Assembly (NCBI GenBank): GCA_018817515.1
Contig: JAHIUD010000107.1
Location: 1-48,509, forward strand
Direction of reading: 5' to 3'
Source: Pseudomonadota bacterium
GTDB taxonomy: Bacteria; Desulfobacterota; Desulfovibrionia; Desulfovibrionales; Desulfovibrionaceae
DNA length: 48,509 bases
Shown here: piece by piece, positions 1-48,509 of the stretch
Numbering within the stretch: position 1 is the stretch's first letter
Layout of the letters: each line of letters starts with the position of its first letter
Translations under genes and position numbers: made by a program
Notes under the pieces: model-generated
Told to the model about the DNA's origin: nothing
What the model saw: only the letters and a program-made list of their open reading frames with translations
Database searches by the model: none

Positions 1-318
1 ATGGCTATTGTTGAGTACAAGAGCAACAAGTTTGAGGTGGACGAGGACGGCTTCCTGTTGAAATTTGAAGACTGGAATCCGGAGTGGGTCGAGTACGTGA
101 AGGAGAGCGAGGGTATCGCCACCATCAGCGAGAGCCACCAGAAGGTCATCGACTTCCTGCAGGACTACTACAAGAAGAACGGCATCGCCCCCATGGTGCG
201 CATCCTGTCCAAGGTCACCGGCTACAAGCTCAAGGAAATCTACGAGCTGTTCCCGTCCGGCCCCGGCAAAGGCGCCTGCAAAATGGCCGGCCTGCCCAAG
301 CCCACCGGCTGCGTGTAA
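1..318 (+). CDS. dsrC: DsrC, dissimilatory sulfite reductase partner protein
   Basis: This is the small cytoplasmic sulfur-carrier protein that forms a trisulfide substrate of DsrAB during sulfite reduction; the DsrC trisulfide is then reduced through the DsrMKJOP membrane complex. The 105-residue length is typical of the family. The C-terminal arm is intact, with two conserved cysteines at residues 93 (KGACK) and 104 (penultimate, TGCV), which are the redox-active pair in true DsrC as opposed to TusE-like homologues. The ATG is the first base of the window, so promoter and ribosome binding site are not visible, but the N-terminus (MAIVEYK) matches the usual start. The gene stands alone and is closed by a strong terminator. 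The call is very secure and is the best clue to a sulfate-reducing host. Confidence 0.96.
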   Translation: MAIVEYKSNKFEVDEDGFLLKFEDWNPEWVEYVKESEGIATISESHQKVIDFLQDYYKKNGIAPMVRILSKVTGYKLKEIYELFPSGPGKGACKMAGLPKPTGCV

Positions 319-341
319 TCCCGCGCCGAATCGAGTTCCCC

Positions 342-375
342 AAGGGCGGCGGCTTCGGCTTGCCGCCCTTTTTTT
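342..375 (+). terminator. Rho-independent terminator of dsrC
   Basis: A GC-rich stem (AAGGGCGGC paired with GCCGCCCTT, extended by an inner GGC/GCT pair) closes on a UUCG tetraloop and runs straight into a T tract. It begins 24 bases after the dsrC stop codon, so dsrC is probably monocistronic, as expected for a highly expressed gene. Confidence 0.9.
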
Positions 376-442
376 GGGCTCGACGCCCGGTGGCTTCGGT
401 TCGCCGCCCATGTTTCGGCTCGCCAACAACCGGAGGCAACCC

Positions 443-958
443 ATGACCCCCACCCCCGCCACCTACATCACCCAGGCCCGCGCCAACCGCTGGGCCAACG
501 GACTCCTCTACGCCGAGCTGGCCAGGCTCTCGCCCGCGCAGCTCGCCCAGAGCTTCGGCGTCAATTTCGGCTCCATCCTGGGCCTGATGAACCACACCAT
601 CATGGCCGACCAGGCCTGGCTCCAGCGCTTCAGCGGCGTGGGCGAGCGGGTGACCCCGGACTCCTGCGCGGCGCTCACGGACTTCGCGGCTCTGCGCGCC
701 CTGCGCGAGGCCGAGGATGCGCGCATCGTCAGCTTCTGCGAGGCGCTTGAACCGCAATGGCTGGCTGAGATGCTGCGCTACGCCAACCTCAAGGGCGAGC
801 CGCGCAGCCAGCCCTTCGCCATCTGCCTGGCGCATTTCTTCAACCACCAGACCTTCCACCGGGGGCAAATCCACGCGCTGCTCGGCGTGCTGGGGCTCAA
901 CCCGCCGGACCTGGACCTCATCGCCTATCAGGTGGCGCACCCAGGCCCAGCGGCGTAA
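443..958 (+). CDS. DinB-like four-helix metal-binding protein
   Basis: A 171-residue protein resembling the DinB/YfiT superfamily of four-helix-bundle metalloproteins, often annotated as damage-inducible. The three-histidine metal site can be seen as the His in LMNHTIMAD early in the protein and the two His in FNHQTFHRGQ near residue 130; the HRGQ(I/L) motif is characteristic. Some family members are thiol transferases, but most have no known substrate, and none can be assigned here. The ATG at 443 is preferred over upstream in-frame codons because GGAGG lies 6 bases before it and because the upstream extension reads like translated intergenic sequence. The gene stands between the dsrC terminator and hypD and has no obvious operon partner. 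Confidence 0.8.
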   Translation: MTPTPATYITQARANRWANGLLYAELARLSPAQLAQSFGVNFGSILGLMNHTIMADQAWLQRFSGVGERVTPDSCAALTDFAALRALREAEDARIVSFCEALEPQWLAEMLRYANLKGEPRSQPFAICLAHFFNHQTFHRGQIHALLGVLGLNPPDLDLIAYQVAHPGPAA

Positions 959-1097
959 CCGCCCAGTGACACGCGCAAACCCCGGCGCAGGCATGGACTC
1001 GCAGGCGCGGTCCGTGTATGCACTTCGGGCCGGGGCCAGCTTGTTCCACGCCCCCGGAATTCGACGCACCGGAAATCGACGCAAAGGATGGTAGCCC

Positions 1098-2192
1098 GTG
1101 AGTCTTGAGCTTCTCGACCAGTTCCACGACCCTGACCTGTGCAAGAGCGTGCTGGAACGCCTGAACAAGGCCCTGACCGGTCAGCTTCGCTTCATGGAGG
1201 TCTGCGGCACGCATACCGTGGCCATCTTCCGCAGCGGCCTGCGCTCCATCCTGCCCAAGGAGATCATCCACCTTTCCGGCCCGGGCTGCCCGGTCTGCGT
1301 GACCCACGAGTCCGAGGTCAACGCCTTCCTTGACCTGGCCGAGAACCCCAAGGTAATCATCGCCACCTTCGGCGACCTCATGCGCGTGCCCGGCAGCAAG
1401 AGCCGCACTTTGAAGGCCGCCCAGGCCGACGGCGCGCGGGTCGAGGTGGTGTATTCCCCGCCCGATGCGCTCAAACTCGCCGTCGACAACCCGGACGCCC
1501 TGGTGGTCTTCCTGGGCGTGGGCTTTGAGACCACCGCGCCCGGCGTGGCCGCCAGCCTCAAGATGGCCAAGGCCCAGGGCATCAAGAACTACCGCGTTCT
1601 GTCCTTCCACAAGATCGTGCCCCCGGCGCTGGACGCCCTGCTCGGCGACCCGGGCACGGATATCGACGCCTTCATCATGCCCGGCCATGTGTCGGCCATC
1701 ATCGGGCTGGCCCCGTACCTGCCCGTGGCCTCGAAGTATGGCAAATCCGCCGCCATCGCGGGCTTCGAGCCGCTGGACATCCTGCAGGCCCTGCTGTTCC
1801 TGGCCGAGTGCAAGCGCGACGGCAAGGCCGAGGTGGTGAACCTGTACCGCCGCGTGGTGCGCGACGAAGGCAACGCCAAGGCGCAGGCCATGCTGGCCGA
1901 GGTCTTTACCCCGGCGGACGCCCTGTGGCGCGGCATCGGCAACATCCCGGGCTCCGGCCTGGAGATCAATGACGCTTACGCCGCCTTTGACGCCAAGCGC
2001 GAGTTCGGCATCACCATCACCGAATGCCCGCCCCTGCCCGGCTGCAAGTGTGGCGACGTTCTGAAGGGCAAGCTGGCCCCGAACCTTTGTCCGCTCTTCG
2101 GCAAGGCCTGCACGCCTGCCAAGCCCGTGGGACCGTGCATGGTCTCCACCGAGGGCTCCTGCGCGGCCTACTTCAAATACCAGGTGGACTAG
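1098..2192 (+). CDS. hypD: Hydrogenase maturation iron-sulfur protein HypD
   Basis: HypD (364 aa) is the cytoplasmic scaffold on which, with HypC, the Fe(CN)2CO unit of [NiFe]-hydrogenases is assembled. The central motifs are present: CGTHT with Cys36, and GPGCPVC with Cys64 and Cys67. A cysteine-rich C-terminus (Cys316, 318, 331, 338, 347, 355) contains the ligands expected for the [4Fe-4S] cluster. The start is GTG at 1098 with AAGGA about 10 bases upstream. hypE begins 5 bases after its stop, so the two are co-transcribed. No hypC, hypF, hypA or hypB lies in the window, so the rest of the pathway must be encoded elsewhere. Confidence 0.96.
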   Translation: MSLELLDQFHDPDLCKSVLERLNKALTGQLRFMEVCGTHTVAIFRSGLRSILPKEIIHLSGPGCPVCVTHESEVNAFLDLAENPKVIIATFGDLMRVPGSKSRTLKAAQADGARVEVVYSPPDALKLAVDNPDALVVFLGVGFETTAPGVAASLKMAKAQGIKNYRVLSFHKIVPPALDALLGDPGTDIDAFIMPGHVSAIIGLAPYLPVASKYGKSAAIAGFEPLDILQALLFLAECKRDGKAEVVNLYRRVVRDEGNAKAQAMLAEVFTPADALWRGIGNIPGSGLEINDAYAAFDAKREFGITITECPPLPGCKCGDVLKGKLAPNLCPLFGKACTPAKPVGPCMVSTEGSCAAYFKYQVD

Positions 2193-2197
2193 CACAC

Positions 2198-3214
2198 ATG
2201 AGCGAAAAGGTACTGCTTGACTACGGCTCCGGCGGCAAGGCTTCCCAGCGCTTCATCGGCGAACTGTTCCTGAAGAACTTCGACAACCCGGAGCTGCGGC
2301 GCTTGAACGATGGCGCGGTGCTCAGCGTGGGCGGGAAGATCGCGGTCTCCACCGACAGCTTCGTGGTAGACCCTGTGTTCTTCCCCGGCGGCGACATCGG
2401 CGCGCTCAGCGTGCACGGAACGGTGAACGACGTGGCCATGATGGGCGCCAAGCCCAAATACCTTACCTGCGGGTTCATCCTGGAGGAGGGCCTGCCCGTG
2501 GAGGACCTCACGCGCATCGTGGAGTCCATGGGCAAGGCCGCGCGCGAGGCCGGGGTCTGGATCGTCACCGGCGACACCAAGGTGGTGCAGAAGGGCGCGG
2601 CGGACAAGATCTTCATCAACACCACGGGCATCGGCGAGGTCTTTGTGGACCCTGCCCCGGCGGGCGATCTGGCCCGGCCCGGCGACGCCATCATCATCAG
2701 CGGCACCCTCGGCGACCACGGCCTGGCGATTTTGTCCACGCGCCAGGGCCTGTCGTTTGAGACCCCGGTTGTGAGCGATTGCGCCAGCCTGAACCACATC
2801 ATCGTGGAGCTTTTGCAGACCGTGCCGGATGTGCACGTGCTGCGCGACCCCACGCGCGGCGGCTTGGCGACTACGCTGAACGAGATCGCCATCGCCTCCA
2901 ACGTCACCTGCGAGCTGGACGAGGGGCTCATCCCGGTGAAGCCCGAAGTCAAGGGCGGCTGCTCGCTGCTGGGCCTGGACCCGCTGTACCTGGCCAACGA
3001 GGGCAAGTTCATCTGCGTGCTGCCCGAGGCCCAGGCCGAGGCGGCGCTGGCGCTCATGCGCAAGAGCCCGCTGGGCGTGGACGCCAAACGCATCGGCACC
3101 GTGACGGCCAACGACAAGCCCGGACAGCCGGGCCGGGTGCTGCTCAAGACCGGCCTGGGCGGCAAGCGCCTGCTGGGCATGCTCGAAGGCGAGCAGCTGC
3201 CGAGAATTTGCTAG
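2198..3214 (+). CDS. hypE: Hydrogenase maturation protein HypE
   Basis: HypE (338 aa) takes a carbamoyl group from HypF on its C-terminal cysteine and dehydrates it with ATP to a thiocyanate, the source of the cyanide ligands of [NiFe]-hydrogenase. The protein has the N-terminal GSGGK motif, AIR-synthase/PurM-like domains (DPTRGGLATTLNEIA in the second half) and ends exactly in the essential PRIC tail. A longer reading frame extends upstream, but the ATG at 2198, 5 bases after hypD, gives the canonical N-terminus MSEKVLLDYGSGG. It is translationally close to hypD and is followed after 10 bases by a DUF2238 gene that is probably in the same transcript. Confidence 0.96.
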   Translation: MSEKVLLDYGSGGKASQRFIGELFLKNFDNPELRRLNDGAVLSVGGKIAVSTDSFVVDPVFFPGGDIGALSVHGTVNDVAMMGAKPKYLTCGFILEEGLPVEDLTRIVESMGKAAREAGVWIVTGDTKVVQKGAADKIFINTTGIGEVFVDPAPAGDLARPGDAIIISGTLGDHGLAILSTRQGLSFETPVVSDCASLNHIIVELLQTVPDVHVLRDPTRGGLATTLNEIAIASNVTCELDEGLIPVKPEVKGGCSLLGLDPLYLANEGKFICVLPEAQAEAALALMRKSPLGVDAKRIGTVTANDKPGQPGRVLLKTGLGGKRLLGMLEGEQLPRIC

Positions 3215-3224
3215 GGGGCCGGGC

Positions 3225-3860
3225 GTGGGTGCGGTCGCGAAGCATGACGCCAGCCTTGTGGCTGCCAGTGTGGCCCTGCTGGCGCTTTTGGCGCTGACCG
3301 GCTACCGGCCCTTTGATCGCGCCACCTGGCTGTTGGAGGTGTTTCCCGTGGTCCTGGCCCTGCCGGTGCTGTGGGCGACCCGCCGCCGCTTCCCGCTGAC
3401 CCCGCTGCTTTACGCGCTCATCTTTCTGCACGCCGTGGTGCTCATGGTCGGGGGCGCGTACACCTACGCCAGGGTGCCGCTGGGCTTCCAGATTGCCGAT
3501 CTCTTTGGCCTCACACGCAACCCCTACGACAAGATCGGACACTTCATGCAGGGCCTTGTCCCGGCCCTGGCGGCGCGGGAGATCCTCCTCCGGGGCCGTT
3601 ACGTGCGTGGCCGGGGCATGCTGGCCTTTCTCGTGGTCTGCGTGGTGCTGGCCATCAGCGCCACGTACGAGTTCGTGGAGTGGGGGGCTGCGCTGGCGTT
3701 CGGCCAGGGCGCGGAGGAATTCCTGGGCACCCAGGGCGACCCCTGGGACACGCAGTCGGACATGCTCTTCGCCCTCATCGGCGCTGTGACGGCGCTGCTG
3801 GTGTTCTCGCGCCTGCACGACAGGCAGATAGCGCGGATTGAGGGCGGCGAGGGCGGCTGA
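3225..3860 (+). CDS. DUF2238 (YjdF-like) inner-membrane protein
   Basis: A 211-residue integral membrane protein with about five to six hydrophobic segments. It has the conserved blocks of the DUF2238/YjdF family: YDKIGHFMQG around residue 103, TYEFVEWGAA around 147 and a D-x-x-SDM block (DPWDTQSDM) around 170. The invariant His, Glu and Asp residues suggest a polar or metal site within the membrane, but no biochemical function is established. The start is GTG at 3225, preceded by AGGGGG. It follows hypE by 10 bases, which looks like an operon position; a role in hydrogenase maturation would be guesswork. Confidence 0.8.
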   Translation: MGAVAKHDASLVAASVALLALLALTGYRPFDRATWLLEVFPVVLALPVLWATRRRFPLTPLLYALIFLHAVVLMVGGAYTYARVPLGFQIADLFGLTRNPYDKIGHFMQGLVPALAAREILLRGRYVRGRGMLAFLVVCVVLAISATYEFVEWGAALAFGQGAEEFLGTQGDPWDTQSDMLFALIGAVTALLVFSRLHDRQIARIEGGEGG

Positions 3861-3894
3861 GCAGGCTCACCACCAACATATGAACAAGCGAACC

Positions 3895-3920
3895 GCCCGG
3901 TTTCCGAAAGGAGGCCGGGC
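3895..3920. repeat. Strong GAAA-capped hairpin without a T tract
   Basis: An 11-bp inverted repeat (GCCCGGTTTCC against GGAGGCCGGGC, with two G-T wobble pairs) closes on a GAAA tetraloop in the gap between the DUF2238 gene and the HEPN-like gene. No run of T follows on either strand, so it is not a standard intrinsic terminator. It may protect the 3' end of the upstream transcript or be a leftover of the accessory patch that begins here. Confidence 0.5.
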
Positions 3921-3981
3921 AGGGGCTTGGAAAATGCTAACGCTCTCGCAGAAAAGGTGATTACTTGCCTTGGGAGGGTAT

Positions 3982-4410
3982 ATGGTTGCAGCCGACCGCT
4001 GGGAATACATTGTTGCTCTTGACGAGGAGCTATTACAAGGGGCTGTTCTTCTATCGGAATGGTGCAGCCTCATTGTGCGAGAAACAGACCAAGCTTTTGT
4101 CCATCATGCTCATTTGGCGACAGTCATAACTGCTGTTGCTGGTGTTGAGACATATCTTAGAGCAGAGAGAGTCTGTGCAGCAGGTGCTCGATTGTGCGAG
4201 TTAATCGATAGCGCAGGTCTTGAGGATGATCTCCGGGATGATCTTCACGTCCTGCGGAAATATCGCAATAGGTGGGTCCACATCGATGAGCCTTGGGAGG
4301 ACGAAATACTGCTTGAGGATGAAGGTCTGTTTGATAACGAGTTAGAAGCGATGGCTTTCTTCGCCGTGAGAGTCCTTCGCAGAACCATTTACAGTTGGCC
4401 AGCAATATGA
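3982..4410 (+). CDS. HEPN-like small protein, possible defence or toxin factor
   Basis: A 142-residue, mostly helical, acidic protein that I do not recognise at family level. The sequence RNRWVH at residues 95-100 fits the R-N-x3-H (RX4H) catalytic motif of HEPN ribonucleases. It lies in a helix-like context after LRKY, and an earlier block (AVAGVETYLRAE, residues 51-62) resembles the first helices of that fold. The DNA is clearly AT-richer than its neighbours and uses codons rare in them, such as TTA, ATA and AGA, which suggests acquisition by transfer. The ATG at 3982 has GGGAGGG three bases upstream; a TTG at 3970 is the alternative. It ends two bases before the first copy of the 88-bp repeat and lies next to higBA. 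No MNT-type nucleotidyltransferase partner is present. Confidence 0.55.
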   Translation: MVAADRWEYIVALDEELLQGAVLLSEWCSLIVRETDQAFVHHAHLATVITAVAGVETYLRAERVCAAGARLCELIDSAGLEDDLRDDLHVLRKYRNRWVHIDEPWEDEILLEDEGLFDNELEAMAFFAVRVLRRTIYSWPAI

Positions 4411-4412
4411 CC

Positions 4413-4500
4413 CCCCCTCACCCCACTGCCACCGCCCCCACGCCCAGCTGATACCCCAACCCCACCAGCCAGGCCGTGATCTCCTCGCGCGCGCCGCGTG
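4413..4500. repeat. 88-bp direct repeat, copy 1 (orphan 3' end of glycosyltransferase gene)
   Basis: This stretch matches 5189-5276 at 87 of 88 positions (the difference is T4427 versus C5203) in the same orientation, with an offset of 776 bases. Read on the minus strand it is the last 27 or so codons plus stop of the glycosyltransferase at 5194-6240, but here it is detached from the rest of that gene. The one difference is synonymous (GCA/GCG). The two copies bracket higBA. Confidence 0.95.
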
Positions 4501-4504
4501 CATG

Positions 4505-4556
4505 GTGACACGTACCACGTGTCACGCTTGACATGGCACCGGACGCAACGTAAGTT
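4505..4556 (+). promoter_or_regulatory. higBA promoter with palindromic operator
   Basis: A perfect inverted repeat with 9-bp arms (GTGACACGT, spacer ACC, ACGTGTCAC) spans 4505-4525. It abuts a near-consensus sigma-70 promoter: TTGACA at 4528-4533, a 17-base spacer and TAAGTT at 4551-4556. The palindrome is the likely binding site of a HigA dimer, alone or with HigB, for autorepression. The predicted start point is close to 4563, the first base of the higB ATG, so the message may be leaderless. Confidence 0.75.
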
Positions 4557-4562
4557 TTCGCC

Positions 4563-4844
4563 ATGATCCTTACCTTCAAGTGCCGCGACACCGAGCGTAT
4601 CTGGGACATGCTGTCTGTCCGGCGTATTCCGCCGGAGGTGCAACGGGCCGCGCGGCGCAAGCTGGTGATGATCGACGCGGCCCAGGCCGTGCAAGACCTG
4701 CGGATGCCGCCCGGAAACCGCCTGGAGGCGCTCAAGGGCGACCGGGCCGGGCAGTACAGCATCCGCGTCAACGACCAGTACCGCATCTGCTTCGTCTGGA
4801 CTGGTCGCGATGCCGAAGACGTGGAGCTTGTGGATTACCACTAA
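4563..4844 (+). CDS. higB: HigB-type toxin (RelE/ParE superfamily)
   Basis: A 93-residue protein of the HigB / plasmid-maintenance killer family, small basic ribosome-dependent mRNA endonucleases. It has the family pattern: an N-terminal IxxFKxRDTERIW block, the central MPPGNRLEALKGDRAGQYSIRVNDQYRICF block with the basic residues expected in the active site, and a short C-terminal VELVDYH. As in classic higBA loci, the toxin precedes the antitoxin. No Shine-Dalgarno sequence is visible before the ATG, and the promoter's -10 element ends only 6 bases upstream, which fits leaderless translation. It is inserted, with its antitoxin, between two copies of a neighbour's 3' end. Confidence 0.9.
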   Translation: MILTFKCRDTERIWDMLSVRRIPPEVQRAARRKLVMIDAAQAVQDLRMPPGNRLEALKGDRAGQYSIRVNDQYRICFVWTGRDAEDVELVDYH

Positions 4845-4855
4845 AGAGGGACAAT

Positions 4856-5176
4856 ATGAACAGCGAGAGCACTCTGAGTGATAGCAACGGCCCCATCCAC
4901 CCCGGCGAGATTCTGCTGGAGGAATTTTTGCGGCCCCTGGCCCTGAGCCAGAACCGGCTGGGCCTTGATCTCGGCATCCCGCCCCAGCGCATCGGCGACA
5001 TCGTGCGCGGCAGGCGCGGCATCACTGCCGATACGGCCCTGCGCCTGGCCCGCTACTTCGGCACCACCCCGCAGTTCTGGCTCAATCTGCAGACTCGCTT
5101 TGAGCTGGACATGGCCCGGTTGAGCCACTTGCCGGAGCAGATCGCGGCCCAGGTGCGCCCCCGGCCCACAGCCTGA
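4856..5176 (+). CDS. higA: HigA-type antitoxin, XRE-family repressor
   Basis: A 106-residue HigA antitoxin with a helix-turn-helix of the XRE/Cro type at about residues 30-85 (LSQNRLGLDLGIPPQRIGDIVRGRR, then TALRLARYFGTTPQFWLNLQ). The I-HPGEIL-EEFL lead-in and the F-W-NLQ block are family hallmarks. The start at 4856 follows the toxin stop by 11 bases with AAAGAGGG as ribosome binding site; a longer upstream frame exists but overlaps higB. HigA should neutralise HigB and repress the operon by binding the palindrome at 4505-4525. It ends 12 bases before the second 88-bp repeat copy. Confidence 0.92.
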   Translation: MNSESTLSDSNGPIHPGEILLEEFLRPLALSQNRLGLDLGIPPQRIGDIVRGRRGITADTALRLARYFGTTPQFWLNLQTRFELDMARLSHLPEQIAAQVRPRPTA

Positions 5177-5188
5177 TTGCGCGCGGCG

Positions 5189-5276
5189 CCCCCTCACCCC
5201 ACCGCCACCGCCCCCACGCCCAGCTGATACCCCAACCCCACCAGCCAGGCCGTGATCTCCTCGCGCGCGCCGCGTG
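5189..5276. repeat. 88-bp direct repeat, copy 2 (resident 3' end of glycosyltransferase gene)
   Basis: This is the resident copy, continuous with the coding sequence of the minus-strand glycosyltransferase. It comprises 5 bases beyond the stop codon, the stop itself (5194-5196) and the last 27 or so codons. Together with 4413-4500 it flanks higBA. Confidence 0.95.
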
Positions 5277-6240
5277 AGGAGACATTGGCGAGGATGAAGG
5301 GGGCAGAGGGGGAGTAGGGCGGTATCGCCTCGCGCGGGAGCACCGGCACGCCGTGCACGCTCTGCCCGATCTTCTTGGCGTCGATGTCGATGAAGGCTTC
5401 GATGATGAGCCCCAGGTCCATGAGCGGCGCAATCTTCTGCCTGCTCACCCGCCCAGCGCCCCAGACCCACACGCGCGGGTGCTGCGGGTTGTTCTGAATG
5501 AGCCAGCGCCACAGATACTGCGCCTTGACGCGCGCGAACGCCTCCACGCTGTACTCGGCTGCGGTGCGCGAGAGCCGCGTGGGCGGGTCGTTCCACACCA
5601 GCACCTCCTCCGCCACCTTGCCCATGCGCACCCCGTGCTCCAGCCAGCGCAGCCACTGCTCGTAGTCCTCGGGGAAGGGGGCTGTCCCATTGGCATGGCC
5701 GGTGTTCGGCAGCGCGCCGCCCAGGCGGTCCACCAGCTCGCGCCGGAACATTACCGAAGGGTTGGCGATGGGCGAGTCCACGAAGCGGCTGGCGCTGATG
5801 GCCTCGGGCGTGGTCAGCGTGTTCAGCCAGTCCACGTGCGCGGCATAGCCCGCCCGGGCGCTGCGGTCGCCGCCGAAGCGCACCAGGCCGGACACCAGGC
5901 CCAGGGTGGGGTCAGAGTCGAGGAGAGCCACCTGCAGCTCCAGTCGGCGCGGCAGGCAGAGGTCGTCGGCGTCCATGCGCGCGATGTAGCGGCCCTGGCT
6001 GGCCTCCACGGCGGTGTTCCAGGCCAGGGCCACGCCCAGGTGCGGCTGCTGGATGAGGTGGATGCGGCTGTCGCGTCGGGCGTAGGTTTCCAGCACGCGC
6101 CAACTGTCGTCGCCGCTTCCGTCGTCCACGGCGATGATCTCGAAGTCGGGGAACGTCTGGCCGAGCAGGCTGTCCAGGGCCGCAGGCAGGGTGCCAGCCG
6201 CGTTGCGGCAGGGCAGGCAGATGCTGACCCTGGGAGGCAT
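5194..6240 (-). CDS. Family 2 glycosyltransferase with C-terminal extra domain
   Basis: A 348-residue protein with an N-terminal GT-A glycosyltransferase domain of family GT2: a V-S-I-C-L-P strand start, VDDGSGDD at residues 38-45 and the metal-binding RMDADD at residues 88-93. The second part (after about residue 250) begins with a glycine-rich WVWGAGRVSRQKI and continues with an alternating pattern (IDIDAKKIG, VPVLP), suggesting a small Rossmann-like appendix. Sugar donor and acceptor cannot be told. A CAGGAG site precedes the ATG and overlaps the end of ttuA three bases upstream, so the two are co-transcribed. Its 3' end is duplicated at 4413-4500. Confidence 0.85.
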   Translation of the reverse strand: MPPRVSICLPCRNAAGTLPAALDSLLGQTFPDFEIIAVDDGSGDDSWRVLETYARRDSRIHLIQQPHLGVALAWNTAVEASQGRYIARMDADDLCLPRRLELQVALLDSDPTLGLVSGLVRFGGDRSARAGYAAHVDWLNTLTTPEAISASRFVDSPIANPSVMFRRELVDRLGGALPNTGHANGTAPFPEDYEQWLRWLEHGVRMGKVAEEVLVWNDPPTRLSRTAAEYSVEAFARVKAQYLWRWLIQNNPQHPRVWVWGAGRVSRQKIAPLMDLGLIIEAFIDIDAKKIGQSVHGVPVLPREAIPPYSPSAPFILANVSSRGAREEITAWLVGLGYQLGVGAVAVG

Positions 6241-6243
6241 GGG

Positions 6244-7185
6244 CTACTCCTGCCGGTCGGGCTGCCTGTCGGGATCGGCTGCGCGGCGCTCGGCCACGGC
6301 GAGCTTGAGGCGGCACACGCCGCACAGGCCCGTGCTGGTGGGCGAGCCGCAGGCCTCGCACGGGGCCAGGGGCGTGCCGGTGTGCTTTTCCACATGGGCG
6401 AAGGCGGGCTGCCCGCGCTCAAGGAAGCCGTCGTAGAAGGCGATCTTGGTGCCTGGGCTGGTGTATTCCAGGTTGGCCCAGAGCTCCTTGTGCCCGGTGA
6501 AGCTGGCCCCGCCGCTGTAAGGGCAGGGCGCGGAGTGGATCTCGATGCCGTTCAGGAAGGCGTAGCAGGCTGTTTCGAACTCCGTCAGGCGGTACAGCGG
6601 CTTGATCTTGCGCGCAAACCCGTTCTCGGCCTCCAGGCAGGGACCCTGGTCGGACAGGTAGCCCGCGTCCCAGCGCAGGGTATTGGCGAACAGGCGCGCC
6701 ACCTCGTCGTCCAGGTTGTGGCCCGTGGCCAGCACCTGGAAGCCGCCCTCCAGGGCCACGCGGTTGAACCAGTGGCGTTTGATCTTGCCGCAGGCCGAGC
6801 ACACCGGACGGTTGATGTACTTTTTCACGTCCGGGATGGGCAGGCCGTGCTTGGTCAGCTCCACCACGTGCAGCTTCAGACCGTGGCGCTCGCAAAAGCC
6901 CTCCACCTTGGCCCGGGCGGGCGGGGAGGACCCCGGGATGCCCAGGTCCACGTGCAGGCCGGTGACGTCGTATTCCAGGCGCGAGAGCTCAAGCATGAGC
7001 GTCAGGCTGTCCTTGCCGCCGGACAGGGCCACAAGCACGCGCTCGCCGTACTTGATGAGCGAGTGGTGGCGGATGGCCTTCTCCACTTGCCTGGTGAAGA
7101 AGATCTGGAAGCAGTCGCGGCAGAAGGCGGTGTGGTGGCTCGGCAGAGCAACTTCCGCCGGGGCCTTGCATTTGCGGCATTTCAT
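6244..7185 (-). CDS. ttuA: TtuA-like tRNA 2-thiouridine synthetase
   Basis: A 313-residue PP-loop ATPase of the TtuA/Ncs6/TtcA group, which adenylates a tRNA uridine and replaces its oxygen with sulfur. Visible features in order: an N-terminal zinc ribbon (Cys3, Cys6, Cys22, Cys25), the PP-loop SGGKDS at 55-60, Cys129 and Cys132 (VCSAC) with Cys221 (APCPYSGG) as the probable [4Fe-4S] ligands, and a C-terminal CxxC...CxxC zinc finger. That combination fits TtuA/Ncs6 rather than TtcA, which lacks the zinc fingers. An AGGAA site lies upstream of the ATG. The ubiquitin-like gene 22 bases upstream should be its sulfur donor. Confidence 0.88.
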   Translation of the reverse strand: MKCRKCKAPAEVALPSHHTAFCRDCFQIFFTRQVEKAIRHHSLIKYGERVLVALSGGKDSLTLMLELSRLEYDVTGLHVDLGIPGSSPPARAKVEGFCERHGLKLHVVELTKHGLPIPDVKKYINRPVCSACGKIKRHWFNRVALEGGFQVLATGHNLDDEVARLFANTLRWDAGYLSDQGPCLEAENGFARKIKPLYRLTEFETACYAFLNGIEIHSAPCPYSGGASFTGHKELWANLEYTSPGTKIAFYDGFLERGQPAFAHVEKHTGTPLAPCEACGSPTSTGLCGVCRLKLAVAERRAADPDRQPDRQE

Positions 7186-7207
7186 GGGGTGTTCCTGTCT
7201 TGTGTTC

Positions 7208-7405
7208 CTATCCGGTGCTCATGACTTTGCGGATGCGGATAAGGTCGCCGCTGTTGAGCCTGTCGTCCGGGGTGAGCAGCTTGTCGCCGCGGATGACCAG
7301 GGCGTCGTTGACGCGCAGGCCCATCTGTTCCTGGAGCCGGAGCACCGTGCTGTGGCGCTTGAAGGTCAGGGTCTCGTTGTCGGGCTCCACAAAAACGGTG
7401 ATCAT
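7208..7405 (-). CDS. ttuB: Ubiquitin-like sulfur carrier (TtuB/ThiS/MoaD type)
   Basis: A 65-residue beta-grasp protein of the ThiS/MoaD/TtuB class, with the pattern MITVFV-EP----L-F and a central LRVNDALVIRGDKLLTPDDRLNSGDLIRI. It lies directly upstream of ttuA in the same operon, so it probably carries the thiocarboxylate sulfur for tRNA thiolation. The C-terminus reads VMSTG and then stop (TAG at 7210-7208), so the usual terminal Gly-Gly is replaced by Thr-Gly. A C-terminal thiocarboxylate could still form on the last glycine. The ATG at 7405 is supported by AAGGAG about ten bases upstream. Confidence 0.8.
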   Translation of the reverse strand: MITVFVEPDNETLTFKRHSTVLRLQEQMGLRVNDALVIRGDKLLTPDDRLNSGDLIRIRKVMSTG

Positions 7406-7517
7406 GGTCGCTCACTCCTTGGCGTCAGTGTGTGGCAGAGGTGCGCACATCGGGCCGGGATGTCAAGGTCAGGCTCGGATTGAGAGAGAAGGAACCAATT
7501 GCAGCGCATGTTTTAAG

Positions 7518-7555
7518 TTGACCACGGCGAGATTCAGGATATACAGTTCAGGATA
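7518..7555 (+). promoter_or_regulatory. Promoter of the CheY-like gene with short direct repeat
   Basis: TTGACC (7518-7523), a 16-base spacer and TATACA (7540-7545) form a good sigma-70 match upstream of the receiver gene. A nine-base direct repeat TTCAGGATA occurs at 7532-7540 and again at 7547-7555, one copy on each side of the -10 region, and could be a regulator site. Confidence 0.55.
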
Positions 7556-7585
7556 GGAATAGCCCAAGCCCCCAGGAGCGTCATT

Positions 7586-7972
7586 ATGGCCGACAACAAG
7601 CCCAAGATCCTAGTCGTTGATGACGAGAAGCACATCCGCATGCTCTACCAGGAGGAGCTGGAAGGCGAGGGGTACGTCGTGGCGACCACAGACGGGGAAG
7701 AGCCCATTGAGAACGTCCTGGCGCGGGAGAACCCTTTGGTGGTCATCCTGGACATCCGACTCGGCCCCAGCCGTTCCGGCCTGGACCTTTTGCAGACCAT
7801 CCGCAGCCTGGACTCCCGTTTGCCCGTGATCCTGTGCACCGCCTACGACAGCTTCCAGCACGACCTCAAGTCCATCGCAGCCGACTTCTACGTGGTCAAA
7901 TCCGTGGACCTCTCCGAGCTCAAGGACAAGGTGCGCCAGGCTTTGGCGCGCAGTTCCGCGGGCCAGCGCTAG
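7586..7972 (+). CDS. Single-domain response regulator (CheY-like receiver)
   Basis: A 128-residue stand-alone receiver domain. The phosphorylation machinery is intact: acidic pair VVDDE near residues 11-14, phospho-acceptor Asp56 (VVILDIRLG), Thr85 (LCTAYD) and Lys105 (YVVKS). There is no output domain, so it must act through a protein partner, which cannot be identified here; no kinase gene is adjacent. It has its own promoter and AGGAG ribosome binding site. Its stop codon overlaps the stop codon of the convergent glycosyltransferase in the shared tetranucleotide CTAG (7969-7972). Confidence 0.9.
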   Translation: MADNKPKILVVDDEKHIRMLYQEELEGEGYVVATTDGEEPIENVLARENPLVVILDIRLGPSRSGLDLLQTIRSLDSRLPVILCTAYDSFQHDLKSIAADFYVVKSVDLSELKDKVRQALARSSAGQR

Positions 7973-8694
7973 CGATTCTTTTCGCGAATTTCGTAGCTGA
8001 AGTGGCGGTCCTGGAGCCAGCGCACGCCGAAGAGGTCGCGTATGCCCACCAGGGCGCGCTGCCAGTTGCTGTACTTGGACACGCCGGTGAAGCGCTCGCG
8101 GTGATTCACCGGGGCCTCGGCCACGCGCGCGCCCTGGAGCTTCATGAGCGTCGGCAGGTAGCGGTGCATGCCCTTGAAGCGCGGGATGCGGAGGAGCATG
8201 TCGCGGCGCATGACCTTGAGCGAGCAGCCGGTGTCGCGCACGGATTCGCGGGTCAGGCTGTTTCGTATGGCGTTGCCGATCTTCGAGCCGATGCGCTTGC
8301 TCCAGGTGTCCTGGCGTTTCTTGCGCCAGCCGATGGCCATGTCGAAGCCCTGGTCGAAAAGGGCGAGCATGGCCGGGATGTCGGCGGGGTCGTTCTGGAG
8401 GTCGGCGTCGAGGGTGACGACCACGGGGTGGGTGGCGTTGTCGAAGCCGGCGCAGAAGGCCGCGGACTGTCCCCTGTTGCGCGTGAAGGCGAGGTAGCGC
8501 ACCTCGGCGTTGTCCTTTGCCAGGCGCATTAATACTTCGAGGCTGTGGTCGCTGCTGCCGTCATCCACGAAGACGACCTCCCAGGCGCGGGAAAGCGGGC
8601 GCATGGCCTGGGCGATTTCATCGAACAGGCGGGGCAGGTTCATTTCCTCGTTGTAAACGGGGATGACGATGGAGGCGGGCAGGGTGTTTGGCAT
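7969..8694 (-). CDS. GtrB/DPM1-like polyprenyl-phosphate glycosyltransferase
   Basis: A 241-residue GT2 enzyme of the dolichyl-phosphate mannose synthase/GtrB group, which moves a sugar from its nucleotide onto a polyprenyl phosphate on the cytoplasmic face of the membrane. Motifs: SIVIPVYNEE at the start, VDDGSSD near residue 43, TLDADLQNDP near residue 95 and the later CSLKVMRRD and HRYLP blocks. The C-terminal membrane helices of GtrB are absent, as in soluble DPM1-type enzymes. The start is placed at 8694 because the domain begins there; the longer reading frame runs into the tRNA gene. No strong Shine-Dalgarno sequence is visible. Confidence 0.88.
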   Translation of the reverse strand: MPNTLPASIVIPVYNEEMNLPRLFDEIAQAMRPLSRAWEVVFVDDGSSDHSLEVLMRLAKDNAEVRYLAFTRNRGQSAAFCAGFDNATHPVVVTLDADLQNDPADIPAMLALFDQGFDMAIGWRKKRQDTWSKRIGSKIGNAIRNSLTRESVRDTGCSLKVMRRDMLLRIPRFKGMHRYLPTLMKLQGARVAEAPVNHRERFTGVSKYSNWQRALVGIRDLFGVRWLQDRHFSYEIREKNR

Positions 8695-8735
8695 GGCAGG
8701 GGTATAGGAAATTTTCGGGCCGCTGTAAATAAGCG

Positions 8736-8762
8736 TTGACACTGAGTTGGTGAGGATATAGA
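8736..8762 (+). promoter_or_regulatory. Promoter of initiator tRNA gene
   Basis: TTGACA at 8736-8741, followed after 15 bases by TATAGA at 8757-8762 (or TAGAAA at 17 bases), lies about 40 bases before the tRNA. The placement and strength suit a stable RNA gene. Confidence 0.55.
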
Positions 8763-8800
8763 AAGCCTTTCTCGACGCGGTTTTTGTGCCGTCGACATGT

Positions 8801-8877
<77 letters not shown>

Positions 8878-8886
8878 GAAAGAATT

Positions 8887-8920
8887 AAGGGACTTAGATG
8901 AAAATCTAGGTCCCTTTTTT
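8887..8920 (+). terminator. Terminator of initiator tRNA gene
   Basis: A 13-bp stem (AAGGGACTTAGAT with ATCTAGGTCCCTT, one G-T wobble) closes on GAAA and is followed by a run of T. It lies 9 bases after the tRNA CCA. Confidence 0.92.
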
Positions 8921-9222
8921 CTATGGGTGAAATCACTCCCGCCAGTATTCCAGGGAGAATCGAGAAGCTAATTAAGGGAGTGTTCTTTCTCCTCTGGTAA
9001 TGGCCGATCAGCCGTACTGTTTATTCCAAAGAACAGTTGTTGCGGTAAATAACCATCAGTCTGCGTCAGGCTGTTTTGAAAAATTCAGATGAATATATTA
9101 TAGATGCAAGGCAGTGTGCTCGGTCGAAACGGGGAGCAGCATGAGTACAACTCTGGATGCCCCCTTAGTTTACAGTTGGCAGACTCGGCGCTGTAGGGTC
9201 AGGAGGGGGCAATATCTCGAAG
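8921..9222. other. AT-richer gene-poor gap after the tRNA
   Basis: About 300 bases without a convincing gene and with lower GC than the surroundings. A 34-codon frame starting at the ATG at 9140 has GGGGAG before it (MSTTLDAPLVYSW...) but ends within the flippase gene and matches nothing I know. No copy of the tRNA 3' end is present that would mark an integrated element. Confidence 0.5.
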
Positions 9223-10686
9223 TCAGAGCAGGGTTCTGCTGTTGATCTCGCCCAGCAGCAAGAGAACACTCAGATAGACAACGCCAGACACCGCCAACGC
9301 CAAAAGAAATGACACCGGGAGCAGAAGGACGAGTGCGAACCCGGCGACCACCGTTCCGCAGGCGACCCGCGTTGCGGACCGTGCCAGCGTGCTCCAGCAC
9401 AGGGCCTTGCCAGCAAAAAGATAGCCCAGGCAGGTGCTGGATGAAAGGCCTGCGAAGTAGGCCCATGCCGCCCCCTCGGCCCCGTTCGTGCGCACCAGCC
9501 AAGCGTTTGCGAGAAGCCCAACAAACAGCCCCGTTGTCACGATGAAGTAGAACAGTTTCTGGTGGTGTTTGGCCTCCAGGATTGTTTTCATACCATAGAA
9601 CAGGAACAGGAACGGCACGGAGTTGGCCAGAATGCGCAGGCAGGCGATGGCGCCCTGATAGTCCCGCCCAAAGAGCAGCAGGATAATGGGCTCCGATGCA
9701 AGGTGCAGGACCATGGCCATGGGCACGGCCATGATGAGCAAGAGGCGGATGAGCCTCAATGCGTGCTGGCCGAATTGCTCCGCCTGACCTTGCGCAACGC
9801 TCATGGCCATGCCCGGCAGCCAAGCGCCGGACAAAATGTAGGGGATGAGCCACAGGCTGTAAACGATGCGCGAGGACACCGTGAACATGCTGAGTTCGAC
9901 TGAAGTCGACCAAGCCTGAAGGAAAAGCACACTGATGCGCAACAGGGCGTCGAAGACGAACATGGCCATGAAAATGGGCAGCCCCTGTCGCAGATACTCC
10001 AGACCGCTGCTCGGCGCGGGGGCGCGTCGGGGCGGCACCAAGCGCCAGGAGACGAACAGCGCCAGGGCAACCACCGGCAGAAAGCTCAACAGGCGCGCCA
10101 AGGTCATGGGCAAGAGCCCGTCGGGCACCAGGCTGGAATAGGCTACAAAAGCCGTGAACAGGCAGAAGCAGATGGGCTGCAGCAGGCCCGTGACACTCTC
10201 CCAGACCATGCGCTCGCAGGCTCGAAACACGCCATTGGCCAGAAACAAGTACGACAGCAACAGGTTGGCGACACCAAGCACGGCCAGCGCTGCGAAGGTG
10301 GCGAGGCTGTCGCTCAAGGCCGCGCCCACAGCCAGGATGACAAGGTAGCAGATGAGGCTCAGGTACAGCTTGAGGCGCAGCAGGGTGCCGTGGATGGCTC
10401 CGGCGTTCTCCCTGTGGCGGGCCATCTCCCGCGTGGCGATGACGTTCAGTCCGGCATCGGCGGCATAAACTACGAACAGCGTGAGTTCCTGGGCAAAGGA
10501 GTACTGACCGAAAGCAGCTGGCCCCAGGCTGCGGGCAACGATGATGAAGCCCAGAAACTGCAACGGAATGCTTAAGATGTTCCCGATAAGCGAGGACGAG
10601 GCGTTCCGCAGCATGCCCGCCAGCCCCCTCCCGCCGACGCTTGCTTTGGCGCCAGCGCCCTCCGCTGCCTGCTGGGCTTGGCTCAT
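9223..10686 (-). CDS. wzx: Wzx-like oligosaccharide flippase
   Basis: A 487-residue polytopic membrane protein with about 12-14 hydrophobic helices, of the polysaccharide-transporter (PST/MVF, Wzx/RfbX) superfamily. It is expected to flip undecaprenyl-linked oligosaccharide across the inner membrane. Family-like features include the N-terminal block LRNASSSLIGNILSIPLQFLGFIIVARSLGPAAFGQYSFA and a second-half LRILANSVPFLFLFYGMK. The first about 25 residues are an Ala/Gly-rich polar lead. The start ATG overlaps the stop of the upstream dehydrogenase by 4 bases. It is the last gene of a five-gene minus-strand operon that runs from 14495. No wzy polymerase or ligase is obvious nearby. Confidence 0.85.
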   Translation of the reverse strand: MSQAQQAAEGAGAKASVGGRGLAGMLRNASSSLIGNILSIPLQFLGFIIVARSLGPAAFGQYSFAQELTLFVVYAADAGLNVIATREMARHRENAGAIHGTLLRLKLYLSLICYLVILAVGAALSDSLATFAALAVLGVANLLLSYLFLANGVFRACERMVWESVTGLLQPICFCLFTAFVAYSSLVPDGLLPMTLARLLSFLPVVALALFVSWRLVPPRRAPAPSSGLEYLRQGLPIFMAMFVFDALLRISVLFLQAWSTSVELSMFTVSSRIVYSLWLIPYILSGAWLPGMAMSVAQGQAEQFGQHALRLIRLLLIMAVPMAMVLHLASEPIILLLFGRDYQGAIACLRILANSVPFLFLFYGMKTILEAKHHQKLFYFIVTTGLFVGLLANAWLVRTNGAEGAAWAYFAGLSSSTCLGYLFAGKALCWSTLARSATRVACGTVVAGFALVLLLPVSFLLALAVSGVVYLSVLLLLGEINSRTLL

Positions 10687-11747
10687 GGCATCCCGATAAT
10701 GCAGCGGCCTACAGCTGCACCGTTTTTCATGCGGTTGATGGCCTCGTTGATCTCATCGAGGACATACCGCTCTGTGACCAAAGGCGCCAGCCGCAGCAGC
10801 CCTTGTTGTTCCAGACGGGCGTAGCGCGGGATATCGATGGAGGGGTCGCCATCCCCGCCATGGGTTCCAGACAGTACCTTGCCAAAGTGCAGAGGCAGGG
10901 AGTGGATGGTGATGTCATCCTGGGCGCGTGGCACACCCACAAGAATCGTCCGTCCCTGAGCCTGGGTCAGCGCGTAGGCCAGGGCGATGAGCGCGGTGTT
11001 GCCGGTGTTGTCCACCACCACATCGGCACCGGCTGGGCCAATGATCGCCCTGATGGCCGGGCCAAGCCCGTCCTTGAGGTCGAGATCCCGAGAGTTGATG
11101 GTATGCGTTGCTCCCAGGGTGCGCGCCAGTTCCAGGCGGTTGTCAAAGATGTCCACGGCGACGATGGGATGCGCAGTGGTCAGGGCCGCGGCCTGGATGA
11201 CGTTGAGGCCCACGCCGCCTGCGCCGAGCACTACGACGCTCTCACCGATTTGGAGCCTGGCGGTGTTCATCATGGCGCCGAAACCTGTGGTGACGGCGCA
11301 GCCGAGCAGGGGCGCCAACTCCATGTCAAAATCCAGCGGCAGCGGTGTCAACCGGTTTTCGGAAATGACGGCGTGTTCGTTGAACGTTGTGACCCAGCCG
11401 GCGTTCAGGCGTTGCCCACGCCACTTGTACATCGCTGGCATGGCCTCGATGCCGCGCCCCTTGCGCCAGTGCAACACCACTCGGTCGCCCTGCTTCACAT
11501 GGCGCACGCCGGGTCCGGTGGCCAGGACCTCGCCGGAGCCCTCGTGTCCCATCAGGTGCGGGAGAAACTTGTCCGGTCCCTTGACTCCTGCGATCTCGCC
11601 CAATTGTGATCCGCAGATGCCGCTGTAGAGCACGCGCACCAGCACCTGGCCGCAGTCCAGCTGGCTCGGAAGTTCAATCTCATCCACAACGAGGGGCTGA
11701 CGCTGTTCAACGAGGATAGCCGCCTTGGTGGTTCTTGGCATCGTCAT
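10683..11747 (-). CDS. Zinc-dependent alcohol dehydrogenase-like oxidoreductase
   Basis: A 354-residue medium-chain dehydrogenase/reductase. The catalytic zinc site is present: Cys45 (GICGSQ), His68-Glu69 (MGHEGSGEV) and Cys150 (LLGCAVTTGFGA). The Rossmann motif GAGGVG is at 175-180. The four-cysteine structural zinc lobe of classical alcohol dehydrogenases is missing; the stretch at residues 95-115 has no cysteine. In this operon it probably oxidises or reduces a sugar or polyol intermediate rather than ethanol. Its start overlaps the methyltransferase stop by 4 bases and its stop overlaps the flippase start by 4, so translation is coupled. The substrate is unknown. Confidence 0.85.
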   Translation of the reverse strand: MTMPRTTKAAILVEQRQPLVVDEIELPSQLDCGQVLVRVLYSGICGSQLGEIAGVKGPDKFLPHLMGHEGSGEVLATGPGVRHVKQGDRVVLHWRKGRGIEAMPAMYKWRGQRLNAGWVTTFNEHAVISENRLTPLPLDFDMELAPLLGCAVTTGFGAMMNTARLQIGESVVVLGAGGVGLNVIQAAALTTAHPIVAVDIFDNRLELARTLGATHTINSRDLDLKDGLGPAIRAIIGPAGADVVVDNTGNTALIALAYALTQAQGRTILVGVPRAQDDITIHSLPLHFGKVLSGTHGGDGDPSIDIPRYARLEQQGLLRLAPLVTERYVLDEINEAINRMKNGAAVGRCIIGMP

Positions 11748-12931
11748 AAGCTCTCCAGTGGCTGAGTGATCGGAAACGTTGGTGGAAGCACCAGGCAGCC
11801 GCCAATGCCGGAAAGACGCACCCGGATGGCTTCCGCAATGGGACGCGGCAGACAGAGATACACGCTTGCCTTATCGGGCGCATCGGCCGGGCGAAACACA
11901 GGTTTTCCAAATAGATCGTGACCGACCCGGTTCTCGTCCTCATCCACAAAAAAGCGGACCTGATCGCCGAGCTGGCCAAACAGCCACGCTCCGGCAATGG
12001 ATGTGCCGAAAATGCCGAAGGGGCCCTTGGCAAGGCTCCTGGCTTGGGCCAGCACCGCGCCTAGCCAGTCCAGCGCCTGCCGGGCCGCAGGCCTTGGGTC
12101 GGCCGCTGCAGTCGCACTGGAGGGCGCTTCTGCTGGCAGCAGAGGCTTGCGCGCGATAAGGGTAAGTTCTTTGGCCACAAGGCCCTGATCAAGGAGCAGA
12201 GGGTCGAAGCCAGCGCGGCGGGCCACAGCCTCCAGCCCCTGGGGATGAAAATGCGTGCAATGGTCTGCAATGGTGAGGTCAAAGGGATTGGCGGTGAAGT
12301 CCGGCACCTGGACCAACAGCAGGCCGCCCGGCTTGAGGCGGTCCAGCGCCTTGCCCAGAAACGCGGCAGGTCCGGGCACGTGCTCCAGGCAGTGCAGCAT
12401 GCTCAGCACATCAAAGCTGCCGGAGGCGTCCTCCAGGTCACAGGCGAAAAAGTCTTCCACTCCCGGCAGGGCCAGCACAACCTCACGGCTGCGTTCGTCA
12501 AGGTCCAACCCGTTCAGCCTCCAGCCAGGCATCAGCGCGCCGAAGGACTTGAGCAGCACTCCGTTGCCGCAGCCAACGTCGAGCAGACGTCCGCATTCAG
12601 GCAGCGGGCAGCGCGACAGCACCTGCCGCAGCAGATGCTCTGAACGTGCGCAAGCGGCCCCGGCTGGGCTGAAAACCTGCTGCTCCTCGCCTTTGGCCTG
12701 GTGGTAGACCGTGTAGGAGCCGTAAATGTTGCCGCAGTCGGTCAGGAAATCTTGATCCACGGTCTTTTGCAGAAGCCCGCAGGCCGGGCACCAGGCGAGT
12801 CGGCCCGCTCCGGTCCAAGGGCGGCAGTCGGAGGACACCAGGCCAAGGGGCTCAAGGCCTGGCAAGGGCGTTATCCCTGTATGGCCGCAGGCGTGGCACG
12901 CCGTAAGGGAAGGCTTCGCTGTCCGGGTCAC
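11744..12931 (-). CDS. Sugar C-methyltransferase-like protein with zinc-binding N-terminus
   Basis: A 395-residue protein with the three-part layout of the NDP-sugar C-methyltransferase family. It has an N-terminal zinc site (Cys12, Cys15, Cys48, Cys51), a SAM-binding domain with LLDVGCGNG at about 117-124 and a C-terminal domain from about residue 300 (FGIFGTSIAGAWLFGQL). The middle LKPGGLLLVQVPD and HCLEH motifs are typical of class I methyltransferases. The start is GTG at 12931, chosen because it overlaps the preceding stop in GTGA; the longer frame upstream is inside the neighbour. The likely role is methylation of a nucleotide-linked sugar for the surface glycan. The target is not known. 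Confidence 0.82.
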   Translation of the reverse strand: MTRTAKPSLTACHACGHTGITPLPGLEPLGLVSSDCRPWTGAGRLAWCPACGLLQKTVDQDFLTDCGNIYGSYTVYHQAKGEEQQVFSPAGAACARSEHLLRQVLSRCPLPECGRLLDVGCGNGVLLKSFGALMPGWRLNGLDLDERSREVVLALPGVEDFFACDLEDASGSFDVLSMLHCLEHVPGPAAFLGKALDRLKPGGLLLVQVPDFTANPFDLTIADHCTHFHPQGLEAVARRAGFDPLLLDQGLVAKELTLIARKPLLPAEAPSSATAAADPRPAARQALDWLGAVLAQARSLAKGPFGIFGTSIAGAWLFGQLGDQVRFFVDEDENRVGHDLFGKPVFRPADAPDKASVYLCLPRPIAEAIRVRLSGIGGCLVLPPTFPITQPLESL

Positions 12932-13806
12932 TGGAAATCTCCCAAGGTCCGCATCAAGGCGTCCTGAGCGCTTAAGGGCGTAAACCCGAAAGCCTGGGCC
13001 AGGCGGGAACAGTCCAGGGTGGTGTGCGCTGGAACGTGCTCCAGGTCCGGGCAAGCCTCTCGCCAGGAAACGGGCCGGACCAAAGTCTCGTCATAGCCTG
13101 CGCTGCGGCAGAGCTGAAGGGCCGCCTGGGCATAGGAAATCTCATCCATTGCGGAAAGCTGCCATATCCCGCCCATGGGACTTTCGGCCAGATCGAGCAG
13201 AACCTGAATCAGCAGACCCATGGGGACGGGGGCTATGGTCATGTCGTGAAAAGGGGCCACTGGCCGCCCTTTTGAAAGCTCCCCCGCCCAGCGTGAGAAT
13301 AGTGAAAAATCCGGCGTGAGCACCTTGGAAAGCCGCAGGATTGCGACAGAAGAGCCAAGAGCCTGCAGACGCGCCTCGGCCTCGGCCTTTTGACGACCAT
13401 ATTCCGTGCGAGGGTTCACAGGGGCGGAGGCAGCGCAGAGAGGCGTCGAACCGTCGAAAACAAGGTTCGTGGAGAGAAAAAAGACGAACCAACCGCTGCG
13501 CACCAGCCGGTCCGCCAGCAGGACCGTGTTCTCCACATTGACCCGCCGCGTCCCGGCGGGGTCTTTGCGGCACTGGTCCGTTGCGGTGATGGCGGCGCAA
13601 AGAAAGGCCACGTCCGCAGTCTCCGGGGGGGTCCAGGAGGCCATGTCAGCAAGGTCCAGGTACAGGACTTCAGGGCCTCCGCTGGACGAAGCACTCGACC
13701 GGCGGGTGGTCGCCAGAGGATTACAGCCCTTGACACGCAGAGCTGCGGTAAGCTCCTTGCCGATGCCCCCGTCAGCGCCTATGATGAGGGGTCGCTTGAC
13801 GCGCAT
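12928..13806 (-). CDS. RmlD-like sugar-nucleotide reductase (SDR)
   Basis: About 292 residues of an extended short-chain dehydrogenase resembling dTDP-4-dehydrorhamnose reductase. The cofactor loop is GADGGIGKE near the N-terminus, the catalytic YxxxK is YGRQK, and an STNLVFDG block precedes it, as in RmlD. It probably reduces a 4-keto sugar nucleotide. Two starts are possible: ATG at 13806 (MRVKRPLII), given here because the fold begins there, or ATG at 13833, which adds nine residues. Either overlaps the upstream methyltransferase, so the genes are coupled. Confidence 0.8.
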   Translation of the reverse strand: MRVKRPLIIGADGGIGKELTAALRVKGCNPLATTRRSSASSSGGPEVLYLDLADMASWTPPETADVAFLCAAITATDQCRKDPAGTRRVNVENTVLLADRLVRSGWFVFFLSTNLVFDGSTPLCAASAPVNPRTEYGRQKAEAEARLQALGSSVAILRLSKVLTPDFSLFSRWAGELSKGRPVAPFHDMTIAPVPMGLLIQVLLDLAESPMGGIWQLSAMDEISYAQAALQLCRSAGYDETLVRPVSWREACPDLEHVPAHTTLDCSRLAQAFGFTPLSAQDALMRTLGDFQ

Positions 13807-14495
13807 ACGGCTGGTCGCCTCGGCAGACAGCATAGACCGAAAAGATAGTGGGCCATGGGAGCGTATCCCGTGTGCACTACCTCATCGTTCATCGAGAACA
13901 GAAAGACATTGCCGAAATGCTTCTGCAGCATGAGCCGGAAGTCTTTGTGACTCTTGCAGTTGATATGGCCCGCTTTGCTTGGTGGAGAGGCATACTGTTG
14001 AGACTCCAAAGAGGGCGAACCGATGATGCAGACTCCGTTTGCGGAAAGAGAGGCGGCCATGTTGCCCAGGAAGGCGTCTTCCACAGCGGGGTCGATGTGC
14101 TCGATGACATCCAGGGAAAAGGCGGCCTCGAATGGCGCGCCGGGCACCGGGCCGGTGAGCATGTCGTGGACCAGCAAGTCGACGCGATCGCCCTCCAGTA
14201 GGCGGCTGCGCGCATCATCGATAAACACGGGATCGAAGTCCAAGGCGGTTATGTGCCCCACATCCTGCATGACGATGCGGGTGCCGAAGGCATCGGCGCA
14301 GCCAACCTCGGCCACCCGTCCCAGGCCTGTGAGCATTTTGGCCACGAACTTGTACCGGGAGAGGACGAACACAAGGCGCTTGGGGTCCTCGATCCAGCCC
14401 TGCCCGCTCATGAGACCGAGATTGATGGCGCCATGAGCCTTGCGCAGGTCCAGGCAGCACTGATACTGTGGTTCGCGGGTCGTTGGTGAACTCAT
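13779..14495 (-). CDS. Class I SAM-dependent methyltransferase
   Basis: A 238-residue methyltransferase and first gene of the operon. The SAM site is VAEVGCADAFGTR (about 61-73), followed by ITALDFDP for the ribose-binding acidic residue and FSLDVIEHIDP for the post-II motif. The C-terminal part (SPSLESQQYASPPSKAGHIN) resembles small methyltransferases found in flagellin-glycan and O-antigen clusters. The acceptor cannot be predicted. AAGGA lies before the ATG, and a promoter is visible at 14528-14557. Confidence 0.82.
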   Translation of the reverse strand: MSSPTTREPQYQCCLDLRKAHGAINLGLMSGQGWIEDPKRLVFVLSRYKFVAKMLTGLGRVAEVGCADAFGTRIVMQDVGHITALDFDPVFIDDARSRLLEGDRVDLLVHDMLTGPVPGAPFEAAFSLDVIEHIDPAVEDAFLGNMAASLSANGVCIIGSPSLESQQYASPPSKAGHINCKSHKDFRLMLQKHFGNVFLFSMNDEVVHTGYAPMAHYLFGLCCLPRRPAVCASSDPSS

Positions 14496-14527
14496 GGGAG
14501 TCCTTTATTAGAAGATTTTAGTGAGAC

Positions 14528-14557
14528 TTACTAGACCGCGTGAACAATGCTTGTCAA
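14528..14557 (-). promoter_or_regulatory. Promoter of the 14495-9223 operon
   Basis: On the minus strand TTGACA (14557-14552), an 18-base spacer and TAGTAA (14533-14528) lie about 33 bases before the first methyltransferase. It is arranged divergently with the promoter at 14580-14608. Confidence 0.6.
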
Positions 14558-14579
14558 CCTGTGCGGCGGGCCTGTTGTG

Positions 14580-14608
14580 TTGACATAACCTGCCATAACA
14601 TTTAGATA
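14580..14608 (+). promoter_or_regulatory. Promoter of the paired membrane-protein genes
   Basis: TTGACA (14580-14585), exactly 17 bases, then TAGATA (14603-14608) make a strong sigma-70 promoter about 45 bases before the ATG at 14653. The spacer and flanks are AT-rich. Confidence 0.7.
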
Positions 14609-14652
14609 TTTATTGTCGTCAGGCCCGCAGCTAGGCCCGGACGGGAGGATTC

Positions 14653-15144
14653 ATGAGGCCAGCATTATGGTGCCTGGGCATATTTGTCTTTGCCTTCGCC
14701 ATTCACGTTATTCTTTGGCGCATAAAGCGTCCCATTGCACAACGCGGGGCATTGCTGCGCATCTTCGGGGCCGTTTTCTTGTTGTTCCTCTCCGCCGCTG
14801 CGATCCTGCCGTTGTTGTCTTTCTGGGAATGTGTGCACGTGGGCATCTGCTACGTGCCCTTCTCACTCTCCTACATCGCCCTGTACTCGGCCATCGAGGC
14901 TGACAGTCCCTCCCTGACCATGGTCAAGTTCGTGGCCGCAGCAGGCAGTGCAGGCCGGGCCCGCGAAGACTTTGACCGGGTCATCAGCGACACCTCCCTG
15001 GTGGAGGAGCGACTCAAGGCCATGGTGGACGAGGGCATGGCTGTGCGCCAGGGGAACGTGCTCGGCATCACTCCGAAAGGCTTGGGCATGGCGCGGCTCT
15101 TCTCCGCCGCAGCCAGGTTGCTCAACCTCAACCCCGGCGGCTGA
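14653..15144 (+). CDS. Small membrane protein with winged-helix-like tail (first of a pair)
   Basis: A 163-residue protein with three hydrophobic segments in the first about 85 residues (FVFAFAIHVILW; GAVFLLFLSAAAILPLLSF; ICYVPFSLSYIALYSAIEA). It then has a cytoplasmic-looking tail of about 75 residues (SLVEERLKAMVDEGMAVRQGNVLGITPKG) whose pattern resembles the recognition and wing part of a winged helix. I do not recognise a named family. GGAGG precedes the ATG. The next gene starts one base after the stop and has the same architecture, so the two probably work together. A role in polysaccharide assembly is inferred only from location. Confidence 0.7.
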   Translation: MRPALWCLGIFVFAFAIHVILWRIKRPIAQRGALLRIFGAVFLLFLSAAAILPLLSFWECVHVGICYVPFSLSYIALYSAIEADSPSLTMVKFVAAAGSAGRAREDFDRVISDTSLVEERLKAMVDEGMAVRQGNVLGITPKGLGMARLFSAAARLLNLNPGG

Positions 15145-15145
15145 T

Positions 15146-15682
15146 ATGGACTCTGCACAACTCGCGCTTGCGCCGGTGATTGCCGCAGGGGCCGATGTGG
15201 CCGTCCACCTGCTGCTCTCGCACGTTCTGCCGCGCGGAGCGCAGCGCAAGGCCATCCTTTTGGCCTTTACCGTCGGGCTGGCGGTTCTGGGCTATGTCAC
15301 CCTGACCGGCTTGCAGCACGGTTTTGCCCCCGGCGACCGCCTGGCCTATGCCGTGCTGAACCTGGCCGCATACTGGGGTCTGGCCTTCGGCTATTTCACC
15401 TTCGTGAACCTGAACATCGCGTCTCTGCGCATCCGCATTCTTAAGGAACTGCTGGCGAGCCCCAGGCAGCGCCTGGACACGGCCGACCTGCTGACCCGCT
15501 ACGACGCCAAGGCCGTGTTGGAAAAGCGCCTGGAACGGCTGGTGGACGGACGGCAGCTGGAGCTGCGTAACGGCCGCTACCACTCCGGCCAGTCCGTATT
15601 TCTCACCCTGGCCCGCGTTATGGATGCGCTCAAATGGGCCATCCTGGGGCCTGTGGCGGTGAAACGCTTCGGACCGGACTGA
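15146..15682 (+). CDS. Small membrane protein with winged-helix-like tail (second of a pair)
   Basis: A 178-residue protein with about four membrane segments in its first 100 residues (LAPVIAAGADVAVHLLL; KAILLAFTVGLAVLGYVTL; LAYAVLNLAAYWGLAFGYFTF). A tail follows (LRIRILKELLASP, VLEKRLERLVDGRQLELRNGRYHSG) that parallels the tail of the preceding protein: a helix, then a VLEKRLERLV helix, then a short strand-turn-strand. The ATG at 15146 is one base after the previous stop, and a much longer upstream frame is rejected because it overlaps that gene. No known family was recognised. The pair may be ancient duplicates forming one membrane complex. Confidence 0.7.
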   Translation: MDSAQLALAPVIAAGADVAVHLLLSHVLPRGAQRKAILLAFTVGLAVLGYVTLTGLQHGFAPGDRLAYAVLNLAAYWGLAFGYFTFVNLNIASLRIRILKELLASPRQRLDTADLLTRYDAKAVLEKRLERLVDGRQLELRNGRYHSGQSVFLTLARVMDALKWAILGPVAVKRFGPD

Positions 15683-15768
15683 TGCAGGCCTGGCCACGGC
15701 CCGCAGAGACTGGCGCACGGAGCGTCGCACTTTCAACAAGCATCAAATGAACAGAACTGGAGTTCGCC

Positions 15769-16431
15769 ATGGAAGATAGCCAAAGCACCACTGAGAACCT
15801 GCTGCAGATGTATGCGAAGCAGGACAAGATAAACATGGCGAACTACTGGCTGTTATACCTGCTGTCCGCCTTCCGGACCGCCCCGAAAAGCGCCCGCATT
15901 CTTGATTGCGGTTGTGCCCTTGGCGTGTTCATCGCTTTTTTGAAGCGGCGCGGCTTCACCCATGTGGAGGGCTTCGACGCCTCGCCGGAGATGGTGGAGG
16001 CCGGACGCACCATAACCGGCTGCGACATCCGCATCGCCGACATCCTCGACCTGGACAAGCACTACGCGCAGGCCAGCTTCGACATCGTCTCGGTCTCGAA
16101 CATCCTGCACCACGTCACGGACATCAACAGTTGGGGCGTCATCTTCGACGGGATCAGACGCGTTCTGTCCCCCGGGGGGCTGCTGGTGATCCGGGAGCCG
16201 AAGCGCACGCCGATCTATCGGACCCTGGAATGGCTCTCGAAGCATCCGTCCTTTTACTTCGGCCCCTTGACGTTCCGTTTGCAGTCGATCATCGAGGAGC
16301 GGGCCTACCTGGATTACTTCTTCCCGCACTGGTACGGCGCGCATGCCGAGTTGCTCAAGGCCCATGGCTTTGAGATCATCAGCGAGGGCACGTCCATGGG
16401 AGAGCAGGTCCTGAGCTGCCGCCGGAGCTGA
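15769..16431 (+). CDS. Class I SAM-dependent methyltransferase
   Basis: A 220-residue methyltransferase with ILDCGCALGVFIAFL as SAM motif I (about residues 44-58), VEGFDASPEM for the acidic ribose contact, SFDIVSVSNILHHV and LSPGGLLVIREPKR. The C-terminal part (HWYGAHAELLKAHGFEII) is typical of the Methyltransf_11/23 groups. It probably methylates a sugar or lipid-linked intermediate, but no substrate evidence exists. It lies 86 bases after the paired membrane genes on the same strand and converges on a glycosyltransferase gene. Confidence 0.82.
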   Translation: MEDSQSTTENLLQMYAKQDKINMANYWLLYLLSAFRTAPKSARILDCGCALGVFIAFLKRRGFTHVEGFDASPEMVEAGRTITGCDIRIADILDLDKHYAQASFDIVSVSNILHHVTDINSWGVIFDGIRRVLSPGGLLVIREPKRTPIYRTLEWLSKHPSFYFGPLTFRLQSIIEERAYLDYFFPHWYGAHAELLKAHGFEIISEGTSMGEQVLSCRRS

Positions 16432-16442
16432 GGCGCGCCGGT

Positions 16443-17249
16443 TCAGCTTTCGGTGTGGATCTCGCGGGCGCGGCGGAGCCCCTTGCCGTAGAGCAGGCGC
16501 CGCAGGCGCCGGATGGCGATCTCGACAAAGGTGTGCACAACGGAGAGCAGGTTGCGCAGGGTCAAGGCGGTGGAGGCATCGCCCTTGTTCTCACGCGGGC
16601 CCAGGTGCCGGGTCTGCAGGTAGGTTATGTCCTCTTCCAAAAGCCGCGTGACGATGTCGGCCTGGAAGCCGAAGCCCAGGGATTGCGGTGGGAAACGGAT
16701 GACGTGTTCGCGCAGGAATACCGGCAGCGAGTTGTAATAGCGGATGGAATTGTTGGAAAGCAGGTTCACCAGGGCCGTGAACAGCCGGGAGATGGCACGC
16801 CGCCGCCAGCTCCTGCCGCGCACCTCGGACTGCACCTGGTAGGGGATCACCAGGTCCGCCTTGCCGATCTGGCGGTAGATGTCCACCAGGGCCTCGCGGG
16901 ATTCGGCGTTATCGCCGCAGCAGAGCCGGTAATATTTGCCCCGCCCGAGAAACGCGCCGTCCATGAAATTGCGCGACAGTCCCTTGTTCACAGGGTTTCG
17001 GATCAGACGGACCTGGGGCAGGTCATGGGCGCTGAGGTACTCCTCAAGCAGCTCCCCGGAGCCGTCCCGCGAGCAGTCGTCCACGATGAGAACCTCATGG
17101 CTGCCCCCCCACTCGGCGAGAGCGCCGGTCAGAATCTCCAGGGTATCGAGGATGAACTCGCGTTCGTTGTAACACGTGACGAGCACGGTCAAGTCCACGT
17201 CATGCGCGAAGAAGGGGCTGGCCAGGGCCTTGGGGTCAGCTGGATTCAT
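16443..17249 (-). CDS. Family 2 glycosyltransferase
   Basis: A 268-residue GT2 protein with TVLVTCYNEREFI at the N-terminus and VDDCSRDGSGE near residue 57. The metal-site position reads CCGDNAES instead of a standard DxD, as in several ArnC/WcaA-like members, so either the motif is shifted or metal binding is atypical. It has no clear membrane helices apart from a mildly hydrophobic C-terminal helix (NLLSVVHTFVEIAIRRLRRLL), which could lie along the membrane. AGGTG precedes the ATG. It stands 146 bases downstream of the long sugar operon, in the same direction, and may be its last member. Confidence 0.82.
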   Translation of the reverse strand: MNPADPKALASPFFAHDVDLTVLVTCYNEREFILDTLEILTGALAEWGGSHEVLIVDDCSRDGSGELLEEYLSAHDLPQVRLIRNPVNKGLSRNFMDGAFLGRGKYYRLCCGDNAESREALVDIYRQIGKADLVIPYQVQSEVRGRSWRRRAISRLFTALVNLLSNNSIRYYNSLPVFLREHVIRFPPQSLGFGFQADIVTRLLEEDITYLQTRHLGPRENKGDASTALTLRNLLSVVHTFVEIAIRRLRRLLYGKGLRRAREIHTES

Positions 17250-17395
17250 GCTCGTTCACCTGCGGGAAACAATGTTGCGCGACGCCCGTGGAGCTCGTCT
17301 GCCTGTCCGGGCGCGGCGGAAGCGAAGAGTTACTCCGGCCCGCCGTGCGGAGTCAAGGGAAGCCGAGCCACACGCAGGCAGTCTCGGCGTTTCCG

Positions 17396-18067
17396 TCATT
17401 CGAAGTAGATGAAGGAGTAATCTCCGGTGTAGCCCGTGGTCTTGAACCACCAAAGCCATTCCTCGGGCGTGCAGAATGCTTCACAGGTCACCTGCCAGTA
17501 AAGCAGGTTGGCCTTCTCGGTTTCGTTGCGGTATGACTCAACGCAGAGATATTTGCTTCCTTTGCCCACCCGCTCCATTTCCCGCAGTGCGAGGTCCAGG
17601 TCGTAGTTGTGCAGGTTGTGCAGGGTGGTGATGGAATACACGAAATCGAAGTAGTTGTCCGGCCAGGGCAGGGAATTGGCGTTGCCCACGCTGAGCCGGT
17701 CGCGCACGTCCTCGTGCGAGTTGGCGATGGCGTAGGGAGAGATGTCGATGCCGTGGATGTCCAGGCCGTCCACCACGCGCGTGAGTTCCACCAACTGGAA
17801 GCCTTTGCCGCAGCCGATGTCCAGGATTTTGTCCCCGGCCTTGAGGCCGTAGTGCTCCACTAAGCCTCTCGCCACGGGTTCCCAACGGCCCGGCATATAG
17901 CGGTAGCCGCCATAGCAGATGCGCCGGTCGCCATCCCAGTAATCAAAGTCCCACTTCTTGGCCAGTTCCGCAGCCTTGGGCTTGGGGAATTCCTGGTCGT
18001 TCACCCGGGCGAGATAATCACGTTTGGTGCTCTTGTGTATTGGGGAAAGGAAATCAATTTCGGCCAT
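17396..18067 (-). CDS. Class I SAM-dependent methyltransferase
   Basis: A 223-residue methyltransferase with ILDIGCGKGFQLVEL (motif I, about residues 81-95), IHGIDISPYAI and FDFVYSITTLHNL. The N-terminal segment (KRDYLARVNDQEFPKPKAAELAKKWDFDYWDG) resembles methyltransferases found with CMP-Kdo- and heptose-modification genes. It is the last gene of the compact minus-strand operon and starts 5 bases after the APH-like gene. GAGGT precedes the ATG. Probable target: the heptose or another sugar made by the operon (inference). Confidence 0.82.
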   Translation of the reverse strand: MAEIDFLSPIHKSTKRDYLARVNDQEFPKPKAAELAKKWDFDYWDGDRRICYGGYRYMPGRWEPVARGLVEHYGLKAGDKILDIGCGKGFQLVELTRVVDGLDIHGIDISPYAIANSHEDVRDRLSVGNANSLPWPDNYFDFVYSITTLHNLHNYDLDLALREMERVGKGSKYLCVESYRNETEKANLLYWQVTCEAFCTPEEWLWWFKTTGYTGDYSFIYFE

Positions 18068-18072
18068 TTGAA

Positions 18073-19110
18073 TTACCTCGTCGCTCTGTGGTCATGGAGG
18101 GTTGCGCGCGCCAAGGCAAGCTGCCCGTCGCGTACGGCTTCTCGCCTGGCTTCGTCGGACTGTGTCGCGGCAAAGTTGCGCCGCGCGGCGCCCAAGGGCA
18201 GAAATTCGTTGAGCATGATGCAGCACCACTTGAGCTTGTAAGCTGGCAGCAGCATGCCCACCCGCGCTCCAAGCCCCGCATCAAGCGGCGAGGCCAGGGC
18301 CAGGCGTTCCAGCACCAGAGGCAGCAAGCTCAGCGGCACCGGTACCTCGGGCTGGCAGAAGAAATCGCAGGACATCTTGGCCGGGTCGTCAAGTCCGGCG
18401 TATTCGAAATCCAAGAACACCAACGTGCCATCCGGCCGCAGCAGGGCGTTGTGGAAGCCGAAATCCGAGGGCGAGACGCGCCGCAGCTCCGGAGCCAGCG
18501 GGGCGTCCCAGTGAGCTCCCAAAATCCTTGGCGCGGAGCCCAGGATCTCTTCCAATAGCATCGACCAGGCTGGGCCAAGCTCCTCTGCAACAAAGGCTGC
18601 GGCATCGGGCCGAAGCGATCCGTTGGCGGCGGCCAGGACCAGGCGCGCAATCCTGCGCTCCACACAGGCCAGGTGCTGCTGCAAAGAAAAGCAGGACTCG
18701 GAAGCTTCTGGCAGGTCTGGTGATCCTTGATTGAGGAGCAGAAAAAACTCAAGGGCTGCATCGACCTGAGGCCTGCCGATTTCTCCAGGTTCTAGGCGGC
18801 GACCTTCCACAAAGGACAGCAAGGACAGTCCGGCGGGCCGGTCGACGGCAAGCAGACGGGGCACGCACTCAAGGTTTTGTGACGCTGCATGGTTCAGAAA
18901 CGCCGCCTCTGCGCCCATGCGGTCGCGCGGGTCGTCAGGGTGCCTGAAATAGGCCTTGAGAACGGCGCGTGCGCCGCGTGCATGCAAGAGGAAAACCCGG
19001 TTGTTGCGCCCGCCGCGCATAGGCTCCAGCCGGATTGCCCCACCAAGCCCTGCGGAAGCGGCCAGAGCGGCGGCCTGTTGTTTCAGGATGCCGTCGGCCT
19101 CGTTCATCAC
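18073..19110 (-). CDS. APH/choline-kinase-like phosphotransferase
   Basis: A 345-residue protein of the aminoglycoside-phosphotransferase/choline-kinase fold. The N-lobe has RGGRNNRVFLL and a Lys strand (ARAVLKAYF). The catalytic loop is SPSDFGFHNAL, in which the usual H-G-D-x4-N has become S-D-F-G-F-H-N, keeping the base Asp and the Asn. The metal-binding motif is FLDFEYAGLDDP. It probably phosphorylates a small alcohol or sugar. The start at 19110 overlaps the HAD phosphatase stop by 4 bases. Kinase, phosphatase and nucleotidyltransferase genes side by side suggest a route to an activated sugar, but the substrate is unknown. Confidence 0.78.
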   Translation of the reverse strand: MMNEADGILKQQAAALAASAGLGGAIRLEPMRGGRNNRVFLLHARGARAVLKAYFRHPDDPRDRMGAEAAFLNHAASQNLECVPRLLAVDRPAGLSLLSFVEGRRLEPGEIGRPQVDAALEFFLLLNQGSPDLPEASESCFSLQQHLACVERRIARLVLAAANGSLRPDAAAFVAEELGPAWSMLLEEILGSAPRILGAHWDAPLAPELRRVSPSDFGFHNALLRPDGTLVFLDFEYAGLDDPAKMSCDFFCQPEVPVPLSLLPLVLERLALASPLDAGLGARVGMLLPAYKLKWCCIMLNEFLPLGAARRNFAATQSDEARREAVRDGQLALARATLHDHRATR

Positions 19111-19718
19111 GCGCCGCCCAGGAGCATTTGGCTGATCTCAGCCCAGGAAGCGCAGCGGGTGAGGGCCGGGTCCACGGATTTTGGCTCAACAGGTGCAAAA
19201 AGCAGGCGTTTGACACCCTTGGGGAACTCTTCCTCGGCCAGGAACTCCGGCAGGTCGTCGATGAAGTGCGTGCAGCCCAGCGCCCCGATGCGCGCCAGCT
19301 TGTCCTTTTTGGTGGGTTCAAGAAACACGCGTTCGCGCGGCAGGTTGATGCCTGCCGGATCGAACAGGCCGCGTTGCTCCATCCAGCCCAGGGCGGCTGC
19401 GTGCAGGTCGTAGGGCGGACCGAGGTACGGGGTCCTTGTCTTGTGGCTGACGATGAAGACCTCAATACCCTGGGCGCAGCAGGCGCGCAGAAAATCGAGC
19501 ACGCCTGGGAAGGGGTCCACGTCGGCCATGCGTTGGCCGTACACATACCCCTGCATGGCAGTCCACACCGGCTCCTGGCCCACGGCGCGCAGGTGGTCGC
19601 GCACGCGTTCCTTGGTTATGGGCAGGTCTGCGGGGATGACGTCTTGCTCGCTGGCTACCAGGTGAAACACCCGGTCGTAGCAGACGATTGTGTTGTCGAA
19701 GTCTATGCCGATGCGCAT
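19107..19718 (-). CDS. HAD-family phosphatase
   Basis: A 203-residue haloacid-dehalogenase-type phosphatase. Motif I is GIDFDNTIV (nucleophile Asp5 and acid/base Asp7), motif II is FIVSHKTR, a Lys follows in EPTKKDKL, and motif III is HFIDDLPEF. The start is placed at 19718 (MRIGIDFDNT), which fits the domain and avoids overlap with the transketolase gene that ends at 19729. It is not of the GmhB subtype by its motif I, but in this operon it could do the same job of removing a phosphate from a heptose bisphosphate. The function is inferred from context. Confidence 0.82.
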   Translation of the reverse strand: MRIGIDFDNTIVCYDRVFHLVASEQDVIPADLPITKERVRDHLRAVGQEPVWTAMQGYVYGQRMADVDPFPGVLDFLRACCAQGIEVFIVSHKTRTPYLGPPYDLHAAALGWMEQRGLFDPAGINLPRERVFLEPTKKDKLARIGALGCTHFIDDLPEFLAEEEFPKGVKRLLFAPVEPKSVDPALTRCASWAEISQMLLGGA

Positions 19719-19728
19719 GGCCGAGTCC

Positions 19729-20664
19729 TCAGCCGAACTGCTGCGCCACGGCTTCGGCCACGGCTTCTGCGTCAAGCCCGCAAAGCTGCCGCGCGTTTGT
19801 CTGGGTGCCGCAGGCAGTAAGAAAATTTGCGCCGGTATGCAGCCGCAAGAGTCGCGCCCTGGGCATGGAGTTCTCGATCAAATAGGAGTCGGCCAGCCAC
19901 TCCGCCACGGCTCCGCCCAGCCCGCCTGCGCTGCCGTGTTCCTCCACCGTCGCCACCAGGCGGCAGGAGGCGAAGCAACGGGCCAGATATTCCGTGTCCA
20001 GGGGCTTTACTGTGTGCACGCTGGCAACGCCCGCCTGGATGCCCTTGGCCGCCAGGATATCTGCCGCGCCCATGGCCTCGGGCAGCGTGTTGCCCGTGTT
20101 CAAAAGCATGACGTCCTGGCCCTCGCGCAGCACGGCTGCTTTGCCGATGCGCAGGTCGGGCGCGCCCTGATGCACCACCGGCTCGTTCTTCTTGCCCAGG
20201 CGCAGGTAGCTGGGGCCGGGGCCCTGCACGGCCTGGGACAGCAGCAGGCCCACCTCCACGGCATCGCCGGGGCAGAGCACGGTCATGTTCGGCAGGGCCC
20301 GCAGGCAGGCGATGTCCTCGCAGGAATGGTGCGTGGCGCCAAGCCCCGCATAGGACAGCCCACCGCCAACACCAGCCACCACCACGGGCAGGTTGTGGTA
20401 GCACAGATCCAGCCGGATCTGCTCAAAGCAACGGTAGGTGTTGAAGGGGGCGATGGTGTAGGTCACGGGCCGGAAGCCGGACAGGGCAAGGCCTGCGGCC
20501 ACGCCGGTCATGTTGGCCTCGGCAACGCCGCAGTTGTAGAAGCGGTCCGGGAACAGGCCCTTGAACTCGTCGAACATGCGGTTGCCGATGTCGCCGGAGA
20601 GCAGGACGATGCGCGGGTCGGCCTTGGCCAAGGCGGTGATGGTGCGGGCGAAGGCGTTTCTCAT
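19729..20664 (-). CDS. Transketolase, C-terminal subunit (split type)
   Basis: A 311-residue protein equal to the pyrimidine-binding and C-terminal domains of transketolase. Visible blocks are VLLSGDIGNRMFDEF, FYNCGVAEANMTGVAAGLAL with the catalytic Glu of the pyrimidine site, and GATHHSCEDIACLRALPNMTVLCPGD. It needs the N-terminal subunit encoded immediately upstream (ATGA overlap) to form the thiamine diphosphate site. Split transketolases inside glycan clusters transfer a two-carbon ketol unit. Here the product could be sedoheptulose 7-phosphate for the GmhA-like enzyme of the same operon. Confidence 0.9.
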   Translation of the reverse strand: MRNAFARTITALAKADPRIVLLSGDIGNRMFDEFKGLFPDRFYNCGVAEANMTGVAAGLALSGFRPVTYTIAPFNTYRCFEQIRLDLCYHNLPVVVAGVGGGLSYAGLGATHHSCEDIACLRALPNMTVLCPGDAVEVGLLLSQAVQGPGPSYLRLGKKNEPVVHQGAPDLRIGKAAVLREGQDVMLLNTGNTLPEAMGAADILAAKGIQAGVASVHTVKPLDTEYLARCFASCRLVATVEEHGSAGGLGGAVAEWLADSYLIENSMPRARLLRLHTGANFLTACGTQTNARQLCGLDAEAVAEAVAQQFG

Positions 20665-21512
20665 TGTTCGTCCAACGTGCTCGGCACGGCCAACTCGGCG
20701 AGGGCCCGGGCCAGTTCGTCGTCATTTGGCGCGCGGTAGTGCCAGTTGTTGTCATCTTCCATGAACGTGACCCCCTTGCCCTTCACCGTGTGGGCCACGA
20801 TGCACAGCGGCTTGCCCGAGGGATCCGGCATACCGGACATGGCGTCAGCCAAGGCCTGGGGGTCGTGGCCGTCGACCTCGACCACGCTCCAGCCGAAGGC
20901 CCGCCACTTGTCGGCCAGGGGCTCAAGGCAGAGCACCTCGCAGCTGCGGCCCGTGGCCTGCCAGCGGTTGAAGTCGATGATGGCGCAAAGGTTCTGCAAG
21001 TGCTGCCCAGCGGCGAACATGGCCGCCTCCCACACCGAGCCCTCGTTCTGCTCTCCGTCGCTCATGAGTACAAAAACACGCGTGGGGCGCCCCGCAATGC
21101 GCGCGCCCAGCGCCATGCCCGCGCCGATGGGCAGGCCGTGGCCCAGCGAGCCTGTTGCGGCCTCCACGCCAGGGGCGGACTTGGGCGTGGGGTGCTCTTC
21201 CAAAGTGCAGCCGGGGCTGGCGTACTGCTCCAGGTCCTGCTCCGGGAAGAACCCGCGCAGGGCCAGAGCGGCGAACAGCGCCGAGGCCGCGTGCCCTTTG
21301 CTCAGGATGAAGCGGTCACGGTCGGGATCCGCCGGATTCTGCGGGTCAATGCGCAGCACGCCGAAATAGACCGCAGCCAGGATGTCCGCGCAGGACAGGG
21401 CCGAGCCCAGGTGGGCCGCACGCGACCGGTGCGACATCTCCACGGCTTTCATGCGGATGCTGGCGGCTGCGGCGGCCAGGGCGGGCCATGCCGGGGGCGT
21501 GGTGTCGGCCAT
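20661..21512 (-). CDS. Transketolase, N-terminal subunit (split type)
   Basis: A 283-residue protein equal to the thiamine-diphosphate (PP) domain of transketolase. It has HLGSALSCADILAAVYF, RFILSKGHAASALFAAL, GSLGHGLPIGAGMALGARI and the diphosphate/metal motif SDGEQNEGSVWEAAMFA (GDGxxNEG type, with Ser for the first Gly), then AIIDFNRWQATG and a VKGKGV block. All parts of the binding site are present. It is coupled to the C-terminal subunit by a 4-base overlap. A dedicated transketolase in a surface-sugar operon is notable because housekeeping enzymes normally supply heptose precursors. Confidence 0.92.
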   Translation of the reverse strand: MADTTPPAWPALAAAAASIRMKAVEMSHRSRAAHLGSALSCADILAAVYFGVLRIDPQNPADPDRDRFILSKGHAASALFAALALRGFFPEQDLEQYASPGCTLEEHPTPKSAPGVEAATGSLGHGLPIGAGMALGARIAGRPTRVFVLMSDGEQNEGSVWEAAMFAAGQHLQNLCAIIDFNRWQATGRSCEVLCLEPLADKWRAFGWSVVEVDGHDPQALADAMSGMPDPSGKPLCIVAHTVKGKGVTFMEDDNNWHYRAPNDDELARALAELAVPSTLDEQ

Positions 21513-21519
21513 GGGCGGC

Positions 21520-22461
21520 TTACAGCTCCTTGAGCTTTTTCATGGTGCGGATGTTGTAGTGGATGTCGTCGTCCACCAGCCGGCCCTCGCGATAGGCGGC
21601 GATGATGTCGGTGATGCCGTCGCGCACGCCGTATTTGGGCTTGAATCCCGTGGCCAAAAGCTTGTCGGAGTTCAGGCGGTAGGAGCGCGGGTCGTTGCTG
21701 GGCTTGATGGTGATGGTGGCGGGCACCAGCTCGGTGACCATGTTGGCGATGTCCAGGATCGAGATGTTCTCGAACCCGGCGTTGTAGATGCCGGTGGACT
21801 CGCGGCCCTTGCCCAGGAAGTGGATGAAGATGTCGGTGATGTCCTGGATGTGCACGTTGGGCCGGGTCTGCGCGCCGCCTAGCACCGTGATCTCGCCCTT
21901 GGCCAGGGCCTGCATGGTCAGCATGTTCACGGCCACGTCCAGGCGGGTGCGCGGGGAATAGCCGCAGACCGTGGCTGGGCGGATGCTGAAAATTTCGATC
22001 TGGTCCTTGTAGCTGAGCAGCACGCGCTCGCTGATCATCTTGGTCTTGTTGTAGTCCGACAACGGCACCAGGGAAAGCTCCTCGGTGACCTGGTCCTCGT
22101 CCTTCAGGCCGTAGACGCTGCCCGAACTGGCGAGCATGAACTTTTGCACGCCGTTGGCGATGGCCTTTTCCAGCAGCATCATGGTGGCCAGGGCGTTGAC
22201 CTCCCAGACCAGCTTGGCGTTCAGGTCGCCGCAGGGGTCGTTGGCCACGTTGGCCAGGTGGATGATGGCGTCCACCCCGTCCATGGGGATGGAGTCCACG
22301 TCGCGGACATCGCCGGTGAGCACGGTGAGTCCCTTGGCTGCGGGCAGCTTGTTGCCGAACCACATGATGTCCAGGGCGATGACTTCGTGTCCCAGGCCCA
22401 GGAGCTTGGGGACAAGGATGTTGCCGATGTAGCCGCAGCCGCCGGTGACGAGAATGCGCAT
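21520..22461 (-). CDS. NAD-dependent nucleotide-sugar epimerase/dehydratase (SDR)
   Basis: A 313-residue extended SDR protein. The NAD loop is TGGCGYIGNIL (residues 6-16), the Ser block is ASSGSVYG, and the catalytic YxxxK is YNKTK. A RPATVCGYSPR block and a VHIQDITDIF block follow, as in UDP-glucose epimerase-like proteins. It likely epimerises or reduces an NDP-sugar together with the dehydratase gene upstream. AGAGG precedes the ATG. It lies 18 bases downstream of the dehydratase and 7 bases upstream of the split transketolase. Confidence 0.88.
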   Translation of the reverse strand: MRILVTGGCGYIGNILVPKLLGLGHEVIALDIMWFGNKLPAAKGLTVLTGDVRDVDSIPMDGVDAIIHLANVANDPCGDLNAKLVWEVNALATMMLLEKAIANGVQKFMLASSGSVYGLKDEDQVTEELSLVPLSDYNKTKMISERVLLSYKDQIEIFSIRPATVCGYSPRTRLDVAVNMLTMQALAKGEITVLGGAQTRPNVHIQDITDIFIHFLGKGRESTGIYNAGFENISILDIANMVTELVPATITIKPSNDPRSYRLNSDKLLATGFKPKYGVRDGITDIIAAYREGRLVDDDIHYNIRTMKKLKEL

Positions 22462-22479
22462 CGAGGGAACCTCTTTGTG

Positions 22480-23469
22480 TTACGGTTTGTGGATGTAATC
22501 TGCGGGCAGCGCGGACAGCGCGTCCAGGTTCTGTCTCACCCAGGCGATGGTCTCGTCGATGCCCTGCTCCAAACTGATGGCGTCCTGCCAGCCCAGCGTG
22601 GTGCGGGCCTTGGCGCTGTCCAGCAGATAGGCGGCGTCCTTGCCCAGGCGCTCATTCACGATCTCCACGTGGTCGGCGAAGGCCACGCCCACGCGCTCGG
22701 CGATCATTTCCACCAACTGGCGGATGGAGATGTTGCGGGTGGTGGAAAGGTGGTAGATTTCCGGCGGGGGCGCGTTGCGCGCGATGCGTAGGGTGCCGTC
22801 GGACACGTCGCGGATGTGGATGAAAGAGCGCACGGAATGGCCGCCGCCATGCAATTGCAACGTGCGGCCGGTGAGGAAAAACAGAACGGTCCTGGGGATG
22901 ATGCGGTACAGCTGCTGGCCGGGGCCAAAGACGTTGGCCGCGCGGGTGAACACCACCGGGAACTTATAGGCCTTGTAAAAGCTCATGAGGCTCATGTCGG
23001 CTGCGGCGCGTGAAACGGCGTAGGGCGTGCTCGGATTGTAATTGGTGTTCTCCGGCACCAGGCCCTCACAGGTGCCGTAGACCTCGGGCGTGGAGACGTG
23101 CACGTACTTCTTGAGGAAGTCGAGATTGCGCAGGCGGTCATGCAGGGCCACGGTGGCCACGGCGTTGGTCTGAAACCAGTGCCCGGGGTTGGCCCAGCTC
23201 TCGGCCACCATGGACTGGGCGGCGAAGTTGACCACATAGTCCGGCTTCTCGTCGCCCATGACCTCGATCATGCGGTCCAGGTCATGGTTCAGGTCGAGCT
23301 TCATGAAGGTGAAGGGGGCGCCGATGCGTTTCTTATAGGGCAGAAATGCCGCGTGCGGCTCGTCGGAGCGGCTCATGCCGATGACCTGGAGCCCCTGCTC
23401 CAGGCAGTAGTCCGCAAAGCTTGCCCCGGAAAAGGAATTGCTGCCGATGACGACGACTTTCTCGCTCAC
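22480..23469 (-). CDS. NDP-sugar 4,6-dehydratase-like SDR protein
   Basis: A 329-residue extended SDR resembling GDP-mannose or dTDP-glucose 4,6-dehydratases. It has a VIGSNSFSGASFADY cofactor loop, VNFAAQSMVAESW, HVSTPEVYG (Thr-Pro-Glu, hallmark of dehydratases with the active-site acid) and RAANVFGPGQQLYRIIP. The expected YxxxK is written YAVSR, so the catalytic lysine position holds arginine; the codon is CGC. The start is GTG at 23469, overlapping the isomerase stop in GTGA with GAGG upstream; a GTG two codons earlier would sit on that ribosome binding site. It may act on a GDP- or other NDP-heptose. Confidence 0.85.
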   Translation of the reverse strand: MSEKVVVIGSNSFSGASFADYCLEQGLQVIGMSRSDEPHAAFLPYKKRIGAPFTFMKLDLNHDLDRMIEVMGDEKPDYVVNFAAQSMVAESWANPGHWFQTNAVATVALHDRLRNLDFLKKYVHVSTPEVYGTCEGLVPENTNYNPSTPYAVSRAAADMSLMSFYKAYKFPVVFTRAANVFGPGQQLYRIIPRTVLFFLTGRTLQLHGGGHSVRSFIHIRDVSDGTLRIARNAPPPEIYHLSTTRNISIRQLVEMIAERVGVAFADHVEIVNERLGKDAAYLLDSAKARTTLGWQDAISLEQGIDETIAWVRQNLDALSALPADYIHKP

Positions 23470-24053
23470 GCGCACCTCGATGCTTCGTTTTCAGCCAGGC
23501 ACAGGCACTCGATGGCCGCGTGCAAGAGCGCCTCGTGGCCCACTTCGGCCAGGCCGTAGAGGGTTACTGGAAGATACAGGGAAATGTCGGCCTCAGCGTT
23601 CCACAGCCGGTTGGTATCGGAAAAGGCCGAGAGGGTGATGAGTCCCAGGCCCATCTGCTTGGCCACGGCGGCGCAGGCCAGGATGTTGTCCGAGTTGCCG
23701 GAGCTGGAGATGGCCACCAGGGCGTCACCGGGGCGGGCCAGCCGGGCCAGGGGCCGGGCGTAAACTTCGGCATAGCCGAAGTCATTGGCCATGCAGGTCA
23801 TGAGCGAAGGGTCACTCAGCACCTGGGAGCGCATTTCGAGCTTGTTCATCACGTCCTGCGCCAAGTGCGAGCAGATGGCGCAGCTGCCGCCGTTGCCCAC
23901 CCACCAGACCGTGCCTTGGCGTTCGCGCGTGGCGCGCAATAGCTCGGCCAGAGCCAGGTAGCCTTGTGCCAGTTCGCTTGCCTGGCCGCCGACCTTGCAG
24001 CGCGTGGTGCTGTGCACCTCGCCCAGGGCCTTGAGCCAATCCATGGGTCCCAT
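23466..24053 (-). CDS. SIS-domain sugar isomerase, GmhA-like
   Basis: A 195-residue single SIS-domain protein like phosphoheptose isomerase GmhA, which converts sedoheptulose 7-phosphate to D-glycero-D-manno-heptose 7-phosphate. The phosphosugar loop is VGNGGSCAICSHLAQDV, with the second Ser/Thr loop at SSSGNSDN and a C-terminal EVGHEALLHAAIECL helix that carries Glu and His in the catalytic region. The start is ATG at 24053, with GGGAG upstream, or GTG one codon before; the long upstream frame is not real because it lies over the nucleotidyltransferase. It is one of several enzymes in the operon that fit an NDP-heptose route. Confidence 0.85.
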   Translation of the reverse strand: MGPMDWLKALGEVHSTTRCKVGGQASELAQGYLALAELLRATRERQGTVWWVGNGGSCAICSHLAQDVMNKLEMRSQVLSDPSLMTCMANDFGYAEVYARPLARLARPGDALVAISSSGNSDNILACAAVAKQMGLGLITLSAFSDTNRLWNAEADISLYLPVTLYGLAEVGHEALLHAAIECLCLAENEASRCA

Positions 24054-24069
24054 CACGTTTAAGTACTCC

Positions 24070-25104
24070 CTATTGCTGGGCTGGGCCGACGATACGGGCC
24101 GCGATGCACCTGAGCCCAAGGCGGTTATATTCCTTCCGCGCGGAGAAGCCAGGCGATGCCGTGTCCAGAAAGGCCACGCAGTCCTTACTGTCGGTGCGCG
24201 ATTTGTGCAATAGTCCAATAGCCCTGTCAAGGTCGCTGGAGTGAGGCAGGCGAAGCACTGCGGGCCCGGGGGGCAGTTTTGCGGCCAGCGGGTCCAGAGG
24301 AACCAGGGGCAGGCCCAAGGCCTCGGCCAAAGACTCCGCAAGTGCCAGGGCCTGCGCGCCATCTGCGGGCGCGTTGTCGACAGGCGGGCTTTCCTGGTCC
24401 TCAATAACGCCGGAAAACTCCACCTGCGCAGCGAGCAAGCTGGCCACATTGCCGATGTCGCGGTGGTAGCCGGGGTTGTGCCAGGACTGGATGCGCCCCA
24501 AGAAATATGGGATGACCTCAGTGCTGAAGTCCACCTCGTCCTTACCGAAGCTGGCCGCGTAGTCGCCCACCTCGGGTTCCACGATGTACACGGCGGCGTT
24601 GGCCAAATTCCCCGGCGGTCGTGACACCTTCTCGTGAAAGTCCCGCACAACCCCGAGTTCGTCCAGTTCCAGAATGCCGCAGTTCTGCGGGCTGTCCGTG
24701 GCGAAGGTCATCATGGTCATCGCTGCACCAGGGGCGCGCTGGCTGTGGGCGGCGATGAAGCGCTCCAGCGGGGCGTCGCAGAGATTGTCGGCATGCACCA
24801 GCATCACAGGTCCGGCCCCGCAGAAGTCCTGATTGGCCACAAGCGTGCCGCCGGTGCCCAGCAGCACGGGCTCGTGGACCATGCGCACCCGCCCGGCCCA
24901 GCGGCTCTCGGTTAGCCAGCCGCGCACCAGGTGGGGCAGGTGGTGCGTGTTTACCAGGATTTCGGACACCCCTGCGGCGTCCAGGCTTCGCAGCCAGTAT
25001 TCGAGCAAGGGGCGGCCGTTGACCGGCATGAGGCACTTGGGCAGGATTTTGGCGAGTGGGCCAAGTCTCGTTCCCAGCCCTGCGGCCAAAAGGATCGCCC
25101 TCAC
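24070..25104 (-). CDS. Sugar-1-phosphate nucleotidyltransferase with C-terminal extension
   Basis: A 344-residue protein. Residues 1-230 are a nucleotidyltransferase of the HddC/RmlA/GalU-like fold: LLAAGLGTRLGPLAKILPKCLMPV with the GxGTRL signature and catalytic Lys, VLLGTGGTL, HADNLCD and FHEKV. The last about 110 residues (after VASLLAAQVEFSG) are an alpha/beta extension without a known signature, perhaps for oligomerisation. It would transfer GMP, CMP or TMP to a sugar 1-phosphate; the sequence does not decide which. ATGA overlaps with the upstream nucleotidyl-kinase gene show coupled translation. Confidence 0.85.
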   Translation of the reverse strand: MRAILLAAGLGTRLGPLAKILPKCLMPVNGRPLLEYWLRSLDAAGVSEILVNTHHLPHLVRGWLTESRWAGRVRMVHEPVLLGTGGTLVANQDFCGAGPVMLVHADNLCDAPLERFIAAHSQRAPGAAMTMMTFATDSPQNCGILELDELGVVRDFHEKVSRPPGNLANAAVYIVEPEVGDYAASFGKDEVDFSTEVIPYFLGRIQSWHNPGYHRDIGNVASLLAAQVEFSGVIEDQESPPVDNAPADGAQALALAESLAEALGLPLVPLDPLAAKLPPGPAVLRLPHSSDLDRAIGLLHKSRTDSKDCVAFLDTASPGFSARKEYNRLGLRCIAARIVGPAQQ

Positions 25105-26615
25105 GCAAACCCTCCGCCATTCCCCAGAAGGGAAGCGGCGTGGCGCTTGACGCTGGCCTTGTCGATGGATTTCTGATTCCCCAGAATCTCCACGGCCAGG
25201 GCACCAACGATGTTGCCGATGAAGCAGATGAGCTCCGGGGAGGTGCCGAGCTTAGCGGCCAAGGCTGTCACCGAGAGAAATGCATCGCCCGCGCCGATGC
25301 GGTCAACGATCTTCTTGGCAAAGGCGGGCACCGTGATGTGCAGACCGTCCTCGCTGCGGATGGTGCTGCCGCGCTTGCCGCGCGTGACCACGAAACTGCT
25401 GCAGGTCAGCTGCGGCGCCAATGTGTCGATCATGTGCCCAACGTTGCCGCGCATGTCGCGCATTTCCAGGCGCATTTCGTGCTCGGCGATGCTCACGTAA
25501 TCTGCCCGGGCATATTTGGAGATGGTGTGGAAACCTCGGTTGCCGGAGTTGGCCTGGGCGTTGACCGCCAGGTAAGGGGCCCGCTCCTCCAGCATGCGCC
25601 GCATGCGCGGGCTGATGGCCCCGTGCCCGAAGTCCGCGACGATGACCAGGTCATAGTTCGGCAAGGCCGCAGCCACGGCGTCGCAGAACTGCGCATCGCG
25701 CTCCGCCGAAAGCCCGGTGTCCTCCATGAAGTAGATCTCAAAGATCTTGTTCTGGCTGTAACCCTCGATGTAGCGCCGCTTGCGCACCGTCGGGGAGTCT
25801 TCCTGAGTGGCGAAATGCGGGCGGATGCGTCTGTTCAGCTTGGAGACGATGAAGTCCCGGTAGCTGTCGTGCTCGCCCAACACGGAGAACAGGTCTACCT
25901 TCTCGGCGAAATTGGCCACATGGTTGGCTACGGCCACGATGCCGCCAGCGAACAAGTCGCTGGTGCGATAGCGCAGGGCCAGGATAGGGTCTTTGGACGA
26001 AACTCCGAGGGTGTCGCAGTAGCAGTATTCATCAATGATGGTGTCGCCGATGACCGCAACCTTAAGCTTGCTCATGTCGTCCAGCACCTGCTCCACCTGG
26101 CCCAGGGTGTAGCGTGAGCGGAAAAGGCTCAGGTATTCTTGTACCTCGTCGCCAAATTCGGACATGAAGCGGTTGATGCCCAACGTCGATCCGAAATCCG
26201 GGCTGCCCGTGAACTGGAATGGGATGTTCAACCTGATGCAAAGCTCTTCCGCGCCCTTGCTTTGGGCAAGATCCTCATCGTCACCCATGGAGGCATAGAC
26301 GACTGGGCGGACATGTTCCAGGGCCTGGTCCAGGTCCACTCCGAGCAACACGGCGTCCACGCAGTCCAGGTGGGCCAGGGCCTCGGCCCGGAGGGTGTCG
26401 GGAATGGGCAGGCCGTCCTTGGGGCGCAACGTGTCGGAAGAAAGGACAACAACCAGGGCATCGCCCAACTGACGGGCCTGCCGCAGATGCCGGATGTGGC
26501 CGATATGCATGGACTCGTAGCGACCATAGGTGAGAACAAGCCGTTGGCCCTTCGACCGGGAGAGCGCCACCCAGGCGTCGAGATTTTCCGTCACAAGGAT
26601 TTTTGGGGAGGTCAT
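25101..26615 (-). CDS. HldE-like bifunctional protein with reversed domain order
   Basis: A 504-residue protein with the two HldE activities in swapped order. Residues 1 to about 165 form a cytidylyltransferase-like domain (LTYGRYESMHIGHIRHL with the HIGH motif, then VVVLSSDTLRP). Residues about 180-504 are a PfkB/ribokinase-type sugar kinase (VIGDTIIDEYCY, LFAGGIVAVANHVANF, and the anion-hole/catalytic DRIGAGDAF). In classical HldE the kinase comes first. It is predicted to phosphorylate and/or nucleotidylate a heptose or related sugar. The ATG at 26615 has AAGG upstream and starts the operon; the longer frame to 26741 contains translated promoter DNA. Confidence 0.85.
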   Translation of the reverse strand: MTSPKILVTENLDAWVALSRSKGQRLVLTYGRYESMHIGHIRHLRQARQLGDALVVVLSSDTLRPKDGLPIPDTLRAEALAHLDCVDAVLLGVDLDQALEHVRPVVYASMGDDEDLAQSKGAEELCIRLNIPFQFTGSPDFGSTLGINRFMSEFGDEVQEYLSLFRSRYTLGQVEQVLDDMSKLKVAVIGDTIIDEYCYCDTLGVSSKDPILALRYRTSDLFAGGIVAVANHVANFAEKVDLFSVLGEHDSYRDFIVSKLNRRIRPHFATQEDSPTVRKRRYIEGYSQNKIFEIYFMEDTGLSAERDAQFCDAVAAALPNYDLVIVADFGHGAISPRMRRMLEERAPYLAVNAQANSGNRGFHTISKYARADYVSIAEHEMRLEMRDMRGNVGHMIDTLAPQLTCSSFVVTRGKRGSTIRSEDGLHITVPAFAKKIVDRIGAGDAFLSVTALAAKLGTSPELICFIGNIVGALAVEILGNQKSIDKASVKRHAASLLGNGGGFA

Positions 26616-26829
26616 GGCAGCCTTTCTGTCTTGATATAAGTGATATTTGTAAGTCGTGCGATGGCTTTCAAGCTGCTTTAAAGGCAGCGTATCTGTCGCA
26701 TGAGTGATGAAACCCCAGTGATGTATTGCGGTGCTGCTCATCCCGTAAGGACTTCTAGAGCCTTCCGAGACAGGCGAAGCACTATGCCTATGATACCTAG
26801 CGCGCGGGGTTGACGCAACCCAATATTCT

Positions 26830-26858
26830 ATGACACCCTTACGGATGCGTGCTATCCT
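26830..26858 (+). promoter_or_regulatory. Promoter of the GT-C-like membrane protein gene
   Basis: ATGACA (26830-26835), a 17-base spacer and TATCCT (26853-26858) fit sigma-70 with few mismatches. They lie about 40 bases before the GTG start at 26900. The 284-base gap 26616-26899 also must hold the promoter of the minus-strand operon, but no clear match was found for it. Confidence 0.5.
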
Positions 26859-26899
26859 TAAAGGCTAGGCGTAAATGAAAGTCCCACCGGAGTGAGTCT

Positions 26900-28960
26900 G
26901 TGCCGAATCTGCAGGAGGGGCTCCCCGCCCGCCATTCAGACGCCGTGCCCGAAGCCGCACCCAAGTCCCAGCCACTATTCCCCCGCATGCGGGAACTCCT
27001 GCTCCTGGCACCTCCTGCGGCCTGTTATGTCTTCATCGGCCACAGCAACCCGGAGCTGGTGGCTCAGATCCCTTTGTTCCTGGCCTTCTTCGTTGGATTC
27101 GTGATGTTTCCGGCCTTGGGCCTGGGGCAACTTCTGGTGCGCCTGCCTCTGTCCTTATCCGAACGTTTGGCCTTGGGTGCGCCCCCAGCGTTGGGCACTC
27201 TCTTTTGTTTGGGATATGCCGCAGCGGGTCTTCATCTGCCTTGGCTCGTATGGGGCCAGCCCGCTCTTGGCCTGCTCGCCTGTCTGCCCATGTGCTGGCG
27301 GAAGGGGGAGGCCCGGCCTTACCCGAGCCTGTCCTGGCAGGATCTGCTGCTTATGCTCGGTATCCTGACCATCGGGCTTGCCCTCTGCCTGCCCAAGCTT
27401 GCCCAGGTGTCCCTGCCCGATCCGGGCCTGTTGGTGGACTACTACAATGACGACGTGGGGCTAGCCGCTTACAGCTTCGCCGTCCTGCGCGCCCTGGAGC
27501 ACGGGCTGCCGGTGGTGGACCCCCTGGTGGCCGGAGTGCCGCTTGTCTACCACCTGCTTTACAACTTCTGCATGGCCGTTTGCACCATGCTTACCGGATT
27601 GCATCCGCTGGATCAGGTGCTTTTCTTTTGGCCCCCTGTGCTTTGGCTGCTCCTGTCAACAGCCGTTGTGGCCGGATGCCGGCGCTTGGCCGTCTTTTCA
27701 TCGGCGGAGACCGCCGTGGCCGCGTTGCTGCTGCTGTTCAGCGCCGGGTACGGGTTCTACGCCACCCCCAGCGTACAGCTCTTCTCCTATCTGCATTCGT
27801 TCTTCGTGGGGCTGCCCGCACTGCTCCTCTTTGCCTGCGCCCTTTACGGGCATCTCTCCAATCGAGGGGCGAAGCTGTTTGTCCTGCATGCCGCCTTCTG
27901 CTTTCTGGTCTGCGCGACCACCAAGGCCAGCCTGCTGTTGTTGTTGCCATTGAGCCTGTTGCCGGTGCTCTTGCTGCGTTTGGTCCGGCGTCAGGCCGGC
28001 ATTTCGGAACTGCTGCTGGGAGGATTGGCGGCGATGATCGCCGTGGGCTTGCGACTTAGCCTGTATGCAGACACTGGACGCGTGGCTATGCGCATGCCGA
28101 ACATCGGTAAACTGCTCATGGGCACGTTGAATAATCTGAACGAGATGTTCGTGGTGTTGGGGGCCTACGTGCTTTTGGCGCTGTTTGCCGCCGAGGCCAA
28201 CCCCGCGCTGCGGCACAAGATCGGCCGTACGCGGCAGTACCACTTGTTTTGCCTGTGCTTTGTGCTTGTGAGCGCCGTATTTCTCAAGTGGTTCAACTTC
28301 GCGGGCGGTGACTTCTATTTTTATTGGCAGGCCCGAATGCTCGTGTTCCTGGCAATGGCCCCGATTCTGACACACCTGCTGGTCTGGGGTACACCTCGGT
28401 ACGCCCCGGCTGCGGCCTTGTTGCTGGTCCTGGGCGTGGCTGCCATGGTCCAGGCCCATTTATTCTCAAGACTTTTCGCTGGGGAAGCGAACTGGAATCC
28501 CTTGACCCCGCAGACCAAGCTCTTGGACCAAGGGGAACGCGAAGGGCTGCGCTGGGCTGCGACACATTTGGACCGCAGGACCTCGTTCTTCACCAACAAG
28601 GATCATTTCCTCGGCTTGTACCTTGGCGTCTACATACCCATCGACCTCTATGACACCCTAGGTTTGAGCGGACTGCAGGGATATGCTTGGGCTCCTGCGT
28701 GGCTGCCGGATTCGGCGATGCGCATAGCCGGCAGCCGCAGGCAAAAGCTCGCCGAATTTTTCCACGCGACCACAGTCGAAGACAAAGCCCAAGCTCTGGC
28801 GGAGATCGGAGCGAAGTACTATTTCCACAGCCTCAGGAGTGAAGGGAAGGACTTCAGCGTACCGCCTTGCCTGCGCGAGGTGCACCGAACGGGCTCCCTG
28901 ATTCTCTACGAGAATACCTGCCAATCCGCTCCTCCACTGAACGGGGCGTTGAAGGAGTAA
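26900..28960 (+). CDS. Large polytopic membrane protein, GT-C-like
   Basis: A 686-residue protein with 12 or more predicted membrane helices and a C-terminal soluble part of about 180 residues. The layout and an early acidic loop (LVDYYNDDVGLAAYSFAVL, about residue 180) resemble GT-C glycosyltransferases, which use polyprenyl-phosphate sugars on the periplasmic side; the paired Asp in that loop could be catalytic. No named family was recognised. The start is GTG at 26900 with GGAG upstream. The next gene begins 3 bases after its stop. As a neighbour of a flippase and many sugar enzymes it probably decorates or polymerises the glycan (inference). Confidence 0.7.
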   Translation: MPNLQEGLPARHSDAVPEAAPKSQPLFPRMRELLLLAPPAACYVFIGHSNPELVAQIPLFLAFFVGFVMFPALGLGQLLVRLPLSLSERLALGAPPALGTLFCLGYAAAGLHLPWLVWGQPALGLLACLPMCWRKGEARPYPSLSWQDLLLMLGILTIGLALCLPKLAQVSLPDPGLLVDYYNDDVGLAAYSFAVLRALEHGLPVVDPLVAGVPLVYHLLYNFCMAVCTMLTGLHPLDQVLFFWPPVLWLLLSTAVVAGCRRLAVFSSAETAVAALLLLFSAGYGFYATPSVQLFSYLHSFFVGLPALLLFACALYGHLSNRGAKLFVLHAAFCFLVCATTKASLLLLLPLSLLPVLLLRLVRRQAGISELLLGGLAAMIAVGLRLSLYADTGRVAMRMPNIGKLLMGTLNNLNEMFVVLGAYVLLALFAAEANPALRHKIGRTRQYHLFCLCFVLVSAVFLKWFNFAGGDFYFYWQARMLVFLAMAPILTHLLVWGTPRYAPAAALLLVLGVAAMVQAHLFSRLFAGEANWNPLTPQTKLLDQGEREGLRWAATHLDRRTSFFTNKDHFLGLYLGVYIPIDLYDTLGLSGLQGYAWAPAWLPDSAMRIAGSRRQKLAEFFHATTVEDKAQALAEIGAKYYFHSLRSEGKDFSVPPCLREVHRTGSLILYENTCQSAPPLNGALKE

Positions 28961-28963
28961 ACC

Positions 28964-29554
28964 ATGAGCGACGCACAAGACCCGACTGCCGCAACCTCCT
29001 CTCCCGTGCCGCAAACTACGCCGGAGCGCCTGCAGGCGGTCCTGGACAGCCCCTGCGTGGTGCGCCTGCGCACCGGGGGAAAGCGGGTCACGGCCAGCAT
29101 CCCGGAACTGGGTATTCTGGTGAGCGCGGGAGGTGTGGAGGCCGCCCATGCCGAGGCTTTGCGCCAGCGCGAGGCCCGCATCCGTGAATTCGCGTCCGAG
29201 GGAATGCTCGACGAGCTGTCGACCGACGGTGGATACAACATTTCGAGCGAACCACAAAAGCGTCTGCTCCCGCAACTCAAAGTCTTTCTCATCAAAGCGG
29301 CTGTCGTAACGGTCTTGTTTCTGGCCGGGGTGAACATCATCAGCAACGGCTTGGGTAATGTGGGGTATGTGCTCGAGAAGAAGCTTGACGGCGTTGTCAC
29401 CTGGACACCGGAGACTGTGGAGAAGCATCGGGCCAAGGGTGCCAAGGTCGCGGAAAATCTCCGTCCCGTTATCCTGGCGGTCATGAGCGCCTTCAAGGAG
29501 GCTTCTCCCACCACAACCTCAACGGCTGTCGACAACAGTACGGCGAAACCTTAG
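28964..29554 (+). CDS. Hypothetical protein with one membrane helix
   Basis: A 196-residue protein that I do not recognise. The first about 100 residues are polar and Ala/Gly-rich. One hydrophobic helix lies at about residues 110-130 (FLIKAAVVTVLFLAGVNIISNGL). The tail is charged and ends in a Thr/Ser-rich stretch. No signal peptide is present, so the N-terminal part is likely cytoplasmic. It follows the GT-C-like gene by 3 bases and is surely co-transcribed with it; it could be a small partner subunit. A 9-bp hairpin follows the stop. Confidence 0.7.
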   Translation: MSDAQDPTAATSSPVPQTTPERLQAVLDSPCVVRLRTGGKRVTASIPELGILVSAGGVEAAHAEALRQREARIREFASEGMLDELSTDGGYNISSEPQKRLLPQLKVFLIKAAVVTVLFLAGVNIISNGLGNVGYVLEKKLDGVVTWTPETVEKHRAKGAKVAENLRPVILAVMSAFKEASPTTTSTAVDNSTAKP

Positions 29555-29943
29555 CTCCCTCCCGAACGGACGCCCGTAGCCCCTGCCAGGTGGCGAAACC
29601 CTCTATGTTTTGGGGGGCCGCGGGGGAAGCACCCCGTGGCTGTCTTTGACACGGCCTGACCGTTGGCCAGAAACGTTCCCGCATCGGGACGCTGGTTTTG
29701 GCCTCTTCCTGTTTGTATCCCTGCTCTGCGTTTGCGACACCGGCGAAGGAGACCACAGGCATGCTGAGGAACAGGCTCACGGAAGGTTATGCCGCCAGGC
29801 AGCTCAGCGCCAACACCTACTGGTAGCAGGCCCGGCGGGGTTGGGCCGTTCAAGTCCTGTCCCTGGCGCCAAGCAGAATGAAAAGGCCTTGCTCTCGATC
29901 CCGGCCACTTATTCTTGTCTCCAGGCTCCCTGCCCAGCCAGTC
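29555..29943. other. Gene-poor gap, possible remnant of a secreted protein
   Basis: About 390 bases with no convincing gene. On the minus strand a frame from GTG 29780 begins with MSLFLSMPVVSFAGVANA, which resembles the hydrophobic core and Ala-x-Ala cleavage site of a signal peptide. A stop codon lies just upstream and the rest is unlike any protein family I know. It may be a decayed gene or chance. Confidence 0.35.
29617..29640 (+). terminator. Possible terminator hairpin after the GT-C operon
   Basis: GCCGCGGGG pairs with CCCCGTGGC around a six-base loop, 63 bases after the stop of the preceding gene. Only a short CTTT follows rather than a clear T tract, so terminator activity is uncertain. 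Confidence 0.4.
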
Positions 29944-30897
29944 CTACAGCATCTTCCTGTACTTCATCAGCAGGATCAGTCCTGCCGCCAGCACGGCGGA
30001 GACCGCGCCCACCAGGGCAAAGGCTCCGGGGTGCCCCTGCATGGGCAGCGGAATGTTCATGCCGTACATGCTCGTGATGAGCGTGGGCACCATGAGGATG
30101 ACCGTGAACGAGGTCAACAGCTTCATGATCTGGTTGACGCTGTTGGAGATGATGGACGAGTAGACGTTGGTGATGGAGTTCAGGACTTCCGTAAAAATTT
30201 TCGCCATGTAGATGCCCTGGCGCGTCTCCGTGAGGGCGTCGTCCAGCATGTCCGCCTCGTCCTCGGTGAAGGCCAGCCGCGTCTGGACGCCGATGGAGAG
30301 TCCCTTGCGGTTGATGCGGTCCAGGATGAGGTCATTGGTCTTGAGCGCCGCGTGGAAATACGTGACGGACTTCTGCAGGTTCAAGAGGACCTTCAGGTCG
30401 TCGTTGCTGAGCGACTGCGCCAGCTCGTGCTCGACCTCACGGATCTTTGTCGAGATGTCCTTCAGATAGTTCAGAAACAGTATGGCCACGTTGCGGCTGA
30501 TGTTGCAGATGCAGCGCTCGCTGCGGAAGCCCTCGGCCCTGATTCTGCTGTTCTGCAAGAGCCGGATCAGGGATTCGTCTTTGAGCTTGCACACGGTGAC
30601 GATGTTCGATCCCGCCAGCAGGATGCCCAGCGGCACGGTGGAGTAGCGGTCCTGGCCCGCGCCGTTCTCCATGTGCGGGGTGCGGATGACCAGGAGCGTG
30701 GTGCCCTCCTCCTGCTCGATGCGCGGCCGCTCGTGCAGGTCCAGGGCCTCGTGGATGAGCTGCTCGTCCACCCCGCTTAAGCTTGAGGCCCGGCTGATGT
30801 CCGCCGGCGCGGGCTCGATGAGCTCAATCCAGCAGCCCTCGCAGGAGGTGCGCCGGGTATCGGAGACAAGGCCGTCCGGTCCGTATATGGTGATCAT
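29944..30897 (-). CDS. corA: CorA-family divalent metal ion channel
   Basis: A 317-residue CorA-type channel. The large N-terminal cytoplasmic funnel domain is followed by two membrane helices at the C-terminus (MKLLTSFTVILMVPTLITSMYGMN, then ALVGAVSAVLAAGLILLMKYRK). The signature YGMN closes the first helix. It probably moves Mg2+ or another divalent metal ion across the inner membrane. The ATG at 30897 is chosen for GGGAGA directly upstream and a family-like N-terminus; the frame continues to 31197 without support. The gene is divergent from the PhoB-like regulator, and an array resembling a Pho box lies between them. Confidence 0.9.
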   Translation of the reverse strand: MITIYGPDGLVSDTRRTSCEGCWIELIEPAPADISRASSLSGVDEQLIHEALDLHERPRIEQEEGTTLLVIRTPHMENGAGQDRYSTVPLGILLAGSNIVTVCKLKDESLIRLLQNSRIRAEGFRSERCICNISRNVAILFLNYLKDISTKIREVEHELAQSLSNDDLKVLLNLQKSVTYFHAALKTNDLILDRINRKGLSIGVQTRLAFTEDEADMLDDALTETRQGIYMAKIFTEVLNSITNVYSSIISNSVNQIMKLLTSFTVILMVPTLITSMYGMNIPLPMQGHPGAFALVGAVSAVLAAGLILLMKYRKML

Positions 30898-31046
30898 CTC
30901 TCCCCCGTCGGTGCGCAATGTGTGTTTCCCCTGGCCAACCTGTGCGCCTGTGACGCGCGGTTGCATAAAGGCCAGGCCGGACATTGCCACAGCCGTCCCG
31001 GTAAGTCGCGCCCTGGGCGGCATCCGCCTTGGAATGTCGCATAAGC

Positions 31047-31074
31047 TTTGCGCCAGCGTCACGCCGGGGTAACA
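31047..31074. promoter_or_regulatory. Pho-box-like array between corA and the PhoB-type gene
   Basis: On the minus strand TGTTAC (31074-31069) and CGTGAC (31063-31058) repeat at an 11-bp period, followed by a weaker CGCAAA. Exactly 19 bases after CGTGAC lies GACATTCC (31038-31031), matching the spacing and element seen at 42703 and 45264. The array is nearly symmetrical (GTCAC, GTAAC on the plus strand), so it could also serve the regulator gene, which has TAGGGT at 31095 as a possible -10. Confidence 0.5.
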
Positions 31075-31161
31075 ATGGGCGGGCTTGCCGGGGCTAGGGT
31101 GCGCACTGTCGACTGGAAGAACTGGCATGGCCGGTTCATGTCGGCAGGGAGAACGGCCCGG

Positions 31162-31848
31162 ATGGAACAGCGACGGATCATGGTGGTCGAAGATCACGCG
31201 GAGACCTGCGAACTTTTGCGCTACAACCTCACTGTTGCGGGCTTCGAGGTGCGCACGGCGTTAGACGGCCAGCAGGGCCTGAACATCATGACCCGGTGGC
31301 GGCCCGACCTGGTGCTGCTGGACCTGATGCTGCCGGAGATCGACGGCTTTGAGGTCTGCCGCAGGCTCAAGCAGATCACCTCGCTCAGCGCCGTGCCGGT
31401 GATCTTCCTCACGGCGCGCACCGACGAGGTGGACCGCGTGGTGGGCCTGGAGCTCGGGGCCGAGGATTACGTGCTCAAGCCCTTCAGCACCCGCGAGCTG
31501 CTCCTGCGCATCAAGATCGTGCTGCGCCGCACCAGCACGGAAGCGGGTGACGCCGAGGAACTGTTCGAGCGCGATGGGCTGTTGGTGAACTTTGCGGCCC
31601 ACGAGATGAACGTGGACGGAGACGCGCGCGTGCTCACGGCCACGGAGCAGAAGCTGTTCAAGGCCATCGTGCAGAGCCGGGGTCGGGTGCTCTCCCGCGA
31701 CCGCCTGCTCGACACGGTCTGGAACACGGATTTCGAGGGCACCTCGCGCACGGTGGACACGCACATGCGCCGCCTGCGCGCCAAGCTGGGACCCTATGCC
31801 GACTGGATCGAAACAGTGCGCGGCGTGGGGTACCGGTTCAAGGCCTGA
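31162..31848 (+). CDS. phoB: PhoB-type OmpR-family response regulator
   Basis: A 228-residue two-domain regulator. The receiver has the acidic pocket VVEDH (residues 8-12), phospho-acceptor Asp54 (LLDLMLPEIDGF), Thr84 (FLTART) and Lys106 (YVLKPF). The C-terminal domain (about 130-228) is an OmpR/PhoB winged helix: LTATEQKLFKAIVQSRGRVLSRDRLLDTVW then RTVDTHMRRLRAKL and VRGVGYRF. It could be PhoB; the call to phosphate control rests on the neighbouring Pho-box-like arrays and lipid-remodelling gene, and no PhoR kinase is adjacent. The ATG at 31162 has GGGAGA nine bases upstream; ATG 31138 is the alternative. Confidence 0.82.
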   Translation: MEQRRIMVVEDHAETCELLRYNLTVAGFEVRTALDGQQGLNIMTRWRPDLVLLDLMLPEIDGFEVCRRLKQITSLSAVPVIFLTARTDEVDRVVGLELGAEDYVLKPFSTRELLLRIKIVLRRTSTEAGDAEELFERDGLLVNFAAHEMNVDGDARVLTATEQKLFKAIVQSRGRVLSRDRLLDTVWNTDFEGTSRTVDTHMRRLRAKLGPYADWIETVRGVGYRFKA

Positions 31849-31940
31849 ACACCGCGCTGCTTCCCCTTTCCCACTCCCCCTGTCTTCTCCCTCCCACTCC
31901 GGCCTCCAGCCTCACTTCCCCGCGTTCACTCGGCGCGATT

Positions 31941-31968
31941 TGTTCCATTGCCGTCACCTGCCGGAAAC
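31941..31968 (+). promoter_or_regulatory. Weak Pho-box-like array upstream of the DksA-type gene
   Basis: TGTTCC (31941-31946), CGTCAC (31952-31957) and GGAAAC (31963-31968) repeat at an 11-bp period. TGCTAGACA about 20 bases further could be an extended -10. The match is weaker than at the other sites. Confidence 0.35.
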
Positions 31969-32045
31969 CTGCCCGCGCGCGCTTGATGCTAGACATTGTC
32001 TGCACACCGGTATTCCCGGCATAACCGCCACCCACGGAGGAGACC

Positions 32046-32399
32046 ATGCAGGAGATGTTGCGCAAACGCCTGATTGATGCCCTGGCAGACTGCCGCGTGC
32101 GGGCCTGCCCCGATGCCGAGCTGGATGAGCAGCCCCGCCTGGACGCCTGCGCCGACGAGAACGAGTTCGCCTCGCGCGTGGTGGAGGTGGGCATGCACCT
32201 GGCCCTGCGCCGCAGGCTGGAGGAGCGCCGGGGCGAGATCGAGGCCGCGCTGAAGCGCCTGGACAGAGGCTGCTACGGCGACTGCGAGGAATGCGGCGAG
32301 GAGATCGGCCTAGCCAGGCTCATGGCCAACCCCACTGCACAGTTGTGCGTCTATTGCCAGGCGGACAGCGAGCGCGGCCAGCTGCGCCGTTGCGCCTAA
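32046..32399 (+). CDS. TraR/DksA-family zinc finger protein
   Basis: A 117-residue protein with an N-terminal helical part, a long helix (VEVGMHLALRRRLEERRGEIEAALKRLDRG) and a four-cysteine zinc finger, CEECG then CVYCQ, in the TraR/DksA arrangement (GCYGDCEECGEEI-LARL-ANPTAQLC). DksA-like proteins insert into the secondary channel of RNA polymerase and tune transcription with ppGpp; this short form may be a stress-specific version. GGAGG precedes the ATG. It is followed after 11 bases by the PHP-GT4 fusion gene, a likely operon partner, and follows the PhoB-type gene. Confidence 0.88.
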   Translation: MQEMLRKRLIDALADCRVRACPDAELDEQPRLDACADENEFASRVVEVGMHLALRRRLEERRGEIEAALKRLDRGCYGDCEECGEEIGLARLMANPTAQLCVYCQADSERGQLRRCA

Positions 32400-32410
32400 A
32401 CGGAGGCCCT

Positions 32411-34867
32411 GTGACCCAAGACTCTTTCCGCATTGATCTGCACGTCCACTCCAAGTTCTCAACGCGTCCTTCGCAGTGGATCCTGCAACGCATGGGCTGC
32501 CCGGAGAGCTTCACCGAGCCCAGGCGCATTTACGACATCGCGCGCGCGCGCGGCATGGGCATGGTCACCATCACCGACCACAACACGGTGAACGGGTCCC
32601 TGGAGATCGCGCACCTGCCCGGCGCCTTCGTCAGCGAGGAGATTACCACCTACTTCCCCGAGGACCGTTGCAAGCTGCACGTCCTGGTCTATGACATCAC
32701 CGAGGCCCAGCACGCCGAATTCCAGCGCCTGCGTGAGAACGTCTACGACCTGGTGCCCTACCTGCGCGCAGAGGGCATCGTGCACGTGCTGGCGCACCCG
32801 CTCTTTGCGGTCAACGACCGCCTGACCCCGGCGCACTTCGAGAAGACGCTGCTCATGTTCAACATCTTTGAGCTCAACGGCTCGCGCGACGAGTCCCAGA
32901 ACGCCTTCCTGCGCCAGGTGGTGGAGGGGCTGCGCCCCGGGGACCTGGAGCATCTGGCCGACAAGCACGGCATCGAGCCATACGGCCCCGCGCCCTGGGC
33001 CAAGAGCCTGGTGGGCGGCAGCGACGACCATTCGTCCCTGTCCATCGCCCGCAGGCACACCGAGTTCGACGGCCCGGCCAGCCTGGACAACCTGCTCGAC
33101 GGCATCCGCCAGGGCCGGGGCCGGGTGCTGGGCGGCATGGCCTCGCCCTGGGCCATGGCCCACAACCTTTATGGCATCGCCTACCAGTTCTACAAAAGCC
33201 GCGCCGGGCGGCTGCCCCGCAGCCACGCCTGCATGCGTCTGGCCGACGCCCTGCTCGATCCTTCCCGGGCCGGGCGCGAGGCCCGCGCCACGCCCTTTGA
33301 GCGGCTGAGTGACCGGGTGCGCACCGCGCTGTACGAGCGCCTGGCCGACAAGGACTCGCCCCAGGCCATGCTCTTGTCCGAGGCCACGCGCATCATCCAG
33401 GCCGACCCGGAGCTGGCCGCCGCCGCGCGTGGCAGCCTGACCCGCAGCGTGCCGCCCGAGGAGCTCTGGCGGCGTTTCGTGCGCCGCGTCTCGGACAGGC
33501 TCCTGTCGCGCTTTGCGGACAAGATGCTGACCTCGGTGCGCAGCGCCAACATCTTCGAGCTGTTCCACGACGTGGCCTCGGCGGGATCGCTCTACGCGCT
33601 GCTCTCGCCCTATTTTCTGTCCACGGAGCTTTTCGCCAGGGAGCGCAGCTTCACCGGCCAGTGCATGGAGACCTTCGGGGTGCGCCAGGTCAAGAAACAT
33701 GGCTGCGAACTGCGCGTGGCGCATTTCACGGACACCTTCGCCGAGATCAACGGCGTGGCCCTGACCATCCAGCAGCAGATCGGCCTGGCCAAGAAATACG
33801 GCAAGGACATGACCTGCGTCACCTGTAACGTCGGACCCGTCATGGAAGGCGCCAAGAACTTCGAGCCCGTGGGCTCCTTCGCCATGCCCGAGTACCCGGA
33901 ACTGACCCTGGCCTACCCGCCGTTTCTGAAGATGCTGGCCTGGTGCTTCGAGCAGGACTTCGACTGCATCCTCACGGCCACGCCGGGCCCGGTCGGCCTG
34001 GCCGGGCTGGCCATTGCCCGCATCCTCAAGATTCCGGTCTACGGCACCTATCACACGGCCTTCCCGCAGTACGTGCGCCTGTTCACCGAGGACACCAGCA
34101 TGGAGGAGGCCGCCTGGCGCTACATGCGCTGGTTCTATGGCCAGATGGACGCCATCTACGCGCCCTCGAAGACCACCGCGCAGGAGCTCTCGGCCCACGG
34201 CATCGACAAGGACAAGATCGTGGTGCACCCGCGCGGGGTCGACGCCGAGCGCTTCCAGCCGGGCCGCCGCAACGGATTTTTCGACAAGCTGGGCCTGGGC
34301 CGCAACTTCAAGCTGCTCTACGTGGGCCGCGTCTCACGCGAGAAGGGCCTGGATGTGCTGGCCGAGGCCTACCGCACCGTGCATGCCCACCGGCCGGACA
34401 TCCGCCTGGTCATCGTGGGCGATGGACCCTACCTGGAGGAGATGCGCGCGCAGCTTAAAGGCCTGCCGGTGGTGTTCACGGGCTACCTCAAGGGCGCCGC
34501 TCTGGCAGAGGCCTACGCCGGGGCCGAACTCTTCGTGTTCCCCTCGGCCACGGACACCTTCGGCAACGTGGTGCTGGAGGCCCAGGCCTCGGGGGTGCCG
34601 GTGGTGGTGACCTCCTCCGGCGGGCCCAGGGAATCCATGGTGCCCGGCCGCACGGGCCTGGTGGTGCCGCCGGGCGATGCGCGCGCCCTGGCCCTGGCCG
34701 TGCTGGAGCTGGCGCTGGATCCCGACCGCCTGGTCGCCATGAGCCACGAGGCGCGCTGCCACGCCGCCAAGACCTCCTTTGACCAGGCCTTCCTCAAGAC
34801 CTGGGACATCTACGCCCAGGTGGTCCGCTGCGGCGTTTCGCCCCGGTCGCAGGGCCGGGCCGCCTAG
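32411..34867 (+). CDS. PHP phosphoesterase-GT4 glycosyltransferase fusion
   Basis: An 818-residue protein with two enzyme modules. Residues 1 to about 280 are a PHP metal-dependent phosphoesterase: IDLHVHSKFS with His11 and His13, TITDHNT with Asp56-His57, a later HVLAHPLF and GGSDDHSSL. Residues about 430-810 are a GT-B family 4 glycosyltransferase (RVAHFTDTFAEINGVALTI, LLYVGRVSREKGLDVL, VVIVGDGPY-like strand and FPSATDTFGNVVLEAQASG). The region between is helical. A similar GT4 type makes glycolipids that replace phospholipids when phosphate is short, which suits this neighbourhood, but the substrate is unknown. The start is GTG with GGAGG four bases upstream. Confidence 0.88.
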   Translation: MTQDSFRIDLHVHSKFSTRPSQWILQRMGCPESFTEPRRIYDIARARGMGMVTITDHNTVNGSLEIAHLPGAFVSEEITTYFPEDRCKLHVLVYDITEAQHAEFQRLRENVYDLVPYLRAEGIVHVLAHPLFAVNDRLTPAHFEKTLLMFNIFELNGSRDESQNAFLRQVVEGLRPGDLEHLADKHGIEPYGPAPWAKSLVGGSDDHSSLSIARRHTEFDGPASLDNLLDGIRQGRGRVLGGMASPWAMAHNLYGIAYQFYKSRAGRLPRSHACMRLADALLDPSRAGREARATPFERLSDRVRTALYERLADKDSPQAMLLSEATRIIQADPELAAAARGSLTRSVPPEELWRRFVRRVSDRLLSRFADKMLTSVRSANIFELFHDVASAGSLYALLSPYFLSTELFARERSFTGQCMETFGVRQVKKHGCELRVAHFTDTFAEINGVALTIQQQIGLAKKYGKDMTCVTCNVGPVMEGAKNFEPVGSFAMPEYPELTLAYPPFLKMLAWCFEQDFDCILTATPGPVGLAGLAIARILKIPVYGTYHTAFPQYVRLFTEDTSMEEAAWRYMRWFYGQMDAIYAPSKTTAQELSAHGIDKDKIVVHPRGVDAERFQPGRRNGFFDKLGLGRNFKLLYVGRVSREKGLDVLAEAYRTVHAHRPDIRLVIVGDGPYLEEMRAQLKGLPVVFTGYLKGAALAEAYAGAELFVFPSATDTFGNVVLEAQASGVPVVVTSSGGPRESMVPGRTGLVVPPGDARALALAVLELALDPDRLVAMSHEARCHAAKTSFDQAFLKTWDIYAQVVRCGVSPRSQGRAA

Positions 34868-34897
34868 CTCAAGCTCGTTTCACGCGAGGCAAAAGGG

Positions 34898-34937
34898 AAG
34901 CCCCGCGCACCGTCCTTTCGGGCAGTGCGCGGGGCTT
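34898..34937. terminator. Bidirectional terminator between convergent operons
   Basis: A perfect 13-bp inverted repeat (AAGCCCCGCGCAC and its complement GTGCGCGGGGCTT) with a 14-base loop lies between the ends of the PHP-GT4 gene and the GAK operon. CTTTCT follows on the plus strand and CCCTTTT on the minus strand, so it can stop both transcripts. Confidence 0.75.
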
Positions 34938-34984
34938 GGCTTTCTGCGCCGCGTGGCCCGGCGCGTTCGGCCACGTGCGCGGCT

Positions 34985-35542
34985 TTATGCCTTGGGCTTG
35001 GCCTGGGCCTGGGCCGCGGCCACAGCCTTGCCGCCGGGCTCGTGACTGGCGGGGGCGGCGGTGGGCTTCACGTCCGATTTGGCCTGAACGGGCGCAGGCG
35101 TGGCGGCGTGAGGAGCGGGTTTCTTGTCGTCCGCCTTCTTCTCTTCTGCCTGTTTGACTTCGGGCTTTTTCACTTCAGGCTTCTTTTCCTCGGGCGATTT
35201 CGCATCGACTTTCTTGTCTTCCGGCTTCTTGTCGCCCAGCTTCTTGTAGTCGTTCTTGGCCGTCTCGGACAGCTCAGTGCCGATTTTGAAGCAGCCGCAG
35301 TCCTCTTCTTCCGCGGCCAGCATCCAGGACAGCTCAAGGGAGAACTTGGCCTTGTCCTTCTTGATGCGCGCCTCGATCTCCACCTCGGCCTTGCTCATGG
35401 CGGCGGGGTTCAGCACCAGATGCTCGCCGTCCTTCTCCACCACGATGCGCCCTGCGCGGAAGCCATTGGCCAGCGCGGTGAGGTAGTCGGCGACGTCGGC
35501 GGTCTCCATGATGGTCTTCAGCTCAATCTTGTCTTTCTCCAT
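34985..35542 (-). CDS. amphi-Trp domain protein with Lys/Pro/Ala-rich tail
   Basis: A 185-residue protein. The first about 70 residues are an amphi-Trp domain (IMETADVADYLTALANGFRAGRIVVEKDGEHLVLNP, ending in FSLELSW), the small domain named in the GAK system. A linker (EDCGCFKIGTELSETAKNDYKKLGDKK) leads into an about 80-residue low-complexity tail of K-x-E-D-K-K repeats followed by an Ala/Pro-rich part, expected to be disordered and highly charged. It lies last in the minus-strand GAK operon. AGGAGG precedes the ATG at 35542; the upstream frame is rejected. Role unknown; binding of a GAK substrate or surface is a guess. Confidence 0.85.
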   Translation of the reverse strand: MEKDKIELKTIMETADVADYLTALANGFRAGRIVVEKDGEHLVLNPAAMSKAEVEIEARIKKDKAKFSLELSWMLAAEEEDCGCFKIGTELSETAKNDYKKLGDKKPEDKKVDAKSPEEKKPEVKKPEVKQAEEKKADDKKPAPHAATPAPVQAKSDVKPTAAPASHEPGGKAVAAAQAQAKPKA

Positions 35543-35571
35543 GTTGGTAATCCTCCTGGGATATTTTGGTG

Positions 35572-36765
35572 TTACACAAGTGAGAGCAGGATCGGGACAA
35601 GGAACCTGTCGTCGATCTCCGTTGACGGGCCATAGCCGATGAGGGCGCAGTCGATGACCTCCAGCCCCAGGCGGCGGATGCGCTGGATGTCCAGCCCGCC
35701 GGGGTAGCGGCCATGCTTGGAATCCACCAGGACGTACTGGAGCACATCGTTTAAGGTGACGCGGCCCGGTTCGTCGGCCATGAGGTGCGCGGCCAGGGTC
35801 TCCACCTGGTCGGCCACGGACATGCCGAAACATTCCGGGTCGTCCCCGGTGGATGGGACATAGACCTTGGGACAGGTGGCCCGGGTGATGGACGAGCCGA
35901 TGCCCCGGGGCAAAAGGCTGGCCAGGAGGCTCGAATGGAAGCTGCCCATGGGGTAGCAGATGAGCTCGGCCTGGCGGATGAGCGAGCAGACCTTCTCGCG
36001 CGCGGCCGGGTAGATGGGCCGGGGCGTGTCCGCGTCCTGGGTGAGGTACAGGCGGCTGATGCGGCGGTTCAGGGGCTTGGCTTCCTTGCCGGTGAGCAGG
36101 TGCTGGCCCACGATGGTTTCGCCGTCGTCCATCTCGGCCACCAGGTGCAGGTGCTTGTTGACCACCGGGCGCACGATGCCGCGCACCTGCACGAGGTTGG
36201 AGAAGATGAAGATCACCGGGTCCAGGTGCCGCCGGTTTTCGAAATAGCCGCCGGTGAGCACCAGGTTGCCGATGCTCGCACCCGCAAGGTCGAAGTCCTC
36301 GGGCATGTGATCCCAGAAGGCGTGCAGGTGGTTGCGCACGATCTTGCGCATGGGATCGGGGATGCGCGAGACCAGGGGGTGCTTGCCCTTGACCATGCGC
36401 TCCAGGTCCAGCTTGCGGTCGTACGGGTCGCCGCCCTTGGGCAGGCGGTGGGCGAAGAGTTCGAAGATTTCCGGGTTGCCGCGCAGGCTCTGGTCGGCCA
36501 GGGACATGAGCCGGTTTCTGATGTCGCCCACCGCGGGCATCTGGAAGGCATCGCGCAGCTTGGCCGAGCTGCCGCCGGAGTCAAAGGGCGTGATGAGGTG
36601 GACGGAGTTGTGCGTGTAGTTGATCAGCCGGTTGCTGGTCTTTCTAAGCGCCGTGCCCCCGCTGAAGAACAACAGCTTCGGCCCCAGCTCCGGGCATTTC
36701 TCAAGCCTCGCCAGGGCCATGTGGTTCGGGATCTCGACTTCCCGGCGTATCCAGATGCGCGCCAC
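35572..36765 (-). CDS. CofD-related protein of the GAK system
   Basis: A 397-residue protein related to CofD (2-phospholactate transferase) and YvcK. The motif LLFFSGGTALRKTSNRLI corresponds to the N-terminal GGTG loop, HLITPFDSGGSSAKLRDAFQMPAVGDIRNRLMSLAD to the DGGSSGRLR / PPGDIRN block, and NLVLTGGYFENRRHLDPVI to the third conserved block. CofD enzymes bind a nucleotide and transfer a phospho-ester; the GAK members are not biochemically characterised. The start is GTG at 36765, 7 bases after the kinase stop with AGGGG upstream. Fixed neighbours (HprK-like kinase, ATP-grasp) support the family call. Confidence 0.85.
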   Translation of the reverse strand: MARIWIRREVEIPNHMALARLEKCPELGPKLLFFSGGTALRKTSNRLINYTHNSVHLITPFDSGGSSAKLRDAFQMPAVGDIRNRLMSLADQSLRGNPEIFELFAHRLPKGGDPYDRKLDLERMVKGKHPLVSRIPDPMRKIVRNHLHAFWDHMPEDFDLAGASIGNLVLTGGYFENRRHLDPVIFIFSNLVQVRGIVRPVVNKHLHLVAEMDDGETIVGQHLLTGKEAKPLNRRISRLYLTQDADTPRPIYPAAREKVCSLIRQAELICYPMGSFHSSLLASLLPRGIGSSITRATCPKVYVPSTGDDPECFGMSVADQVETLAAHLMADEPGRVTLNDVLQYVLVDSKHGRYPGGLDIQRIRRLGLEVIDCALIGYGPSTEIDDRFLVPILLSLV

Positions 36766-36772
36766 GATGCCC

Positions 36773-37879
36773 CTACCCGTGCAGCAGGTATTCGAGGCAG
36801 AAGTCCGCCGCGCGGTCAAAGTCCACGCCGCCGGTGATCTCCACCAGATCGCAGCGGGAGAGCAGGGCCGTGTAGGGCGCAAGGCCGGGATCGCTCCAGT
36901 CGCCCGCGCCGCCAGGGTTGTCAGGCGGCAGATAGAACAGGCCCGCAGCCTTCATGAAGGCCGGCAAAAGGTCCGGGCGCTCGGCGGCCTTGACGAAGCG
37001 GATGGCGGTCTCGCCCGCGCCGCGCTTCCAGTTCAGCACCACCAGGCCGTGCATGGGCGCGCTGAGCACGAAGCGGCCCTCGCCGAAACATTTGTCCAGG
37101 AACACGTCGTACTTGTGCTCCAGTTCCCAGAGGTCGTCGCCCTCCATGTCCTGGAAGCGCTGGCGGTCGTCGTCCGGCACCACGCTGTGCAGGTCCGGAT
37201 TGTTCAGGGCCGTGCCGGGATTGATGCGCGGCAGCTTGGCCACGCCGAACATGCTCAGACCCGCGCCGTTTTCGCGCACCAGCAGGCGGTCGTTGCTGAC
37301 GAAAAGCGCGCCCCGGCTCATGACGTGCATGGCCAGCGTGCTCTTGCCCGCGCCGGAGAACCCGGCCAGGGCCAGGCCGCGCATGCGGCCGTCGCGCAGG
37401 TGGGCCACGGCCGCGGAGTGCCCCAGCAGGCAGCCCTGGTTCAGCTTGTACTCGATGTAGCGATTGTTGACGAAGTTCACGATCTGGTTGGGGTTTTCCA
37501 GGCACGGACCAACGGCCAGGTTCACGTCCTGGCCAAAGAGGAAGACCATGCCGGTGAGCACCTTGCGCACCAGCCGCCCGCCGGGCAGGTCGGCGTATTC
37601 TTCCTTGATCTTGTCCTTGCCGGGGTCGGGCGTCTTGACGATCAGGTCCAGGGGCACGCTCGGGCTCGCGGCCTCAAGCGCCGTGAGGGTCAGGTCCGCC
37701 GACCCGGGCCCGGCCACGAAGGCCCCGAAGTAGCTGTCCAGCTCGGCCAAAAGCTCGGGGGAGTTGGACATGACCTTGATGCGGCAGTCGCCCAGGTCGA
37801 GGAACATCTCGTGGGGCGCGGCAAGGCCCCCGGCGAGCATGTCGGCGATGGTGCTCATGATGAATCTCTGGCCGGTCAT
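36773..37879 (-). CDS. HPr kinase-related kinase B of the GAK system
   Basis: A 368-residue P-loop kinase related to HPr kinase/phosphorylase. Walker A is GFSGAGKST at residues 173-181, followed by LAMHVMSRGALFVSNDRLLV, where SNDR holds the acidic residue that aligns with the HprK metal/catalytic site. The N-terminal 150 residues are unlike HprK and specific to the subfamily. It probably phosphorylates a partner protein or small molecule in the GAK pathway. Its start codon ATG at 37879 overlaps the ATP-grasp stop by 4 bases; an internal ATG at 37858 is the alternative start. Confidence 0.88.
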   Translation of the reverse strand: MTGQRFIMSTIADMLAGGLAAPHEMFLDLGDCRIKVMSNSPELLAELDSYFGAFVAGPGSADLTLTALEAASPSVPLDLIVKTPDPGKDKIKEEYADLPGGRLVRKVLTGMVFLFGQDVNLAVGPCLENPNQIVNFVNNRYIEYKLNQGCLLGHSAAVAHLRDGRMRGLALAGFSGAGKSTLAMHVMSRGALFVSNDRLLVRENGAGLSMFGVAKLPRINPGTALNNPDLHSVVPDDDRQRFQDMEGDDLWELEHKYDVFLDKCFGEGRFVLSAPMHGLVVLNWKRGAGETAIRFVKAAERPDLLPAFMKAAGLFYLPPDNPGGAGDWSDPGLAPYTALLSRCDLVEITGGVDFDRAADFCLEYLLHG

Positions 37880-38808
37880 TTGCGTATCCTCCCAAGCGCG
37901 TAGTGCGCATACATGCGGGCGGCGTCGATGCCGCGCGCCTCCTGGATGCCCCGGAAGCCGCCGAAGGCGGAAACCTCGAAGATGAACGGGCCTTCGTCCG
38001 TCAGGGCCACGTCGACGCAGGTGAAGTCCAGGCCAAAGGGTTCCTGGGCGCGGCGGGCCAGCTCGATGATTTCCGGCGAGGGGTCAAAGGGCACGTATTT
38101 GCCGCCCGAGGCCGTGGTGGTGTTCCACGCGCCGGACTTGCGCGTGCGGGCGTAGGTGGTCAGGTACTCGCCGCCCAGGAACACCACGCCGAGGTCCTGC
38201 TCGCCCACGTTGATGGCCCTTTGCAGGTAGAACACCGGGTTCTGGCGCTGGAAGGCCACAAGGGTCTCGCGCGCCTCGGAACCGGGGCGCAGCACGAGCA
38301 TGCCGCGCGCCTTGGTGGAGTAGAGCGGCTTGAGGATGGTCACGCCGTAGTCGGCCACGGCCTCCAGGGCCTGGTCCAGATTTTCGGTGATGGTGGTGTC
38401 CGGCATGGGGATGCCTGCAAGCTGAAGCGTCACGGTGCAGGCCAGGCGATTTAAAAGCCCGGCGATGGCCTGGGGCTGTGAAAAGATGCGCACCCCGCGT
38501 CCGGCCAGCAGGCGCAGCATCTCCAGGCGGTCCAGCAGATCCGCCGAGTAGGTGATGCCGAGCTTCTTGATGAGCAGGCCGTCGAAGGCGGACAGGTCGT
38601 GCCCCTGGTACATGGCCCGGCCAGAGGGCAGGTCAAGCCGCACCTGGTCCAGCTCCACCAGGAGCCTCTCGCCCCCGGTGGCCTCGGCCACGCGGTCGGC
38701 CAGGATCTCCGAGGACCAGCCCCCGCGCACCCCGATGACGGCCATTCGGGCCTGGGCGCTGGCGGAAGTCCTTTCCTCTGTCGGAAGCAAGGTCGTGTTC
38801 GTATGCAT
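37876..38808 (-). CDS. ATP-grasp enzyme of the GAK system
   Basis: A 310-residue ATP-grasp ligase similar to RimK/GshB. The N-terminal domain (AVIGVRGGWSSEILADRVAEATGG) is followed by the ATP-binding region: TILKPLYSTKARGM with the lysine that binds ATP, VFYLQRAI, DLGVVFLGGEYLTTYARTRKSGAWNTT, and a metal-ligand end FIFEVSAFGGFRGI with Glu in the place of the conserved E-x-N. ATP-grasp enzymes form amide or thioester bonds between a carboxylate and a nucleophile; the substrate is not known. The ATG at 38808 is preferred because GAGG lies six bases upstream. Confidence 0.87.
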   Translation of the reverse strand: MHTNTTLLPTEERTSASAQARMAVIGVRGGWSSEILADRVAEATGGERLLVELDQVRLDLPSGRAMYQGHDLSAFDGLLIKKLGITYSADLLDRLEMLRLLAGRGVRIFSQPQAIAGLLNRLACTVTLQLAGIPMPDTTITENLDQALEAVADYGVTILKPLYSTKARGMLVLRPGSEARETLVAFQRQNPVFYLQRAINVGEQDLGVVFLGGEYLTTYARTRKSGAWNTTTASGGKYVPFDPSPEIIELARRAQEPFGLDFTCVDVALTDEGPFIFEVSAFGGFRGIQEARGIDAARMYAHYALGRIRK

Positions 38809-38862
38809 TAGCGTCCTCAATGTCTGTGTTTCGGATGTCTCTGTTCCAGATGCCCGGGCCGA

Positions 38863-40512
38863 TTAGTGGAAGAGGATCTGCCAGGGCAGGCGGAAGTCCT
38901 GCCAGGGGAGGCCCTGGTGCGCGGCCACCTGCTCCAGCAGGTAGTGCGAGCGCAGGTACATCTCGCGGGAGAAGGCGTAGTTCAGCTCAAAGCGGCTGGA
39001 GGTGTACAGCGATCGGGCCAGGGCCAGGGCCAGGCGTGCCTCGAAGGTCTTGTCGCCACTTCTGGCCGCGAACTGCGTGGCGAACTGGAGGAACTCGGCG
39101 ATGACCCAGTCGATGCGCTCGCGCAGATGCGGCTCGAAGACCGGCATGCGGTAGTTGGAGATGAGGAACACCGAGACGTCCTGCACGTAGTCCTGCATGC
39201 GCGAGCGGTGCACATCGAGGTAGTGCAGGCGCTGCTTGTGGTGGTTGTAGACCACGTTGTTGACGTTGAAGTCGCCGTGGATGAGCACGCCGAAGGGGGC
39301 TGCAAGCCCGGCTTCGAGCGCGGCGCAGGCAGCCAGCAGCTCGCCCGTGGAGGGCACGGCCTTGGCGCCCAGGGTCTTGGCCCGGCGCAGGAAGTCCGGG
39401 TGGATTTGCAGCACCTCGTCCAGGCGGGCCTTGAGCTGGCCAACGTAGCACGCGGCGGCCGGCTCCGGCGTGCGGGTGTTCTCCCAGATGTCCTGCACGG
39501 TCTGGGTGAGCACGAACATGGCGTTCTGGACGATGTCCCCGCTTGCGGTCAAAAGCACCTCGTCGAGGTTGCAACCGGGCAGAAACTCCACCAGCATGGA
39601 GGCCTTGTCTCCGTCCTCGTGAAATCCGTAGACCCCCGCCACGAGGCCGGGATAGAGCCTTCCCCAGCGTTCCAGGGCCTCCTTCTCGGCGAGGATCTTT
39701 TTGCTGGTCCCTTCCTTGTAGATGCTGCCTAGGGCGTCCACGCCGCCCTCGTGGGCGTCGACCCGGCCGATGCGGCAGCCGCTGCGCGTGCCCCAGATGG
39801 CCTTGAAGTCCACGCCCTCCATGCCGCCTTCGAAGCCGGTCTTGGAGAGCGTCTGCTGCAGCGCCTCGAACTGCTCGATCTTGATGCGCTCGCCCAGGAT
39901 GGCGAAGATGAGCGCCTCGCCGATGTCCAGCAGCGAGTCGCCGATGCGCTCGAGGTAGCGGAAGATGAACAGCACGGTTATGAGATTCTGCACGTTCTTG
40001 CCCGTGCGCAGCTCGCCCATGATGCGGTCGAATCCGGCCTTGTACATGCGGTCGAGCGAGTACTCCGCGCGGCACACGGTCAGCGCGTCGGACAGGTTGC
40101 CGCCCTGGAACACCGGCAGGATGTGCCCCAGGCAGTCCTCGATCTCGATGAACATCTCCGCGTAGTTGTAGCCCTGCAGAAAGGTGTGGTCGGTCAGATA
40201 ATTGGTCTGCTCCACAATGTTTTCGCAGAAGTCGGCGATGCGTTCCAGATTGTTGGTGATTATCTGGATGGCGCGCACGCGGTTGGCTGTCGCCTTGTCC
40301 AGGCTCTGGGAGCCATTGTGGTCGTGGAAGTGGCCGTAGCACTTGTTCTCGATGACCGTGTGCAGGTTGTCGATGTAGTCGTCGCGGCCCACTATGCGGT
40401 CGTAGAGAGCGTGCGAGGGGGTGTCCAGGAAGCCGACCGTGGTGTGCACCTGGCGCTCCACCTCGGCCACCAGGAAGGTGAAGTTCTCCTCAAGTCCTTC
40501 AAAGGTGATCAT
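38863..40512 (-). CDS. PhoU-like domain fused to an APH-type phosphotransferase
   Basis: A 549-residue two-part protein. Residues 1 to about 215 form helices like PhoU (MITFEGLEENFTFLVAEVERQVHTTVGFLD, ITNNLERIADFCENIV, FRYLERIGDSLLDIGEALIFAILG), a domain that in the phosphate system links Pst transport to PhoR. The C-terminal part is an aminoglycoside-phosphotransferase-like kinase with catalytic loop HGDFNVNN (residues 412-419) and a metal motif near DVHRSR (433). The fusion itself ties phosphate sensing to phosphoryl transfer in the GAK operon. AAGGA precedes the ATG at 40512. The kinase substrate is unknown. Confidence 0.82.
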   Translation of the reverse strand: MITFEGLEENFTFLVAEVERQVHTTVGFLDTPSHALYDRIVGRDDYIDNLHTVIENKCYGHFHDHNGSQSLDKATANRVRAIQIITNNLERIADFCENIVEQTNYLTDHTFLQGYNYAEMFIEIEDCLGHILPVFQGGNLSDALTVCRAEYSLDRMYKAGFDRIMGELRTGKNVQNLITVLFIFRYLERIGDSLLDIGEALIFAILGERIKIEQFEALQQTLSKTGFEGGMEGVDFKAIWGTRSGCRIGRVDAHEGGVDALGSIYKEGTSKKILAEKEALERWGRLYPGLVAGVYGFHEDGDKASMLVEFLPGCNLDEVLLTASGDIVQNAMFVLTQTVQDIWENTRTPEPAAACYVGQLKARLDEVLQIHPDFLRRAKTLGAKAVPSTGELLAACAALEAGLAAPFGVLIHGDFNVNNVVYNHHKQRLHYLDVHRSRMQDYVQDVSVFLISNYRMPVFEPHLRERIDWVIAEFLQFATQFAARSGDKTFEARLALALARSLYTSSRFELNYAFSREMYLRSHYLLEQVAAHQGLPWQDFRLPWQILFH

Positions 40513-40526
40513 GTCTTCCTTGTGCC

Positions 40527-40799
40527 TTAAGAGGCGATGCAGATGGACTTGTCGCCAGTGGTGATCTCCTTGCGGGAGTCCTTCCAAACGATCTTGATGT
40601 TGATCTTGCTCTCGCTGTCCTTGCGCTTGGCCTTGACGCTGAAGCCCAGAACCGCGCTGGGCAGCAGGACGATCTCCTCGGCCTCGCTGCGCATGACGAT
40701 GCGGCCCTTGGCGAAGCCTTCGGTGAGCGCCAGGAGGAAGTCCTGGATGCTTTTGGGATCCTGTACGGAATCGAACTCGAACTTGCCTTCACCCGACAT
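40527..40799 (-). CDS. amphi-Trp domain protein (short form)
   Basis: A 90-residue stand-alone amphi-Trp domain: SIQDFLLALTEGFAKGRIVMRSEAEEIVLLPSAVLGFSVKAKRK and then the closing Trp in INIKIVWKDSRKEI. It is a second and tail-less copy beside the 34985-35542 protein. Known function is lacking for the domain; a role in binding a GAK substrate is possible. AGGAGG precedes the ATG. Position: third gene of the GAK operon, 14 bases before the PhoU-APH gene. Confidence 0.86.
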   Translation of the reverse strand: MSGEGKFEFDSVQDPKSIQDFLLALTEGFAKGRIVMRSEAEEIVLLPSAVLGFSVKAKRKDSESKINIKIVWKDSRKEITTGDKSICIAS

Positions 40800-40830
40800 G
40801 GTCTGCCTCCTTGCTGTTCGTGGCCCCGGC

Positions 40831-42057
40831 CTAGGATGCCAGGCGGGCCGAGTATTCGTTGATGACGCTGGCCCGGTCCATGCCCGCAGCCAAAAGCCGC
40901 TTGCGCACGCTTAAGTCGTCCCAGGCGGGCTGCAGGCCCACCTCGCGCGGGGGTTTGCCGTTTTGACCCTTGGGCAGCAGCTTCTCACTCAGGTGCGTGT
41001 CGTCGCCCATGAACACGAGCAGCCTGCGCGCCTCGCCCTTGGCCTTGCGGTTCTTGCGCGCCAGCACCTCGATGAGGAAGTCCGTGTAGCGCTGGGACTG
41101 GGGGTTCCAGACCTCGTAGCCGTCCACGTCGTACTCGGCCAGGAGGATGGGCCAGAACTGCTCCGGGTGCGGGATGACCACACCGGCGCCCATGCCCCGC
41201 GCCTCCTCGATGACCTCTGACGCGCGGTAGAAGTAGAGCAGGGGGAAGTCGTCCTTGACACGCAGCTTCACGGCCTGAACAAAGGCCTGCACGCGGGCCA
41301 CCAGGCGATCGCCGTAGCGCGGGCGCATGGCGTCCAGGAAGTTTCGGACAAGCTTGTTCTTGATGGCTCCTGCGGGCAGTCCGTCCTGGTGCCGCTCCAG
41401 CAGCGCCTCCAGCTTGCGGGCGTGCAGCCGGGCGAAGCGGATGGTCTCCTCCGCGGCCCCGGTGAAGGTGGCCACGGCCTGCAGGCGCTCCTCGTCCTTG
41501 CCTGTCAGCACGGCAAGGAATTCAAACAGCTGCGAGGAGCGGTAGCGGAAGGTGTGCGCGAGCATGGAGCGCAGCACCCCGGAACGCGGAAGCATACGGT
41601 TTTCGAAGTGCAGGAGCAGCTGAACCTTCTGGTTGAACCCGGCGGAGTAGCAGTCCACCTCCACGCCGGAATAGGCGCCGTAAGTGGTGATCTCGTTGTG
41701 CTGGGTCGGGATGATCAGCTCCTGGGTCTTGTTGGGAAAGCTGGCCTGGATGCGCTGCTCGATGAGCTGCATGGGGACGTGCTCCGGGTGCCAGTGCACG
41801 GCCAGCACGTTGGTCTGCCGGGCGGCCACCGTGTCCGGGGCGGTGATGCGCGCCGCTTCCTCCGGGGTCAGGGTGGTGGAGGTGATGGCCAGGAAGATGC
41901 GCTCGTCCTCTTCGGTGGGCTCGTCGGGCACGGCGTCGAGATCAGCCGTCTGCTGAGACGGCAAGTCAGACTTGCCGCCTTGGGGGACGGACTTGGCGTT
42001 CTGTGCGCCGGGCTTGTGGCTCTGTAAGGATGAAGGGCTCCCGCCTTGTCGACGCAC
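40831..42057 (-). CDS. PHP-like metallohydrolase of the GAK operon (divergent)
   Basis: A 408-residue protein that I do not recognise as a named family. It has signs of a PHP fold: a His-rich strand LAVHWHPEHVPM near residue 86, a metal-site-like IPHPEQFWPILLAEYDVDGYEVWNPQ block and a late MGDDTHLSEKLLP, which echoes the GSDxH motif seen in the PHP-GT4 gene. The middle contains helical repeats. The first about 55 residues are polar and disordered. The GTG start at 42057, 3 bases after the XXXCH stop, has no good ribosome binding site, so the true start may lie downstream. It is not among the GAK components I know. Confidence 0.6.
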   Translation of the reverse strand: MRRQGGSPSSLQSHKPGAQNAKSVPQGGKSDLPSQQTADLDAVPDEPTEEDERIFLAITSTTLTPEEAARITAPDTVAARQTNVLAVHWHPEHVPMQLIEQRIQASFPNKTQELIIPTQHNEITTYGAYSGVEVDCYSAGFNQKVQLLLHFENRMLPRSGVLRSMLAHTFRYRSSQLFEFLAVLTGKDEERLQAVATFTGAAEETIRFARLHARKLEALLERHQDGLPAGAIKNKLVRNFLDAMRPRYGDRLVARVQAFVQAVKLRVKDDFPLLYFYRASEVIEEARGMGAGVVIPHPEQFWPILLAEYDVDGYEVWNPQSQRYTDFLIEVLARKNRKAKGEARRLLVFMGDDTHLSEKLLPKGQNGKPPREVGLQPAWDDLSVRKRLLAAGMDRASVINEYSARLAS

Positions 42058-42060
42058 CGG

Positions 42061-42594
42061 CTATTTGGCTACGGCGTGGCAGGTCTTCTTGGCGCTCTCG
42101 ATCTCCCCAATGATCATCTCCAGCGCGCCCCGGTCCTTCTTGTCGAAGGCGGTCTTGAGCTCGTTGCAGAGCTTGAGGTGCGGGCCGTAGTCCGCCTCGC
42201 CGCGGGAGGGGTGCGAGCACATGGCCAGGGAGTCGGTCAAAAAGGCCTCCACGATCTCCGCCGGGGGCAGCACGAGGTTGCCCAGGCTGTGCTGCAGGAA
42301 CTTGAAGGAGGTCTTCAGGCGCTTCTTGATGGACTTGTAGGACTCGGCGCGGGGTGTGCCCGTGGCGGTATCCTTCTGTCCGGATGCTCCCTTGGCCTTG
42401 ACCTTCAACTCGGCCAGGCCGCCCTGCTGCTTCAGGGAGAACTCCAGTTTGGCGCAGTGTTCAATCTGTGAGGCGAAGCCGTTGAGCGCGCCCGGCAGAA
42501 CCGCGCGCTTGATGCCCTCGGCCAGGATCTTGAGCAGCCGCTCGGCCTCGCTGCTCTCCAGGATGATCTCAATCTTTTTGTCATTGCTACCCAT
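42061..42594 (-). CDS. XXXCH-domain protein of the GAK system
   Basis: A 177-residue protein. The first half (KIEIILESSEAERLLKILAEGIKRAVLPG-LNGFASQI) is a divergent amphi-Trp-like domain, and the C-terminal helical part ends in KKTCHAVAK with the Cys-His that names the XXXCH family. Such proteins occur with GAK kinases and ATP-grasp enzymes and are otherwise unknown. The ATG at 42594 follows GGAGGAGG; a second upstream ATG (42609) sits inside that ribosome binding site. It is the first gene of the eight-gene minus-strand operon, directly below the Pho-box-like promoter region. Confidence 0.85.
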   Translation of the reverse strand: MGSNDKKIEIILESSEAERLLKILAEGIKRAVLPGALNGFASQIEHCAKLEFSLKQQGGLAELKVKAKGASGQKDTATGTPRAESYKSIKKRLKTSFKFLQHSLGNLVLPPAEIVEAFLTDSLAMCSHPSRGEADYGPHLKLCNELKTAFDKKDRGALEMIIGEIESAKKTCHAVAK

Positions 42595-42650
42595 GGTGTC
42601 CTCCTCCATGTTTCGTGTCCGCCAGGACTACCCCGGAAAACAGCGCCGGT

Positions 42651-42678
42651 TGTCACCCCAATGTTACGATGGCGTGAA
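42651..42678. promoter_or_regulatory. Pho-box-like array A between GAK operon and arsC
   Basis: TGTCAC (42651-42656), TGTTAC (42662-42667) and CGTGAA (42673-42678) repeat at an exact 11-bp period, like the half-sites of a PhoB operator. The units are near-palindromic, so direction is uncertain: toward arsC, with GAATAT at 42702 as a possible -10, or toward the GAK operon. Confidence 0.55.
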
Positions 42679-42727
42679 ATCGCGCAGCTGGTCTGCGCCG
42701 GGAATATCTCCGTGCCGCTGCAGGCTC

Positions 42728-42755
42728 CTCACATCTTTGGAACGCTGGCGTAACA
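42728..42755 (-). promoter_or_regulatory. Pho-box-like array B of the GAK operon
   Basis: On the minus strand TGTTAC (42755-42750), CGTTCC (42744-42739) and TGTGAG (42733-42728) repeat every 11 bp. Nineteen bases downstream lies GATATTCC (-10 hexamer GATATT at 42708-42703), the same spacing and element as at 45264 and 31033. Confidence 0.55.
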
Positions 42756-42837
42756 TTGGCGGTGCATGGTCGGCAGTGTTGACCAGAACAGCAGCGCGCC
42801 GCTTGAGGTCGTACAACCCCATCGCCAGGAGTGAGAC

Positions 42838-43293
42838 ATGGAAAAGCTAAAGGTATTGTTCCTCTGCACGCAAAACAGCGCGCGCAGCCAGATGGCGGAG
42901 GAGTTCCTTCGCCAGTTCGCCGGGGATTCCTTCGAGGTGGAGAGCGCGGGCCTTGAGCCCGCCGCTGCGGTCAATCCCCTGGTGGTGGAGGTCATGGCCG
43001 AGGTGGGACTCGACCTCTCGCAAAAGAAGCCGCAGAGCGTCTTTGATCTGTTCCGGGCCGGGCGCATCTACGATTTCCTCATCACCGTATGCGATTCCAC
43101 TACGGCGGAGCGCTGTCCGATATTCCCCGGCATGACCCAACGCTGGCACTGGCCCTTTCCGGATCCTGCCAAGGCGTCGGGCACGCGCGAGGAGCAGCTG
43201 GCCGAGGTCAGGCGCATCCGCGAGCTCATTCGCGAGCGTGTACAGCGTCCTTTCAATGCGACCTTCGATGCGCAGGACCCCTTCGCCAGATAG
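42838..43293 (+). CDS. arsC: Arsenate reductase-type low-molecular-weight phosphatase (ArsC)
   Basis: A 151-residue protein of the low-molecular-weight protein tyrosine phosphatase fold that includes thioredoxin-coupled arsenate reductases. The phosphate loop CTQNSARS starts at Cys10 and ends with Arg16. Cys85 and Cys93 ([15 protein letters not shown]) match the second and third redox cysteines of that ArsC class, and the DP general-acid motif is seen in [13 protein letters not shown] precedes the ATG. Arsenate enters through phosphate transporters, so placement beside Pho-like promoters makes sense. No arsR or arsenite pump gene is adjacent. Confidence 0.9.
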
Positions 43294-43307
43294 GCTGCGC
43301 CCGCAGT

Positions 43308-45173
43308 TCAGGCGGCCTTGGGCGGTCGGCAGTCCGTGGGGTTCCGGTCTTCGCTGGCTGTCTTTGGCGCATGGTGAGCCAAAAATCGCCGGGCGCCCTC
43401 CGAGCCCATGAACCGGGCCAGCACGCGCTGATCCGCAGAGCGCAGGTCCACGCAGATGAGCCCGTCCAGGCAGTCGCCGAAGTCCGGGTCCAGGTTGAAG
43501 GCCGCGATGCGCCCGCCGAGTTTCAGGTATTGCCGCAAGAGCACAGGGATGCCCCGGCCCGACTCAACCTCGGCCACCAGGTCGTTGATGTCGGAGGGAT
43601 CGCGGAAGGCCGTCTCCGGCACGCTCAGGTCCAGCCGGGAGAGCTGGCCGCCCTTGGGCGCGCGCGTGGGCCTGACCAGCCGGGCCAGCTCGGCGTCGAA
43701 GCTGTGGCGGCGCAGGAAGGTCATCATGATCTCCCGCGAGAGCGGGTGATAATCCCCGGAGATGCTGACGCAGCCGAAGAGCTTGCTGTAGCGCGGGTTT
43801 CTCGCCACATACTCGGCCAGGCCCTTCCAGAGCAGCAAAAGCGGCTGGTAGGACTTCTGGTAGCGCGGGCGCACAAAGCTGCGGCCCAGCTCCAGGGCCG
43901 GGCCCAGGCGGTCCCAGAAGCCGTGCTTGATGCGGAACTGGCTGGCTGTGTACATGCCGCCTGTGCCCTGGACGGCGAGCACCTCGTCGGTGCCGGCGAA
44001 GCGGTACGCCCCGGCCACCTCGCGGTCCTTCTCGTGCCACAGGACCAGGTGCCGGTAGTGGCTGTCGAAGCGGTCCGTGTCCAGTGATTCGCCCGTGCCC
44101 TCGCCCACTCGGCGGAAGGTGGCCTCGCGCAGGCGCGAGACCTCGTGCAGCACGGCGGGGATCTCGGCGGCCTTGGCCTCGAACACGATGAAGGGCTCGC
44201 TGCGGGCCAGGATGCGGTCGGCGGGCAGGGCGTCGATCTCGGCCTGGCGCGCCAGGTGCGGCTTTTGCGCGGCCAGGGCCTTCTGCGCCTTGGCGCGGTC
44301 CGCGATCTTGACCAGGCCCTGGCGGCCACGGTTGCGCAGCAGGTGGCAGCGGAAGCGCAGGTAGGCCGAAGCCTCGTCATTGGTGGCGAAGGCGGCGAGC
44401 TTCTCCGGGCTGATGGGCGTGCCCAGGGACAGCTCCAGCTCCTGGCCGCAGTGGCCCAGGTTTTCGTGCGGCAAAAGCAGGGTGCGCAGGCGCGGATGCA
44501 CCAGCCCGGCGGCCTGGAAGAGCGCGCTGTTGCGGCCCCGGAAGAACACCGGCAGCACCGGCGCCTTGGCCTTGCGCACGATGGCCGCCACGCCGGGCTG
44601 CCAGGGCGGGTCGACCACCATGCGCTTCTTCAGGGCCAGGCTCGAAACCTCGCCCGCCGGAAAGGCGATGAGCGCGCCGCCCTGCTTGAGCCAGGCAAGG
44701 GAGGCCCGCAGTCCGGCCATGTTGCGCGTGGCCGAGCCCTTGCCGCCAAAGGGGTCGAGCTCGATGAGCAGGGGCCGCATTTCGGGGATGCTCGCCAGCA
44801 GGTGGTTGGCCAGGATCTTCACGTCCGGCCGGATCTCCAGGAGGATGCGCGCCAGCACGAGCCCCTCCACAACGCCGAAGGGGTGGTTGGACACGATGAA
44901 CAGCGGCCCCTGGCGCGGTATGTTCTTGAGGTCGTCGTGGGCCACCTTGAAGCCCACGGCCAACTCGTCCAGGGCGCGCACCAGGAAGTCCGGGGTGCCC
45001 TCGGGCCCGGCTGGCCGGGTGTTGGCGCGGGCGTACATGGTGTTCAGCGTGCTCAGGCGCAGGAGTTTTTTCAGGGGCTTGTGCAGGGCGGACTTGAGCG
45101 CGGCCTGGAAGGGGTTGCCCGTGACGGGCGGAAGCTGGAAAGGGCCTTCGTCGGGGAAGGTGCTGTTTTGCAT
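43308..45173 (-). CDS. olsF: OlsF-like bifunctional acyltransferase (ornithine-lipid synthase)
   Basis: A 621-residue protein joining two acyltransferases. The N-terminal PlsC-like domain carries FIVSNHPFGVVEG (His97 and Glu103; most relatives have Asp at the second place) and FPAGEVS at 171-177. The C-terminal part (after about residue 300) is a GNAT fold of the OlsB/hemolysin type: LREATFRRVGEGTG, LVLWHEKDREVAGAYR, LELGRSFVRPRYQKS, LFGCVSISGDY. This order matches OlsF, which makes phosphate-free ornithine lipids that replace phospholipids in phosphate starvation. The ATG at 45173 has AAGGG upstream, and a Pho-box-like array lies 115 bases before it. Confidence 0.85.
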   Translation of the reverse strand: MQNSTFPDEGPFQLPPVTGNPFQAALKSALHKPLKKLLRLSTLNTMYARANTRPAGPEGTPDFLVRALDELAVGFKVAHDDLKNIPRQGPLFIVSNHPFGVVEGLVLARILLEIRPDVKILANHLLASIPEMRPLLIELDPFGGKGSATRNMAGLRASLAWLKQGGALIAFPAGEVSSLALKKRMVVDPPWQPGVAAIVRKAKAPVLPVFFRGRNSALFQAAGLVHPRLRTLLLPHENLGHCGQELELSLGTPISPEKLAAFATNDEASAYLRFRCHLLRNRGRQGLVKIADRAKAQKALAAQKPHLARQAEIDALPADRILARSEPFIVFEAKAAEIPAVLHEVSRLREATFRRVGEGTGESLDTDRFDSHYRHLVLWHEKDREVAGAYRFAGTDEVLAVQGTGGMYTASQFRIKHGFWDRLGPALELGRSFVRPRYQKSYQPLLLLWKGLAEYVARNPRYSKLFGCVSISGDYHPLSREIMMTFLRRHSFDAELARLVRPTRAPKGGQLSRLDLSVPETAFRDPSDINDLVAEVESGRGIPVLLRQYLKLGGRIAAFNLDPDFGDCLDGLICVDLRSADQRVLARFMGSEGARRFLAHHAPKTASEDRNPTDCRPPKAA

Positions 45174-45477
45174 ATGCGTCCCTTTGCTGCTGGTTCGCGG
45201 CGCCAACCTTGGGCGCCGGGGAAACCGGCAACGCGGTGCGTCCGCGTCCCGTCTGCAAAAGGGAATATGCGGTTCAAGGCGGCGCTTGGTGACCGCAGCG
45301 TGACAACGGAGTGAAACTCGCGTCCGCGCGTTCAGGCTCCGGCGAAGTCGGTTGAGGGCGCCTCATGTGCGCCTGTGTATTTTTGTTCGCAGTATTCTTA
45401 AAACAGTTGCCCATTGTATTGCTTGGGGTATATGTTTTATTCTTGTGAAAAGGTCTCATGCATCCTGGGGGCAGCCG
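45174..45477. other. Divergent regulatory gap between OlsF-like and sensor genes
   Basis: About 300 bases without a gene. The left part carries the Pho-box-like array. The right part is AT-rich (45380-45450) and holds a possible promoter for the sensor gene, TTGCCC near 45410 with TATATG about 16 bases later; it is not certain. Confidence 0.5.
45289..45316 (-). promoter_or_regulatory. Pho-box-like array of the OlsF-like gene
   Basis: On the minus strand TTTCAC (45316-45311), TGTCAC (45305-45300) and GGTCAC (45294-45289) repeat at an 11-bp period. Nineteen bases after the last unit is CATATTCCC (-10 hexamer CATATT at 45269-45264). The best of the arrays in this window. Confidence 0.65.
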
Positions 45478-48400
45478 ATGCCGGAATTAGCCAAAGTGAT
45501 CGCCACCAGTGAAGACTGGCTCATGGAGAGAGTGCTGTCCTATGCGCTGGCGCGGGGATACACAAAATACACCTCCACCCTCAAGGAGGCCTGGAGGCTT
45601 TCCATCAGCGGGCTCTCCGGGGCCCTGCTGAGCGCCTTGCCCGGCGCCCTTGAAGGCATGGAACTCGGACCGGACGACACCTACGCTGGAGACGCGGCCT
45701 CGGCCTTCGCGGTCCAGGAGGCGCGCCTGCACAGGACCAGGGGCATCAGCCTGGCCATGTTCCTCGGCCTGCTCAAGTACTATCGCCAGAGCTACCTCGA
45801 CCTCTTGGAGCAGGCCGAAATGGCGGACGGGCGCGCCGAGGCCCGGCGCTTTGTGGAGCGCTTCTTCGACCGCGTGGAGGTGGGCATCGCCTCGGAATGG
45901 TGCTCCCTCTCCGAGCAGGCGAAGCTTGACGGCCTGCAGGAAGCCAACCGGCTCATGGTCAACGAAAAGAACCGCTACCTGACTCTTTTCGAGAGCCTAT
46001 CCACCCCTGTGGTCTTCATCAGCCAGGCTGGGCTCATTGAGAACATCAACCTCGCGGCCCTGACCTGGCTGGGGCAGGAGTCCACACCCGGCGCGGAGTA
46101 TTTCCACGCCTCCGCAGCGGATCTGGCGGACGGCGATGGCCGGGAGATCTTCAGCGGCCGGGCGGCGACCGAGGTCTTCCCCTGGCTTGCGCAGCCGCTT
46201 GAGCGGATGCTCAAGTATGGCGGCGGGCAGGTGTCACTGACACATCGCCTCGGAAAGGGGCGCTCGGGCCGGGACGTCATCGCCACGGTCACGACCAACC
46301 AGGACATCAGCGGGCAGTATCAGGGGGTCGTGCTCGTCATCCAGGAGGTTACCGAGCTGGTCCGTTCCCGGGAGCTGGTGGCGGAGTCCAACCGCCGCCT
46401 GGAGGCCGAGGTCCGGATGCGGACCAAAGCGCTGGAGCAGGCCAACCTTCGCCTCAAGGACGAGGTGCGCGAGCGCGAGCTCTACCAGCAGGCCCTCACC
46501 GAGAGCGCCAGCCTGTACCGCGCCGTGGTGGAGGACCAGGGCGAGCTCATTTGCCGCTTCCAGCCGCAGGGCGTCATCTTGTTCGCCAACAAGGCCTACA
46601 CGCGCGTTTTTGGCGGTGGCCTCGTGTCCCAGGCCGAGATCCCTGCCCGGATCCAGCACCAGGGGGTGGAGCGGAGCCTGGACGACGTTTTGGCCCTGAT
46701 CACCGAGCAGAGCCCGGTGCTCGGCTTCGAGCAGCAGGCCAGCACGCCTTCGGGCCAGAAGCTCTGGTACAGCTGGACCTGCCGGGGCATTTACGGCTCC
46801 GAGGGTGCGCTGGTGGCCTACCAGCTGGTGGGGCAGGACGTGACCAGGGCGCGGGAGGCCGAGCAGGCCCTGCGCGAGCTCAACGAATCCCTGGAGCGGA
46901 CCGTGCAGGAGCGCACGGACAAGCTCGAGGAGCGCGCCCAAAGCTTCGAGCGCATGAACGAAAACCTCACCCGGCAGGTGGAGAGCCGCAAGCAGGCGGA
47001 GCTGGCCCTGGCCAAGGCTGCGGCGGAACAGCAGGTCAAGGTGCGCCAGATCACGGCGCTCTACGGCCTGTCCGAGGTGCTGCGCACGCACTGGAATAGC
47101 GCGCAGGAGATGCTCAGCCATGCGGCGGACGCGCTCCAGCAGGGCTGGCGCAAGCAGGGCGGTGTGGCGGGGGAGATCGTCTTTGACGGGCAGCCCTGCC
47201 GCAGCCAGAACTATCAGGACGGCCGCGAGGGGCTGACGCGGCCGTTGACGACTTTTGGCCAGGTGCGGGGCAGCGTGGCCATCTTCCATGTCGGACCAGA
47301 CGCGCCGAAGGGGGGGATGCTCTTCCAGAAGGACGAGAAGGAACTGCTCACCACCATAGCGCACCAGATCGAGCGGTCGCTTGAGGCCTACCTCTCGCAC
47401 ACGCGCCTCGCCCAGTCCGAACACGAGTTCCGGGAATTCTTTGACAACGCGGCCGAGGCCATCTTCATCCATGATGAAAACGGGCAGATCCTTGACGCCA
47501 ACATCAACGCGGGGATCTGGCTCAACCTCGCCACCGAGGACATGGTCGGCGCGAGCCTTCTTGATTTCGCCATCGATGAGGACAGGGAGGGCATGGCCGG
47601 GAGGTTCTTGAACGCCCTGCGAGAGGCCCCGGAGATGTTCCAGCTCACCCTCCGGCGCAAGGACGGTTTCGCCATTCCCCTGGAGCTGCTCTGCCAGGCC
47701 CAGGACTACCAGGGCCGCAGGGTGCTGGTCAGCAGCGGCCGCAACATCACCAAGCGCCAACAGGCTGAGGCCGAGGCCCAGCGCCGCATGGACCAGGAGC
47801 GGCTTCTGTCCGGCATCTCCTCGCGTCTGGTCAATGCCATCGGCTCGGAAATCCCAGCCGCAATGCACGAGACTTTAGCCGAGGTCTGCGGATTCGTCGG
47901 CATGCAGCGCGCGGCGGTCTATCGTTTTGAGGAGTCCAGGCAGCGCTTTGACCTGGCCCACCAGTGGAGCGCCGAGGGCCTGCAGGGCCTGCCCAAGATC
48001 CTGAAGACCTTGGGCCGGGTCAAGACGCCCTGGCTTTTCGAGCGCACCCTGACCAAGGAGTGGCTGACCATACGCGCAGCGGACCACCTGCCTCCGGCGG
48101 CGTACAAGGAGAAGCGCCTCTTGGGCGAGGCCGGGGTCAATTGCCTGACTGTGGTGCCCATGTCCCTGCGGGGGCGGCTCCAGGGCTTGTTCCTGGTGGC
48201 CAGCCAGAAGTCCGCCCTCTTGCCCGCCCCGGACCCCCGGCTGCTGCTCCAGTTCGCGACCATGTTCTCCAACGTCATGCTGCGCCAGCACATCCGCAAG
48301 GCCTTGAACGAGAACGCCAACCTCACGACGTCCATCCTGAACGCCCTGTCGACCTACCTCTGCGTGCTGGACAAGCGCGGCGAAATCACCCTGGTCAACC

Positions 48401-48509
48401 GCACCCTCCGGCTCGCTCCGTTCATCGTCGTCTTCGTGGACTCGAAGATCATAGGGGCGCTTGCGAAGGCGGTGGACCTATACCGGTCAGTAAAGCCTGG
48501 CCAAACGCG
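45478..48509 (+). CDS. Multi-PAS/GAF sensor protein, 3' end outside window
   Basis: More than 1,000 codons are visible and the frame is open to the window edge. Order of parts: an N-terminal helical domain (1-165, LMERVLSYALARGYTKYTSTLKEAW...), PAS 1 (about 167-285, FESLSTPVVFISQAG), a coiled coil (about 300-340), PAS 2 (about 342-460, YRAVVEDQGELICRF), a long coiled coil (460-525), a GAF-like part (525-640), PAS 3 (about 645-760, EAIFIHDENGQILDANINA), GAF (about 775-945) and the start of PAS 4 (about 953). A histidine kinase or diguanylate cyclase output is expected beyond the edge but is not seen. The start ATG 45478 follows GGGGGCAG. The last about 35 codons fit PAS poorly. Confidence 0.82.
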   Translation, partial: MPELAKVIATSEDWLMERVLSYALARGYTKYTSTLKEAWRLSISGLSGALLSALPGALEGMELGPDDTYAGDAASAFAVQEARLHRTRGISLAMFLGLLKYYRQSYLDLLEQAEMADGRAEARRFVERFFDRVEVGIASEWCSLSEQAKLDGLQEANRLMVNEKNRYLTLFESLSTPVVFISQAGLIENINLAALTWLGQESTPGAEYFHASAADLADGDGREIFSGRAATEVFPWLAQPLERMLKYGGGQVSLTHRLGKGRSGRDVIATVTTNQDISGQYQGVVLVIQEVTELVRSRELVAESNRRLEAEVRMRTKALEQANLRLKDEVRERELYQQALTESASLYRAVVEDQGELICRFQPQGVILFANKAYTRVFGGGLVSQAEIPARIQHQGVERSLDDVLALITEQSPVLGFEQQASTPSGQKLWYSWTCRGIYGSEGALVAYQLVGQDVTRAREAEQALRELNESLERTVQERTDKLEERAQSFERMNENLTRQVESRKQAELALAKAAAEQQVKVRQITALYGLSEVLRTHWNSAQEMLSHAADALQQGWRKQGGVAGEIVFDGQPCRSQNYQDGREGLTRPLTTFGQVRGSVAIFHVGPDAPKGGMLFQKDEKELLTTIAHQIERSLEAYLSHTRLAQSEHEFREFFDNAAEAIFIHDENGQILDANINAGIWLNLATEDMVGASLLDFAIDEDREGMAGRFLNALREAPEMFQLTLRRKDGFAIPLELLCQAQDYQGRRVLVSSGRNITKRQQAEAEAQRRMDQERLLSGISSRLVNAIGSEIPAAMHETLAEVCGFVGMQRAAVYRFEESRQRFDLAHQWSAEGLQGLPKILKTLGRVKTPWLFERTLTKEWLTIRAADHLPPAAYKEKRLLGEAGVNCLTVVPMSLRGRLQGLFLVASQKSALLPAPDPRLLLQFATMFSNVMLRQHIRKALNENANLTTSILNALSTYLCVLDKRGEITLVNRTLRLAPFIVVFVDSKIIGALAKAVDLYRSVKPGQT

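Follow-up and report, generated by a model that had tools for sequence, protein, structure and literature searches.

The GAK operon and its neighbors

The window analyzed here, a stretch of 48,509 nucleotides from a genome whose class we take to be Desulfovibrionia, carries a complete GAK operon at positions 34985 to 42609 of the minus strand. As read from the open reading frames (ORFs), its eight tightly packed genes encode, in order, an XXXCH protein, a PHP-fold phosphoesterase, an amphi-Trp protein, a PhoU-kinase fusion, an ATP-grasp enzyme, HprK-related kinase B, a CofD-like protein, and a further amphi-Trp protein. The operon and the features around it are as follows.

31047-31073, plus strand: Pho-box-like array (13/15) preceding the PhoB-type regulator gene
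31162-31848, plus strand: PhoB-type response regulator (of 97 models, TIGR02154 PhoB matched best, with 221.8 bits, below the cutoff of 296)
34985-35542, minus strand: amphi-Trp protein 2, with a Lys/Ala/Pro-rich tail (TIGR04354, 60.2 bits; cutoff, 31; putative start)
35572-36765, minus strand: GAK CofD-like protein (TIGR04357, 538 bits; cutoff, 340; putative start, the ORF opening at 36882)
36776-37879, minus strand: HprK-related kinase B (TIGR04355, 496 bits; cutoff, 200)
37879-38808, minus strand: GAK ATP-grasp enzyme, RimK/MptN-like (TIGR04356, 431.6 bits; cutoff, 300)
38866-40512, minus strand: 549-aa fusion of a PhoU domain with an APH/EcKL-type kinase (PF01895, 2.6e-20; EcKL, 7e-6)
40527-40799, minus strand: amphi-Trp protein 1, 90 aa (TIGR04354, 62.1 bits; cutoff, 31)
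40834-41931, minus strand: metal-dependent phosphoesterase of the PHP fold, containing a helical insert (from the predicted structure; start uncertain, the ORF opening at 42057)
42064-42594, minus strand: XXXCH protein, 177 aa (TIGR04358, 71.9 bits; cutoff, 40)
42651-42678, minus strand: Pho-box array of the GAK operon (array 1), TTCAC-N6-GTAAC-N6-GTGAC, 14/15 to the three-unit (c/t)GT(n)AC box
42728-42755, plus strand: second Pho-box-like array (array 2), KTMAC 13/15, towards arsC
42838-43293, plus strand: arsC-like arsenate reductase, divergent from GAK (TIGR02691, 120 bits, under the cutoff of 174)
43308-45206, minus strand: OlsF-like bifunctional acyltransferase, phosphate-free ornithine-lipid type (NF052615, 392 bits, under the cutoff of 620)
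45289-45315, minus strand: Pho-box array preceding the OlsF-like gene, 15/15 to three KTMAC units

All five components that NCBIfam names (TIGR04354 to TIGR04358) exceeded their cutoffs in a profile search of the operon proteins, amphi-Trp twice, which bears out the eight-gene minus-strand GAK operon of the original prediction; the neighboring PhoB-type, arsC, and OlsF-like genes that it described are also present, and since their family scores all lie below the NCBIfam cutoffs, "type" or "like" is the correct label for each. The gene order of the window is common to many of the loci compared, and a second GAK operon in the same genome has neither CofD nor any box. The PhoU-kinase and the PHP protein fall outside the GAK-named models of NCBIfam, whose names give neither a function nor Pho control. 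We found no paper on the GAK system in PMC, where XXXCH appeared only in papers that, judged by title, were unrelated. A role in defense was considered and dropped, none of the seven operon proteins searched (amphi-Trp protein 2 was left out) having matched a PADLOC defense family.

Components of the operon

The fusion of a PhoU-like domain, noted originally, proved real, with an EcKL/APH-like kinase as the other half; the two halves matched separate structures in the PDB (PhoU 4q25, 1.5e-19, and APH(3') 4feu, 1e-4), and the protein carries the motifs HGDFNVNN and LDVHR. HprK-related kinase B has the P-loop GFSGAGKST and matched HprK 2qmh at 2.3e-5 over profile positions 153 to 205. For the ATP-grasp enzyme, all 10 PDB matches at 1e-5 were RimK/LysX-type ligases, and the best non-GAK NCBIfam models were MptN and RimK; its EVSA-x-GGF motif is invariant across 23 rows, with a Ser at the position that is Asn in RimK-type enzymes. 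The CofD-like protein had YvcK as its best non-GAK NCBIfam match and was also matched by Pfam CofD.

The second gene could be assigned through structure. Its product had no match in Pfam or NCBIfam up to an E value of 0.01, and a PHP-like profile run against PDB sequences returned nothing useful; the Foldseek hits of the predicted structure under 0.001 were all PHP enzymes (3e0f, 3o0f, and 9etk), and superposition on 3o0f gave a VIA Z score of 16.0 (root mean square deviation [rmsd], 3.6; 247 residues aligned). Seven residues (H46, H48, H78, H108, H255, D311, and H313) are invariant in 26 rows, so that the model combines a predicted PHP fold with a putative metal-site His/Asp set.

The XXXCH protein consists of an amphi-Trp-like N-terminal half (hhalign probability, 92.9, against amphi-Trp) and a C-terminal four-helix bundle that ends in an invariant Cys-His pair, C172 and H173, conserved across 21 alignment rows. 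Its structure was predicted with a pLDDT of 83, and a Foldseek search with it returned nothing under 0.001. The helical half resembles cytochrome c' with a VIA Z score of about 10.8, a value that helical bundles can reach by chance, and a heme function is therefore not claimed. The amphi-Trp alignment has just three invariant columns and no obvious acceptor residue.

Pho boxes upstream of GAK operons

The published PhoB unit of Desulfovibrio is (c/t)GT(n)AC, and an upstream PhoB-box-like array, one of the marks of the Pho regulon, stands before the GAK operon of the window at 14/15. Four arrays with an 11-bp period, the only ones in the window at 13/15 or better, precede the PhoB-type regulator gene, GAK, arsC, and the OlsF-like gene. 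Both arrays originally assigned to the GAK promoter region exist (14/15 and 13/15), but array 2 faces arsC by KTMAC and is a tie by (c/t)GT(n)AC, with 13/15 on both strands; the two outlying arrays, at 31047 to 31073 and 45289 to 45315, had been missed. First-order Markov sequences of the window contained a mean of 0.77 chance sites scoring at least 13 (maximum, 5 in one of 100 sequences; window, 4) and a mean of 0.03 scoring at least 14 (window, 2).

A search of 3.6 Mb of this genome for the three-unit published box, one mismatch being allowed, gave five places, which include GAK (array 1), pstB-phoU, and a phnCD-like pair; a reversed-pattern control had zero places. The exact E. coli consensus CTGTCAT-N4-CTGTCA had no match in this genome, and the Desulfovibrio form was needed. 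The PstS loci considered as a basis for a matrix yielded mixed boxes and were set aside for that purpose.

The original prediction had named 11-bp arrays upstream of other GAK loci as a check on itself, and such arrays were found. Three copies of the published unit, scored at 13/15 or better on either strand, precede 14 of 55 GAK operons, compared with 19 of 377 other genes (P = 7.6e-6 by Fisher's test, related sequences being counted as independent in this as in the BLAST probabilities); the 55 include second copies L148 to L150, L132 and L147 were dropped for having fewer than 150 bases upstream, gene starts in the relatives' loci are script guesses, and the controls exclude pst, phoU, olsF, arsC, ABC-ATPase, and GAK genes, although other true Pho genes may remain among them. 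The excess fell at a period of 11 bp; at any period of 8 to 10 or 12 to 14 bp, at most 2 of 51 operons had an array (51 operons and 356 controls in this test). On the coding strand, arrays stand before 20 of 40 related GAK operons versus 15 of 377 other genes, a comparison to be read with the KTMAC unit having been picked after the sequences were seen; the 40 are the 55 without L148 to L150, 11 loci for which the search covered 1,100 bases, and L134, which was short. Loci of the same genus (L032 to L036) have arrays of the array 1 form at 14 to 15/15, and GAK operons outside the class of the window have arrays in 8 of 13 cases. Reverse-strand arrays also occur (6/43 GAK operons versus 20/377 other genes). 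Among more distant, mainly proteobacterial loci, in a search that drew on 68 of 80, CTGTCAT pairs at 11/14 or better were found upstream of 7/43 versus 13/520.

Of the GAK operons tested, half lack an array at 13/15 or better. Several of these stand immediately behind pstB-phoU; several others, for example, L046, L047, L076, L080, and L084, do not follow pst genes. GAK lies immediately behind phoU in L048 (where a 362-residue frame is a masked stretch rather than a gene), L054, L055, L164, and L171 and behind pstA in L137 and L167, and an HprK_B-CofD pair follows pstB-phoU in L043 and L044. Pho control of the GAK operon, here and in many relatives, is well supported at the level of sequence. 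GAK genes are not named in the passages on PhoB targets consulted from the D. vulgaris DAP-chip paper.

Distribution, polyphosphate kinases, and phosphatases

GAK loci reach many phyla, including Proteobacteria, Planctomycetes, and Myxococcota. Within the class of the window, 123 of 297 genomes are GAK positive, counted as HprK_rel_B at 1e-40 or better with second copies included, and the CofD-like protein is more widespread (244/297). A full-length PhoU-kinase occurs in 45 of 66 panel genomes, exactly those that have HprK_rel_B. Searches of 80 distant loci gave 16 matches for XXXCH. In the gene order comparison of related loci, the ATP-grasp enzyme had 59 matches, of which 46 are listed, an overlap filter having hidden it in some rows. 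CofD is absent from several distant GAK loci.

In the class, the distribution of GAK and that of polyphosphate kinase 1 (PPK1) exclude each other: PPK1 is present in 58 of the 297 genomes, its overlap with HprK_rel_B is 0 where 24 would be expected, and 116 genomes have neither. At the genus level, where PPK1 occurs in 8 and HprK_rel_B in 33 of 53 genera, P is 0.026, and the exclusion may follow lineage or lifestyle. In the same phylum outside the class, PPK1 was found in 0/18 GAK-positive versus 4/55 GAK-negative genomes, numbers too small to be informative. PPK1 coexists with GAK in 28 of 46 GAK-positive genomes of other phyla (drawn from 46 of 80 distant loci) and thus does not replace PPK in general. 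PPK2 exceeded its cutoff in 3 of the 66 panel genomes, all GAK negative; one GAK-positive genome had a weak match under the cutoff (G112). Neither PPK1 nor PPK2 had a match in the whole genome of the window, which is 95% complete, and no PPK family was among the NCBIfam and Pfam matches of the operon proteins. In D. gigas, GAK lies directly behind pstB-phoU, and neither PPK1 nor PPK2 was found; this species is reported to form large phosphorus granules, there called polyphosphate (PMC5134017).

In other phyla, phosphatases travel with GAK. Genes for SixA-NUDIX, histidine phosphatase, or ApaH-like proteins were found in 40 of 164 loci searched, SixA-NUDIX and a metallophosphatase occurring together in 23. 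Many of these loci are proteobacterial and some planctomycete or myxococcal, often with SixA-NUDIX. The NUDIX half is closest to diphosphoinositol polyphosphate phosphohydrolase, and the metallophosphatase weakly matched ApaH. Taken with the exclusion of PPK1 in the class of the window, though not elsewhere, these enzymes, some of them from pyrophosphate-cleaving families, favor a putative phosphate-rich product.

Possible functions of the GAK system

A phosphate-linked or phosphate-free product had been conjectured originally. The Pho boxes, the position behind pstB-phoU, the set of kinases and phosphatases, the PPK1 pattern, and the facts on D. gigas are best explained, in our tentative view and with a little less than an even chance, if PhoB activates the GAK operon and the encoded proteins synthesize and turn over a small molecule with multiple phosphates, which would store phosphorus or signal the phosphate state. 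Both kinases, the HprK-type P-loop kinase and the PhoU-fused one of a small-molecule type, would phosphorylate a small scaffold, which the ATP-grasp and CofD-like enzymes may build or extend, or phosphorylate in turn; phosphatases would free phosphate on demand. Through its PhoU half, the fusion kinase may be coupled to the Pst transporter and to PhoR, and binding or packaging of the product might fall to the amphi-Trp and XXXCH proteins. In class members without PPK1, GAK would stand in for polyphosphate synthesis, with which it shares the proposed phosphorus-store role.

Coenzyme F420 tail synthesis uses CofD and CofF/MptN, and a possible, if doubtful, alternative is that GAK makes a cofactor- or tail-like molecule by chemistry of this type, Pho control then reflecting a need at low phosphate: the kinases would activate a small acid, the CofD-like protein would form a phosphodiester, and the MptN/CofF-like ATP-grasp enzyme would add amino acids. 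The product needed could also be a phosphate-free substitute, and the OlsF-like gene does lie behind the same kind of box. GAK shares with this pathway its CofD family and its MptN-like ATP-grasp relatives, the best non-GAK matches (MptN/RimK, YvcK, and Pfam CofD) and the C-N ligases closest to the ATP-grasp enzyme in the PDB all being in line with it. The comparison is confined to these two proteins, however, and CofD is dispensable, being absent from the second operon of this genome and from several distant loci, whereas the histidine, ApaH-like, and NUDIX phosphatases and the exclusion of PPK1 are left unexplained.

It seems unlikely that GAK is instead a signaling or protein modification system, in which the HprK-like and PhoU-APH kinases would phosphorylate, and the RimK-like enzyme would aminoacylate, amphi-Trp and XXXCH proteins, which in turn would affect Pst, PhoR, or some other target. 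HPr kinase and RimK do have protein substrates, and the PhoU domain and the small conserved partners, one with its invariant Cys-His, would fit; the substrates of APH/EcKL and NUDIX enzymes, on the other hand, are mostly small molecules, XXXCH is found in few of the distant loci, and the amphi-Trp proteins offer no evident site of modification. Very improbable, finally, is that arrays and neighborhood are incidental and GAK lies outside the Pho regulon. A strong array in just half of the operons and the late choice of KTMAC would suit such a coincidence, but the published unit is significant by itself, the period is specific, the coding strand dominates, and adjacency to pstB-phoU is independent of any motif.

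Some observations run against a multiply phosphorylated product made under PhoB. The ATP-grasp enzyme is nearest to the amino acid ligases RimK, LysX, and MptN rather than to known ATP-grasp kinases, being no closer to ITPK/PPIP5K-type kinases than to ligases in the PDB comparison. Coexistence with PPK1 in other phyla, operons without arrays, the boxless second operon, and some reverse-strand arrays also do not fit readily. PhoB targets are expected to be on at low phosphate. Under this condition, the granules of D. alaskensis vanish (PMC5193443).

The eukaryotic inositol pyrophosphate cycle uses ATP-grasp kinases, a DIPP NUDIX enzyme, and a histidine acid phosphatase. GAK likewise combines an ATP-grasp enzyme and phosphate regulation with, in many loci, DIPP-like NUDIX and histidine phosphatases; it differs in that its ATP-grasp enzyme is RimK-like and in having two extra kinase folds. 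A 1996 report by Hensgens is said to have described glucose pentakis(diphosphate) in D. gigas granules, and we know of no genes for its synthesis. As a speculative extension, improbable in this specific form, GAK could produce a sugar or polyol carrying pyrophosphates, which would be to bacteria what inositol pyrophosphates are to eukaryotes and would serve as both phosphorus store and phosphate signal; in D. gigas, the product would be glucose pentakis(diphosphate) itself.

With its Pho placement, its exact tracking by the PhoU-kinase, and its exclusion of PPK1 in the class, GAK is no longer just a list of domains but a system that can be tested. If the product is a phosphate-rich small molecule, eukaryote-type pyrophosphate-signaling logic might extend to bacteria, and sulfate reducers would store phosphorus independently of polyphosphate kinase.

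Pho boxes at GAK operons

The window was scanned on both strands for three KTMAC units at a period of 11 with a threshold of 13/15, and arrays were found in four places, the same four that are selected by the published unit.

Arrays in the window and the operon downstream of one of them
31047, plus strand: array (at least 13/15), PhoB-type regulator gene downstream
42652, minus strand: array (at least 13/15), GAK operon downstream
42728, plus strand: array (at least 13/15), arsC downstream
45289, minus strand: array (at least 13/15), OlsF-like gene downstream
34985-42609, minus strand: closely packed GAK operon

By chance, first-order random sequences hold a mean of 0.77 sites (up to 5) at 13 or more and 0.03 at 14 or more. 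The E. coli PhoB box has a period of 11, equal to that of the window arrays. For the D. vulgaris PhoB box, whose published form is a series of (c/t)GT(n)AC repeats, PMC3333781 instead gives a 4-base spacer. When up to one mismatch is allowed, the box of three published units turns up at five places in the whole genome, and the reversed-pattern control at none. The five are the GAK promoter, pstB-phoU and three sites whose genes were named from their translations: a phnCD-like transporter, an EAL-type gene and a chemotaxis-like gene. The last two genes, at loci L151 and L157, lie behind two of the genome's five best Pho boxes. PhoB targets of D. vulgaris given in PMC3333781 include phosphate transport, PhoU and HD/EAL genes.

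Comparison with GAK loci of other genomes indicates that the system is very probably under Pho control, as the original prediction had proposed from the window's promoter region and gene neighborhood. The published unit at 13/15 or better, on either strand, marks 14/55 GAK operons versus 19/377 other genes of the same loci (Fisher, 7.6e-6), and KTMAC, a unit picked only after the sequences were inspected, marks 20/40 versus 15/377 on the coding strand (3e-14) and 8/13 GAK operons outside the window's class (4e-8), all of these probabilities being too small because the sequences are related. The direction of the excess was identical in every group tested. On the reverse strand, KTMAC arrays were found at 6/43 GAK operons versus 20/377 other genes. 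The excess belongs to period 11 alone (KTMAC, 20/51 GAK operons versus 15/356 controls), since periods 8-10 and 12-14 gave at most 1/51 with KTMAC and 2/51 with the published unit. Among loci farther removed, most of them proteobacterial, paired CTGTCAT units scoring at least 11/14 occurred in 7/43 versus 13/520. Five array-free loci (L048, L054, L055, L164 and L171) lie straight after phoU, as do the HprK_B-CofD pairs of L043 and L044, also without an array; some further array-free GAK loci are not directly behind phoU either. L137 and L167, behind pstA, carry perfect arrays.

Operon proteins and recurring core

XXXCH, two amphi-Trp proteins, GAK ATP-grasp, HprK-related kinase B and GAK CofD-like protein exceed their NCBIfam cut-offs in the operon. 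By family search, the fourth gene joins a PhoU domain to an APH/EcKL-like kinase with intact HGDFNVNN and LDVHR motifs. The second gene has no family match in Pfam or NCBIfam; its predicted structure (pLDDT 91) matched solely PHP phosphoesterases at E < 0.001 in Foldseek and aligned to a PHP enzyme with a VIA Z of 16.0 (rmsd 3.6, 247 residues), and none of its metal-site residues varies among 26 relatives. XXXCH consists of an amphi-Trp-like half and, after it, a bundle of four helices that terminates in an invariant Cys-His.

Across 80 named loci and 57 other loci with HprK_B, the core that is kept is PhoU-kinase, ATP-grasp and HprK_B, and full-length PhoU-kinase is present in exactly the 45/66 panel genomes with HprK_rel_B. 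PHP and XXXCH occur in Desulfobacterota and in some phyla besides. At many loci of Proteobacteria, and at some of planctomycetes and Myxococcota, there are a SixA-NUDIX fusion, an ApaH-like metallophosphatase and another histidine phosphatase: at least one of the three is found in 40/164 loci searched, and SixA-NUDIX with the ApaH-like protein in 23/164. The nearest PDB relative of the NUDIX half is diphosphoinositol polyphosphate phosphohydrolase (1.4e-6).

Nature of the product

The window's class is represented by 297 genomes: 123 have HprK_rel_B, 58 have PPK1 and none has both (expected overlap, 24). The exclusion is weak at genus level (P 0.026), PPK1 being found in 8 and HprK_rel_B in 33 of 53 genera, two of which have both in different species. 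PPK2 exceeds its cut-off in 3/66 genomes, each lacking HprK_rel_B; in other phyla, 28/46 genomes with HprK_rel_B have PPK1. Family chemistry and the PPK1 exclusion lead us to suggest, tentatively, that the GAK product is a phosphorylated small molecule. The chief objection is that the nearest relatives of GAK ATP-grasp in a PDB search are amino-acid ligases, which favors two rivals, an F420-tail-like product and a protein-modification system.

On the boldest reading, which we regard as unlikely, GAK would be the source of the phosphorus granules of D. gigas. In that species GAK lies behind pstB-phoU, and neither PPK1 nor PPK2 was found in the genome. The granules reportedly consist of glucose pentakis(diphosphate), a result attributed to Hensgens in 1996. 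PMC5134017, citing Jones and Chambers 1975, describes the phosphorus granules of D. gigas as large and terms them polyphosphate, although neither kinase was found in the genome.

Second operon, detached CofD genes and neighbors

Elsewhere in the window's genome lies another GAK-like operon, L148 (G000:C79:17001-37000), with XXXCH, PHP, amphi-Trp, PhoU-kinase, ATP-grasp and HprK_B; CofD and a Pho box were not found in it. Five genomes of the same genus lack a CofD_rel_GAK match, and all of them except G250 still carry an HprK_rel_B gene. CofD_rel_GAK is also detached from the system at L041, L042 and L087-L089, beside XXXCH and amphi-Trp alone or with no GAK neighbors; genus g2 is an example, with HprK_B found in one genome only.

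A PHP domain-glycosyltransferase fusion (32291-34867) adjoins GAK again in same-genus loci. Its best model is GlcN-PG synthase, and monoglucosyl-DAG synthase matches too, all under cut-off, and its PHP half was read from sequence; it is a possible candidate for a phosphate-free glycolipid enzyme. arsC is close to GAK in other families as well (L069, L070 and L140), as if arsenate handling were tied to phosphate starvation.
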